Shown: one piece after another, positions 1 through 64,000 of the stretch
How positions within the stretch are numbered: position 1 is the first letter of the stretch
Layout: the number at the start of each line of letters is the position of its first letter
The notes under the pieces: model-generated
The model's input: the letters and a program-made list of their open reading frames with translations, nothing else
Database searches by the model: none
What the model was told of the DNA's origin: nothing
DNA from: Skeletonema tropicum
Taxonomy: Eukaryota; Bacillariophyta; Thalassiosirophyceae; Thalassiosirales; Thalassiosiraceae
Direction of reading: 5' to 3'
Length of the DNA stretch: 64,000 bases
NCBI GenBank assembly: GCA_037178625.1
Contig: CM074127.1
Location: 806,001-870,000 of the forward strand
Program-made: the position numbers and the translations under genes

Positions 1-424
1 CTAATCAAGAATACAACTAAGGCTAAGGTCCGCAATAGAATATCAACCGTACCATCGATGGAAGTGTAGGAATTGAAGTTGCTTGAAAGGAGCGGAGATG
101 ACCCCTCTCCCGCAACTGCGACAGTGGAGTCTCAAATCCAAGAGGAAGAATCCTGCTGACGCAGCAACAGCTGGTACTGTAGGAGATGGTTCAGCTATGG
201 TACTTTAGAGGGCGTACTGCAGGAGGTTTGTAACAAAGTATTGTTATGTTTTGCAGCGCAGTCCTCGGACAGCGGAGGAAAGGCATCCGCCAACGCTATT
301 GGTAGGTAGATATTTATAAGTATGTCGTCGTATTACTATTATTTTCTGCTATCTACTCCGGAACTGTTCCAGGAACTATGGTGATGGACAGACTGATAGT
401 TCCTGGAACTTTGGTAGCCTTCTC
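1..424. other. left-edge DNA without a supported gene; hairpin next to the array
   Basis: No convincing coding sequence is seen. A short open stretch ends at a stop near position 208, but its product is not recognisable. Positions 366-379 and 396-409 form a perfect 14-base inverted repeat with a 16-base loop, about 16 bases before the first array unit begins. Confidence 0.5.
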
Positions 425-732
425 CCAAAAAATTGATTTCAGCCAGCGCGATAAGTACAGCGAGTAAAAGTCACAACATTCACAAAATGCGGAAAAGCCT
501 TTCTTGTCGATGTTGAAGCCTCAATGTTGAAGCCTCTTCTACTTAAAAATGCTGCAAGGCAGTATTAATGAGTAGTGAACTGCAATAGGCCCGGCCTCAG
601 AGAGAGGAGGCCTTCTGCTTTGTTGTACATCATTATGTTGGGTTCGCCTCTTTGTTGGTCGCCAGCCGCCAGCACCTCATCATCATAAAACAAGGAGAAT
701 CAGAATCATCAATACTACACAACAACTGAAAT

Positions 733-1419
733 ATGTACATTAACGATAACAACAACATGACCAGCTCCACAGCAATGAAATCGATAGCAATGCTCCTTCA
801 CATCATCGAGTCCAAAGATTGGCAGAACTTCGAGAAACTTGCTCTTTCTAACCCCGAAACCTTCCGAGCTCTATGCAAGGCCATCGCTGGATGTGAAGAG
901 TTCCACGGTATGAATCTACTTCATGCTGTAGCCAGATGCGATCCACCATTGACCATTGTCGCCATGATGATCGTGTGCTGTCCCGATCTCCCATCTGCTA
1001 CCGATTGCCTTGGCAGGACTCCACTTCACGTGGCTGTGGGTCTAGGAGCGTCACCGCATCTGATCAAGCTCATCGCCCATTCGTGGCCTGCTGCATGCAT
1101 CTCGCCGGACGAAGATGGAAAGACTCCGTTACATATTGCTTGCGACACTTCTTGTGAGCTGTTTGCGGACGATTCTACCAAGACGTCTCCTTCACGAGCA
1201 TCACCGGACCATGATTCTATCAGGTACTTGCTCTCAGTGTGTCCCCATGCAGCTACAATGGAAGACCTAGACGAAATGAGTCCTCTGGAATATGCTATCC
1301 TGAGTGATGCAGAGATGGACACTGTCGAGCTGTTACAGACGGCGGCGTCGATATCTTTGAGGATACAGTCGCGATCGAATAGTCCAGTCAATGCTTTGCC
1401 AGTTTCCGTTGGAGCATGA
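733..1419 (+). CDS. ankyrin-repeat protein, array copy 1
   Basis: A 228-residue intronless protein with ankyrin-type helices. Two clear repeat signatures are visible, GRTPLHVAVGLGASPHLIKL near residues 95-114 and GKTPLHIACD near 129-138, with weaker flanking repeats (GMNLLHAVARCD; MSPLEYAILSD). No signal peptide, membrane segment or other domain is seen, so it is probably soluble and may bind a protein partner; the partner is unknown. Small ankyrin proteins of this style, with a gap inside the repeat that ends in a CPHAA motif, are common in diatoms. The start has in-frame ATG codons at residues 1 and 9; the first is taken because it opens the frame in all copies. Copies 1 and 4 carry His where copies 2 and 3 carry Asp (ASPH/ASPD). 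Confidence 0.85.
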   Translation: MYINDNNNMTSSTAMKSIAMLLHIIESKDWQNFEKLALSNPETFRALCKAIAGCEEFHGMNLLHAVARCDPPLTIVAMMIVCCPDLPSATDCLGRTPLHVAVGLGASPHLIKLIAHSWPAACISPDEDGKTPLHIACDTSCELFADDSTKTSPSRASPDHDSIRYLLSVCPHAATMEDLDEMSPLEYAILSDAEMDTVELLQTAASISLRIQSRSNSPVNALPVSVGA

Positions 1420-1518
1420 ATGTAGAGGAGAATATATATCGAATGTTGAAATAGTAGTGTGAACTTACTTGTAGAATAAAAGTAGACCAGAGCTAGCAGA
1501 CGTATCGTTAGTCTTTGT

Positions 1519-1859
1519 ATGAATTTAATTCTAGCACTAACTCACTGTGTCTCTGAGCTGACCATACTTTTCCGTGGGCTACCTATGTGTAGGCGAACTC
1601 TGACAGTGACTGCTAGCTCAACAGCTCCAACGTTTATTCTTGATCCCTCGACTCTAATAATACACCCAAATCAACAGAATCTTACCAAGCTTGCCTTACG
1701 AGCTATCAACACAGCACGCGATCTCGATCCAAACGACGATCAAAGGATTCTGCGTATCAAGTAGCAAGACAGGACGAAAGGAAGTAATCGTGATCCTGTC
1801 GCATGAGAAAGATTTTGATTGCATTGCAAGAGTGGAAGCCCAAGTCTGATCAAGATTGA
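1519..1859 (+). pseudogene. decayed Roadblock/LC7 dynein light chain-like relic, unit 1
   Basis: The first frame reads a GLPMCRRTL stretch, then LALRAINTARDLDPNDDQR and ILRIK before a stop. This resembles the Roadblock core, whose family pattern is roughly G-x-P-I-R-T-T, then VRDLDPxNDLxFLRIRSKK. The match continues in other frames: KTGRKEVIV after the stop, and KILIALQEWKPKSDQD in a third frame ending at 1859, like the family's LIVIQ C-terminus. At least two frameshifts are needed and no upstream exon was found, so it is read as a pseudogene. Roadblock proteins bind dynein intermediate chains, so the ancestor may have served cytoplasmic or flagellar transport. The assignment rests on recognised motifs only. 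Confidence 0.55.
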
Positions 1860-2747
1860 AAGAGCTGAATGAAGATGATTTGATCGATAGTGTGCGAGCG
1901 TTTTCGAGCGGAGAGTGGAATTCTACAACACAGTTAGATTTTCAGATACCGAATCATACTTCTAGTTAGTTAAATATTTTATGTGTGCTGTTACAAAGTT
2001 GTGGAATTACTTCAGCTTAATCTTAATCCCATCATCGCTGACGCGGCGCGACCAAGTCCCTAATGTAATCAGTTATCGTAACCGTAACCATGAAGCGCAA
2101 ATCAGTTCTTGAATCTTTCTTCTTGAGCAGAAGAGTGGATTTCGATGGTCTACTTAATTTTGATACAATTACGATAACGATACTCTTCTTATGTTTATGT
2201 GCTAAAAACTCACATGCGGAGAAAGCTTGCGGTCCATTTTCATCCATCATCTCATTGGCCGCAAGCATAGCTTTCATAGAGTACATAAGTATTGCGGTCT
2301 GAACTGAAACAATGCTAATGATGCTGATTTCCACCCATTGCAGGTGCCGGAGATAGCTTTGGAGTTGGAGCAGGTTTGGACGCTCATGTCAAACTAAAAG
2401 GGGAGGTACTGAGCAACTATAACGTTTGATGAGCGCGCAATCTCCATCCAAAACACACACTTGAGGTTGCTGGCCCAAGTAATCGTAGCAAAGACAACAC
2501 ATTTTCACATGTATTGGCGGTGCCAATCTATTGTGTCCTATGAGGTCCATCAATTGTAATACGATATAATCTTGAAAAAAATTGGTCATCTAGTCAAACC
2601 TAACCTGCCTCGGCAATGGTCTTTTCAAATATCCTTTTGCAATTGTTTCCCTCAAGCTGAGGTGTCCTGTCTGGCGAGAAAGGTAAAGGTATCTAGAGGT
2701 GAAATAAATATTAGATAGATCACAGTGCCATCCTTCAGACACCAGTA

Positions 2748-3090
2748 ATTAGCGCATGAGCCGCTTCTAGTGGCCCAATACTTGGTGGCGATACTATACA
2801 AGCACATTAGCACTGCCCTGCCCAGACGGAGCCCAGACGGACAGCTTACGTAGAAGCGATGCTACAGCCTCGGAGCTGTTCTGAGAGGCCCACAGCTTAC
2901 GTAGAAACGATGCTACAGCCTCTTAGTCATAGCTGTTCTGAGAGGTCGCCTGCGGTGCAGGCTGGCAGGCAGCACCACCACATCCAACCAAATCATATTC
3001 GTATCTATCTTCGTCAATTAGCGCATGAGCTGCTTCTAGAGTGGCCCATTATACTTGGTGGCGATAATGAGAAGTACATAGCACTGCGCA
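2748..3090 (+). repeat. nested short duplications inside the array unit
   Basis: A 51-base direct duplication starts at 2841 and 2892, sharing the ACAGCTTACGTAGAA core. A more diverged pair containing AATTAGCGCATGAG lies at about 2748 and 3017. The same arrangement is present in units 2 (from 5628) and 3 (from 8413), so the nested duplications are older than the large tandem amplification. Confidence 0.8.
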
Positions 3091-3519
3091 GACGTACTTA
3101 ATTTGTCTTCTACTTCTACACTTCTTATTGTAGCTCTTCCCTGTGTATGTCCGGTCGAATTACTCGAAAGACAAATGCGATCGGTATTCAAAGGTCATTT
3201 CTTCCCGCAGGATTCACGACCACAACCAAAAAATTGATTTCAGCCAGCGCGATAAGTACTGCGAATAAAAGTCACAACATTCACAAAATGCGGAAAAGCC
3301 TTTCTTGTCGATGTTGAAGCCTCTTCTACTTAAAAATGCTGCAAGGCAGTATTAATGAGTAGTGAACTGCAATAGGCCCGGCCTCAGAGAGAGGAGGCCT
3401 TCTGCTTTGTTGTACATCATTATGTTGGGTTCGCCTCTTTGTTGGTCGCCAGCCGCCAGCACCTCATCATCATAAAACAAGGAGAATCAGAATCATCAAT
3501 ACTACACAACAACTGAAAT

Positions 3520-4206
3520 ATGTACATTAACGATAACAACAACATGACCAGCTCCACAGCAATGAAATCGATAGCAATGCTCCTTCACATCATCGAGTCC
3601 AAAGATTGGCAGAACTTCGAGAAACTTGCTCTTTCTAACCCCGAAACCTTCCGAGCTCTATGCAAGGCCATCGCTGGATGTGAAGAGTTCCACGGTATGA
3701 ATCTACTTCATGCTGTAGCCAGATGCGATCCACCATTGACCATTGTCGCCATGATGATCGTGTGCTGTCCCGATCTCCCATCTGCTACCGATTGCCTTGG
3801 CAGGACTCCACTTCACGTGGCTGTGGGTCTAGGAGCGTCACCGGATCTGATCAAGCTCATCGCCCATTCGTGGCCTGCTGCATGCATCTCGCCGGACGAA
3901 GATGGAAAGACTCCGTTACATATTGCTTGCGACACTTCTTGTGAGCTGTTTGCGGACGATTCTACCAAGACGTCTCCTTCACGAGCATCACCGGACCATG
4001 ATTCTATCAGGTACTTGCTCTCAGTGTGTCCCCATGCAGCTACAATGGAAGACCTAGACGAAATGAGTCCTCTGGAATATGCTATCCTGAGTGATGCAGA
4101 GATGGACACTGTCGAGCTGTTACAGACGGCGGCGTCGATATCTTTGAGGATACAGTCGCGATCGAATAGTCCAGTCAATGCTTTGCCAGTTTCCGTTGGA
4201 GCATGA
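3520..4206 (+). CDS. ankyrin-repeat protein, array copy 2
   Basis: A 228-residue protein identical to copy 1 except for Asp instead of His in the second clear repeat (ASPDLIKL). It is identical in protein sequence to copy 3. The flanking DNA is also nearly identical to that of copies 1 and 3, so promoter and 3' region were duplicated with the gene. All copies lack a frameshift or stop, in contrast to the neighbouring Roadblock relics. That fits either purifying selection, recent duplication or gene conversion. Function is unknown beyond a likely protein-binding role. Confidence 0.85.
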   Translation: MYINDNNNMTSSTAMKSIAMLLHIIESKDWQNFEKLALSNPETFRALCKAIAGCEEFHGMNLLHAVARCDPPLTIVAMMIVCCPDLPSATDCLGRTPLHVAVGLGASPDLIKLIAHSWPAACISPDEDGKTPLHIACDTSCELFADDSTKTSPSRASPDHDSIRYLLSVCPHAATMEDLDEMSPLEYAILSDAEMDTVELLQTAASISLRIQSRSNSPVNALPVSVGA

Positions 4207-4305
4207 ATGTAGAGGAGAATATATATCGAATGTTGAAATAGTAGTGTGAACTTACTTGTAGAATAAAAGTAGACCAGAGCTAGCAGACGTATCGTTAGTC
4301 TTTGT

Positions 4306-4646
4306 ATGAATTTAATTCTAGCACTAACTCACTGTGTCTCTGAGCTGACCATACTTTTCCGTGGGCTACCTATGTGTAGGCGAACTCTGACAGTGACTGC
4401 TAGCTCAACAGCTCCAACGTTTATTCTTGATCCCTCGACTCTAATAATACACCCAAATCAACAGAATCTTACCAAGCTTGCCTTACGAGCTATCAACACA
4501 GCACGCGATCTCGATCCAAACGACGATCAAAGGATTCTGCGTATCAAGTAGCAAGACAGGACGAAAGGAAGTAATCGTGATCCTGTCGCATGAGAAAGAT
4601 TTTGATTGCATTGCAAGAGTGGAAGCCCAAGTCTGATCAAGATTGA
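4306..4646 (+). pseudogene. Roadblock/LC7-like relic, unit 2
   Basis: This repeats the relic of unit 1 with the same stop after ILRIK and the same frame changes, so the gene had already decayed before the unit was amplified. Confidence 0.55.
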
Positions 4647-6310
4647 AAGAGCTGAATGAAGATGATTTGATCGATAGTGTGCGAGCGTTTTCGAGCGGAG
4701 AGTGGAATTCTACAGCACAGTTAGATTTTCAGATACCGAATCATACTTCTAGTTAGTTAAATATTTTATGTGTGCTGTTACAAAGTTGTGGAATTACTTC
4801 AGCTTAATCTTAATCCCATCATCGCTGACGCGGCGCGACCAAGTCCCTAATGTAATCAGTTATCGTAACCGTAACCATGAAGCGCAAATCAGTTCTTGAA
4901 TCTTTCTTCTTGAGCAGAAGAGTGGATTTCGATGGTCTACTTAATTTTGATACAATTACGATAACGATACTCTTCTTATGTTTATGTGCTAAAAACTCAC
5001 ATGCGGAGAAAGCTTGCGGTCCATTTTCATCCATCATCTCATTGGCCGCAAGCATAGCTTTCATAGAGTACATAAGTATTGCGGTCTGAACTGAAACAAT
5101 GCTAATGATGCTGATTTCCACCCATTGCAGGTGCCGGAGATAGCTTTGGAGTTGGAGCAGGTTTGGACGCTCATGTCAAACTAAAAGGGGAGGTACTGAG
5201 CAACTATAACGTTTGATGAGCGCGCAATCTCCATCCAAAACACACACTTGAGGTTGCTGGCCCAAGTAATCGTAGCAAAGACAACACATTTTCACATGTA
5301 TTGGCGGTGCCAATCTATTGTGTCCTATGAGGTCCATCAATTGTAATACGATATAATCTTGAAAAAAATTGGTCATCTAGTCAAACCTAACCTGCCTCGG
5401 CAATGGTCTTTTCAAATATCCTTTTGCAATTGTTTCCCTCAAGCTGAGGTGTCCTGTCTGGCGAGAAAGGTAAAGGTATCTAGAGGTGAAATAAATATTA
5501 GATAGATCACAGTGCCATCCTTCAGACACCAGTAATTAGCGCATGAGCCGCTTCTAGTGGCCCAATACTTGGTGGCGATACTATACAAGCACATTAGCAC
5601 TGCCCTGCCCAGACGGAGCCCAGACGGACAGCTTACGTAGAAGCGATGCTACAGCCTCGGAGCTGTTCTGAGAGGTCCACAGCTTACGTAGAAACGATGC
5701 TACAGCCTCTTAGTCATAGCTGTTCTGAGAGGTCGCCTGCGGTGCAGGCTGGCAGGCAGCACCACCACATCCAACCAAATCATATTCGTATCTATCTTCG
5801 TCAATTAGCGCATGAGCTGCTTCTAGAGTGGCCTATTATACTTGGTGGCGATAATGAGAAGTACATAGCACTGCGCAGACGTACTTAATTTGTCTTCTAC
5901 TTCTATATACACTTCTTATTGTAGCTCTTCCCTGTGTATGTCCGGTCGAATTACTCGAAAGACAAATGCGATCGGTATTCAAAGGTCATTTCTTCCCGCA
6001 GGATTCACGACCACAACCAAAAAATTGATTTCAGCCAGCGCGATAAGTACTGCGAATAAAAGTCACAACATTCACAAAATGCGGAAAAGCCTTTCTTGTC
6101 GATGTTGAAGCCTCTTCTACTTAAAAATGCTGCAAGGCAGTATTAATGAGTAGTGAACTGCAATAGGCCCGGCCTCAGAGAGAGGAGGCCTTCTGCTTTG
6201 TTGTACATCATTATGTTGGGTTCGCCTCTTTGTTGGTCGCCAGCCGCCAGCACCTCATCATCATAAAACAAGGAGAATCAGAATCATCAATACTACACAA
6301 CAACTGAAAT

Positions 6311-6997
6311 ATGTACATTAACGATAACAACAACATGACCAGCTCCACAGCAATGAAATCGATAGCAATGCTCCTTCACATCATCGAGTCCAAAGATTGG
6401 CAGAACTTCGAGAAACTTGCTCTTTCTAACCCCGAAACCTTCCGAGCTCTATGCAAGGCCATCGCTGGATGTGAAGAGTTCCACGGTATGAATCTACTTC
6501 ATGCTGTAGCCAGATGCGATCCACCATTGACCATTGTCGCCATGATGATCGTGTGCTGTCCCGATCTCCCATCTGCTACCGATTGCCTTGGCAGGACTCC
6601 ACTTCACGTGGCTGTGGGTCTAGGAGCGTCACCGGATCTGATCAAGCTCATCGCCCATTCGTGGCCTGCTGCATGCATCTCGCCGGACGAAGATGGAAAG
6701 ACTCCGTTACATATTGCTTGCGACACTTCTTGTGAGCTGTTTGCGGACGATTCTACCAAGACGTCTCCTTCACGAGCATCACCGGACCATGATTCTATCA
6801 GGTACTTGCTCTCAGTGTGTCCCCATGCAGCTACAATGGAAGACCTAGACGAAATGAGTCCTCTGGAATATGCTATCCTGAGTGATGCAGAGATGGACAC
6901 TGTCGAGCTGTTACAGACGGCGGCGTCGATATCTTTGAGGATACAGTCGCGATCGAATAGTCCAGTCAATGCTTTGCCAGTTTCCGTTGGAGCATGA
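6311..6997 (+). CDS. ankyrin-repeat protein, array copy 3
   Basis: A 228-residue protein identical to copy 2, carrying the Asp variant. The unit around it has its own private changes, including the 6-base deletion near 7940 and a G-to-A change in the Roadblock relic. The unit is therefore a separate genomic copy and not simply an assembly repeat of copy 2. Function is inferred only from the ankyrin motifs. Confidence 0.85.
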   Translation: MYINDNNNMTSSTAMKSIAMLLHIIESKDWQNFEKLALSNPETFRALCKAIAGCEEFHGMNLLHAVARCDPPLTIVAMMIVCCPDLPSATDCLGRTPLHVAVGLGASPDLIKLIAHSWPAACISPDEDGKTPLHIACDTSCELFADDSTKTSPSRASPDHDSIRYLLSVCPHAATMEDLDEMSPLEYAILSDAEMDTVELLQTAASISLRIQSRSNSPVNALPVSVGA

Positions 6998-7096
6998 ATG
7001 TAGAGGAGAATATATATCGAATGTTGAAATAGTAGTGTGAACTTACTTGTAGAATAAAAGTAGACCAGAGCTAGCAGACGTATCGTTAGTCTTTGT

Positions 7097-7437
7097 ATGA
7101 ATTTAATTCTAGCACTAACTCACTGTGTCTCTGAGCTGACCATACTTTTCCGTGGGCTACCTATGTGTAGGCGAACTCTGACAGTGACTGCTAGCTCAAC
7201 AGCTCCAACGTTTATTCTTGATCCCTCGACTCTAATAATACACCCAAATCAACAGAATCTTACCAAGCTTGCCTTACGAGCTATCAACACAGCACGCGAT
7301 CTCGATCCAAACGACGATCAAAGGATTCTGCGTATCAAGTAGCAAGACAGGACGAAAGGAAGTAATCGTGATCCTGTCGCATGAGAAAGATTTTAATTGC
7401 ATTGCAAGAGTGGAAGCCCAAGTCTGATCAAGATTGA
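7097..7437 (+). pseudogene. Roadblock/LC7-like relic, unit 3
   Basis: Same decayed reading frames as in units 1 and 2. One further G-to-A change near 7394 is silent in the third-frame KILIALQEW segment. Confidence 0.55.
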
Positions 7438-9088
7438 AAGAGCTGAATGAAGATGATTTGATCGATAGTGTGCGAGCGTTTTCGAGCGGAGAGTGGAATT
7501 CTACAGCACAGTTAGATTTTCAGATACCGAATCATACTTCTAGTTAGTTAAATATTTTATGTGTGCTGTTACAAAGTTGTGGAATTACTTCAGCTTAATC
7601 TTAATCCCATCATCGCTGACGCGGCGCGACCAAGTCCCTAATGTAATCAGTTATCGTAACCGTAACCATGAAGCGCAAATCAGTTCTTGAATCTTTCTTC
7701 TTGAGCATGAGAGTGGATTTCGATGGTCTACTTAATTTTGATACAATTACGATAACGATACTCTTCTTATGTTTATGTGCTAAAAACTCACATGCGGAGA
7801 AAGCTTGCGGTCCATTTTCATCCATCATCTCATTGGCCGCAAGCATAGCTTTCATAGAGTACATAAGTATTGCGGTCTGAACTGAAACAATGCTAATGAT
7901 GCTGATTTCCACCCATTGCAGGTGCCGGAGATAGCTTTGGAGCAGGTTTGGACGCTCATGTCAAACTAAAAGGGGAGGTACTGAGCAACTATAACGTTTG
8001 ATGAGCGCGCAATCTCCATCCAAAACACACACTTGAGGTTGCTGGCCCAAGTAATCGTAGCAAAGACAACACATTTTCACATGTATTGGCGGTGCCAATC
8101 TATTGTGTCCTATGAGGTCCATCAATTGTAATACGATATAATCTTGAAAAAAATTGGTCATCTAGTCAAACCTAACCTGCCTCGGCAATGGTCTTTTCAA
8201 ATATCCTTTTGCAATTGTTTCCCTCAAGCTGAGGTGTCCTGTCTGGCGAGAAAGGTAAAGGTATCTAGAGATGAAATAAATATTAGATAGATCACAGTGC
8301 CATCCTTCAGACACCAGTAATTAGCGCATGAGCCGCTTCTAGTGGCCCAATACTTGGTGGCGATACTATACAAGCACATTAGCACTGCCCTGCCCAGACG
8401 GAGCCCAGACGGACAGCTTACGTAGAAGCGATGCTACAGCCTCGGAGCTGTTCTGAGAGGTCCACAGCTTACGTAGAAACGATGCTACAGCCTCTTAGTC
8501 ATAGCTGTTCTGAGAGGTCGCCTGCGGTGCAGGCTGGCAGGCAGCACCACCACATCCAACCAAATCATATTCGTATCTATCTTCGTCAATTAGCGCATGA
8601 GCTGCTTCTAGAGTGGCCCATTATACTTGGTGGCGATAATAAGTACATAGCACTGCGCAGACGTACTTAATTTGTCTTCTACTTCTACACTTCTTATTGT
8701 AGCTCTTCCCTGTGTATGTCCGGTCGAATTACTCGAAAGACAAATGCGATCGGTATTCAAAGGTCATTTCTTCCCGCAGGATTCACGACCACAACCAAAA
8801 AATTGATTTCAGCCAGCGCGATAAGTACTGCGAATAAAAGTCACAACATTCACAAAATGCGGAAAAGCCTTTCTTGTCGATGTTGAAGCCTCTTCTACTT
8901 AAAAATGCTGCAAGGCAGTATTAATGAGTAGTGAACTGCAATAGGCCCGGCCTCAGAGAGAGGAGGCCTTCTGCTTTGTTGTACATCATTATGTTGGGTT
9001 CGCCTCTTTGTTGGTCGCCAGCCGCCAGCACCTCATCATCATAAAACAAGGAGAATCAGAATCATCAATACTACACAACAACTGAAAT

Positions 9089-9775
9089 ATGTACATTAAC
9101 GATAACAACAACATGACCAGCTCCACAGCAATGAAATCGATAGCAATGCTCCTTCACATCATCGAGTCCAAAGATTGGCAGAACTTCGAGAAACTTGCTC
9201 TTTCTAACCCCGAAACCTTCCGAGCTCTATGCAAGGCCATCGCTGGATGTGAAGAGTTCCACGGTATGAATCTACTTCATGCTGTAGCCAGATGCGATCC
9301 ACCATTGACCATTGTCGCCATGATGATCGTGTGCTGTCCCGATCTCCCATCTGCTACCGATTGCCTTGGCAGGACTCCACTTCACGTGGCTGTGGGTCTA
9401 GGAGCGTCACCGCATCTGATCAAGCTCATCGCCCATTCGTGGCCTGCTGCATGCATCTCGCCGGACGAAGATGGAAAGACTCCGTTACATATTGCTTGCG
9501 ACACTTCTTGTGAGCTGTTTGCGGACGATTCTACCAAGACGTCTCCTTCACGAGCATCACCGGACCATGATTCTATCAGGTACTTGCTCTCAGTGTGTCC
9601 CCATGCAGCTACAATGGAAGACCTAGACGAAATGAGTCCTCTGGAATATGCTATCCTGAGTGATGCAGAGATGGACACTGTCGAGTTGTTACAGACGGCG
9701 GCGTCGATATCTTTGAGGATACAGTCGCGATCGAATAGTCCAGTCAATGCTTTGCCAGTTTCCGTTGGAGCATGA
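9089..9775 (+). CDS. ankyrin-repeat protein, array copy 4
   Basis: A 228-residue protein identical to copy 1, including the His variant, with one private silent change (CTG to TTG near 9687). Its coding region is almost identical to the other copies, but its 3' flank (9780-9985) is clearly more diverged and then ends. This contrast suggests that coding regions were homogenised, for example by gene conversion, after the terminal copy had begun to diverge. Confidence 0.85.
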   Translation: MYINDNNNMTSSTAMKSIAMLLHIIESKDWQNFEKLALSNPETFRALCKAIAGCEEFHGMNLLHAVARCDPPLTIVAMMIVCCPDLPSATDCLGRTPLHVAVGLGASPHLIKLIAHSWPAACISPDEDGKTPLHIACDTSCELFADDSTKTSPSRASPDHDSIRYLLSVCPHAATMEDLDEMSPLEYAILSDAEMDTVELLQTAASISLRIQSRSNSPVNALPVSVGA

Positions 9776-9878
9776 ATGTAGAGGAGAATATATATCGAAT
9801 GTTGAAATAGTAGTGTGAACTTGCTTGTAGAATAAAAGTATGTAGATCAGAGCTAGCAGACGTCTCATTAGTCTTTGT

Positions 9879-9985
9879 ATGAATTAAATTCTAGCACTAA
9901 CTCACTGTGTCTCTGAGCTGACCATACTTTTCCGTGGGCTACCTATATGTTGGCAAACTCTGACGATAACTGCTAGCTCAACTGC
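9879..9985 (+). pseudogene. truncated Roadblock/LC7-like relic, unit 4
   Basis: Only the first part of the relic remains. Its third codon is now a stop (ATG AAT TAA) after loss of one T relative to the other units, and similarity ends at about 9985. Confidence 0.5.
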
Positions 9986-10026
9986 TCTGTTCTGTTCACA
10001 CACTCAACTGAACGGGAACAGAGCAG
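9982..10026. repeat. inverted repeat at the right edge of the array
   Basis: CTGCTCTGTTC at 9982-9992 pairs with GAACAGAGCAG at 10016-10026, an 11-base perfect stem around a 23-base loop. It sits exactly where the array homology ends, mirroring the hairpin at 366-409 next to the left edge. Confidence 0.7.
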
Positions 10027-10476
10027 ACAAAGATCATCGTCGTGAGCTCAGAAGTGCGCTTAGCAAGCAAATAATACTATCAACAATTGTTTCAGTTTAT
10101 GCCATCACTGACAAGAAGTACTTACCTAATATAGTAGTATTGCAGGCAGAAAGCGCATGATGATGTACATCAAATATAATATCATCGAGGAGGGTTAAGA
10201 TTTGATGTGTTGCAAATGTCGCAGCGCACAGCACAGATGGTCTCAGTAGAGTTAGGTCACGTTCCATCACGGGAAAAAAGTTGGGACAAGGAAATTTTTC
10301 AGATCGGGTGGATGGAATCACGGGTGCAAATGGAACCAAAAAATGAAAATTGCTTTGTTATCAGTTAAATAGGCCATCTAGCGTTAGATATACCTTTTAC
10401 AATGCTCTGCATGATCAAGAAGCCCCCTGCAACTCTCACTACTACCCCATTCATTCAATTCAATGCACTCAAAAGA
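10027..10476. other. gene-free spacer between the array and the hAT relic
   Basis: I see no supported gene here. It may include remains of the 3' part of the hAT element whose transposase fragment follows on the minus strand. Confidence 0.4.
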
Positions 10477-10800
10477 TCAACAAGTGGTCATGTTGCCAAT
10501 ATCCATGTCGTCATCCTTCAATGGAGGAAGGTAGTCATCCTCTAGCGACAATCCAGTCAACTGTTCATAGTACATGTGGAGAAGGCGGTTATTTTCACGA
10601 GTGTAAATGATTCGTGCAGCAAGTTGTGGGTCCATTCTGGCCCTCCTGATGAATATATAGTACTTGAGATGCACGGTGCACGGCTCCAGACTCTCTCTGA
10701 TGGTGCGGAGGTGGCAGGGATGGCAAGGAAAGCTCGAGCCAAGTTGGCAACTGTTGGAAACCTGTACGGCGGAGGGGACACTACTATTTGTTTGAGCTAG
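10477..10800 (-). pseudogene. hAT transposase C-terminal fragment, frameshifted
   Basis: Read on the minus strand, one frame gives YRFPTVANLARAFLAIPATS followed by APSERVWSRA. This is the hallmark of the hAT dimerisation domain (a run ending in LAIPATSAPSERVFS in the family). The domain then continues in a second frame with RRARMDPQLAARIIYTRENN and RLLHMYYEQLTG, matching the last helices that hold the RLxPxxV...xxxN pattern. A frameshift therefore lies between about 10660 and 10700. The catalytic DDE core is absent, so only the tail of a dead class II element is left. Family placement is confident; the extent of the original element is not. Confidence 0.85.
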
Positions 10801-10904
10801 AGCAGCAGATGACCACCATGGAAAGCCATCGGAGGCGAGCAAGAGGCCGATTTGCATCATGGTTTTTGATATGAACTCTTGACCGAGTGAGGGTCTTAAA
10901 GTCT

Positions 10905-11045
10905 TTATGTACGCACGTGGTGAGGAGAGTCAATTTCAATAGGTTATGGGTCCTCACGGGTCTTCACGTGATGAAGGGTCGCGTGATTGGATTTCACGGA
11001 TCACGTGACTCACGTGAGTACTCACACCTCGTGACCCAACTCTAG
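10905..11045. repeat. cluster of CACGTG-like motifs beside the hAT relic
   Basis: Within about 140 bases there are repeated copies of TCACGTG-like words, including GCACGTGG, TTCACGTGAT, ATCACGTGAC, CTCACGTGAG and degenerate forms. hAT elements often carry short subterminal repeats bound by the transposase, and this cluster lies on the 5' side of the transposase relic. It could also be an E-box or G-box-like regulatory cluster for the gene at 11410. Confidence 0.5.
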
Positions 11046-11409
11046 GTCTCAGTCTCAAGTAAGACGTTGCACTTTACCAAATCTCTTTTGGACAGCTTTG
11101 GTACCAGTCTATCGAATGGTAGTACATAGTATTTTTGAATACAGTTATTGTTCTTTAGCAGTACTTACTTAAGTACATAGGTAGATACTGCCGGCAAGGA
11201 AATCTGAAATCTTGAACTTGCTTCAACTCAACATCACACCATCACCCTTTCTCACTTTTTGTTCACGTCACTCACCTCTCTCATCATCAATCACCGACCA
11301 TCTCTTCCGTCACCCAAGCACCAAGCAACCCCGGTGACTCTGACAAAAGCAACAGCAACAGTAAGGCATCGTCACGAAGGAGAACAAAGCAACAATAACC
11401 ATCAAGACA

Positions 11410-12315
11410 ATGTCATCATCATCATCAAGAGAACGAGCAGCAACAACATTATTATCCCTGCTCTTCCTTCTCTCCAGCAGCACAACAACACATGCCTTTC
11501 CAACACCATCAACCCATCATCATCATCATGCCACACAGCTCCACCTCTCCAAACGGATCAATGATAAAATCAGCCTCGACTCACCCAAAGTTGCCACCAT
11601 GGAAAATTACCCCAATGAAAATAAAGTAGCGAAAGCAGTGTACTGCAGATGTTGGAAGTCGGAAACATTTCCACTGTGTGATGGATCTCACATGGCTCAT
11701 AATAAGAATTGCGGCGATAATGTGGGCCCGTTGATTGTTACTGTGGATACTACCTCGCAGACAACAGATGAGGAAGAGAGGGTAGACGATGACGAAGAAG
11801 CATCAGCAGCTATTGTAGAAGCGGACAGTGCATCATCATCATCACCATTCTCCAAACTCAAATCCATCTTTACCAAAAAGTCCAAAAAAGATGATGGACT
11901 AACCACCAAAGAACGACTTGCCAAAATGGGTCTCTCCGCCCTCCTCTCCTACGGCTTCGTATCCAACATGTCCTATGCCATCACCCTCTCCGTCTCGTGG
12001 TACACACACTCCAAAAGAACTGGATTGTCCCCCCTTGCACCTGGACAATGGAAGCCTTTTCTAGCTGTGTACGCGGGGTTTTATGTGTTTACGAATATTA
12101 TCCGACCATTGCGATTTGGTTTGTCGGTCGTGGTGGCAAGGTACTTTGAGAGTTTTGTAAATTTGATTGAACGGAAGACTGGGTTTGGACGGAAGGCGAG
12201 TATAGGTGTAGTGGTTGTGCTGGCAAATGTTTGTGGGACGTTTGCGGCAATGGGGTTGGGGGTGAGCTTGGCGAGTGCACTGGCGGGTGTTCCGATTGGT
12301 GTTTTTGGGATGTAA
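11410..12315 (+). CDS. plastid-targeted CDGSH iron-sulfur protein fused to a membrane domain
   Basis: A 301-residue protein. Residues 1-29 form a signal peptide ending in THAF-PTP, matching the diatom ASAF motif with F at the cleavage site, so plastid import is inferred. Residues 79-94 (YCRCWKSETFPLCDGSH region) contain the full CDGSH pattern C-x-C-x2-S-x3-P-x-C-D-G-x-H, ligands C79, C81, C90 and H94, which binds a [2Fe-2S] cluster. A Ser/Asp/Glu-rich linker follows at 105-150. Residues about 175-301 hold two to three hydrophobic segments and resemble a plastid membrane protein family shared by plants and algae (perhaps FAM210/DUF1279-like; not certain). The fusion suggests a membrane-tethered iron-sulfur protein in redox or cluster handling; the reaction is unknown. 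Confidence 0.85.
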   Translation: MSSSSSRERAATTLLSLLFLLSSSTTTHAFPTPSTHHHHHATQLHLSKRINDKISLDSPKVATMENYPNENKVAKAVYCRCWKSETFPLCDGSHMAHNKNCGDNVGPLIVTVDTTSQTTDEEERVDDDEEASAAIVEADSASSSSPFSKLKSIFTKKSKKDDGLTTKERLAKMGLSALLSYGFVSNMSYAITLSVSWYTHSKRTGLSPLAPGQWKPFLAVYAGFYVFTNIIRPLRFGLSVVVARYFESFVNLIERKTGFGRKASIGVVVVLANVCGTFAAMGLGVSLASALAGVPIGVFGM

Positions 12316-12836
12316 TAGGTGTTTATTATAGATGAGGAAGAATGTTGTGATGAGTTCTTGTTTGAGGACGAACGAACGCGAGTCTTTCAGTGGAGAAATG
12401 GAACTTGGATTTAGATGATGAGAAAATCTACTCATACATAATATTATGTGAAGAACTTTACTCTTGTTGTTGCCAGCGGGAGCTTCCTACAATGTATGAC
12501 GCAATAGAGGTTGAAGATCGGAGTGAGGACACGTACAGTATCCACTCTTGTGAGAAATAAGCAGCTAGCTAAGTGAGCTAATATGTAATCATAACGTTGT
12601 TTTCTGTGAGTTATCATATCATAATGATGTTTTATACATAATATAGAACATGTTATCTAATGCTATTTCTTAGTATAATCCAAAATCGATGATGATGTGA
12701 TATCGATTTCCAAATGTTGACTCCCATGCTCTAACATCTATGATGGTCTAACATGATACATGAAACTCATCTATTGGCAGCTCTTCATTGCACATCCAAT
12801 AGTCTAACGTCGAGGCGAAGGCTGAGTAATCACTAA
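12316..12836. other. AT-rich intergenic DNA between convergent genes
   Basis: No gene is supported. The flanking genes converge here, so it should hold both 3' ends. Confidence 0.5.
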
Positions 12837-13680
12837 TTAGCGTAATTTCTCCCACAGATTATTTTCCCACATCTGATAGATATCATGCTCAGTCGTGTTG
12901 GGCTTCACTTGAAACACTCTCAACTCTTCCGACTTCTTGACTATGTCGGCTACACTCTCCAACTGATGATAGTGTCCTCTGAAGTAGTCATGAAATCCAA
13001 ACATTACCTTCTTCATGTCCCCTCCACGGCTCATCCCATGAAGCATGGATGCACATGCACATGCGACTCTATCTCCCATCAATGAGGTAGAAATCAAATG
13101 CCTCCATCTCATCATTCAGTGGAGAACTCTGATAACTCAGGGGAATCTTTTGCAGATGTTCATTCTTTGGGCGGCCATAAACCCCTGTAGCTCCAATATC
13201 TGCAAAGACGAACCGAAAATGATCCATATTGACCTCATCCCTTATATTGGTAACCCAGGCTGCATCGCTATCGACACCCACATACCTGGGTACACCCACC
13301 CACGCAGCAATTTTGGTAGACTCTCCCAATCCAAACTCAAAGACAGAGTCGACACTGGAGTAAATGTCGGCTAGGAGAGTGCGATCTGTGTCACGCAGTC
13401 CACCACTGCCTCGTTCCACGGAAACTCCTATTTCGTATTTCTTCTTCTCAACATTTTGGTTGGGAGCAGCAGCATATTTGTGTAGTTCTTTGTGCATTTT
13501 GTCAAACGATGACATCTTCAAGACTGGCTCTTGCGGAGCTTGACTGATGTCAACATTATTTGTGCTGTGATGATGATGATTTGTTAGGAAATAGAGCCAC
13601 TTCATCTGCATCGAAACTGTACAAAAAATACAAAGCACAAGCGCTGCCGTAAAGCATACGCATACTCGCAGATTTGGCAT
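12837..13680 (-). pseudogene. membrane-anchored SAM methyltransferase-like gene with a frameshift
   Basis: The true start is taken as ATG at 13680, which opens on a type II anchor (CVCFTAALVLCIFC). The soluble part reads VFEFGLGESTKIAAWVG, YVGVDSDAAWV and FDFYLIDGR, a Rossmann methyltransferase pattern (glycine-rich SAM loop, acidic residue after strand 2, and an IDGR strand as in Methyltransf_24-like proteins). A TAG at 13069-13071 ends the frame directly after IDGR. The homologous continuation, RVACACASMLHGMSRGGDM, lies in another frame to 12837. Adding two bases at GGAGATAGAG, as if one TA had been lost from GATATAGAG, would join them into about 281 residues. Either a recent null allele or an assembly error is possible. 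Substrate is unknown. Confidence 0.7.
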
Positions 13681-13964
13681 TTTTGGGGAAACACTGTAGA
13701 AACACAAGAAAATCACACGATTCGACACAGGCCTAGAGAGGGCTGGACTCAGGAGGGTCTATTAGGGTGTGTTATCGTGTAGCAATAGTTTAGGGTGATA
13801 TTAGGACGTACCAACAAGTTAGGGGCTGGATTTATTCGCCAGGGGCCAGGGGCATTTGTATGGCATTTGATTCACTGTTCACAGCTCACAGCTGCCCTCG
13901 CTCCAGCAAGATACTGGATACTTTAGATATTTAGACTTTGTACATGAATAGGTTTGGCGAATAA

Positions 13965-14113
13965 TCCAGTATCCATTCAGTATCCATTAGTATCCAGTAT
14001 CCAGTATCCATTCAGTATCCAGTTAGTACCTATCCAGTTAGTATCCAGTATCCAATATCCAGTATCCAGTATCCAGTATCCAATATCCAATATCCAATAT
14101 CCAGTATCCATCT
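13965..14113 (+). repeat. 7-base satellite array, TATCCAG/TATCCAA, block 1
   Basis: Tandem heptamers TATCCAG and TATCCAA with interspersed CATTCAG variants and short CTATCCAGTTAG interruptions. The block is about 150 bases long and is in the same orientation as block 2 at 14741. Confidence 0.9.
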
Positions 14114-14214
14114 CTCTCCTTGAGAGAGCATGATGGCGTTGTGTTGACTTTGCAACAAGACTTGACGGGAGGAATGCATCCGACCGTGTGAAAGGAAAAC
14201 GTTCCAAACTTAAT

Positions 14215-14560
14215 TTAATGCAATAGATTGGCCGAGGACTGTAGGCATTTCATAATTTTTGAGAATACAACTCTGGAAGACCTGAAAATCAAAAGATCAG
14301 CAGACATCAAAAGGAGTGTGACCATTCTCATAATCGTACTGGATAATTCCAACAATTGCATTGACAGCCATCCTGTGGAGCTCCATTCGATGTTCAATGC
14401 TTGTCCCATGGTGAAAGCGACCACCGAGGATGTTGAAAGAAAGGAGGTGGGCAAACCAGATGATTCATCCGCAAATTCTTCATTGGCAGAGGAGGGGGCG
14501 GATGAGGCGGATGAGACACTGTTGTCACTGTCAGCGTGGTCTTCCTGCCTCCAATGAGTG
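14215..14560 (-). pseudogene. relic of a diatom-type protein gene between two satellite blocks
   Basis: On the minus strand a Ser/Glu-rich frame (HADSDNSVSSASSAPSS) is followed in another frame by MELHRMAVNAIVGIIQYDYE then NGHTPFDVC, a TGA stop, and FDFQVFQSCILKNYEMPTVL. The second part has the feel of a conserved protein tail, with the HTPFDVC stretch like the end of an ankyrin-type repeat. At least one frameshift and one stop break it. I do not recognise the family. Confidence 0.4.
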
Positions 14561-14740
14561 GTAAGCCGCAGGAGGAAGTGAACTTGGCTTAACGTCGTCC
14601 CCCTTATGCTTGTAAGCACCTCTCTATTTATCTCTAGAGAGTAGAGATGTGCCTCTATCAATTCATCAATCTCCATCAATCATGATGTGTTCTGAGTTCG
14701 GCATGTTCGTGTCAGTATTCAGTACAATAATCAGATTTTG

Positions 14741-14873
14741 TATCCAATATCCAATATCCAGTATCCAATATCCAGTATCCAGTATCCAGTATCCAATATC
14801 CAATATCCAGTATCCAGTATCCATTCAGTAACCATTCAATATCCATCCAGTATCCAGTATCCAGTATCCAGAG
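14741..14873 (+). repeat. 7-base satellite array, TATCCAG/TATCCAA, block 2
   Basis: Same heptamers and same orientation as block 1, with mixed G and A variants. The two blocks bracket about 630 bases that include the relic at 14215-14560. Confidence 0.9.
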
Positions 14874-15904
14874 GGGGCGTGCCCGCGTTGGGCCCGCACT
14901 AAAAAATCAGGTGAAAATGAGCTGAAATGCGGGCAAAATCCCCAAATATCGACACAAAATCACCCAAAATCTCCCTTCAAGCCTCCTGTCAAACCAGTCC
15001 TTCTTTTGGGCACGCCCGCTATCCCGATAGCTAGGCAAGTTGCCAGAAAGGGTTGGGTAGGATTGGTGTAGTCGAGTCAATCAAAGTGGCGATCCGCTTG
15101 CTTGTTGCAGAAGTACAGACAGACGATCACATTGTAAACTTCCGCGAGATAAGCCTGTCTTTCGCCCGTCTAAGAGGAGCAAAACCTTTTGACACTTCCA
15201 TCATGGCGGCCTCTCTCTGTAGAGAGAGGTACTTCTACTAAGTAGCCCCCGATTTTTATTCTGCTATAGACAATATATAGACAGATCCATGATACAGCCC
15301 TTTCGAGTGCGTTCATGCGGGTCTTGTATATGAAAGAATCATATAAATATCTTGTTTTCTCGCCGAGATAAGCATTTTTGTCGGCCCATAGTATCCTATC
15401 ATCATTTTCGACATAAAGCAGAGTAAATTTGTCAGCCTATCGACCTCCCTACCGACATTTTACCATGGTGGAAGTGTGTGAAAAAATGGTTTTGTTCCTC
15501 TGAAGTTTATTTTGGCGGGTCAGGCTTATGTGGGATCCTCTGGCGATGCCCAGAGAGAGAGAGAGAGAGTTGTCTCCATCCAACAGAATTAAAGAAGTAT
15601 ATCGTACCATATAATAGCTGCAACCAAACGGTGGCTAAGTTAGGGCTAAGTCTATGGTCAGCCTCTCTACTTGCCAGAAGACGGCGAGCTCCTTTCACTC
15701 TCAGCTTTCCAACACTACTTATGTTGACCATTTTCTGAGGTCAAGTACTCGCTGAGAATGTGAGGGGAACCTTTGTTTTAAGAAAGGATATGTTTTCTGA
15801 TATGTTCCACATTTGAGATAGGATAAGTGAGAGTATTATCATCATGGTGTTGTTTTATGCATTATATAGCTTTTTATGCTAATCAGGAGCAAGACTACCA
15901 TTGA
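14874..15904. other. gene-poor spacer
   Basis: No supported gene. It contains GGGCGTGCCC at 14875 and its complement at 15008, an (AG)n run near 15555, and several short spurious frames. Confidence 0.5.
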
Positions 15905-18900
15905 TCAAAATTCCAAGAAATGCAATGCACTGAGAAGACTGATCATGCAGCAAACGAAGTGTAAAGAAAATGCCGAGGCAACCCCATCATTGGCAGTGAT
16001 CCTAATGTCCTCCAACCAAGGAGGTATTGCATTATTTCCTCTGTTGATTGGAGGATTCGTTGGCAGCTTATAGAAATCAGCAAATCCATCTGTTTCTGAT
16101 ACAACTTTCGGTGACGGTGCTGGAGTCACTGGTTTAGATTTGGTAGGTGATGTGGTTGGTATTTCATAAGGACAATTCACATCATCGGCGAAATTGCACA
16201 GCTCAAGTTCCAAGTCGAACAAGAGATTCTTTCCACAGTCAAGAGACGCTCCCTCGTTACCATTACTGCACCAGAAATATTGTTTACAGCCAGGTTTCGC
16301 ATCCCACCCTGTGTATCCCACCCTGCATTTCGGCTTGATCGATGCGTTAGGTTCGGCGTTGCTGCTATCGCTGACAGATGACGCATCAATCCCATAACAG
16401 TATTGATTGACCCACCTCTCACCATGACATTTGCCGCTTACTTTTTCGAACTTGTATCCTTGCCCACAAGAATACATTGGACCAATCTGGCCATTGTTAC
16501 ATTCAAAATATTCGTTGCAATTTGCTCTGGTATGATATCCAACAAAGAAATCTGGACATAGCTCGTGAGAGTTGTCTTTTACAGGTGACGTTGGCTTGTT
16601 GTCACTTTGCACTATGTTGTTAGTGCCCGGTTCACTGCTTGTAGTGGAGAAACCCTCTTTTCGTTCACAATCGTAAGGAATACAAAGCATTCCAAGAGGA
16701 CATAGTTCGTCAACACAGCGACGAGCGGTAGAGCATGACTTTTCCAATTCTCTTTCACTGACTGCACAGTAAAGGTTTACTCCGTTGATAACCTCCTCAT
16801 CGCTGTTGCCACTGCTGCTTTTTGACGGCGAAAGTGTTGGATTCTTCGAAGTCGGAGCAGGCACCTTTGGAGAAACAAAATTACAATCAATGTTCTCAAA
16901 ACACTTCTGACCATCGGAACATGGGTTGTCGTTGCTACATGGGGGTGCATTCCAACATGTTTTCTGCAGATGGGGATAATTTGTGGCACAAATTCCGCTA
17001 AAAGAAGCTATCGGACTTGAACTCGGTGCATTAGACGGACGAAGTGAAGGTTGTTGCGTTTCTTCAGTGCAAATCACGTTTCCCCAACAGTAAGTCCCTT
17101 CTGGACAGGGTGGATCGACACCATCATTGCATGTTGGTGCAGTGAAACATCCTGTCTTAAGGTCTGCGTGTCGTTTTGCGCAGTAGTTTTGAACTTTCAC
17201 TGCCGATTTATAGGCTGTAGTTGATGGTTTCATTGATGAAGTTTCTGTTGGCGTAGCTGATGGTGTTCGTGTAGGTTCCGATGAGGGCGGCGGCGTTGAT
17301 GGGGCCACCTCGCAATATTTATCAAACAGCATGAAACATTTCAGATCATTCGTAGGACATATGCCTTCCGGGCAATTGTATCCGTTTCTTCCACAATTGT
17401 CACTGGCTTCCGATATTGTGGCACCGCACCATAAATTCATTGCATTGTTTACTTCTGAAACGTGCGACCAATCTTTCTCTTCGTCTTTTGCTCCATTGGA
17501 ACCTACAGTTGCCGTGGGCCGAGGTTGGGGTTGAGGCAATTGAGGTGTGGGCCGAGGCTGAGGTTCTGGTTGAGGTTCAGGCTGAGACTGAGGTTGCGGC
17601 TGAGGTTGTGGCAGTGGCTGAGGTTGAGACTGAGAAGTATCCACTGTCAACTCTGAACTAGAAATGGTCGGACTGCTTGATGGACCTTTGACCCGAAGAC
17701 TTCCATCTTCTGCAAACAATACCTCCAATACCTCTGCAGCAAAAAAAAAAAAGATTGTGAGCATTCGAGTGAAGCGATCAAGATTGCAATGCAAAATGAA
17801 TTACTCACTTTTGAAGTTTTCCCTCCTTTCCTGTGCACCGTCCAATTCTCCAGTGCCACAAGGCGGGTTATGACAGCCTCGATTCACAATACCACTAACA
17901 GCATCTATAAATTCTCCATCATCTCGAAATCCTCTCCGTACAAACTTTTGTAAATTCTCCATATAATTCCAGTCTTCCTTGTCATAGGTTTGGACAGTGC
18001 TCATCCAATAGAACATTCCGGCTATCCATTTCAATTCTGGGTGTTCTTTCCGATTGCAGATTGCACTGGGATCTTTGCAAAAGTCAATGTTGCTATATCG
18101 TGCTCGTCGTCCTTCATCGGCTGCACGTTTCCCTAGGAAATAACTATAATATATGGTTGGCAAACAACAACATGAGCATGACGACTCCAACATGATTTCC
18201 ATCATATCAAATTTCAAAGAAAAGCATCGTCAATATACAAGAGTACACTACTACTCACTTCAACATTCCAAAATTACAAATCCCACTAGTCTGAATAACC
18301 CCCCGTCCCCACCAACAACACCCCTCGACATCCATCCTTCCACTCCCATTCTTCACCGCCCCCGACCGATCATGCCTCCCGGCCTTTTGACCCACATAAT
18401 CCTCACAATACATCGGTGGGTCCATCCATGGAAAATCACATTCATATTCATAATCCCAAAATCCCGTATAGGGGTATTTACTCTTGGGTCCACAGAATAA
18501 TGGTCCGGGTGCACCATACCAATGTGCATGTGTCGATGCAGTCATTTCCATAGTGGGATCGACGTCACATTGGAAATGTTCGGTACCATTTTCACATTTG
18601 TAATCTTGATAACTTTGACCTAATTGTCCACAGGAATTGCTGATGGGGTATTGACCATTGGCATTGACTTCCCAATTGTTTTCATCACAGGAGTCGTATT
18701 TGATTGTTTCTTTCATACTTTGTGCGAGAAAGGCGGCAATGTTGACTAGACCAATGGTGGTTCCTGCTACTCCCGAGATGTCCTCGCCTAAATAAAAGGT
18801 CATGTCGTTGATACCCTCAAGGTACATGATTTGTAATCCTCTCATAAATCCATCGTATCTATATTGTGTACTCGGCAACCAATCATTCCAAGCAGTTTGA

Positions 18901-19449
18901 TATAATAATATCTTGTTGTTAATGTCATGCTTGCAAAATTCTAAATTGTCTTCAATGGCATTGTTGGCCGATGGGGATCGAGTTTGGGGTGGATAGGTTG
19001 GTGAGGGTGTGGTGGGCGGGATGCGTGTTGTGGGTGCGATGGTGGGCTTTTTGGATGGGCGGGGTGTTGGTAGTGGTGTGGTTGTGCAGTCTACATCTGT
19101 GAAGAATGATGGAAAGGAGATGACATAAGATGATGATGAGAACAGAAATGACGAGATGCAGAAGTTTTTATATGAATCAGTCTGTGAATCACTTACTCTT
19201 ATCATAATCACAAACTGACAATGCCTCATCAAACAGTGTCCCAGGCTGACAATCCGTAATCGGAGAAACCACCTTCTTATTGGCGCATATGAAGTAAGTA
19301 GTGCAGCCTGGTCCCGAAACGAAGCCATCGTCTCTGCCTTCGGGACATTTGGCCTCGTAGGATATTGTTATGGGGAGGAGAAGGCTGGTGAGCAGGAAAC
19401 ACCACCATGTCGAGTTCTTTTTAATGATGTAGGTGGTGTGTAGCAGCAT
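15905..19449 (-). CDS. secreted modular GH19 chitinase with three CBM14 chitin-binding domains
   Basis: Four exons fit splice consensus and phase: 19449-19197, 19096-18259, 18143-17809 and 17733-15905 (introns 100, 115 and 75 bases), giving 1084 residues. Order: signal peptide; CBM14 at about 34-87, completed across intron 1 as CDYDKNVDC; Pro/Thr linker; GH19 domain at about 135-475 with [11 protein letters not shown] (candidate catalytic Glu) and [18 protein letters not shown], the family's GRGxxQ loop; Pro-Gln linker; four Cys-rich repeats ([13 protein letters not shown] type); CBM14 at about 868-921 and 945-997; and a hydrophobic C-terminus suggesting a GPI anchor. GH19 enzymes cut beta-1,4-GlcNAc chains, so it probably trims or remodels chitin at the cell surface, where some centric diatoms extrude chitin fibres. 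Activity is inferred. Confidence 0.88.
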
Positions 19450-19842
19450 GGTGAGGCTGCAGCTTCTTGCTGGGATTCAATGCTGCCGACGCCAATGTTT
19501 CATGCACTGCTATGATTTTCAATGCATGATGAGTGATGAGCGAGATCTTGCATCTTGCAGAAAGATGAAGCGAGGTGGGGCTGTGATGGTTTGTGCAGGC
19601 CTGGAGTACAGTAGGTTGGAGTGGCCCTTCCCGCCTCTTTACATATGTACCAATTCCCACATGGTTTTATGTGTAAGATACGTATCTTTCTTTTCTCTCC
19701 GAGAACAGAGAACTACTCTTCTGCCTTGCGTGCAATGATGTCAGTGTTGCAGCTTGCAGCTTAACACGCACCCAAACCTATATACTATACCGAAGGGTCG
19801 AGAGGACAATACAAAAGTAATAGCATTCCAAGAGGCAGCAGC
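19450..19842. other. divergent upstream region between chitinase and MFS transporter
   Basis: This 393-base stretch separates two genes transcribed away from each other, so it should contain both promoters. No clear motif was recognised. Confidence 0.5.
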
Positions 19843-21735
19843 ATGGTCCGATACTTCGCCCTTTTCATTATTGCCATCCTCTCGAAGAATGAACGACACA
19901 TCACATGCTCAAATTTCGCCGTAGAGGCGTTTTCAAACATCCATACATCGTCGTCACCATCACGTCGTCATCCACTGCCAAGCCGAAAAAGCATGCATCA
20001 TCCGTTCCGACATGACACAGGAAATAAGGCAGGCGCATACAATCGAGTGAACACAAATTCTCTTGTATCAGATGATGATACTGATTTATTTCGCAATGAG
20101 CAACATCACAGTGCACTGACGCTAAGAGCAACACCATTTGACGTAGAAGAAGAACAGAGCAACAACACGGATGAAGATGAAAAAGAAATAATACCACCAT
20201 CGCAGCAGTCCGAGGCTGCTTCCTCTTCCTCATTTCGAGATATTTCCATCATCGTATTTCCCCTCCTCCTCGTCTACATCTCCAATCAATGGTCACGCTA
20301 CTCCATTTCCTACCTTGTGGATTTTTCTTCACCCGACAATACTGCAGCAGCTGCTGCTGCAGCATTCACAGCCATGAATGTCGATTTGGAATTTACAAAA
20401 TCACAATATGGCCTATTGGCTTCGACAGCATTTACATTTCTATTTGCATTCAGTTCACTCATTGCAGGGAGTTTGGCAGATAAATACGATCGTAAATTAT
20501 TAACGTTATCCTCTTGTTTCGTATGGACATTGGCAACAGTGGCACAAAGTCAAGCACAGTCCTACAATGAAGTTCTAATCGCACGTGTCATCATGGGTGG
20601 GGCATGTGCCTTCGCCGTACCAGCCGCATACACCTTGATAGCGGACAAAATCTCCAAGGACAAACTAGCCTTTGCAAATTCGCTATATGGATCGGGGGTG
20701 TATTTGGGAGGTGCGTTGGCTAGTTTGAGTCTACTATTGGATGAGAATGTGGGGTGGAGGGGGACTATGGGGTTGATTGGTGGGTTTGGTGGTGTTGCTG
20801 CGGTTGTTTCGGGTGTATTGTTGCCGTCGGATGGTGATAGAAATAAAAATGATGGAATTGTGATGGTAGATGATGAGGATGATGATGCGAGTAGTAGTTC
20901 AATGATACAACAGTCGGATAATGATGATGGAGAGGAAGAAAACAACAACAACAATCTCTTTAGCAGCGCGGGACAAATCCTCTCTATACCACGAGTGCAA
21001 CTCATTTACCTCGCATCCTTTCTTCGGTTTTGCTCTGGTCTGATGATTGGTGTGTGGGCGGCACCGTATTTCAAACAAGCTTTTCCGGATGATGCTGCTC
21101 AATATGCGGTTGTTAATGCACTTATTGTGGGTGGATTGGGAATGACAAGTGGAATTTTAGGTGGTTATATTGCTGATGGATTGGTGTCTTGGGTCAAGAA
21201 AGGTGATGAAGAATCCTTGTCTGGAAATACAGCAGAAGGAGAGCTTCCATCAGCAAGTGGGACATCCATCGTTCGTGATAACTTTGACGAAGAAACGATA
21301 CGCTTACTGCTCCCCATCGTCGGTTCTCTTCTTGCTATCCCCGCGTGGTATCAAGCTACACACGCCGGCGCAAATTTCGAAGCGTCCATGTTTTGGCTCG
21401 GCGTTGAATACCTCGTTGCCGAATGTTGGTTTGGACCAACTATTGCTGTGCTACAATCTTCTGTAGGTGCATCCAGAACAGGTACTGCTCAAGGGCTATT
21501 CGTGTTGACTGGAGCATTCGCTAATTCTGCACCGACATTACTCGGATGGGTTTATGGAAACAAAGTTATTGACTCAACATCTTCTTCATCATCAGAAGTT
21601 CTTGCAAGCCTTTTATCTGTAGGTGTTTGTGCAGGGTATTTACTGAGTTCTGTTTTCTTCCTTATCAGCGCGAGCGCAAGTGCAAATGGAGGTGGAGGGA
21701 TGCAGCAAGTAGCTCAGGACACGAAAGATGGATGA
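19843..21735 (+). CDS. major facilitator superfamily transporter
   Basis: A 630-residue intronless protein. After a polar N-terminal region of about 125 residues come about 12 hydrophobic segments in two halves. The MFS signature between helices 2 and 3 is visible as GSLADKYDRKLLTLSSC, followed by RVIMGGACAFAVPAAYTLIA and GSGVYLGGALASLSLLL, typical of Spinster-like or sugar-phosphate-like MFS carriers. An acidic and Asn-rich cytoplasmic loop of about 45 residues (DDEDDDASSSS, then EEENNNNN) separates the halves. The N-terminus has a weak hydrophobic start and a VEAFSN stretch that could be a plastid motif, but this is not convincing. Substrate cannot be told from sequence. Confidence 0.85.
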   Translation: MVRYFALFIIAILSKNERHITCSNFAVEAFSNIHTSSSPSRRHPLPSRKSMHHPFRHDTGNKAGAYNRVNTNSLVSDDDTDLFRNEQHHSALTLRATPFDVEEEQSNNTDEDEKEIIPPSQQSEAASSSSFRDISIIVFPLLLVYISNQWSRYSISYLVDFSSPDNTAAAAAAAFTAMNVDLEFTKSQYGLLASTAFTFLFAFSSLIAGSLADKYDRKLLTLSSCFVWTLATVAQSQAQSYNEVLIARVIMGGACAFAVPAAYTLIADKISKDKLAFANSLYGSGVYLGGALASLSLLLDENVGWRGTMGLIGGFGGVAAVVSGVLLPSDGDRNKNDGIVMVDDEDDDASSSSMIQQSDNDDGEEENNNNNLFSSAGQILSIPRVQLIYLASFLRFCSGLMIGVWAAPYFKQAFPDDAAQYAVVNALIVGGLGMTSGILGGYIADGLVSWVKKGDEESLSGNTAEGELPSASGTSIVRDNFDEETIRLLLPIVGSLLAIPAWYQATHAGANFEASMFWLGVEYLVAECWFGPTIAVLQSSVGASRTGTAQGLFVLTGAFANSAPTLLGWVYGNKVIDSTSSSSSEVLASLLSVGVCAGYLLSSVFFLISASASANGGGGMQQVAQDTKDG

Positions 21736-23294
21736 ATACATCTGTCCTTTCTTCATGGGAACGGTTGAGAAGAGTTGAGAAGAGTGTAGTGGACTCAAGT
21801 GTCACACCTTGGTAAGAATAGGAGATACCAGGAGTAGGAGTTGTTTCTACGGGCGGAATGGCCATATTTTGTTCGGAGACGAAACCAGATTCCTGTCCAA
21901 CACAGTTGTACGTGTGTTTTACCATCGAGTCTTTTACTGTCGTTTTAGTCGACGTGACGTGAAGCAACTTTATCCAATAAAATAGACGACTTGAAAGCGT
22001 TAGCAGATCGAAAGGCATGATTCTAAAGATATCCAAAATGAAAATGATCGCCTTTTCCAGTACCATCGTCACGTCGACGTCGAGTCGACTCCGTCCAACA
22101 ATAACGCTTTGTACCAAAAACCTAAATTTTGTCGAATACCCAGCAGAACTTCGCTTGTAGTAGCCCGATATTAATTATTCCAATAGCACTATTATTCTCA
22201 GCATGGTGGTAGTGCATAGTCTGCCTAATATTATGCCGTAATTCCATTGCCAACAGCCGATAGAAAGGGTATTGCTGTCTCACGGTGTGTCGGCTTTTAC
22301 GTGAAAATCGCTAGTAAAAAACCATGGCTACGTTTGGTTGGAAGTACGTAGGAAAGTTGCAAAAGCACCTTTTAGTACATTTGCGAGAAGATACTCGGAA
22401 ACTACATGAAATTTGTAGTTCAATGGTGTTTTGACCTTGGGTTCACCTATCGATACCGATACAAAACAGCCAAGATGATGACAATCTTTTCTCCTGCTCT
22501 TACTGGATGTCAATAATCAATACATCCCGGGCTTGAGCTGTGGTAGAAGAGACAACCCTCTCCCGTGGTTCCGACTGCGACTCTGTTTGGTTCTGCCCTC
22601 GGAGTACAAAGACTCCAATTGTTGGTTCAATGATGTCTAAGTAGGTAGCGATAATGCAACATTTACCTAGGTAATTTCCTATGTGATACATTGATATGCC
22701 AGTGATATCACATTGATATGCTAGTGATATGCCGCTGATGTATATATGTAACAGAAATTTTAAAGTACGTCTGGTGGGCCCTCAAGAGGCGACAATAACG
22801 GCTGATACACGCGATGATGGATGATGGTGCCGCACCATTAATTGGGATTACCGCGAATGGCTACCTTCTTGGATGGTTCCCGTGCTCGGATACATACTTC
22901 GGTACACTCTCAAGCAAGCTATTTTTATTTTTTACTAACAAATTTGTGTGCTTTTGTGTGAAAACTCCCAGTCGAGAGTCCGATTTTGGTATGTATTGAC
23001 CTCCTCTCTCTCTCTAGAGAGAGAGTCAAAGTAACTACTCCTAGCAACTGACTGAGTTCGCAGAATTCTGACATCAAGTCGGCTGACTACAGAATTCCCA
23101 CGTAAAGATTCCCTGGTGACGTCGTGGTCGTCGAGTCTCCTCTCTACCTGGAAAAGTAGGAGTCGAACCTCCAAATCAGTAAACAGCTCCTGAATACCAT
23201 CCTAAACTAATCACTTATTTATCTATATATGTACATAGAAGTAGATCTCTTCTCTCTACCTGGAAAAGTAGGAGTCGAACCTCCAAATCAATAA
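21736..23294. other. gene-poor spacer with short repeats
   Basis: No supported gene. It contains a segment at 22441-22500 shared with 30722-30785, a run of TGATATGCYAGTGATA-like repeats at 22685-22735, the palindrome TCTCTAGAGA at 23011, and a duplicated 40-base segment at about 23138 and 23254. Confidence 0.6.
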
Positions 23295-23504
23295 TAGGGT
23301 GTCCCAGCGATTCCAAGTTACTTTCCCCTTCACCTCAGTTCCCGCCCAGGTGTTTTTTGATTTTGTGTGGGGAGTATCCAGGGTTGTGTACCCATGAGAA
23401 ATATATTATATATACCCCTGGGTAGGTAGGTGGGTACTTAGGTACACAACTCTGTGAGTGACGTTTGAGAAAGTAGGATTCCTAACCTCTGCTGGGACAC
23501 CCTA
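23295..23504. mobile_element. MITE with TA target duplication
   Basis: TAGGGTGTCCCAGC at 23295-23308 is matched by its exact complement at 23491-23504, with TA at both outer ends. The interior (about 180 bases) contains a further inverted pair around GTTGTGTACCCA and GGGTACTTAGGTACACAAC and has no ORF. Size, terminal repeats and TA ends fit a Tc1/mariner-type or similar MITE. Confidence 0.75.
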
Positions 23505-23527
23505 GTAGTCACCACAGTTCGTTTTCC

Positions 23528-24338
23528 AAATAGCCATCAGGGGAAAAAGCGGCTTAAAATCGGCCCCATTTGAGCCTTTTCACTTAAGCGCAACTTTACC
23601 GCTTAAAAGGAGCACTTTCTCTAGCTTCCCCGCTTCTCCTGGAAGAGAAATAGAGTTCTTGCCTGGCTTGAGCATGTAAGTAGAAGAACGAGGCGATGTA
23701 GCTTAATAATATCATAGATGACAACGCACTGGATTGCAACAAATATATTTACCTCATATGTATACTTTTACATAACAAACAAACATTTAATCAGCGACAG
23801 CGTCATCAACTTCCATGCAAGCAGACATTTTTTGTTGCAACTGAGGAGACGAAGGCTTTGCATTGCCAACGTCCGAAGAAGGAAGACTCTTTGCCATGAT
23901 GATACTGAGTTTCCTTTATCCTGATCAGAATCAATGACGGCAGTATTGACAACGGTGGAGAGTGATGTTACGAGGTGAAAGGTGAACCATTTTCTGCTCT
24001 AGATAATTGTAGATAATTTCGCCCCTGGAGGGCCAACCATGACGTACTTTAAGATTTCCGTTAATTTTAATTTTATCTTTACCTCCATTCCTCATTCGAT
24101 GGGTCGACCTTTGAGCTGAATGGTGTCACATCATGACGTGGCATCACTCAAACACCATTCAAATGATGTCACATCATGACGTGGCACCATCCGGATGGCT
24201 GTTCTTTGATGACGTGTCAATTCCTACTGCTACGAGAAAGCCCGTAGGATTTTGTACCAGGGCTACGTAGGCGCTTAAATGCGCTTAAAAACAGGCCGAT
24301 CTGAGCGCCAGAGGCGCTTTTCCCCCTGATGGCTATTT
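23528..24338. repeat. 24-base inverted repeat flanking about 760 bases
   Basis: Arms at 23528-23551 and 24315-24338 match at 23 of 24 positions (AAATAGCCATCAGGGG core) in opposite orientation, and both continue inward with GCTTAA-rich sequence and a TCGGCC word. They may be ends of a non-autonomous DNA element. No target duplication was recognised and the interior has no supported gene. Confidence 0.55.
24040..24215 (+). promoter_or_regulatory. cluster of four TGACGT (CRE/bZIP-like) sites upstream of the fusion gene
   Basis: TGACGT occurs at 24040-24045, 24134-24139, 24177-24182 and 24210-24215. The middle two lie in a direct repeat sharing GTCACATCATGACGTGGCA. The cluster is 232-407 bases before the start codon at 24447. 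In diatoms, TGACGT elements bound by bZIP factors are known as CO2/cAMP-responsive sites of a carbonic anhydrase promoter; a similar role here is inference only. Confidence 0.45.
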
Positions 24339-24446
24339 CCAAAGCTACCACCTTGATGTCGTAGGTACTTAGATCTCTCGAGGAAGGTGTATATTCTAAC
24401 ATATCACCTCTTTTGAATTATTCTTCCATAGATAGGCAACATCAAC

Positions 24447-27400
24447 ATGAATAAGGACAAGAACAATGACCATTGTCCCAGTCCCAGGGACGACAGCAAC
24501 GACAGCCTCGTCATTGCTCGTGAAAAGAAGAATGAAATGCTTCGTGTAGCTACTGATATGCTTGCATCAAAGGGCCATGCTTCCACGCAGTACCCTCCCC
24601 AATGGATGCCAAGCCCAACACTGGTAGACAAGCTTCCACGAGTCTTCTGGACTCTCTTCTGCATCATGTTCAATGCACTGTTTACGTGGCTCTCCATTGT
24701 TGCTGAGAAAAGATCAACCTTAACCGCCCTCACTGCCATTTATCCTTCGATCATCATCGCCACTGCACTATGGTTCTGTTTTGGATTCCCGCTAGAGTAT
24801 GTTGAAAAGCTAAACTTCGGGGCTGTGCAGATCCTTGTACTTGGGGCATTTTTCAATTTAGTCTTTGGAGAAAACAACTTCCTTACACAAGCCTTGATAA
24901 GTGAAAAAGTTGGTTCATTTATTGGAACTTCGATTCTTTCGCTTGGGACGATTGTGGTGAGTAGTGTGTTGATAGTTGATCTCCTTTCTACCTTGACCGC
25001 GCATGTATTATCTCAGTCTATTGCATGCTCACACAACTCACGTCTCTGTATCACATAGTTCTCTTACTGTACGTTTATCTTGGGTCCATGGGAATTTATG
25101 ATTGGAAGTCCTCTTCTTTCAATTGGTCTTTTGATTCGAGCTTGTGCTACCTTTATGGCACTATTTGATATCAGCATCGAAGCAACTGTGGGGAAACTTA
25201 ATTTAGCAGCTTCTCCTTTTGTGCTCCTTGCATTGGGTTTCGTTGGCAAGAAGGCATACCAGCTAATGCGTCTGCCTATTCTTGGAAGTGATAATTACCG
25301 TTTTTTTGGGCTGGTGTTTTACGGTGGCAGCATTTTGGCAAATGTCTTGTTGAGTATTGTTGAGAGCTCACGAGGTGTGCCAGATGAGACATACAAGTTT
25401 GTACTGGGTATCACAAGCTCCTTTGCATTCTTTGGCACGCATGTGTTCCTATTGGATTCAAAGAGAGGAAAGGATCACTGTAATGCCCAGCTTGAAGATC
25501 GATACCCAAGTACAGTGTACCTTGTTCGATCTGATACAGGCTTTATCGCTGCAAATTGGTGTAGCTTGGTTGCATTTCTTCTGAACTTTGGCATGACGAT
25601 TGCATATCTGAAGGATGGAGATACTTCTCATGGCTACAACTTCACATCCAATATGGCTATTGCAGAGTTTGTTGTGACTCTTGTTACAACTATCTCCCTC
25701 TTCCTCCTCTGTCTGGTTGCTTTCTACCCATCCTATTGTGACGCAATCTCCCTGAAAGAGAAGAATGTCGCAAGAATCATGCTCCAGATAATTTGTGGCT
25801 TCGTTGTCTTGGCCATGGGAAATTTTTGCAGCAGTATTCTCAAGTTAGTATGGAGTCTCGAGGAATCGTCGGATTTGAGGCTTAAATCGGCTCTCTACAC
25901 CTCAGATGTTGTGATGATGGCAGGATCGCTGATCCTTGTCATAGCAAATTGGCCTGTTGATGGGACCCCCTCTAAGGCGGCTTTGATTCGATGTCCAGTA
26001 TTATTGACAACCAAATCCAAAAGTGAGGGGGGGTGGGGGGTTAGAACGCCCCCAAATGCAGAACGCCAGATACCCAATGGGCACCCAATATACCCAAAAT
26101 AGCTTGTGTCACATCCAAATATTTCTGTGTCATAGTGGTGTCATACCGGTATTAGAAGTCTTGTTGCTGAGACAATATCATCTTCTAGTTGGCACCGTGT
26201 GGTTCTGCACATTGCTGTTGTTCTACAAAGTCTTGGACTGGGCCCTCAAAATGAGGGGGGGGGGATCAATAATACTGGACATCGAATCAAAGCCGCCTAA
26301 GATTGTTGTTTTCCAACCAAGCACGTGGGAGAATGCAAATCATCCATGCAATTACGTTCTACTCTCTGCAGTCTGGATGTTTATTGGGACTGTATCTGTA
26401 TCTAAGCTTTCGTCGTGCCATTCTATTGCATCATTATCCATTGCGTGGGCGTTTCTTGTGCTGACACTACATTTCAACATGGCTTATTATGTGTTTGAAA
26501 GCATGACTTTGGCGTTGGAGGATGATGACAACGAGAATTTAAATAAGGTCACCTTTCGTTCAGACAATGATAGGTTTCTTGGCAATGAATTGCCACATCA
26601 AGACTGCGACGTACTAATCAGCGGAGGTGGAATAAGTGGTCTCTTCCTTGCATGTATCCTTGGGAAAGAAAAAGTGAATGTGATAGTATGTGAGTTTCTA
26701 ACAACGTTTCTCCATGTCCGATGTTTCCCGGGATCCTCTTACTCCTACTCCTACTATGATACTTACCCATACGTTTTGCTTTTACTACATGGTAAAAATA
26801 ATAGGCGAGAGACGTGCTGAGTCCGTAACTGATGCAAGATTCGCTGTCATCAACTCTGCAAGCGCAGAACACATGGAGCAAGTCCTTGATCCTGATATTT
26901 TTCAGGCACTTCTTTCACGTGCTCTTCCTGAGTCAACTCACTACGGAAGTATGCTGCTCAGTGGCTTCGGTGATTCAAATGCAAAAGTGCTGGCAGCTGC
27001 AAACTCACCATCTCGAAGCTTTTTGATGGAGCATTTACATGAAATGGATGATTGGACAGAATCAAGACTTTTGGGGTGAGAAAAATAGCGACTCTGAGGA
27101 CTCAATGTGTTGAATGATTCATGTTTTTCATTTCCCTTTCCCTATACTTATATACACGAACACTCACAATTTCTTCTTCGCTTTATGTCTTGAAGTTCCA
27201 AACATGCCAAACATCTCACAATAAGATGCATGCAATCACATCAGGAAGGTACGTGTATTTACAACAAATCCAAAGTAATATCTACATTCACTATGAAAGT
27301 TCAATGAAAGCATTTCTTGTCTCACAAACTTTGGTATCCATTTGAAACTCTGCACCACTTCAACAGATGTTCTTAAGATGCAATTATCTCGGTATTCCAA

Positions 27401-30400
27401 TGTTCAGTTGATGGAAGGATGGTCACTTGATGACTTTCAGGTGAGCGAAGGAGTTGGAGTGAAGGCAAAGCTTCTTGAGGTGAATGAGGATGAAGATGGG
27501 AAGCCGCAAGATGATGGAAACGACAGACAAGTTAATGTGTCTGCCAAGTATCTAGTAGGATGTGATGGTCCAGCTTCAATAGTGGCAAAGAAGTTAAAGA
27601 TCAGGTTTGATGGACTACTGAATTTGGCGAACACAAAGTCACTCCTCGCTAAGGCACCTGGCCTCTATAAGAAGATTGTCAACTCTGTTGGCAACACACA
27701 TCAATATCAGGTGAGTCTTTATCTCTAAGTAGTGTCTTCAGTATTCAGATGCTACATTTTGTCCCATTACGAATGTGCTTTACATATACGTATACGATAT
27801 GATGCTGACAAATCTAAACTCAACTTGTATCAGGTTATCAAGAGAAGAATTTTGGACTTGCCGCTATTGTTGCTGCAGATCCATCACAAGATCTCTTTAA
27901 CTTCTTGTTTCTGTTTGGGGACAAAGTCAAGGCTGCTGCGCCGGAAGAGATCTGTAGAAAGTTTCTTGGTACAGATGACTTTGAAGTCGTTCAAAATCGG
28001 CGGTGGTATTGGAACTTCTTTGTCGCTAGGAAATTTCGCTATGGAAAACAAGTCTTTCTCTGCGGAGACAGTGCCCACTCTTGGCCACCTTTTGGTGGTC
28101 TGGGCGGGAACGTAGCTTATGGGGATGGTAAGCTATTACCAAAGATTTTCCTTGTTATTTTGCATCCAAGTCTTGTGTCTCTCATCCCTTAACCTACTTC
28201 TATTATACCCCTGGATAGCGATCAATCTGGGTTGGAAATTAGCCCTTTCATGCAAGGGCAAGGGCCAAGGCCAAGGAGGATCAGAACTCTTATTAGATTC
28301 TTATGCGATTGAACGTAGGCAGCAAATTTTACAGACATCCCTATACGTTTTGCGTTCGACACCAAATCCACATCTCATGAAACTTCTGACTTCAAGCGTC
28401 TTCTACAATCCTCTATACATGCCTGTTATCAAGGCTGGGTGGTATCATCATAATTCAGGAAAGCATCCAGGAAACCACTTTTGTCAAAGTGGCGTTCAAT
28501 TTGGCATCAAGCTCAACTTCTCACCAACCATTGTTCGAGAAGAGATCATTCCTCCCGATGATCCCTCTTGTGATTACAAGCCTACGTTCCTTCCTAGCAG
28601 TCGTTTTGTGCATTTGGCTTTTCCCAACGGGGGTAGCACCTTGGATTACATCTCATCCTCTGGTTATACTGTAATTGTCGTCAAGGTGAAGTGCGCTGAA
28701 ATTGCTAACACGGTTGCTGCGTCGATCCTCGCACGTGGATTACCAGCTCAAGTTGTCGTGTTGCCAAGTATCAATATTGAAAAGTACCAAGGCAATCAGA
28801 AAGTCATTGCTAATTTGTTGTCCAATGAAAATGGTCTTGTGGTAAGACCAGATTATGTAATTGCGTGGCGCATTGATGAGTCAAGCATACCACACGGGCC
28901 ACAGGTTGAAGAAGGAGTGTCAAAAATTACTGGTCTTGATTACAATGGAGGGTGTCTGCGTGACCTTTACCAGTCCTCTCAGGATGCGAAGACAACGAAG
29001 AGCTACCAAAGCTGGCTAACGCGTGAGTTCCGTTACAATCAAAGGCCGTACAAGTTTAGATTTCCCATGGCTGGTGAGTGTCTCTATGATTATGATGTAC
29101 CTACATATTTCTTCGATATTCTTTGGCTTACCACAGATTTTAAACAGTGACTGTTGATAATGTTGATAAAGATACGGCAATAAAAATGGCGAAGAGGAGA
29201 ATGATGTCTAAGGGTGCAGACTTTCGAACAACTACTAAACAAGGAGATGAAAATTTCGAGACGAATACCTCTAGGAAAGAAGAACAAGAACAAGTCAGGC
29301 TCAATAGGTCTGAATCCGATGACAATAATATCAATAATGGGTCTGTGATACAACCATCTGGCTTTGAAACTAAGAATGCGATCCCGACAACACCCCTGCC
29401 AAAGCTTATTCAGCTTGCAGCTGAGAGACAAGCCGCTGGTCTGCCAGTTTTTAACTTTGCTGTTGGAAACCCAAGCTTGGAACCACCTCAAGAAATACTT
29501 GCAAGCCTCTCAAAGCTTATTGACACCACTTTGAAAGGACAGAGGAGTGGTATGTTCAAGTACACTCCGCCTGCTGGGATCTTTGGTCTTAGGAAGTTCA
29601 TCGCTAATGATGTCCGAGACTGGCAGGGTGGTCTTCCAAACTTGACCGAAAATCATATCGTGGTTACTCTTGGTGCACAAAGTGCAATTGTGAATATATT
29701 TGAAGCAATACTGAAGCCTGGAGATCATGTCTTTACTCAGACACCATTTTATCCATCATATGGCCTCAGTGCAAAACTATGGGGTGCCGAGTCAAAGAGC
29801 ATCAACTTTGAAAAGGAAGACATGAACTTCAGTATTGATATGAGTCATTTGCAGCAACTTGCCCTGGATTCAGGGGATAAACTCCGTTTGATTGCGCTTT
29901 GCTCTCCTGGAAACCCAACTGGAAAGTCGATGGCGGAGGAAACCTTGAAGAATATTTGTTCCCTCGCTGAATCTCACTCTAAACGTTTTGGCCGTGATGT
30001 CTGGATTTTGATGGATAATACGTACCGTCGACTCAAGTTTGACAGTCAATAGAGGCCCCAATCTTCCCTTTCTACAAACAGTCACTTGTTGTGTCGTCCT
30101 TTAGCAAGGATTTGAGCCTTGCTGGAGAGCGAGTTGGGTACGTGGCTGTCCATCCCAATGCTCGTCATTCTGACAGTCTTGTTCGATGGCTCGCAAACAA
30201 CAATGATAGACTTGGAAATTTGTCACCACCATCGTTGATTCAACATGCACTCTTGGATGTTTATGAGACGCATGGTAAGTTGCCATCTCTTGTTGACATA
30301 TACGAGGAGAGGGTCACTTCAATGTTTATAGAACTCAACAGAATTGGACTCGTATGCTCCAAGCCCGATGGAGCATTTTACTTGCTCCCACGCATGCCGG

Positions 30401-30630
30401 CCAAACTTGGAAACGACGATGTTAAATTTGCAATGATGTTGGCTGACAAAGGAGTGTTGTGTGTTCCAGGCTCACTGTTTGGCGTTGCAGGGTATGTTCG
30501 AATTGCTGCGTTGCCATCTCTTGAAGAGATACAAGAGGCTTGCAAAATCATCGAACAAGTTGTCAAGACTGGATTTAGTGAAGAAGACTCAAAGGATTCG
30601 CAGGAAATGCGAGGAATCTTTGACTTATAA
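24447..30630 (+). CDS. triple fusion: multipass membrane domain, FAD monooxygenase, PLP aminotransferase (interrupted)
   Basis: Exons that keep phase: 24447-24956, 25059-25976 plus 26302-26689 (split by a 320-base element), 26805-27075, about 27311-27710, about 27845-28127, 28219-29073 and 29148-30630; roughly 1700 residues. About 10-12 membrane helices fill residues 40-545. The FAD part (about 576-1190) shows DVLISGGGISGLFLAC, then VCERR, LVGCDGPASIVAKKL and GDSAHSWPPFGGLGGN with DAINLGWKLAL, as in aromatic hydroxylases, plus their thioredoxin-like tail (LVVRPDYVIAWRI). The PLP part shows FAVGNPS, SPGNPTGKS, DNTYRRL and SFSKDLSLAGERVGY (PLP lysine). A single exon carries both membrane and FAD sequence, and the 29074-29147 intron joins FAD to PLP in frame. 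A 1-base frameshift lies near 30050. Exons at 27076-27330 and 27711-27845 are uncertain. Substrate unknown. Confidence 0.75.
25977..26296. mobile_element. 320-base TIR element in the fusion gene exon, 5-base target duplication
   Basis: A perfect 31-base inverted repeat starts GCGGCTTTGATTCG at 25977 and ends as its complement at 26296. CTAAG flanks it on both sides (25972-25976 and 26297-26301). Removing the element and one CTAAG joins TCT AAG to ATT GTT in frame (Ser-Lys-Ile-Val), which shows that the insertion hit coding sequence. The element has no coding capacity of its own that I can support. If spliced from 25977 to 26301 it would be a GC-AG intron that restores the protein exactly. Confidence 0.85.
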
Positions 30631-30721
30631 AATAGTGACTATTAGCTATCTTCTTGCCTCTTGCCTCATGCGCTTGTTCCTCTTTCTAAACACCCACCAT
30701 ATTTCAATTTTCCCTCGCCCT

Positions 30722-30990
30722 CTCACCTATCGATACCGATACAAAACATCCAAGATGATGACATTCATTGCTCCCGGTCTTACTCTCTCTCTGCGGTGCT
30801 TTCCAGCATTGCCAGCATCACTGTCACTGCTGCTTTTGTTCAGCCCCAGCCCCGAACATTTACTCGCCACAGCGCCAGTATCAGCGCCTTAAAGAAATAT
30901 CAAGATCAAGGCTCCTGCACCTCTACCTCTACAAATCACTCGGGAGGAGGGATGATGGCAATCCAGCCTCCATGCCTCATATTTGGCCGA
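30722..30990 (+). pseudogene. remnant of a plastid-protein leader, sharing its start region with 22441
   Basis: ATG at 30754 reads MMTFIAPGLTLSL, and after a (CT)n run a second frame reads SIASITVTAAFVQPQPRTF with a TAAF-V plastid-type cleavage site and SISALKKYQ. A 2-base indel in the CT run would join them. About 60 bases covering its upstream and start region (CACCTATCGATACCGATAC core) are repeated at 22441-22500. Nothing recognisable follows, so this looks like a detached first exon of a plastid protein. Confidence 0.4.
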
Positions 30991-33021
30991 CGCGCCTGTT
31001 TACCCTGAAGGGATGATATAGCTACTGCAGCTACTGCGAAACTACTTTATGACATTTCCCAATGAGAAGGAATGTTGGTTGAAGTTAAACTCGCAAACAA
31101 CCAATCACAGGCGACCCGTAGGCGTGGGGACCCCTCTCCAGCACACCAACAGATTCCTTCTCTTTGATTGTTCGTGCTACAGAGATATATTGAGCACATA
31201 TTTCAGTCTAATCTGTCCGGTTAGTTTCCACATTTCTCTACATCTACAAGCGTTTCGATCTGTTTCAAACCCAATGATTATTTGATAGAGAAGTGCATTG
31301 GTTGTGCGACGTTGAGTGTGGATGTGGAGTATTGCATTTCAATGTCTCGATTGTATAGGATAAGATTTCAATCTTCTTGATGTTTTCTCTCCGACAAATC
31401 ATTACATTTTGCGGACGGACACAACAATATTGTCAGTAAAGCAAATCTGCTTCTTTTCGTCCTTCTCGTCACCTCACACCCATCTTGATATACATATAAC
31501 CGAGAGCTCATAATGTTGTGTTCTATTGTTACCTATCCCAGATGCCTTTTTCTCCAATTCTCGATCGCACCAATAACCCCCCTCCCCCTGGAGATATTCA
31601 ACTGCGTACCAAGTTGGCGAATTGCATCATCCTCTCGACTCTTTCTCTCTTTCGATTGTTCTGCTGTTTCTGGGTAGTGTGGAGACGACAGTATAGACAC
31701 TTACTCTGCTTCTTTACGTTTTCCCTCCTCCACCTCTCGTTTCATGTTGAAATAGAGATATTCACAGGCTTTTTTGACTTGCTGTGCAACATACATGACA
31801 TCTTTACAGATTTACTTACATCACGATCAAGAGAGTGAGATGTGCCAAAAAGATCGGACATTCCCCCCCCCTCATGAGTGCTATCAGGATCCATAAATGA
31901 GACTTCGTCGTGTCATTCCGCGCAGCTCGTTTCTTACATGTTTTTTGTGTGCATTGGCCTTGCCTTCCATCTGTGATTCTTTTGACATTAATTCAATGCT
32001 ACAATATTATTTCACGAGGAGTCTGCAAGCGGTGCATTTTCTTAAATTTAACGTTGACCCCCTTGCTGTGTGATTCCTCAGAAAGCACACATCATCTGTG
32101 TAGCATGCTCTGTGTAATTCAGTTGTGTATAAATAGATACTTTATATCACGTTGAAGGAGCAATCATCTTATCACCTAAACCTTTTGGATCACTCCGAAT
32201 CAAAGCACAACCCTTTTTATGAAACTTCCAATCTTTTGATTGACACTCTCTATCACAATATTTCACAGCTTTGCATGCCGAACATCTCAATAGCGTTTTT
32301 TTTCGCACCTGGCCCTGGTAGTAGTGGTAGTGTTGGTTCGTAATCGCAAAAGTGGCATCTATTCTGAGGCGTAATGGGAGAATTCAATGGGTCTCGTATA
32401 CCAGATGATGAGAATGGCCTGTATTTCTCAACATCACCTGCTTCTGCATCAGCGAGATACTTGTTAATTTCCTCGTCAGTATTATAATTCTTTAAACGGA
32501 TGAGGTCGCCTCTCAAGATTTCATATAGTTGAACCTCCTGTGCTCTTTCACGCACCGACTTCTTTTTTCTGGATTGACCTTGGTTATCCATCTGTATACA
32601 ACACCTATTGCGAGCTGCTGCCTCACAATGCACGTTGCAATGACAATAATAATTGTATCTATCACTGATACATTCGGCGCTGCGCCCGACTGTAACGGTT
32701 CATCCAACCTTGGGCCAAGAACGACGACGGACGACCATCCAAAAAGGGAGACGGTCGCGTGTTATTCAATACTAATTCCAACGTTCGAGACACTGTAGAT
32801 TGAAATTCAAGGTGGCATCAAAAAATTTGGAATCGACGCGACGACACTCGACATTCCAGATGGCATTTTTTTTTTCCCCACTCCGCGAGGCCGGCGCGGA
32901 TGGGTCGATGTTCCGTGGAAGTCCATCTATCACGACACATATATCATTGATCACATCATTTATCGTTGGGGAACCAATCAATTCATAATAAGAGTGTTGG
33001 AGGAATATATTTTAAATAGTC
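30991..33021. other. gene-poor spacer
   Basis: No gene is well supported. One minus-strand frame at 32253-32633 (126 residues, KKKSVRERAQEVQLYEILRG, ending in a Pro/Leu-rich tail) has protein-like composition but no family match that I recognise. The rest contains only short frames and homopolymer runs. Confidence 0.45.
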
Positions 33022-35897
33022 ATGCCAACCACGACCATGTCGCCTCAACAACAACCTGAAAAAGAGGAGACTTCTTCCGAACAAAATGGAAGTAGCAGCA
33101 GCAACAGCAGCAGAATTTCAACTTCTGCCGACGCGAACGCAGATGCCTTGGGTGTCATTTCAGATGTAGAACGGTGCGAACCTGCTGCTGTTGCTGGACA
33201 CGATTACACTGAAAGTGGTGGATCTTCGTTAATACTATCAAATGGTGATACCAAGCCTCTGGATGCAGATTCGCTTCACGTAGAAACGACTGCTACAGCA
33301 GAGAAGGACGAACAGTTAGCAGCATCCACGGTGGCACCAGAACAACAATCACAGCAGCAAGGTGGTGAGACGAAAATGATTTCAAATACTCCTCTTGCCA
33401 TAGCGGCACACGTGGAACCCACTGATAATGATGAGGAAGTTACCGATGCGCAATTATTTATCCAGTATCAGCAGCAGTCACTATCCACGTCTTCGGAATC
33501 ATTGGTGCAGCTGGAGGAAACTTTGAAGCAGCCTCTCTTGGCGGATGATGATGATCTTGGTACAGAGGAGGGTGTAGTGAAGGGTCAAGTAGCTGCCTCT
33601 ATCGACAAGGCTGATGGTCAGCCTATGATGAAAGATGGGAACGAGAATCAAAATATTATTGGTGAACCTAAAATTGACAACGAGGAACATGAAAAAGCTA
33701 CAACAGAACCCGTCGTCGAGGAGGTTGGTGGTGCAGATGGAGAATCATCCATTCATTCATCTCAAAAGAGCACTTCTCCAACCAACCAAACAGCAACAGC
33801 AACAACATTCATCTCTGCGGATAGAACTTCCATGTCCATGTCACCATCACTGCTAATGAACAATCAACACCACCACCGAGAAAAAGGTGAATGGTCTCCG
33901 CCAATCCCTACTATCCAACAACAGCAGCAGCAGCAGCAGCAGCAACAACATCTGTCACCACCACTCCAGCACCATCAAGGCAACAACAACAATATCATCT
34001 CATCACCATCCAGAATCACCTATGCATCCCCACCAGGAAGACGTACCATCAAATTACGTCTCCTTGAAGAAATCCCATCATCACTTTCACTACTACCAAA
34101 CGTCGCCTCCCGAAATAATCGCAAAAAAACTCCATTCAAATCATTTCGAAAAATTCGTAATTTGAGTCTAACGGGTAGTCTAACCTTTCCATATTTGAAT
34201 GAGGACAAGTCTCATGAGAATGGTGGTACTACTTCCACTACATCATCATTACACCATCATGATTCCAATGGCGGCAACAACAACAACAACACTAGTGCAA
34301 CTACTAACGACAACGACACAATGTTACTCATGGATCGAGGAACAATTACTGTATCATGGTATGATGGGACTACCTCTGCGGAAATGATGGAACATGTGTT
34401 TGGTTGTGTTTTACGAAAGTTAAATCAGAGTAATAATGGAAGTAGTGGGAGTGGCGGGAGTAGTAGTAGTGGTGGAGGAGGGGTGGTGAAGAAGTTGGAA
34501 GATGTGAGATTGTTGGATGAAAATGTGGTGCCTCATGAGGGTAAGTGTAACATATGTTTTATTGGTTATTCTATGTTTCGTTTTGGTACAAGGAAATGCA
34601 CTTGCTCACTTGTGTTTTCCTGCTCTGGTGCTAACACAACCATATCATTACTTCTCGCTGTGCTGCTATCATATCTCTCTATCCCCCTACAGAAGTTGTC
34701 CTCTGCCCATTCCTTCCAGACGGATCACAATTCTTACTACGATTTCGAACTGTCGAAGAAAAACCAGAACGGACCATTAACAAACACAGCAACAATCCCT
34801 CCATTCATCATTCTCGTCATCCATTCGCATCACGTGCTCCAGATTCACCATCGGCCGAACCAAGTCCACACCCGTCCAATGCCAATCTTGTCGGATTACA
34901 TCCACAGCAGTTGCAAGTGTTGAATGCTGCTGCGGCAGCATTGTTGCGTCCGCCTCCGTTGAATTTGAATTCTGCTGCTTCTGCTGCTACGGCGGCGGCG
35001 GCAGCTGCGTCGTCGTCACGTGCATCGACGAAATCACATGTAACGCCACCACCGCAAGTGATTCCTCCGAAGGACTTTTCGGATGTGACTACTACGGAAA
35101 GTACAGCCACTGTGCCAGCTACTACTACTGCTACTACTACTACTGCAACCGTAAATGGAGCAAATCATCATCACAATATCACCGCAGAAGAACGAACGGA
35201 TGCCTTGATCGAACAACAATTACGACAACTAAATGAGCTCTTCCTCCAAAGGAGATCAGGTGCAGGAGTAGGAACACAATATCCAAAATCAACATCCGAA
35301 CAAACATCTGACCACCTGGCCGAAGAGGAAAAGTATCACCGAGAAGAAAAGAAACAAGTTATATTCCTGATTGGGAACTACCTCGTCCTATTCATGAGTC
35401 TCATTGCCCTCTCTGCCGAAATCCAGTCTCGCTTGCCCCAAATGATGCAATGGGTGAGTGAGAATTACGACTCGGTACAGAACTGTGCTACAGATCGAGA
35501 TGCTCTGGTGGATTGTCTGTCCAAGGGTGATTTCTCCGGTTTGGTGGCATCGTTTTTACTATGGGCTACACAATCCGTGGCTGCCAAGCGTGTATTCCTA
35601 TTTGGGTTTGAATCTCCCAAAAAGTTATGGACGGTGGTCTACGAAGCGTTAGTGTCCGCAGTTTGTTGGGGTATCAGTTATCTCTTCATTCGGAGAGGAT
35701 TGAATCCAAATACACGTCAGAATTTTGTACACAAGTATTGGAAGGATGCCGTGTATGGAAGCTTGGCTGGCTTCAATGCTGCCTTTTTGAAGGCTGTTTT
35801 GAAGAATTTGGTCCCGCAAGATGTCGCCTTGGAGGCATTGGAGGGTCGGCAGTTGAAAATATTTCATTGGCTGGGAGCCCTTTTGGCGGATGAGTAG
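33022..35897 (+). CDS. low-complexity diatom membrane protein of unknown function
   Basis: Two exons, 33022-34540 and 34693-35897 (152-base GTAAGT...CAG intron), join in phase as ...PHE-E-VVLCPFLPDGSQF and give 907 residues. The first 330 residues are acidic and low in complexity, with a polyglutamine run encoded by CAG/CAA near 33918. A more ordered segment follows from RTIKLRLLEEIP, with ITVSWYDGTTSAEMMEHVFG. After an Ala/Thr-rich linker, the C-terminal 190 residues hold three probable membrane segments (IFLIGNYLVLFMSLIAL; SGLVASFLLWATQSV; VVYEALVSAVCWGISYLFI). The tail ends FHWLGALLADE. No enzymatic motif is seen. It may be an organelle or endomembrane protein; function unknown. Confidence 0.8.
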
Positions 35898-36319
35898 TGA
35901 ATTTTTGACGAATGTTGGATATAGTAATTTTATCTCATTAATAACATAGTCTTGATTAATGTCGACCCGTCTTCTCTTGATCTTTTCTCCTACACTTTGG
36001 ATGACCCTCATGCATCTATGGAGTAATGCTTGTACAGTGAAAGTAAAATGTATTTCACATACTAATATCAAACAGTGATTCCAATGTCAATGACCCCATT
36101 GCCTTTTTGTACGACGGCCAGCCTTGCTTTCTCGTTTAATTTTCCCACCCTTTACTTGCCAATCATTTGCTTGCCCTTTCAACATATTTCATGGTCACTT
36201 TTTGCTTCTCTAAATCAGAAACAACATCCATGGGGACATTCTTGGCGTTTGCGAGAATGAGGTGACCTGAAAATCCTGTTGCACGTAGTGATGGAAATGA
36301 ACATGCTTTAGATATCTTC
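35898..36319. other. intergenic DNA downstream of the membrane protein
   Basis: No supported gene. Minus-strand frames here may be the continuation of the decayed gene at 36320-38000. Confidence 0.4.
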
Positions 36320-38000
36320 ATTTGCAACAAACTCTTGTAGCTGCGCTGTGTTGCTTCGATGAGTCCCAATTCGACTCGGAGCTGGTAAGTGCATTGTTGT
36401 ATTGTTATTTCTTATCAGTCGTTGGTGCGGAATTCGCCTCGATATTCTTTTCGGCGACTTGTTCATTCTCTTTTCTGACCAATTCTTGCCACAAACTATG
36501 CCTTTTGCGTCGTGCTTCTTCCTCCAAGTAGTAGATCGGTTTTGATGTACCTGCAATGCTTTCAAAGCTGCTTTCTGCCTTTTTTTGTGGTCCCCTTCAG
36601 CACATGTGACTGCTAACAGCAGTTCATTAGCCAGTTCCCTCAAGGGCTTTGTAAGCGCATATTTATCGGGGTGTCCATAAGTCAAATATTTGTGTCTTAT
36701 CTCTTCGACTGACATGAAAAAGTTGTGGAAATGATACGCAGGGGGCGATGTCCATTCATCATTCTTCGATACAGGACCTCCTCCTCCTATTTCTATTCGG
36801 ATTTCGCTAGGGAGTCACAAAGGATATTGAGCTGCCATACTCATAGGAGTCAAAACATTTGCCTCATATTTAGACTAATCCTCGTGATGACCGTAGCCAC
36901 TCTTTCTAGTACCATGTGAACCCCAATTATTTCGCTTCGTTGGTGGGTGCAGCTTTGTATCACCTATCTGATCTACGCATTCCCCTATTATAGCATCTGA
37001 AGAAATAAAATGAGCACAGCAGAGATTAGAAACATAGAAGATATTAATTTCTCGACGTAGCGTACATCTACCACGGCCTTCTTTTTCACAATTGGTTTCG
37101 CGTTCCTTATGTTGCACTTGTCGCATATCCAATCACCATACAGCAAATCATTCGACTATAACTGTGCTGATGTGATTCACGTGCTTGATCGTTTCGAGAC
37201 ATATGGGACAATATCTTCAGAGTCTTCTGGAGGATGCATAGCTCGTCTTGAAGACTGACAATACAGCCGCCACCCGCTTCGATTCGATTATGGAGTAGCT
37301 CAAGCTGTTCTTCATTGTCGGACAACCCTTTGATTAGCTGTGCCCTTTTCTTGTCTCAGGCGATTTGATTGAGGCCATGTGCTTCAGCTATACTTTTCGT
37401 ATTAGCGAGGGAAATTCGGCAATTGAAGCCTTTTGGGCAGCATTCTTCTCCCGCAGCTGCTGCTCTGTCTCGTCGTCGGCCATTTTCTAGCGGCATGCAC
37501 TCGTTTCTGATAGTGGGTATAGTTTGGTTGATGAGGTTGATTTCTGCATTCATTTCATTTCTCCAGCTCTCCATATGTAATGAGGCAACAGTGTTGTGGG
37601 TCGCTCCAACTAGTGTTGAAAGTTCTTCTCCAAATTCCGCCTCTATTCCGATGGTTCTCACAGATGGCATCGTGATGATCCTTACTGAGGTACCGTGAAA
37701 GCCCACTTTTAATGCTGTTCACAGATAACATCCTGATATTTTTCAATTAGTGGCAGCGCCTGATATTTTTCAATTAGTGGCAGCGCGTTGGAATGCCAAC
37801 TTTACGATTATTTCATTTCTACATCCGTCAGTTGGTAATAATTTTGGAATGCATACGCTTTGACGATCTTGACCCAACACTCATCAATGAACGATTGCCA
37901 AGGAAAGCCTCATCCTCAATTATTCCCATATCATCGTGAAATTCGATGTAGATTAGATGAGCACGACATTTGAATTTTGACAGACTTATGAATTCTTGCA
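36320..38000 (-). pseudogene. decayed coiled-coil protein gene
   Basis: Protein-like segments follow one another on the minus strand: AYAFQNYYQLTDVEMK near 37830, a duplicated ALPLIEKYQ, NEMNAEINLINQTIPTIRNE near 37510, an in-frame pair at 37706-37356 and 37325-37107 separated by a TGA stop (KGLSDNEEQLELLHNRIEAG), and MSVEEIRHKYLTYGHPDKYA from 36715. The last continues, after a 1-base shift in an A7 run near 36585, into KPIYYLEEEARRKRHSLWQE and ends near 36411. Heptad-like Leu/Ile spacing suggests coiled coils. Several frameshifts and a stop make an active gene unlikely, although unrecognised introns could explain some breaks. Family not recognised. Confidence 0.45.
37733..37786 (-). repeat. 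27-base tandem duplication, in frame
   Basis: Two perfect copies of a 27-base unit. On the minus strand each encodes ALPLIEKYQ within the decayed coiled-coil gene, so the duplication preserves frame. Confidence 0.85.
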
Positions 38001-38244
38001 CGTCTCACACCATCGAGCACTCGTTGATCGACGCTCATGTTGACAAAAATCTCATCAGATGATCCTGAACTGCTGCTGAGACGGATTAGAGAGGAAACTG
38101 ACCAGGGCATCCCAAATGATATCTTCTTTCAATGGACTTATTCTCTTTGCGTGTCGATGGAGTTTTTGTGTCAAATAGATAAGCCATGCCCAGGCCGTCT
38201 CAAGACTTCCCTCGCCGCGCCACCCTCCAACCGACCAAACCGCA

Positions 38245-38661
38245 ATGGAGCGCGTAGCTCGTCGTGATTCACTCACTCAAGGCCACGCTCTACGTCATAC
38301 ATTCACAATATGGCAACGGCGACCACCCGTTGCTCAGGATGCCAGCGGCGAATTTACGAAGAAGTGGTGTCCCGAGCTATCAAAGCTACCAAAAGCCGAA
38401 CTATACGCGCCTTGGGAAGCTCCAACACAAGTGCTACATGCTGCAGGTGTGGTCTTGGGAGAGACGTACCCCACACGTATCATAAGTGATCTCAAGGCCG
38501 AACGTAGCAAATCTGTTGAGGCTGTTCTGAAGATGCGAAGGGCCAACCATGGATCTACAATAACAGTGACCGTGGGTGCTTATGACATGATAACATTACC
38601 GGATGGCAAGAGAACTGTCGCTTTTACTAAAAAAGATATTCGAATTGATTCACCCATATAA
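38245..38661 (+). pseudogene. cryptochrome/photolyase C-terminal fragment
   Basis: The frame reads FTKKWCPELSKLPKAELYAP then WEAPTQVLHAAGVVLGETYP, closely following the end of the FAD-binding domain of cryptochromes and photolyases (family pattern: RRWVPEL..LP...IHxPWxAP). MRRANHGSTI and about 35 further residues form a C-terminal extension. The antenna domain and nearly all of the FAD pocket are missing upstream. In intact enzymes this region closes the flavin site used for blue-light sensing or UV-lesion repair. As it stands it is a partial copy or orphan last exon; no in-frame upstream exon was recognised in 36-38 kb. Confidence 0.72.
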
Positions 38662-38950
38662 GGCAATGTGATCAAAGAAGCTGCACAACGAAAAAAGTCG
38701 AGCGGTAGTATCATCCGTGTTGGGAAGGGAAGTGGCAAGAAGCCTTTCAAAAGAAGCTCTTACGGCAATATAGGCAGCAGGGAAGAAGTAGTCAAAGTTA
38801 GATTTTTTGACGTATCTCAGATACATCATAAGCATATCCGTCTCCGCTCTTGCTCTTGAAGAGCTGGACAGATGAAAAAAGAGCCAAATTAGATCAATAA
38901 TCTTGTTATCATACATTAATAGGGGCGATTTAATCTATTAACTGTTTTTA

Positions 38951-39780
38951 TTGTATCAAAACGTCAAACCACCCGCACCCTTTCTCAACGCAGGAGCAGC
39001 AAGGTCGCTAACTCATCTCACGCCAAGACGAAGACCAGTCTCGGCGGCGGTAAGGTCTGCAAAAGGGCCATTCCCTCCATGGAACGAAGCAAAGGAAGAA
39101 AAGTCTCGTGCTCGATCGAGATCTCGTGTTCGCAAGGAAAAGGTGCACTATGACACTCCCTTTGATGAGAAGGGTCGATGTCATTACCACAAGAATGTTC
39201 AGTTGGCTTCCAAGAAGATGAGTGGAGGATGGAAGGTTCTGCACTCCATGTGCCCAAAGTGTGTGGAGGATGCAGACGATGACAAGTCTCATAGGTCGAG
39301 TAGATCTCACAAGTCGTCGTCTTCAGCAGGAGAAGCTGATGCAACAGGCAAAAGACAAGCAGCAGGAGAAGCCCAAACAGGAGAAGCCCAAACGCGAGGC
39401 AGATGGTCAATTCGACAAGAATGGGTGTTGTGTTCTCCATTCACACATTCAAGTTGCCAAGAAGAAGGTCCTAGGTAGGTGGAAGGTTACCGTTCATGTC
39501 CCGCATGCAGGGAAAGGAGGTTGCCAAGAAGAAGACAATGGGCGGCTGGATGATCATTCATGATGTCTGCCCTGACTGTGCCGCGGAGAAGGCTGCCAAG
39601 CCTGGCTCTCGTCGTTCCCGATCAAAGTCTCGTTCTCGATCCAAATCTCAAGATCGTCGACATGAAGGTGACGATGATAACGCTTCCGCCGATGCATCCT
39701 ACAAGTCGGGCAAGTCTGGCACCAGTCGAGGATCGTCTTCTCAGAAACATCGCACTCATAGATTTCAGTCTAATTTTCAT
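38951..39780 (+). pseudogene. diatom Cys/His repeat protein (GGWKVLxxxCPxC type), frameshifted
   Basis: Three related modules are visible: [19 protein letters not shown] with [13 protein letters not shown] near 39165-39265; [19 protein letters not shown] with GRWKV near 39410-39490; and [20 protein letters not shown] with DC near 39515-39585. They lie in different frames, so at least two frameshifts (near 39330 and 39500) break the gene. Ser/Arg/Lys-rich linkers separate the modules. The conserved C, H and CPxC positions suggest metal binding. Repeats of this form recur in diatom proteins of unknown function. Confidence 0.6.
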
Positions 39781-39814
39781 TTCATTTTATTCTTCTCTAT
39801 GGTACTATTGATGG

Positions 39815-40267
39815 TCATCTCCATACCGTCGTCATAGAAGCATCATTACCTCCCTGCGATGGTGATAAAAACATAAAGCCCTGAGTAGGCAATGATTTGG
39901 ACAAATTCTTAGACGCACCAGTCCACTGATTCTGATTGTGTTGCAGTAAATTACCCGTCTGGATCTTCTTTCCCTCCTCTTCCTTCTTCTTGGCCTCCTG
40001 TTCTCGCTTCTCGTTCAAATACTCCTCGGATATACCATCCAATAAACTTTCCGCAAACCCATGCATAAAACGACAACTCTCACCACGGCACCGTCCACGT
40101 AGCCAAAAGAGACAGGTGACACCTCCCAAGTCGTGACTGTAGGGACAATCGGATCGATAGCAAGTCCCACGTAGTTCATGTCGACAGATACGAGACCGAC
40201 GATTACTAGTATTAGCTGTGTTGGCGCGGGAATCGGAAGAGGAATCAGATCGTGCTGCTTCAATCAA
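39815..40267 (-). CDS. CCCH zinc-finger protein
   Basis: About 150 residues with two tandem CCCH fingers, CRHELRGTCYRSDCPYSH and CLFWLRGRCRGESCRFMH (C-x7-C-x4-C-x3-H spacing), followed by a charged helix (EYLNEKREQEAKKKEEEGKK) and a Gln/Ser-rich tail. Proteins with such paired fingers usually bind RNA or act in mRNA processing. The usual start is unclear: the frame opens at a TTG and is blocked by TGA just upstream. The preceding frame (40449-40264) ends NESYGDLRDLNLPN-I and would join directly to LIEAARSD if one T in ATATTT at about 40267 were absent. So the gene may be longer and carry a 1-base error or lesion. Confidence 0.72.
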   Translation of the reverse strand: MIEAARSDSSSDSRANTANTSNRRSRICRHELRGTCYRSDCPYSHDLGGVTCLFWLRGRCRGESCRFMHGFAESLLDGISEEYLNEKREQEAKKKEEEGKKIQTGNLLQHNQNQWTGASKNLSKSLPTQGFMFLSPSQGGNDASMTTVWR

Positions 40268-40506
40268 ATATTGGGAAGGTTCAAATCACGAAGGTCACCA
40301 TAGCTTTCATTTCTACGCAAGTGATACGTTGGAATTAATATATTTTCACGGCGCCGATGCATATCGGAGCAACAGACCGCAGTAACATACAGTAGAATAG
40401 CATAGCAGCACGAGAAGAAGGTATCGAAGTGGCCTCGTGGTTGCCTCAACTCAAGGTATCATCGCGTCCTAGAGTAGATGTAATTCAGTCTTCTGATAAT
40501 ATTTGA

Positions 40507-42666
40507 TTGTCTCTACTTTTGACAACAAGAAGAGAATATATGAGATGCATCAAACATATTGATGTGATGATGTTGTCGAAAGCAAATACTATCATTCACT
40601 GTTACTGGAGATCGCTCCTTCGACCATTATACTCATCAACATTGAAGGTGAGGTCTCTATCATCATCAGCTGCTTCTGCCGAATCATCATCCTCTTATCG
40701 AGAGCAAATCTTATCCTACAATCGAGACACTGGTATAATCAGCGATGCACAATCCATGCAACCACTCTATCAAACCATTATTGGGGTTGAAATACATGCA
40801 CAGCTTGCTATACCGACGAAACTGTTCTCATCGGCTCCTACCAAACATCATGCCAATAAGGCATCATCTTCATCATCATTATCATCATTGTCTTCCAACA
40901 CAAATGTACACGCCTTCGATCTAGGCTATCCAGGAACACTCCCCACCCTCTCCCATCACGCCATCCAATCCTCCATCCTATCGGCAGCATCACTCAACTG
41001 TCAACATATTCATCACTATTCCAAATTCGAACGGAAGCATTACTTTTATGCCGATTTGCCACATGGGTATCAGATTACGCAGCAGAGATGGCCGTTGGCT
41101 AGTGAGGGGGTGGTGGAGTTTTTGCCACATGAGAGTGGTAGTAATCATCATCATCAGTTGGGTGTTGCTGGTAATGATAACAAGAAGAAAAAGAAGAAGA
41201 TGATGAAGAGGAGAAGGGGTAGAGAAGGTGATAGTGCACAACAAGAAGATGACAGTAATGATGAGAGTTCATCAAAGCAACAACAACCTATACAACCAGT
41301 TCAATTGAGAATAGAACGTATTCAATTAGAACAAGATACTGGAAAAACAACCACTCACAACGACGCTACCGACAATACTACAACAACCACTACTGCACAC
41401 ATCAACTACAATCGTGCAGGATGTGCTCTAATTGAAATTGTCTCCTACCCTGACTTACGATCGGCACATGAGGCGGCAGGTGTGGTCGAAAAGATTCGTA
41501 AGTTGTTGAAACATGTCGGATCGTGTGATGGGAAGATGGAGGAGGGGAGTTTACGGTGTGATTTGAATGTGTCGGTTGCTCCGGTTGCGATTGCTGCTAA
41601 TTCGTCATCATCATCATGCACTAATAACAACGACAATTATAATGACGAGCAAAGTAATGACAAATACAATCTACCACCCGGAAACGGCCATCGCGTGGAA
41701 GTTAAAAATCTCAACTCCCTCCGACAAATCATTGCCGCAACGGAATACGAAGCCAAGCGTCAATCCACACTCGCACTACGAAATGAACCCACTGGACGTG
41801 AAACACGAACATTTAATCCAATTAACGGAGAAACTATCTGTATACGAGCGAAAGGTGATGCTGTTGATTATCGGTTCATGCCGGAACCGGACTTGCCTCC
41901 GTTGATATTGGATGAGACTACTTTGGGAGGAGGGTGTAAGAGTTTGGAGGAGTTTTTGGAACGGTACATGCCTGAAAGTGCGGAAGATGCAACTGCTCGA
42001 CTTGTGAAGGAATATGGGTTGGGTGAGAGTGTGGCTGGGTTGATTGCTAGTGATCCACCGGCGATTGGATTGTTTGAGGGTGCTGTATCTGTTGCAACTG
42101 CGGAACTTGAACAACAAGAAGGCAATAACGATGATGATGACTGTAATAATGATGGTGTGTCGGTATTGATTGCCAATTTCTTGTGCAATGACTTGTACGC
42201 ACTAATTAAAAAGAGTGCAGTAGAAGAAGCAGGTGATGATGAAGACAAACGTGCGTCGTTACTTAATTCCATATCTGTCGATCAGTCCACAGTGGATAGT
42301 CAACGGCTTGGATTGCTTGTGGCCATGATTGCCAATGGGACACTTACCACATCCATGGCAAAGAAAATTCTCACCATCATGTACAATGAAGATTTAACCT
42401 CCTCTCCGAGAGATATTGCCACGAGGAATGGCTGGGAGGTTATATCGGATATGGATGTGCTCTTGCAACTTTGTACAGATGTTGTTCATGATCCAAAGAA
42501 TGCAAAGCAGTTGGAACAATATAAGCAGGGTGGAAAGAATACGTGGAAGATTGAAAAGTTCTTTGTTGGGAAGATCATGGGACAAAGTAATGGAAATGCA
42601 CATCCAGAAAAGATGAAAGAAGCGCTGGCAGTTGTTTTGGAGAAACTTTCTGATACATCGCCGTGA
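40507..42666 (+). CDS. organellar Asp/Glu-tRNA(Asn/Gln) amidotransferase subunit B
   Basis: A 719-residue GatB/PET112 family protein. The catalytic core begins at YQTIIGVEIHAQLAIPTKLF, with FDLGYPGTLPTLSHHAIQSS, KHYFYADLPHGYQITQ, INYNRAGCALIEIVSYPDLR and GSLRCDLNVSV, all GatB hallmarks; the C-terminal helical tail ends in the YqeY-like region (GQSNGNAHPEKMKEAL). GatB works with GatA and GatC to convert Glu-tRNA(Gln) to Gln-tRNA(Gln) in plastids and mitochondria. The protein is longer than bacterial GatB (about 480) because of a basic N-terminal extension, probably a transit peptide, and Ser/Asn/Lys-rich insertions at about 215-300 and 355-390. Its 3' end faces that of eIF3c with only 87 bases between stops. 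Confidence 0.95.
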   Translation: MSLLLTTRREYMRCIKHIDVMMLSKANTIIHCYWRSLLRPLYSSTLKVRSLSSSAASAESSSSYREQILSYNRDTGIISDAQSMQPLYQTIIGVEIHAQLAIPTKLFSSAPTKHHANKASSSSSLSSLSSNTNVHAFDLGYPGTLPTLSHHAIQSSILSAASLNCQHIHHYSKFERKHYFYADLPHGYQITQQRWPLASEGVVEFLPHESGSNHHHQLGVAGNDNKKKKKKMMKRRRGREGDSAQQEDDSNDESSSKQQQPIQPVQLRIERIQLEQDTGKTTTHNDATDNTTTTTTAHINYNRAGCALIEIVSYPDLRSAHEAAGVVEKIRKLLKHVGSCDGKMEEGSLRCDLNVSVAPVAIAANSSSSSCTNNNDNYNDEQSNDKYNLPPGNGHRVEVKNLNSLRQIIAATEYEAKRQSTLALRNEPTGRETRTFNPINGETICIRAKGDAVDYRFMPEPDLPPLILDETTLGGGCKSLEEFLERYMPESAEDATARLVKEYGLGESVAGLIASDPPAIGLFEGAVSVATAELEQQEGNNDDDDCNNDGVSVLIANFLCNDLYALIKKSAVEEAGDDEDKRASLLNSISVDQSTVDSQRLGLLVAMIANGTLTTSMAKKILTIMYNEDLTSSPRDIATRNGWEVISDMDVLLQLCTDVVHDPKNAKQLEQYKQGGKNTWKIEKFFVGKIMGQSNGNAHPEKMKEALAVVLEKLSDTSP

Positions 42667-42753
42667 CAAAAATCTGAGAGTTACAATACCATCTAAAGAT
42701 AAAGATTCATAAGTAAAAGACTCTTCAAACTATTGTTTTTAGATAATATATAT

Positions 42754-45700
42754 TTACCACCTATTACCCTTGCTGTTGTTGTTATTGCGTGAAGGGGCAA
42801 AGCGACGGCCGCGTCCACCACCTCCGCGTCCTCCACCTCTTCCTCCTCCACCACGGCCTCCGCCACCTCTTCCTTTATTGCCTCTACCACCGGCTCCTCC
42901 TCTTCCAGATCGGGCACCTTGTTTATCAAAGCTACGGAATCCAAAGCGATTTCCTTGGTTGTTTCCTCCTCTCCAATTGTCGCCATCCTTGTATCCGTAG
43001 TTACCTGTCTTGGCATCAAGTAGTCGCTCATTGGCATCAACAAGGCTGGTAGCCTTCTCGGCAAATTGCAGTGCAAGAAGTTGGAGAGCACTTGGTTCGA
43101 TATTCCTCATGACGATGGTCTCAGTTGGTTGATCCCAGCTAGCAATCAAATCGTGGTTGATCATCATTTTCGATACAATGGCGTGAACTTCATTCTTTGT
43201 CATGTCAAACATTTCACACAGTTGACTGAGTGATAGAGAGTCGTACTGGGCAGAGAATGCAAGAAGATAGGTGCGCAAGCCAGTCTGCTTAATCTTTTCT
43301 CCAAGCATCTTCTTGATTTCTTCAGCGCCGTTGTCACCAGGTACAAGGTCCCAGCACTCCAAAGATTTGAGGAGATCGGAACACTTCTTCCAGTCTCCTT
43401 TTAGTAGAGCCTTGGTAGCGGTCATGACGAAGTCACGTGTCTGTTCTGGAGGTCCAGTGAACACTTGACGGTCGTACATGTCGTGGTACTTGCGGAATGT
43501 TCGAGAGAGTACGCGACCACGACGATCATTGTCACCAGCAGATGCCATGTTGGGCACCTCTAAGAACATAGCAGAGATCAAATGACACGCCTCCAACAAG
43601 TCCAAGTTGATGTGTTGGTGATACGGGATCTGCCGTCTTTTCTCGGCCTTTTCCTGTTCTGGGCTCTTGTCACTAAATCTACCAGTCGAAACTCCCTGTG
43701 CCAAAAGTTCTCTGACACGTCCTGAGCAGATATCAGATAAGCATTGGTGAGAATCCCAAATGTTGCCCAACCGGAATGCGGCAAGACCAAGAGTAACCAT
43801 GGTACGGTTGAAAAGAATCATTGTGGCGATATCTCCGGCAACGGGGATGGTCTCTTGAAGATGAGACATTAATAACAAATCCCTAGCCTCCAAAAATCTA
43901 TCGTGAAGTGCGTGGTGGTAAATGTGACAGAGCATTGCCCTGGTCTTTTGCCTATCCGTACCATGCTGGTAAATGTAGGTACACAGATTCGTCATTTCCT
44001 CGGAAGTATTACCATCAGCAGCAGATGTATCCTGAGCTTCTGCGACAGCCTTCACGATGGAGTCGTGACGGTAGTACATGTGTTCCACTCGTAATTCGGC
44101 AAGCATTGCTGCATCAGATGCACTGTCAACTCGTTCATAATATTTCTGGTAAATGCCAAGCAATTCCCTCAACTTGGTCTCGTCTTGAAGACGGACAACG
44201 TAATCAATAGAGTGTGGAGAGATTCTTTGCAATGACTTGTTGTATTCCTCGTCGAGACGCGACAAGAAAAGGGATAAAGAACCGGGGACACGGATAGTCT
44301 TGAGCTCGTCCTCAGTCATATTGGCTTCCCTCTCCAGGCGAAGACGCTCCATTCGTTCGTCCTCTGTTTCAACTTCCCCAGTGTGAGGGTTGATCAACTT
44401 CTCTTCGGTAGACATGGCTGCCATAGCTCCACCAGCTCCACTCATGATGCCACTCTTCATCTTTCCTGCCTTACCCATTGTGGCCATCATCATGTCACTT
44501 GCAAGCTCATCATCCTCTGCGGTCATTGCCCCAATCTTCCAGCCTTCCTTCTCGTCTCCCAAGATCGATCCAGCTCGCTCGAGGTATCCTGCGCATGACC
44601 TCCAGGTAGGAGTGTCCATGTAATCATCAATAGTGCGTTGCATATCGAATTGTGCAGTGATAACGTGCATCAAAACTGGAATTTCAACCCTGGGACCAAA
44701 GCGTGTGGCCAACTTGGAAAGAGCCTCCAATTGCCCAAGCAAAGCCTTGGCATCAGTTCCCTTCCGTCCACGGCTGGACACAATCTCCAAAGTCTTCTTC
44801 TGAATCAAACTAGGAGTCAAATCCTCTTCCTTGAGCTCACCCTCCTCAGCCTTTTGGGCCTCTTGCTCAGCCTTGAGTTTGGCAGCCTCCTCCTTGGCAC
44901 GCTTGCGTTCTTCGGCACGTCCAGCCTTGTCCTTCTCCACCTTTTCCTTGACAACGGTGGTACGCTTGAGCCAGCGGGCACGACCCTTGAGTTCTCCGGC
45001 ACCACCTGCTTCAGATTCACTATCGGAACTGTCAGAATCGGAGGATTGGGCCCAGTCGACAGAGTCGTCGGAGTCAGATCCAGAATCGGAGTCCTAAAAA
45101 ATGAGAAGAAAGTTGTAGAAGATGATACATGTTAGTGAAATGTGTGCAAAGTTGTCGTCAAAATAGGCAACCTAACGAAAGAGGGTCACTCAGGGCCCTT
45201 CCATTGAAGGGAAAAGCTGGTCTCAGGCTACCAAAAAGGCGGCCCACACCACTTTGTCAGTGGTGCATAATGGACTACCCCCAAGGCATACATCGGAAAC
45301 GAGGAAATCCAATTGGATTCATTCATAGTGACCTTGTTTTTTTCGTCTTTGTCACTTGTAAAAAGAACTTACCGAATCAGAGTCGCTATCATCACTATCA
45401 GCAGCTGCCTCCTTCTTATCTCCACTAGAAGCAGACGAACTACTACTGCCACTACTGCTGCTACTGTCACTGCTACTACTATCATCACTATCATTCTCCT
45501 CCTCACTCTCCGAACTCGACGAAGAACTACTACTACTACTACTCTCACTACTAATCACAGGATTCTTTCGATACTCCTCCATAATCCCACGATACTTTTC
45601 ACAAAACTTCTTCAAATTCAACTTCATACGATTCAATGCCCTCCCTTGCGCTGGCTTGAGTTTTTTAAAGGAAGCCTTATCCGCTAAAGACTTGCCAACA

Positions 45701-46373
45701 TGATCTTCCAAATCACAAAGCATACGGACCAAGAAACGGGGAATACCACCATTGGCATCAAATACCTTGGTGGATTTGATCATTGCCTTGGTGAGGAGTT
45801 CGAATTCATCCATGAGGGATTTGTGATCGTTGGTTTTCATGGCATTGCGGAGTTTGGAAACGTGGGCTTCGAAGGATTCGAAGGCTCGTGTTTTGGCGGA
45901 TTTGGCTACTCGGACGGATTCTTCCGATTCTGTGTTTTTATTGGATGGTGTAGATGGTAATGATAATAGTTAGTATAAAGCGACGTCAATCATTAAAAAA
46001 TGAATAATCCTCCGACAGAGATATGTATGTAATGAATAATAAATTGAGCGCTCGGACATCCAAGGAAGTTAAATTGCTCCATGAGACAAATGCTCTCAGC
46101 TTGTACTGCAAACGTTTATGGGAAAGTCATCGTCATTGCACCAATTATTATTATTGTTCATTAAAGTATCTCCTCCTCCATCAAGTAATAAAAATTCAAG
46201 AGTAGTAACCAGCTACATAACATGCACTCACCAGAATCACTGTCCATAACCCAACGATTGGCATCGGCACGTCCTCCTCCGACAGAGGAATCGCTGGAGC
46301 TGGAGGAATCATCAGACGAGTCGGATGAGCTCGAGGAGTCATCGGATCCTGCGGCTGCCCAGAATTTCGACAT
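42754..46373 (-). CDS. translation initiation factor eIF3 subunit C
   Basis: Three exons, 46373-46232, 45929-45373 and 45093-42754, fit GT-AG consensus and phase and give 1012 residues. The N-terminus MSKFWAAAGSDDSSSSSDSS is the acidic Ser-rich start typical of eIF3c. Next come the NIP1-type helical region (AKTRAFESFEAHVSKLRNAM), a long acidic Ser/Asp tract straddling intron 2, and the core with EELKTIRVPGSLS-like and LKGDWKKCSDLLKSL segments. The C-terminus has a PCI domain with winged helix (YDSLSLSQLCEMFDMTKNEV) and a Gly-Arg-rich RGG tail. eIF3c helps bridge eIF1, eIF5 and the 40S subunit during start-codon selection. The two introns (302 and 279 bases) are about three times longer than others in the window. 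Confidence 0.95.
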
Positions 46374-46907
46374 GGTTAATTTGCTTGTTGCTTGCACTAC
46401 TATGAGCTACACACGTCGTGTTGCTGGTGGACGCAAAGTGGAAGTGGAGTGGTGAGTTTTTGCGGTCGGACGAAAGACAGACACGAGGGCGTGCCCCCTA
46501 GCCATCATTATCACCGCACAAATGGCGGGAAGTGTCCAGCCGTGCAGCGCTACCTTTTACTTGGAGTTCTACAGAAACTTTTGTACCAAGGTAACGTAGG
46601 AATTCGAAACGCCGTCTCAACCTCCTCCATCACGCACAACTCTTGTGTTTGGTAAGGCTTGACCATGGCGGCCGATGTTGTTGGCGACTGAAGGATTTAG
46701 TAACTGCAGGTTTACACCGTCGTAATGACGCATATAAAATGATGATAGAATCCATGGCGATGTGGTTGCGGTGAAAAGCTTAAGGAGACTGCAAAAAAGA
46801 ACAATCTCCATGTGATTTAAATCGAATTCATCATCTCACCATCTTCTTTCCATTTCTTTCCACCTCCAATAATTCAGTCAAGTAATTTCAAAATCAAATT
46901 TTCAATC
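46374..46907. promoter_or_regulatory. shared upstream region of eIF3c and ribosomal protein eL10
   Basis: The two translation genes are divergent, with 534 bases between their start codons. The segment should contain both promoters and 5' UTRs. No TATA box is obvious, and the last 60 bases before the eL10 start are rich in pyrimidine and A, as often seen near ribosomal protein genes. Confidence 0.5.
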
Positions 46908-47561
46908 ATGGGACGCCGCCCCTTCCGTTGCTACCGCTACCAAAAGAACAAGCCCTACATCAAGTCACGCTACTGCCGTGGTGTGCCCGAGTCCAAGATC
47001 CGTATTTACGACGTGGGAGCCAAGAAGGCTCCCGTGGATCTCTTCCCCTTCGTTGCTCACTTGGTCTGTGACGAAAAGCAGCAAATCTCCTCTGAGGCAC
47101 TTGAGGCATGCCGTATTGCTATTAACAAGCATTTGGTCAACACTGTTGGAAAGGAAGCTTACCACATCCGTGTCCGTGTGCACCCCTACCACGTTATCCG
47201 TGCCAACAAGATGCTTTCGTGCGCTGGAGCTGATAGGCTTTCCAGTGGAATGAGGCACTCGTACGGTAAGCCCATTGGTGTTGCCGCCCGTGTTGATATT
47301 GGACAGGTTCTTCTTTCTGTGCGTGGAAAGGATGCTTCTGAGCCACACATTATTGAGGCGATCCGTCGTGGAAAGTTCAAGTTTGCTGGAAGGCAAAAGA
47401 TTTTGAAGAGTCTCAAGTGGGGATTTACCAAGTATGAACGTGAGGATTATGTAAGGATGAGAAAGAATGGAGAGTTGGCTGCCGATGGTAATATTGTGAA
47501 GGTCCACAACCGTCGTGGTGCTTTGGAGAAGAGTGCTTTGTATTTGGCTGGACAAGAGTAA
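46908..47561 (+). CDS. 60S ribosomal protein L10 (uL16 family)
   Basis: A 217-residue intronless protein of the expected eukaryotic length (about 214-220). The N-terminus [20 protein letters not shown], the loop [20 protein letters not shown] with [14 protein letters not shown], and [15 protein letters not shown] are characteristic of RPL10. The protein joins the 60S subunit late, near the P site and the peptidyl-transferase centre, and is needed for release of export factors. It is divergent from eIF3c. Codon use is strongly biased to C/G-ending codons in the first half, as expected of a highly expressed gene. Confidence 0.97.
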
Positions 47562-48041
47562 ATAAACAAGTTTAAGCTGAAACAATGATGCAAAAGGAAA
47601 ATCAGCATAGTAGTACAAACACATGCACTTTATTACATCGTGACTTTTGTCTTATTCTTTGTGTGGTTGAAATGGAAAGGGAAATGGAGGCTTGTTAATC
47701 ATTCTTGTTGAGCCCTCTTGGTCTCGTGAGATAATTGGAGTAGATATCGATAAAAGTGAGCGATCATCTTAAAGAATATTCTCTTCGATGTTGCACATTA
47801 CTCCCGCCCAAAGCCAAAGCTTGTGTAAGGCTACAACATGCATGGATAGATAGATTATTTTAGTGTGGCTATTGTGCTCTATTTTGATCATACATAGTAT
47901 GTCTTCAAGAAATGCAGAGCGCCCTCTCGCTATCTCGGTACTTTAGGCCGGCTCCGCGCCAAATTTGCTTCTCGATGATGATTTGTATCAGCGTAATGAT
48001 CACGAAATGAATTGTGTCTCTGGAAGTCTCTCTAGAGCAAC
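47562..48041. other. intergenic DNA
   Basis: About 480 bases between two genes on the same strand. It should hold the eL10 3' UTR and the promoter of the methyltransferase. No repeat or RNA gene was recognised. Confidence 0.5.
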
Positions 48042-48959
48042 ATGACGACTTCTTCTTTTGCTGCTGCAATCATCCTGGCGGTGTCTTGTGCACTGCCAGC
48101 TTACGCATTTGTCACAAAGCCGCCTCGTGCTTGTGACTATTATCTCACAAAATCTCTCATACGTTTATCCATCGAGCCCAACGACGATGTATTCCACAAC
48201 TTGTGCAATCCGAATCGCCGCAAGTTTGTTGCAGCTTGCCTATCAGGCATTATAACCGTGCCAATAATCACTCCCAACAAGTCAGCAAGCGCATTAACTC
48301 CCGATCAAGCATCTCAATCTTATGACACCTACGCAGAAACATACGACAAACTCGATGGGGGTAGCATCGCAACGTCATTAGGGATTGACGAAGCTAGAAC
48401 CAAACTCTTGGGCATGGCAAAAGGAGATGTACTTGAAATCGGTGTTGGTACTGGGTTGAACCTGGCATCGTATCGATTTGGTGACGGTGGAGTCACGTCT
48501 CTGACACTTGTCGATATAAGTGATGGTATGCTCTCTCAGGCGGAAGCTCGCATCAATCAAATGAATATTGACAAGTCTATTCCGATACAGTTTGTAAAGG
48601 CAGATGCAACATCAGAACTTGTCAAGATATTTGGTGAAAGCAAGTTTGATTCTGTAGTAGATACATTCTCTCTGTGCGTGATGGGTAATGATGGAGCAAA
48701 GAAATGCATTGAAGAGATGGCAGGTGTAATCAAACCTAGCGGGAAGATACTTTTAGTCGAGAATACTAGGTCATCCAACCCTTTGCTCGGTAGCTACCAG
48801 GATCTCACTGCATCCAGTGCGGCTGATCTCGGTGGAAAAGGGTGCGTATACAATCAAAATGTAGGAGAGATGATAAATAAAAGCAAAGGCATGCGATTAG
48901 AGAAGGAAGAGAGCTTTGCAGCAGGATTGTTTCGATCGTTTGTATGCACGAAGTCATAA
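48042..48959 (+). CDS. plastid-targeted class I SAM methyltransferase
   Basis: A 305-residue protein. The N-terminus is a signal peptide ending ALPAYAF-VTKPP, an ASAF-type diatom plastid motif. A second hydrophobic stretch after RRKF (VAACLSGIITVPIITP...ASA) resembles a thylakoid-lumen transit signal with an RR pair, so lumen targeting is possible. The enzyme part begins about residue 88 (YDTYAETYDKLDGG). Motif I is DVLEIGVGTGLNL, motif II is LTLVDISDGML, and VDTFSLCVM plus KPSGKILLVENTR are the later strands. It resembles METTL7-like or UbiE-type Methyltransf_11 enzymes acting on small molecules. Substrate unknown. Confidence 0.85.
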   Translation: MTTSSFAAAIILAVSCALPAYAFVTKPPRACDYYLTKSLIRLSIEPNDDVFHNLCNPNRRKFVAACLSGIITVPIITPNKSASALTPDQASQSYDTYAETYDKLDGGSIATSLGIDEARTKLLGMAKGDVLEIGVGTGLNLASYRFGDGGVTSLTLVDISDGMLSQAEARINQMNIDKSIPIQFVKADATSELVKIFGESKFDSVVDTFSLCVMGNDGAKKCIEEMAGVIKPSGKILLVENTRSSNPLLGSYQDLTASSAADLGGKGCVYNQNVGEMINKSKGMRLEKEESFAAGLFRSFVCTKS

Positions 48960-49221
48960 CAAGTACTTCTATTAGATAGATAAATTCAACTTTACTACTT
49001 AGGCCGCAGCGAGATATTCTATACGCCGCAAGACCAAAAGCACGTGCATAACATAAGAAAGAAGTATGCGCTGCCGAAATGATTAACTTGATTTGAGGCA
49101 GAGAGGTGGATTGTGTGTTTGTGTGCGAAAAGCACAAGTAATGATAGTTGCGCATCAAGTTAAAGCTTGAGAAACGCAACGTGAATCACATTCAGAGGAA
49201 AATATACATTTGGGAGGCAAT

Positions 49222-51439
49222 CTAGGTCTTGGTAGGAGGAGCATAAAAGGTACGATCCGTGAACGTGAAGCCTTCAAACACATTATCCGCAGGAGTTGTC
49301 CCAAAGCCATGGCCATTGAAAGCACCAGGGCTATTCAAAGGCATGCTTGTGAACTCATGATCGAACTGGCTAGTATCCATACTTCCATTAATTTGTGGAT
49401 CCCACGGTGGAGCGATGTCCCCGTTCATCAACTTCTCCCAGTTGAGATCCGAGAAGAATTTTTGCACCTTGATATCCTCGGCATCGTTCGGACCAGAACC
49501 CAAACGTCGACGAGGGTCCTTGGTAAGCAAGCCTCTTAGGATAACTTGCGCACGGTCAGAAAGATATTTCGGATATTCTAAAGTACCACGGCGAATCTTT
49601 TCGAACAGCTTCTCGCGGTCACGACAATAAAACGGAGGAAGGCCCGTCAGCATCTCGTATAAGAGGGCTCCCAGAGACCACCAATCTACAGCACGACCGT
49701 GGCCTTGACGATTAAGAATTTCAGGCGCTAGGTATTCCGGAGTACCACAGAAACTATTGGCACCACTGGATGAGTTCGAGATACCTTCTTTGGATAGACC
49801 AAAGTCAGTGAGCCTTACGTGGCCCCGAGAATCCAACAGCACATTTTCGGGTTTAAGGTCCCGATAAACAATGTCCAAATTGTGCACGTAGGCAATCGCA
49901 AGGGTAATCTCGGCAGCATAGAAACATGCCCTCTGCTCGGAGAACTTGCCCACCTTCCCCAGATGAAAGAACAGTTCCCCACCAGCACAGTAATCCAAGA
50001 CAAAGTATAGTTTATCCTTGGACTGGAATGCCATGTTCAAACCAACGATGAAGGGATGTTTGACATAGCCCAATACAGAACGTTCGGTTCTAGTGTGTTC
50101 CACTTGATTACGCTTGATAATGTTATCCTTCTTTAGAACCTTGAGAGCAAACATTTCATTTGTCTGCTTTTCTCTGACGAGAAATACTTTTCCTGCGTGG
50201 CCATGATTGATTGAGGAGATTATGATGAGAGAGTGCGATAGAAAAAATTGTAAATTGCAACCAAGAGAAAAAAGAAAACTTACCAAACGATCCCTTCCCA
50301 ACAACCTTAATCATACGAAACGAGTCCAACCTCGGCGCCGAAACCGGAACAGTCCTATGAAAACTATCCCCCAACCCTTCCACAAAAGGTTGAGTATTCA
50401 AACCCCCCTGATTATTCGCAGCCTTGGCCATGGCTCCTCCAATACCCCCCGGAGAAGACGATGTGGCATCATTATTCAAACCAACCCCAATGGTGGGTGG
50501 TGTGTTCCCCATGATGTGTATCCCTCCCCCACCCCCTCCAATACTACCCTGTTGCATCTGCTGCACCTGTTCCCCCATCTTGGCCTGAGACGCCTTATAA
50601 CTCATCATTTCCTTCTGTAGGTTCAAGCTTCGTCCCAAATGACTCGCACCCAAACTTTGAGCGAGGGACCCGACATCTTCGACCATTTCCACCTCTTTAT
50701 AGTCTTGTTGAAATTCCATCACGTCGGATTGGGTAATATTTTCTTCGGTGGGGTTGTACCTACCTTGGAGGTAAGAGGCATCATCATCCTCATCGTCGTC
50801 ATCATCTTCATCATCGTGATGGTGACCATCCTCATCTTCATCTAGGGCAAACATATCATCCATTTCCATTTCATCAAGATTAGGATTAATACTATTGTTT
50901 GCATTATTGGCTGCCACCACTGCTGCATACGAAGGAGATGATGGAGCCTGTGCCGCAGGTGCATCTGCCATTTGCTGTTGCTGCTCCCCCGAGGAAAAAT
51001 TAATCCAAGCCACATCCTCAAATTGCGGAGGGACAATATTCGCCCCATAACATAGAAATTGTCTCATGACCGGTTCCTCTCGAACGGCTGGCACGGTGAG
51101 TACTGCCGATAGCCATTCTTGTGCTGAGTTTCGTGCTTGGATAATCTTGTCGGCATCGCTCCCTCCTCCTGATCCGTAGTCGAAGGAGGGATGATTGGGA
51201 CAATTGGGCAATCCCGAAATAACACGAGAGAGCGCTGCATCCATCGTCATGAAGTCGACATGATCTCGTAAGACTGTCCACGATTGGACGGGTTGAGTAA
51301 CATTGACGGCGTGGATGACATGAGGTGTGGAAGAGGACGAATTAGAAGTGCCATTGGACCCGGGTGAGGATGGATCTTGATGGTGATCGTACCGCCCGGA
51401 GGCGGCTATGGAGACGGAAAAGTCCTCGTTGGAGGACAT
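49222..51439 (-). CDS. AGC protein kinase with N-terminal PX-like domain
   Basis: Two exons, 51439-50284 and 50192-49222 (91-base intron inside the glycine loop codon), give 708 residues; the ATG at 51439 is the first in frame. Residues about 30-145 resemble a phosphoinositide-binding PX domain (WTVLRDHVDFMTMDAALSRV). A long acidic, Gly/Gln-rich linker follows. The kinase domain starts at about 370: VGKGSFGKV glycine loop, FALKVLKK lysine, IVYRDLKPENVLLD catalytic loop, LTDFGLSK, and SFCGTPEYLAPEI, where Ser occupies the place usually held by PDK1-phosphorylated Thr/Ser. The tail has the hydrophobic motif FEGFTF. Domain order is like SGK3/AKT-type kinases, so membrane-lipid-linked growth or nutrient signalling is likely. 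Confidence 0.92.
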
Positions 51440-53494
51440 TGTTTTGGTTTTATGGAGGCCCTGTGGTACAATTATTGTATCGTGCGCCAGCAATTGAAGT
51501 CTGAAATCTTGATTTGACTGTCTCTGCTGCAGGTCGTGTAAATTTGATGGGCTCTTCTATCTTCTATGATATGACTAAATATCTTTGACCGCTGCGTCGA
51601 CGGTTGTCTCTAGAGCCCCACCTCTTCTACACTCTCCAACTCTTCAACAGGCGACGACTCTCAAGTGAAACCGCCTTTCGTCTGCTGTAATACCCGGAAA
51701 GTGTGATTGCAATGCAGAATTTGTAATAGTAGTCGTCGTCGTCGTCGTCGTCGTCGTCGGCTACTTATTCATGAATGAAAAAATGTTTTGTGCTGATGTG
51801 CAAAATCCCGCGCCGCAGGCCTCCGGCCATCCGATGAGGTGGTGTGCAAGCTGCTTCCGTCAGAGTCCAGCTGTTCTCGTTTCTCAAAAATTCGGTAATG
51901 ATGACGCAGTGCAAACACAATGCTATTGTCTATTACGGTACTCTGTCTATTGAGACAGGCTTGGTTCTATTAAAAAATTAGGGATAACCCAATTTTAGAA
52001 TCGCATTTGCTCGGGATTCGCATGTTCTTTACGACTTATCCCCCTTTTGAAATTGAATGACGGGGGATAAATTTTTATAGCTGTCTCATCTCCTTGACTC
52101 CATGACGTGGATTTTTTTGTCTACGTAGGAATCGTCCAAGAAGCGGTACCAAAGTGGCGCCAACGATCATCGAGCACATCACCACCATGGGATTTCCGCC
52201 CGAGTAGCGTACTGTACTAAGCGTGGTGCCGTTATATAAAAGATACAATGCTCGAGACGTTTATATAGACACATATGATTGCATGTAGCAACTTTATATG
52301 TACTAATTTTTACAAATGATGTAAAATAAAAGCCAATTTGTGCACATGAATGTGTATCCTCAACTCTCATGAGCAATGAACGATGGTGTTATAACAAATA
52401 TTTCGGCACTAACGACACCAAACACTGCTAAAATAACGCTTGTAGAGTTATGAAAAGAATGTTTGCATCTTTTTAATGCGGTAATAATAATTTATGAGGC
52501 CCACAGATCCTTGTCATTCAACACAAACACTTCTGTATGCACATCCATCTACTACAAGAGAATCACTTTGTGCATTCCAATGATGTCAGTAGTGATCATA
52601 TGCAGCTCTATCCGTCGAACATTACTTCATTGAAACCAAAGGGCCTTAACAAGTCGTTGAAGATTCCACTCCGATCAATTCAGAGCAATGTAGCGCCGTA
52701 ACAATAGCCTTCTTCGGAGACAAAATGTGCACCTATTCCACCCTAATCGAACTACGAGTCACCCAACTACGACCTTATCTCTTCAATCAAATACAATAGT
52801 TGTTGTGTCATTGTTGTCAGATGGTAATGTTGATTTGAATAACGAATCCATTGGAATTTGTTCGAGGAATGGCCATGTGTTGGGCGATGGTGATACCAAG
52901 GCTGAGTTCGCCGATGGTGGTGTAGGCAGTGAAATCGATCTCAATTGTCAACTTCACGGTACAAAGCGATCCTTACATATTATTGAGAGCTCATTTGTCG
53001 TGTTTAGTTGTCTCGTCATGATTAGAGGTCGGAATAGAACAACGAAATGGGTGACATTTGTTTGTAATTGATGATGTGATGTGTAGCAGCAATGTTGGTG
53101 CCCGACGGAGTGCTATGGCCATATGAAGTCACTAACAATGAACCACACCGACACTAGATGTCTATATGTAGAAGTAGCGGTGATAATTGGCGGAGAGAGG
53201 ACGATCTCCGAGGTGTTACAGGCGTAGTATCAATTTGACGGAGTCGAGGAGATGAGACAGCTATAGGCTAGGCCGAGATTTGATGGGGGAGAAGCAAAAT
53301 TGGGGAGCTCTCTCTAGAGACTCTCTCTCTACACCATAGAGGCAGTCTCTCTAGAGGCCTCTCTCCTCCTACACACGGCTGCATCAAACTCTTTCCCGCC
53401 AGAAGTAGTGAGTCAGTCACGGATTAATCCGTGATTAAAATCTGATGCATCTTCAATCTAACAATCTACGTATAATATCTTTGTAAGAGTTACT
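51440..53494. other. gene-poor spacer with (GTC)n microsatellite
   Basis: No gene is supported. A (GTC)n run of about nine units lies at 51732-51759, in the region upstream of the kinase. TCTCTAGAGA occurs at 53311 among several CTCTCTAGAG-like palindromes. The remaining short frames show no recognisable protein. Confidence 0.55.
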
Positions 53495-55125
53495 CTAACT
53501 CAATGCAATCAATTCAATAACAAACAACTCCACCTCCACACTCTCCAGCGTTGACATCCTCACTTTGTCTCGCTTCTTCTTGCGCTCTTCTTCTTTGGAT
53601 GTGTAATCCTTACGTGGTCCACGGCATGAATCTGCATCAACAGTTGCGCCGTGTGCAACAACATCTGGATGCGATTCTTCTTGGCGCAGTCCCGCCATGG
53701 CTTCGGCACGGATCTGCCTATCCTTTGTGAACTGGAATTGCTCTCGCAACTTCGAAGACTCTTGGTGCTGTTTCTCACCCCAGTCTTCACGTTTGTTACC
53801 CAAGCCTCCTTCAGATTTCATCTGTTCTAGTACATGAGCCCACATCAAGTGCACTTTAGGTGTGACGTTCAATCCCATTTTAACATGTTCGTGGACTGCA
53901 GCTGTGATAAAACGCTCGTACATTCTGGCATCCTTTGCAGTCGGGTTGATCTTGCTTGCATAAGAAAAGGCACCATCCCACAAGATGCATAGGGTTGCAT
54001 AATTCTTGCATACTTGTTGTATCTCTTCTTTTTTGTACTCACAACCTTCCTTCATGTTCGCCGTAAGAATCTCTGCAAATGCCTCGAATATTTCATGCGA
54101 TGAGAGTTAGAGACAAACTGTGCTGCTTCGTCTTCGCTGATGGTCCCATTCTCGCGACACTTCAATGAATGCTCTACAAATGTAGTTGGTTTGGATTTCT
54201 TTGCAGGCGGCTCGCTGCAATCGTCATTGAGCTGCTGCTCTTGACACTCCATGGCATCGTCATCATCTTTGACATCGTCGTCAGCGTCATCATCTTCGAC
54301 ATCGTCGTCAGTGTCATCATCTTCGACATCGTCGTCAGCGTCATCACTTGGTCTCGCAAATTTGTTGGCCCAGAAGTCAATGTCGGCGGAGATAGTGTCA
54401 GTACACAAATTGCGAATGCTGTAAATAAAAGTGCGTTGACGTGATGATAGTTTCGCCAGAGGCGGTGGTTTATGTACGCCGTCGCTCCGTTTTCTTAGTT
54501 GTGTACCATAATTCTTAAAGCTCCATCCGATCTGATCCTCCTCATCTTCACCTATTTCAGTTGTTCTTCTCTCTCCAATACGAATGACATTTAACCTGGA
54601 CTTCTCCTTGTCTTTCTGCGTTAGACCTTTCATAGCATTCTTCCAATCAACATTAAATTGCTGCACCTCAAATTCACTTTTATGTTCAACCAACAAAGCT
54701 TCCCATCGATCTCTTTCGATTTGTATCTCCTCCGTCTTCTCGCTCTCTTTAGTAACCGGATCGACAGCATAAGTGTATGATGCCAGCCCAGTGCCGACCA
54801 GGAAAGCATAGTACTCATCCTTCCTGAAGAATCCAAGTCGACGAGCAAGGCTGTACTCTTCTGCGCCTCCGCTGATGGTGTACCAACATGACTCCCCGAC
54901 CGACAGGAACAACAAAAGTTCCAATAATAAGTTTCGCGCACGCATCATGGATTCGTTGGGCTGCATTACCGAGTCTGCGTGCCCTTTTCGTATGGAATGT
55001 TCGGCTGCACTTGATGAAGCTACTATGAAAAAAGGGCACGCAAAAGCAGTATGTGGAAGCAATGGCAATGGTTCTTCTGAGCAAGGTAGGGCGTAGTTGT
55101 GCAACTTATTGGAATTTTTGGCCAT
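53495..55125 (-). pseudogene. transposon-type ORF of unknown family, frameshifted
   Basis: The upstream frame (55125-54052, 357 residues) contains a charged domain (GERRTTEIGEDEEDQIGWSF) and an Asp-rich stretch from a 30-base repeat (DDADDDVEDDDTDDDVEDDD region, 54264-54345). It stops at an ATGA overlap, and the downstream frame (54055-53495, 186 residues) continues with VTPKVHLMWAHVLEQMKSEG, GLGNKREDWGEKQHQESSK and RQIRAEAM. The pattern TPKxH...H...Q...GLG...ED..E..HQ recurs at the C-termini of transposase-like proteins of algae and other marine eukaryotes. A frameshift at 54052-54055 is the simplest reading; -1 frameshifted translation cannot be excluded. Terminal inverted repeats were not found. 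Confidence 0.5.
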
Positions 55126-55698
55126 TGCGCGAGGGCTTCTCTAAGTGGGGGCGGACAGGAGTGAAACTTATTGAAGCAGATGGGCATCTGAAATGACGAA
55201 GAAAAATCGCTAAAATTCACTAATTCCTCTCCGGGACAGCCGTGTACAATATTCTTTTATGTGCCCTGCTCCTGCCTCCTGCCTCTATCTCTTTCTAATC
55301 TAGTGGCCTTTGGATATAAGGGGGCTAGGGATTCCCCCCGGTATTGAGGGTTCTGATCAGGAGGCAAAGTCGTCTAAATAGGGGTAAAATGGTCCATATT
55401 TGCCAATATTTGGCTATATTTAGACGAAAATCAAGGGAGTTTAGCTAGCTAAACCGTCTCCCCTTCTCGTAAGGGAGAAAAGGGGGAAATCCCCCGATTA
55501 AGGGTAGGCTGCCCCCATTATCAAAAGCCTAAGCATACTAGCTGTTTTCTCTCCCTATTTTATTTACAGGTACCAGGGTTGTTTACCCGAGTTCGCACGT
55601 CCGTCAAGATTGATTTTGGCTCGGGTATGTTAAGTATGTACATACTTAGGAGTATGTTGTATGGATTGGTTGACGGGGTAGGTGGATACTCTTACTAC
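55126..55698. other. intergenic DNA with a TTTAGAC hairpin
   Basis: No gene is supported. GTCTAAATA near 55372 and TATTTAGAC near 55417 form a 9-base stem; GGGGGA/TCCCCC-rich stretches follow. Confidence 0.4.
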
Positions 55699-55881
55699 TT
55701 AGCGAACGCCTTGCTTGGTGCAGACAAGACGTCCGAATTGTTGGAGGAAGTGGATTTTAGGGTCTGGTGCCGTGTAGGAATGGCCGTAGAATTTCTGGTG
55801 GGCCTCATCCATTGCGAGAGGGAGAATGCCATGCAGGGCCGAGCTTTGTAAGGAGTCGAGGTCAATACATCTTGGCAACTT
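55699..55881 (-). pseudogene. short fragment of a decayed protein gene
   Basis: The minus-strand frame, lacking an ATG, reads LPRCIDLDSLQSSALHGILP, then AMDEAHQKFYGHSYTAPDPK and FLQQFGRLVCTKQGVR before a stop. Its composition is clearly protein-like and it resembles a recurrent diatom hypothetical family, but upstream frames (to about 56230) are broken. Family unnamed. Confidence 0.35.
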
Positions 55882-56510
55882 AGGCCAATTGGAGGTAAGG
55901 AGAGTGCTTAAATCGGGTCGTCATCACAAAGGAATCAGCATTGGGGAATGTAGGGCAAAAAGTATCGTTTGGAGGTGTTTGTTGTCCGTGTGGAGGGTTC
56001 GAAGATCTTCTTTATCGGTGCTGGTGGTGACAGTCTGCTTCCCTTTGTCGTGAACAACTTCCTCTTTGCGGCTTGTAGAGGGATAGACCAAGGATACCTC
56101 TCATGTAGAGAGACAAGGATTGACATCGATCAGCATTGCTTGGGCGGAGCATTAATCTTTGTGTCCTATCCAATATTACCCCCTTGGCACACCATTCAGA
56201 GGAGGGTACAGTTAAGTGTGTCATCATCTAGCTCTTCATCTCTCTATCTGGAGACAGTGGGGGAGAGTGGGGGGTAGGAGCATTTTGACTTGGGGGAACA
56301 CGACAGATGACCTCGAGCTCATGCGAACCCGAACCCGAACTCATCAGACAAGACAGCATTGCAGCGCCTTGCTCTCAACAAGTACTTATGCAGTGATCAT
56401 CATGCTACCATTACTCATGCACCATCTCATCTTGCATTGTCATCAACCACAACACGCTAGCTATCCGCGTGTAGAGATTATCATAATATTTAGTCCTGCT
56501 GAAAAAAATC

Positions 56511-57665
56511 ATGACGACCGTTGCCGTTGCCAAGCACATGGACATTGTCGATGTCATCACATCATCCAGTCCAGCAGGGCTACAAAATCTCATTGATCAG
56601 GGCTATGATATCAATTGCTCATTATCCATGGGATCCATCTATGGTTTCAACACTAGCACAGTGAGTGCGGACTTTGAACCCAATCTTCATGAAATCGTCG
56701 CGTGGGACACATCTCTTACCATCCGCCTGGTATATCCGATTCATCTCGCAATTATAACTCTGTTCAACGCAATCGCAAACAACAAAACTGATAATGTCAA
56801 AATTCAATCGTTAGAGACAATTCGGATTCTCTTCCGTAACGGCGCAGATTGGAAGTCTGGTTGCAATGGGATTTTGATTTTGAACCTCAAAAAAATATAC
56901 AAATGGGTATCTTTCCCAGAACATCCGGAACGAAATCAACCTATGCACCTAGCAATATATTTGAAGAAATATTTGTACAATGTCGATATGCTGGACGAGG
57001 TAATCAGACTCATCCAAGCTGTCGCGAAGGTAGAGATTGAAAATAGAGCCAGTGCAAAGCCCACCTCTCTCGAAACTGCTGCAGTGTTGAAAAGCGTTGC
57101 AAATACTTACAAGGGCATTCTCTTTTCGGAAGATTTTTCTGACTTGACATTTGAATGTAGCGACGGGGTGTCTGTTCCTGCGCACAAGATGATCCTTGCA
57201 GCTTCTTCTCCCTACTTCAAGACTGCATTCCAGGGTAATTGGGCAGAGAACAATGCGGATGGGATTTGGAGAACTTCTCATAGCTCAAGCTTGATCAAGT
57301 CTGTCTTGACTTTGATTTACACTGGATCTGTGGAGGAGTGTCAAACCCTTCTCGCGGAGAATGAAAGCGATCCTCTTGGATTATTGAACCTGGCTTGTGA
57401 GTATGATATTAAGCCTCTTGTACTCATCTCTGTAGATAATTGCATCAAGCACATCAAATTTGACAACGTCCGAATGATGATGCAAACCGCGAATGTACAT
57501 TCTTGTGAAAAGTTGAAGAAATCTTGTTTTGAGTACATCAAAGCAAATGTCTCAAAGGTATTGATGAATCCAGATATGATGTGCTTGGTGACAGAAGATC
57601 CTGAGTTGTGGGCTGAGCTTGGAACGTTTTTGAACGGGAAACGCCGTCGCTCAGAAGATGAATAA
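56511..57665 (+). CDS. BTB/POZ domain protein with ankyrin-like N-terminus
   Basis: A 384-residue intronless protein. Residues 15-160 contain degenerate ankyrin-like helices (PAGLQNLIDQGYDINC; YPIHLAIITLFNAI; RILFRNGADWKSGCNGILIL). The BTB fold starts at about 205 with LFSEDFSDLTFECSDGVSVP followed by AHKMILAASSPYFKTAF, the signature H-K-x-x-L-A-A-x-S-x-Y-F. A helical BACK-like segment (ACEYDIKPLVLISVDNCIKH) follows, and the C-terminus is basic (KRRRSEDE), perhaps a nuclear signal. BTB proteins of this type commonly serve as substrate adaptors for Cullin-3 ubiquitin ligases; that role is inferred. Confidence 0.88.
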   Translation: MTTVAVAKHMDIVDVITSSSPAGLQNLIDQGYDINCSLSMGSIYGFNTSTVSADFEPNLHEIVAWDTSLTIRLVYPIHLAIITLFNAIANNKTDNVKIQSLETIRILFRNGADWKSGCNGILILNLKKIYKWVSFPEHPERNQPMHLAIYLKKYLYNVDMLDEVIRLIQAVAKVEIENRASAKPTSLETAAVLKSVANTYKGILFSEDFSDLTFECSDGVSVPAHKMILAASSPYFKTAFQGNWAENNADGIWRTSHSSSLIKSVLTLIYTGSVEECQTLLAENESDPLGLLNLACEYDIKPLVLISVDNCIKHIKFDNVRMMMQTANVHSCEKLKKSCFEYIKANVSKVLMNPDMMCLVTEDPELWAELGTFLNGKRRRSEDE

Positions 57666-58137
57666 AAGAATGTGGGCTTCTTTATGTTGAGCCACTTGTA
57701 TGAGTTAGGGAAAGGGAGATGCACTAGTTGAGAAGAGGTGTTTGTCCTGTACAAGTTCAATGATAGCGACTGGAGCCGTAGCTATGCACGGTTGAACCTA
57801 CCATGAAAATCAGGAAGGTTTGACAACTGAGGGCCAGGGAGAGATTCTCTTGCTCCTGTAGTTGATTTGCATGAGATGATATAATATGTATAAAAAAAGG
57901 ATTGTTACTACATACAGAGAGCAGATCACGCAAGAGACATGCCAACAATCTGCTTCTCTAACTTGAAGAAGAGGGGTTTGGGCTTGGTCAAAAATCAAAG
58001 TTACTAGGATTACAAACGCAAACTGGTATCTGCATATTGTTGTATGCAAAAAACAATGATTACTTGTCGCTTCTTGCCTGTTATACTGTCCACAATGGAC
58101 CCAAATCACACACATACTCCTCCTCTTCCCCTCACCA
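57666..58137. other. spacer between convergent genes
   Basis: About 470 bases between the 3' ends of the BTB and Yip1 genes; no further gene was recognised. Confidence 0.5.
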
Positions 58138-59367
58138 TCAAACTGCATGAACATGATGATAAAACGCCAACTTCATCACCAAAAAGAAGATAAAATGACA
58201 TCCAATCACCGCCATAATCAACCCACCAGTCTTTCCCTGCCCCATCCCTCCACCACTACCACCACCACCCGCACTCTCCAATATAGGCCCAGTCACATTC
58301 CGTAACACCAACATTCCCGAAATGACCGTAGATAGACACAACGATAACCATTGCAACCAACTCACTGGTGCGACACATATCCAAGTGGTAGGAAAGTACG
58401 GCACCAAGGAATACCCATAAAGACATATCAGATCGACCATCGAAAAGGACATGATCCCCATCAATCGAAAGATGAGATACAGTACCATTGGCAGTAGGAA
58501 TGAAAAACTGTACAGGATCCAAGTAGCATGAAGTAATTGATTGATATCATAATCCCATTCCTCTTCTGCGGCGATTCCACCCTCGTCTACTACCGAGCCG
58601 GTGTGGTGAAAGTACAGGGACATGTTGGAGGTGACTGCTAAAAGGAAGACGAGTGTCATGGTGATCCATGTTGGTCCATAGAGATCTGGACCTTTCCCCT
58701 CTCCACCACCTACAGTACCAACTGACGTTACTACCTCCCCTCCTTCACCACTACCACTCCCTCCTCCTCCCCCCTCTCCACCACCTTCACCACCTCTTGT
58801 TGTGTCACGACGATATGCCAACCTCATGGCATTATCGGAATACAATACCTCATTCCGGAATCCATCCGGTACGTTGCAATATTTCATACTGGATTTCATC
58901 CGTACGACGAGATCGGCGGTATCGACATCAAAGTAGGGGCGGAGTGATTCTATGGAGAGTGCTCCACCGCATGTGAGGAATTTGGGGAGGAAGGATTGTG
59001 AGTCGATGTTGTTGGTGTTGTAGTTGTTGATATTATTGTTGGGGGGTAGAATGCCTGTCGATGAGGAGGATGGAGGAGGGATCCAGTCATTATTATTAGT
59101 TGTTGTTGTGGAATTTATTGGACCTTGTAGTTCATCTGGAGAAGGGAGGTTTAATGACTGTGATTGCTGTGATGACGATGACACTGCTCGTTGTTGTTGT
59201 TGTTGTTGTTGCATCTGCTGCTGCTGTTGTTGGGCTGCCTGGATCGATTGCAGCGAAGGTAAAGAGGATTTCGTATCTGAAGTTTTTTCTGGAGACAGTT
59301 GAAAGGCATCGAATCGATTGTTGTCACTGTCGGCAGATGAGAAGGGATTTTCTGGAGGTGAGCTCAT
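58138..59367 (-). CDS. Yip1-domain (YIPF-type) Golgi/ER membrane protein
   Basis: The first in-frame ATG is at 59367, giving 409 residues (MSSPPENPFSSADSDNNRFD); sequence upstream is open only through a TTG. Residues 25-150 are low in complexity, with a polyglutamine run near 59190-59240. The Yip1 region contains DLYGPTWITMTLVFLLAVTS, the family's DLYGPFWI motif, and five hydrophobic segments, including YGYSLVPYFPTTWICVAPVS, the conserved YGYSLxxxxP stretch. Yip1 proteins bind Rab GTPases and help membrane traffic between ER and Golgi. A Gly-rich loop sits before the last helix. Closest in layout to YIPF1/YIPF2. Confidence 0.92.
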   Translation of the reverse strand: MSSPPENPFSSADSDNNRFDAFQLSPEKTSDTKSSLPSLQSIQAAQQQQQQMQQQQQQQRAVSSSSQQSQSLNLPSPDELQGPINSTTTTNNNDWIPPPSSSSTGILPPNNNINNYNTNNIDSQSFLPKFLTCGGALSIESLRPYFDVDTADLVVRMKSSMKYCNVPDGFRNEVLYSDNAMRLAYRRDTTRGGEGGGEGGGGGSGSGEGGEVVTSVGTVGGGEGKGPDLYGPTWITMTLVFLLAVTSNMSLYFHHTGSVVDEGGIAAEEEWDYDINQLLHATWILYSFSFLLPMVLYLIFRLMGIMSFSMVDLICLYGYSLVPYFPTTWICVAPVSWLQWLSLCLSTVISGMLVLRNVTGPILESAGGGGSGGGMGQGKTGGLIMAVIGCHFIFFLVMKLAFYHHVHAV

Positions 59368-60677
59368 TGTTGGAATGCTTACTTCTATCACGATTATGTT
59401 AATTGAGGCAGGTCCTTGACTATGGCAGCGTTGAGACAAAGTGGGTCATCGTCTCGATGAAATGAAGATCTTGGATGAGAAGAGGTCAAAAACTAGTGTG
59501 TACGTTTCTTTTGTTTTTCAGGGTATCTTTCACCAAGCAAGCAAAAGATGTGGCGACCCCAACCAAGTATTCAGACCTCTCCTACAACCATCATAGCTAA
59601 CTCCTCTTGTATTGGTTCCACTCAAATGAATAGACTGAAAAGTGCTAGAATGCAAGCAGATACATAAAAATTTCAGGCTATCTCAAAAGGTACAGATATC
59701 CGAACGGTACGCACTAGTTTTAGACTAGAACAGAAAGATTAAGCTGAAGAATCTATGCTATGAGAGTTATGAGGTCTTGTTTGAGGCGATGGTAACTGTG
59801 ACTATCATGACCTGAGTCTCTTACGACTAAGTATCTGAAGACTCCGAGCTGCACCAGCTTTTCAATTATTGTGAGATGTGTACAGAGCAGGATCTGGGGA
59901 TGAAAAGTTACGTAAAACCCAATACTATATATTGTGTCAAGCTTTCAATCTTTTTACGTAAATTAAATTGATAAGGAGCTATGTAGTAGGTGAAATAGGT
60001 TGATTGTCGTGTCAAGACAAAGAATGTCTGCACCAAGTTTAGGACCATCGCAGCCACATGAATATACACTGCAAGGTCAGACATGAACGATGCATCAGGG
60101 CAGCTCATTTTCCAACAAAGGGTCAGAGAGACTCCTTTGTGTACTTTTGAAACTAGTCCCCTTCAGTTGTATTCCAGAGAATTGGCATGAAAGTAACCCA
60201 TGGTGATATTGGGTAGTCATAATTTGACGTAACTCTGGTTGACTAACTCGAGCGAAGCTGGATACACGCAACAGCTTCGATGTGTTGAAGTCAAAGCTCT
60301 AACAAAGATGCTTCATCTACCGCTCGATAGAAGCATCTTTCCATGAACAGTCCGTGACATGAATAGTTCCTTCGTTGTCAGCAGCTATGCTTTCCACAAA
60401 CAAAAACTCTTGAGGACGGCTGAACTTGATAGAAGGACGATGCGAATGCCTCTTCGACAAAGCCACGCAACGCTGGATTCCCCAGAACAACCTGCAAAAG
60501 AAGAGAGGTGACGACGCTACAAATGGCAAACTATCCTTCCGATCCAAGGTTTCCTGTATTTCATCAACAATTACTTTAGAAGGTGGCTACGACAGCTGCT
60601 TGGTGACCCTCCCGAAGGAGGGCCCCATCACCTCCTAATGGGAGTAAGTGAGAGACGAGCTACAGCGTATTCTATAC
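59368..60677. other. gene-poor spacer
   Basis: No gene is supported. A minus-strand frame at 60317-60547 (FLFVESIAADNEGTIHVTDC) has slightly protein-like composition but no recognised family. CCCTCCCGAAGGAGGG near 60608 forms a short hairpin just past the eS19 3' end. Confidence 0.45.
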
Positions 60678-61127
60678 TTATTCTTCTTCGGCATCTTCGA
60701 AAACTCTTCCGGCGATACGGTCCAAATCTTGTTGACCAACACGGCTCATCTGTCTTCCGCCGCCCTCAGTCTTCTCGGTAACCTTCATCTCCTCAAGCTG
60801 AAGAAGGACCGATCGGATGATACCAGCATTAGCCTTACGGAAGTGCTCCGTCTTGGTTCCTCTGCGGTTGTTTCCACCATACCATTTTCTCAATTGACCA
60901 ACTCCAACTCCGGGGCGGAGGTATACCTTACGGGCGATGGAGGCGGCGCGGATGTAGTACCAGTCGTCACCGTAGGGGGCGAGTTCCTTGGCGACGGAGG
61001 TCTTGACGAGATCGGCCCAGACGGGGAGCTCGAATTTGTCACTGTTCTTCAAGTGCTCGGCGTAGGCGGCGATGAAGGCCTTGGCGGGCACATCACGCAC
61101 ACAGATTCCTCGGGTTTCTTCAGCCAT
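60678..61127 (-). CDS. 40S ribosomal protein S19 (eS19)
   Basis: A 149-residue intronless protein of the length expected for eS19 (about 145). It starts MAEETRGICVRDVPAKAFIA and contains ELPVWADLVKTSVAKELAPY, DDWYYIRAASIARKVYLRPG, YGGNNRRGTKTEHF and the tail RQMSRVGQQDLDRIAGRVFE, all diagnostic. The protein belongs to the head of the 40S subunit and is required for late 18S rRNA processing. C/G-rich codon choice matches that of eL10 at 46908, as expected for highly expressed ribosomal genes. Confidence 0.97.
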   Translation of the reverse strand: MAEETRGICVRDVPAKAFIAAYAEHLKNSDKFELPVWADLVKTSVAKELAPYGDDWYYIRAASIARKVYLRPGVGVGQLRKWYGGNNRRGTKTEHFRKANAGIIRSVLLQLEEMKVTEKTEGGGRQMSRVGQQDLDRIAGRVFEDAEEE

Positions 61128-62150
61128 GGTTGATATGTATTGGATTATGTAGGAGTTGATGACAAGATGTAAGATGTGCGGGCGGAGTGCAGGTGAGAGG
61201 TTGGTGGAGAGTGGAGAGGTGAGGTGGACGGAGGTTACCTGTTACTTGAATTTTAATTGGGAGTAAATCATTTAATGGGACTACCACATCACCTTCTCTT
61301 CTCGATTGTGAGAGATGTCTAGCTCCCGCCGAAAAGCTGGAGTATCTTTTGCTTGACAGCATATACAATAACTACTTAAGTATGGTAGACAGATTCAATA
61401 ACTTTGTAGCCGCTCTCTCCACGCCAATCAATTCAATAGTATCTCGACCGGTGAGTAGCTTGATTGATGTTGTTTTCTTGGAGAAATGGGGCGTTGATTT
61501 CTGGCGGTCTACTTCTATGTTTGTCACAGTCACAGAAGTACATAAAAAATGTAACAAGATTTAAATTTAAATAAATGCGCATGTTATGCGATGTTTGTGT
61601 CTGCTGTTATTTATGTGTTTTCAAATTATACGATCTGGCTACACATGTTCGTGGAAATCTTGTGTGTGATTCTGATAGAAACATCCAACATGGCATAGAT
61701 GATTGATGATCGATCATGCAACGTGATATTACGTCGGACGAAGCAGTTCGATGTCGATGTCGATGTGATGCGGTGGGAAATACCAAGCCCGGAGAGGTTT
61801 GGCGGCAATGAACTCCTAACATTGTTCTCACCTCAATTCTATTACTCCTTTTCCTAACAGCAGTTTTATGGGGACGACGTCATCTGCAAATGATAAAGGC
61901 GAAGCAACAATTGCGGACAAAAGCCGATCCCTCGATCCCTGGCAACTTCTGAGGCTGAAGCTTTAGCTGACGATGCACCAAAGATGACCCTCCTTTCCTC
62001 ACTCAGACTCAGATGGTTGGCCAGAAGTCCCGCTACCAGTCTTCAATCATCCTTCAATTTCAATGATTCTGAGGTTTGATTGGGCGGCTATACGTTTTAC
62101 AGAAGACGAAAGTAGACGTAGACTGATAACACTTTTTCCTATCTATTGCT
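61128..62150. other. gene-poor spacer upstream of eS19
   Basis: About 1 kb with no supported gene. The first 200 bases should carry the eS19 promoter and 5' UTR, which is rich in GGTGGA/GAGGTG words. Confidence 0.5.
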
Positions 62151-63839
62151 GGCTAAGTGCAGGGTCAGTCTAGCCAGGATGTTCGTTCTCAGCGAATATT
62201 TGTGCTGTGAACAAATGGGGTACAGATCTGAAAAGCTGAGAGCGAGCTGAGCTCAAATCCGCAGAGAGCTAAGCTTTGTTTTATTTGAAAAAAATAGTTT
62301 AGTACGTGCGTAGGAACTCATACAAATTTGGGCGGGAGGGTTCTCATCCTCCATCATCAACAAGACCACCACCACATGGCCGGACGTATGACGTGTGGTT
62401 TGGCACTGGCTATACAAAAATTAAAATAAAATAAAGAGGATGATGAATGCCACCAAAGAAAAAGGACGTGACAGCAGTGCCCCAACGGCTGCGGCGATAC
62501 GGGAAATTAAGGTGTCTCATGTTGACTTTAAGCCGCCGCCCAAAAAGAGAAAGAATGCAGGAGACGATGCTGAGGGCTGGTACAAAGTCGAGTACTCTAC
62601 CTCTACGTTTATTACAATGTCAGATGGACGCCCAATGCAAATTAGAACTTACACTACAAAAGATATGCAGAATCATTCAGCAGATATGATAAAAAAGACT
62701 CGGGGTGCAATTGAGTCTCAAATGGAGAAGTTGTGCCTGATGTCCGTCTTGGTGATGGGCCATTGTACATGGCAACAGATGTCTTTGGGGAATATCTTTG
62801 GGTTTTCGCCGAGCGTGAAATTAGTAAATTGAAACTCGCCGCAGAAGCTAGGTCGGTAGCGGCACGGAAAGGTCATCAAATTCGAGCAGATGCAATTGAT
62901 GAAATAATGGATGCGACAAAAGCCGTGCTGGTGTCCAAAATGCATGAAAGAATTAAGTAAACCGTCATCGGGCTGGACCGCAACCCCACATCGAATTGCA
63001 GGATGTCAATCTCTCTCCCGCTGCCACGGTGCAAACAATAGTGCATTTGAATTCACGAAGAATACATGTACAAAGATTGCCGGCCGAGGTAACAAATCCG
63101 TCATGAACGTTCAACGCTGAACAATGTTTGTGCGGAGTTGACTGTTGGGGAATGGATTCTATTTCATGGCAAAGATGTTAATGGCAATGAAAACCCTGAC
63201 CAACCAATCTGGCTTGGTCGGGTGATGCCGAATCCTGCATGGGGTGGGCAAGGTGTGCTTCGGAATACGACAGGCACAGCCAAACGTTATGACATGGGTG
63301 TCGAGGTGCAAAACAACGAAGTTGCAATATATGTTCAGTGGTATGAGAAGATGGACTTGAACTCTGATGAACGCAAATAGCGCGTCAATGAAACGTCAGT
63401 CCAAAATAATCAACTTCTGCTCCACACTGGACTCAAGATGCAGCAGATGCTTGGAGATTCCAATCCTGTGGCAAGAAGTCGGCCAGAATCTGACAGACAG
63501 CAACGACAACGAACGACGGCAGCTGCATCTTCCAGTTTGGGAGAGTATGCTCAACACAGACGAAACAATCAAAGCAGCTATGAGAGCTGGCATGACAAGG
63601 AATATGGTATTGTACGGGAGATGACCGAGCGGGATCGTGACTTTGACTTTGCACTTGGTAGGCGCGAGTATAATGCTTATAACTTTTTCATTTTACATTT
63701 TTGCACCTAGCTCGTTCTGGATTCGGACTCAGCTCACTGAGAGCAGTAATTTAAGCGAATAAAATAGCTTCAGAGTGTGTGTAGCGGCTGAGAACGAACA
63801 AAAGGGGCAAAAGTGGCTAGGCTGACCCTGCACTTAGCC
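62151..63839. mobile_element. 1.69 kb DNA transposon copy with terminal inverted repeats and TGCT target duplication
   Basis: GGCTAAGTGCAGGGTCAG opens at 62151 and its complement closes at 63839; the terminal repeats continue to 26 bases with one mismatch (T/C), and a TGTTCGTTCTCAGC word recurs farther inside both ends. TGCT flanks the element at 62147-62150 and 63840-63843, a likely 4-base target duplication. The interior holds the broken ORF described separately. The family is not recognised from the ends. Confidence 0.9.
62440..63680 (+). pseudogene. broken transposon ORF
   Basis: Segments in changing frames follow one another: KVSHVDFKPPPKKRK and GWYKVEYSTSTFITMSDGRP to 62730; DVRLGDGPLYMATDVFGEYL and WVFAEREISKLKLAAEARS to 62958; TVGEWILFHGKDVNG, PIWLGRVMPNPAWGGQGVLR, EVAIYVQWYEKMDLNSDERK to 63378; then QNNQLLLHTGLKMQQMLG and SWHDKEYGIVREM to about 63680. 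At least three frameshifts or stops separate them. The WGGQ...VQWYE portion resembles a small BAH- or chromo-like module found at the ends of some algal and oomycete transposon proteins. No complete catalytic DDE set is visible. Confidence 0.55.
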
Positions 63840-64000
63840 TGCTATTGTAGTGCACTATCACTCTGGCGTACCTAAAATTTTTGTTTTACTTTTACATGTA
63901 TATAGTATCACTCTCAAAAGACTTAAGTTCAGAGCTCGTTAACATATTAAGCCTATCACTATCAATTACCCACCTTCATCAGCCAACCGCCAACCCTCTT

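Follow-up and report, generated by a model that had tools for sequence, protein, structure and literature searches.

Predicted fusion of a membrane domain, a FAD monooxygenase and a PLP aminotransferase in a conserved gene family with a transposon-interrupted copy in Skeletonema tropicum

As a class, the group A hydroxylases use NAD(P)H and O2 for the hydroxylation of aromatic substrates, and GxGxxG, DG and GD motifs are the signature of these FAD monooxygenases. To our knowledge, the group A FAD aromatic hydroxylases are separate enzymes. Aminotransferases are in turn recognized by a catalytic lysine together with motifs of the PLP site (SK, NP, D..Y, R). A flavin monooxygenase and an aminotransferase serve one pathway in the case of kynurenine 3-monooxygenase and kynurenine aminotransferase, as well as in that of TAA1 and YUCCA in auxin synthesis. 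Moreover, a description of methanobactin operons names the class I/II aminotransferase MbnN, present in some operons, and the PF01494 monooxygenase MbnF among the biosynthesis genes (PMC3621798).

Here, we analysed a window of 64,000 nucleotides from the diatom S. tropicum (contig CM074127.1), in which a gene at positions 24447-30630 appears to encode both types of enzyme behind a membrane domain. We consider it rather probable (roughly 0.6) that this gene belongs to a conserved family encoding one polypeptide with about 14 membrane helices, a group A FAD monooxygenase and a fold-type-I PLP aminotransferase. Judged by sequence, the fusion of the three parts is real, and the identity of the domains, their order in the window, the conservation of both joins and most of the signature residues are evident at this level.

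The splice model of this region was assembled from the reading of the DNA and a listing of open frames, and was refined stepwise. In its final form it comprises nine exons on the plus strand and a second frame up to position 30630, with no stop in its first 1507 codons; earlier models, in which phases were wrong or an exon measured only 23 nt, were discarded in its favour. The protein searches, the domain and PDB scans and the conserved-site test described below were performed with an earlier model, or with pieces of it, that lacks ten residues of exon 5. The gene ends at 24447 and 30630, as given in a first-pass annotation of this DNA, fit the sequence. Exon 1 (24447-24956), which is indicated by its open frame, a GT donor and the aligned relatives, contains the start codon, the N-terminal segment and the first hydrophobic segments, and exon 2 (25059-25976) encodes the bulk of the membrane domain, as seen in the relatives P0001-P0011. 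Exon 3 (26302-26689) comprises the last membrane helices, a linker and, from about position 26608, the FAD-binding loop DVLISGGGISGLF. In line with the first-pass annotation, the DNA and the splice model thus have hydrophobic segments running into DVLISGGGISGLF within a single exon. Exon 4 (26805-27075; CERR...TDARFAV) belongs to the FAD domain. Exon 5 (27196-27248), with a length of 53 nt, encodes SKHAKHLTIRCMQSHQE, which resembles SRYASQLPLRIMQSHQE of P0001; it is phase-compatible and required for the phase of the gene model. The FAD domain also occupies exon 6 (27367-27710), including the GCDGP motif, and exon 7 (27845-28127), including CGDSAHSWPPFGG, the acceptor of which is uncertain. The junction 27710/27845 between these two exons is the weakest of the model: the in-phase choice adopted, the single one worked through, leaves out three residues of P0001. 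Exon 8 (28219-29073) contains the end of the FAD domain and the C-terminal part of the monooxygenase (VRPDYVIAWR), as aligned with P0013-P0019. As likewise annotated before, removal of the intron 29074-29147 joins the tail of the monooxygenase to the aminotransferase in phase (one base plus two bases). Exon 9 starts in a first frame (29148-30048) with the conserved linker TTTKQGDE and the N-terminal half of the aminotransferase (PF00155 positions 3-179), and a second frame (30049-30630) encodes the C-terminal half, including SSFSKDLSLAGER (PF00155 positions 211-361).

Relatives were drawn from databases of genomes and metagenomes. The search with the whole protein, in which 7989 candidates were scored, returned P0001 only, a protein of 968 aa that extends in a single frame from the membrane domain through the GDSAHSWPPFG motif and is 48% identical to the window. 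When the membrane part was used, 7998 candidates were scored and 11 were returned (P0001-P0011, 41-88% identity). All of them contain the membrane domain and ten continue unbroken into GGGISGL; P0010 stops short of this motif, and P0001 and P0011 extend beyond the first FAD motif. The search with the rear half likewise scored 7998 candidates and returned 11, comprising eight family members (P0012-P0019, 49-88% identity) and three distant proteins (P0020-P0022, 27-29%) that match the aminotransferase alone or the monooxygenase alone. Seven of the eight members (P0013-P0019) contain the monooxygenase tail (RPD.VIAWR type), the conserved linker and the aminotransferase in one frame, and P0012 begins where the last intron of the window is located. 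Both joins thus recur in relatives, which argues that the adjacency is not due to chance, and a chance adjacency of three genes was ruled out on this basis. The first-pass annotation had proposed one gene for the membrane domain, the FAD monooxygenase and the PLP aminotransferase, to be refuted by homologues that always occur as three separate genes. The proposal holds at each join, and the relatives, which keep both, contradict the refuting case.

Among the proteins returned by the front-half and rear-half searches, none carries the membrane domain, the monooxygenase and the aminotransferase together in a single open frame. The whole order therefore rests on the overlaps, on the sizes of the contigs and on the window itself. 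With regard to the contigs, the longest ones are of equal size in three pairs of a front-half and a rear-half relative (22779 for P0003/P0014, 5806 for P0006/P0015 and 6889 for P0007/P0013), suggesting that both halves of each pair are located on one contig. The lack of a relative with the complete frame would also fit adjacent separate genes that were wrongly joined. However, either join is spanned by uninterrupted open frames in relatives, and we regard this reading as very improbable. The scan of a prokaryote genome collection with the alignments A2 and A1 yielded 28 and 32 pattern matches, none of which was confirmed, and in a viral collection four loci with 25-29% identity matched the aminotransferase part alone; these scans rest on two short patterns each, and absence from them is weak evidence.

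A simple hydropathy scan of the window protein indicates about 14 hydrophobic segments ahead of the FAD loop. In the six front-half relatives counted, we obtained 9 (P0001), 10 (P0003), 9 (P0004), 11 (P0006), 13 (P0007) and 11 segments (P0009), so that the number ranges from 9 to 14 across family members including the window. A structure prediction of the membrane part, as proposed in the first-pass annotation, gave 14 long helices for P0003, followed by a low-confidence linker and the strand-helix-strand of the FAD loop; with a mean pLDDT of 63.1 and an alignment of 11 sequences, this model is of low confidence. No family of Pfam or NCBIfam is matched by the first 577 residues, and the membrane domain has no significant sequence match in the PDB. 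Likewise, the fold search with the low-confidence membrane model revealed no outstanding match among those listed (otopetrin at rank 7, E 0.68), and because the confidence of the model is too low the fold cannot be called new. In its own genome (78.4 Mb, 125 contigs) the membrane domain is present at one locus only. It is tempting to view the 14-helix domain as a new transporter or receptor family whose cargo would pass straight to the fused enzymes, as a single-chain import-and-convert machine of algae, a view that we consider rather unlikely.

The second part of the protein matches FAD_binding_3 (PF01494) with an E-value of 9.6e-39 and 134 bits, as compared to the Pfam cut-off of 22. The motifs of this part are located in the model at position 584 (GGGISG), 778-782 (GCDGP) and 902 (GDSAHSWPPFGG). 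Among the monooxygenase families of NCBIfam, PRK06126 reached the best score, 224 bits versus a cut-off of 445. The match of the C-terminal part to Rng_hyd_C (PF21274) stays below the cut-off of 27.5 bits in the window (15.1) as well as in P0016 (20.5) and P0018 (16.7). In the rear-half model of P0015, which has a mean pLDDT of 59.1 and very low confidence over residues 1-169, residues 170-257 show the order strand-helix-strand-helix-strand-strand-helix. We take this order to resemble that of the thioredoxin-like domains which some such hydroxylases carry at this place. Elsewhere in the genome, three equal-scoring FAD_binding_3 matches lie about 4.1 kb apart at C8:2015067-2023616 and two more at C8:2295752 and 2303750; these are probably tandem copies.

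Two pieces of the window match Aminotran_1_2 (PF00155) with E-values of 6.1e-21 and 3.1e-21 (75.5 and 76.4 bits, cut-off 19.7), and the unbroken P0016 reaches 160.6 bits. The window pieces contain SSFSKDLSLAGER, CSPGNPTG, MDNTYRR and YVRIA, and S-K, CSP.NP and D.TY are invariant in the rear-half alignment A2. The NCBIfam scores of P0015 are below the cut-offs (PRK06836, 265.6 of 376 bits; GntC, 178.5 of 415 bits), and those of the window pieces are lower. PDB 3ele is the best solved relative of the aminotransferase part, which on the family side comes closest to PRK06836, and in the fold search with the rear-half model of P0015 the matches listed were solved aminotransferases. Pairs of a hydroxylase and a PLP enzyme occur in arginine-derived natural products, and the PLP domain might accordingly be a dehydratase or cyclase acting on the product of the hydroxylase instead of a transaminase. 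In favour of such an activity, both window pieces and P0015 have a PLP cyclodehydratase family in second place among their matches, all eight rear-half relatives match this family at 1e-10 or better, and capreomycidine synthase is among the matches of P0015. However, a plain aminotransferase family ranks first for both window pieces and for P0015 and also reaches the best E-value across the eight members, and the best solved structures are aminotransferases; the scores shown for these aminotransferase and cyclodehydratase families are all below cut-off. We consider a dehydratase or cyclase clearly unlikely and retain the aminotransferase.

The first-pass annotation had treated the sequence that precedes exon 26302-26689 as an intron. 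This sequence turned out to be a young transposon of 322 bp (25976-26297) within the coding sequence, and all 11 front-half relatives, including P0002 with 88% identity, read through the site without interruption. The inverted arms, the target duplications and the copies in the genome identify it as a MITE-like non-autonomous DNA transposon that interrupts a coding exon. The arms comprise 37 nt with 97% identity when the duplication is included, about 32 nt of which are within the element, and a TAA duplication flanks the insertion (25973-25975 and 26298-26300); exon 2 of the model ends on the first base of the transposon. Strong matches (E 2.5e-83 or better) occur at 29 other places of the genome, the best of them with 98% identity along the whole element and 99% along 301 nt. 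The family is young, MITE-like and about 320 bp in length, with at least 29 other strong genome matches, some of which may be located in genes. When exon 2 is not spliced, it runs into the transposon and meets an in-frame stop at 26100-26102. Exact removal would require a GC-AG pair at the ends of the element, and splicing of 25977-26301 as such an intron would restore the old frame exactly because the target was TAAG; a GTGAG is also present inside the transposon at 26023. The duplication survey covered 30 loci on the plus strand only, with rows for 13. The seven copies with both ends readable are flanked by varying 3-bp duplications (TAA, TAG, TTG, TGA, TAC, GTA and AAG), and in view of this variability the notion of a dedicated intron-making element was set aside.

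A second lesion affects the aminotransferase, which had been annotated in one frame. Near position 30049 the frame breaks: one frame stops at the TAG at 30050-30052, and the remainder (from 30043) is found in another frame. At the matching position the frame is unbroken in all eight rear-half relatives (P0012-P0019). The break may be a real mutation, a single allele or an assembly error. The large neighbouring frames for GatB (719 aa) and eIF3c (779 aa) are open, a mild argument against an assembly rich in such errors. To further assess the state of the gene, we counted departures from sites that are identical in the other relatives compared. In the aminotransferase, 6 of 118 such sites differ in the window and 5 of 118 in P0012 (P0017 left out), and in membrane residues 203-607 the window and P0002 each depart at 5 of 80 sites (P0010 and P0011 left out). 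The window hence keeps conserved sites about as well as its unbroken relatives, which suggests that it was under selection until recently.

It is quite possible, at not much below even odds, that the family is real and that the only copy of this species has recently been disabled by the transposon and the frame break, which would be compatible with the three-part polypeptide as the product of the family. The in-frame stop within the transposon, the frame break with its TAG in the aminotransferase, the 98-99% identity of the transposon to other copies, the single locus of the membrane part and the relatives that are unbroken at both lesions all speak for a dead gene. On the other hand, the conserved sites are kept about as in unbroken relatives, so that any loss must be recent, a GC-AG splice could remove the transposon and restore the frame, and the one-base frame break may be an assembly error or confined to one allele. 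Conversely, the gene might still work, provided that splicing removes the transposon as a GC-AG intron (25977-26301) and that the frame break stems from a sequencing error. The TAAG at both ends of the transposon permits exact removal and the remaining protein is well kept in the conserved-site test, whereas the donor is weak (AAG/GCGGCT), the variable 3-bp duplications of other copies indicate that the element is not built for splicing, and the neighbouring GatB and eIF3c frames are open. We regard a working gene as a tentative option, less probable than a recently lost one. Taken together, the first-pass annotation was correct with respect to both joins and missed the transposon and the frame break; its interpretation likewise stands for the single gene, and an intact working gene in this copy is not supported.

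The same annotation had tentatively related a cluster of TGACGT sites upstream of the gene to regulation by light or CO2. The cluster is present, with five sites within 1 kb. However, four of them (24040, 24134, 24177 and 24210) are located within a multi-copy element (23523-24343) with 32-nt terminal inverted repeats of 88% identity, and only the fifth (23459) is outside. This element gives 60 match rows in its own genome, the best other copies being 98% identical, and the whole window contains 25 TGACGT sites versus 27 expected. The position of the four sites and the expected count weaken the regulatory reading, for which the cluster was set aside as evidence, although transposons can still carry control elements. 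Nested in the upstream element at about 23995-24077 is a further repeat, some 82 bp long, which by itself is listed at 20 other places.

As to the neighbourhood, four frames of 229 aa start at 730, 3517, 6308 and 9086 (window 730-9772), about 2.8 kb apart, and are identical over the 70 residues compared; they probably constitute a tandem array, and the first of them matches ankyrin repeats. A frame of 631 aa on the minus strand (15908-17800) matches chitin-binding peritrophin-A, and an MFS transporter frame of 656 aa (19765-21732) is located upstream of the fusion gene on the same strand. Across the genome we observed 128 chlorophyll-binding matches. The respective families are large on contigs C5, C6, C13, C16 and C17, with many equal-scoring copies, several of them in tandem. 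For one chlorophyll-binding protein the best matches were long LHCI chains, followed by fucoxanthin chlorophyll a/c proteins, none of them at the stricter limit. In addition, a partial match to the RuBisCO large chain (positions 1-150) is present at C11:2701780-2702220 within an open frame of 1034 aa.

Within the proposed three-part polypeptide, the membrane helices would be followed by a FAD monooxygenase of group A (PHBH type), including its C-terminal part, and then by the aminotransferase. The membrane domain would anchor the protein and perhaps take up or carry the substrate. With an even number of helices, the N-terminus and both enzymes would face one side of the membrane, where the enzymes could process a single metabolite one after the other: a substrate that is aromatic or derived from an amino acid would be hydroxylated, and its amino and keto groups would be exchanged. 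To judge from the domains, the protein thus most likely is anchored in the membrane and converts such a metabolite in two steps; it may, as formerly suggested, constitute a self-contained step of a pathway. The copy of this genome, apparently its only one, would have been selected until recently and would then have received the transposon in the membrane exon and the frame break in the aminotransferase.

Literature searches with narrow terms, a weak negative, revealed no description of such a protein, in agreement with the first-pass annotation, which knew of no precedent for this order. The enzyme domains are known, and the domain order and the membrane domain are without description as far as searched. 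The locus thus adds a conserved three-part architecture whose membrane domain matches neither the family libraries nor the sequences of solved structures searched, and the fused enzymes, which possibly catalyse consecutive reactions, indicate a pathway that is as yet unassigned. Moreover, the copy in the window, with a transposon freshly inserted in an exon from which GC-AG removal would restore the frame exactly, provides a test case for transposons that become introns or kill genes.

In contrast to the fusion described here, the kynurenine enzymes as well as TAA1 and YUCCA are separate proteins. With the group A FAD aromatic hydroxylases (PHBH/MhpA type, PF01494) the family has in common FAD_binding_3, GGGISG, CDGP and GDSAHSWPPFGG, and it differs from them by the approximately 14 membrane helices before and the aminotransferase after this domain. 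With the class I/II PLP aminotransferases (PF00155, PRK06836, PDB 3ele) it shares the fold and the active-site motifs, whereas here the aminotransferase is fused behind a monooxygenase by a conserved linker. The MbnF family is a weak match (119.1 of 800 bits), and in methanobactin operons MbnN and MbnF are encoded by separate bacterial genes, each found in only some operons (PMC3621798), whereas the present gene appears to encode both enzyme types in one polypeptide.
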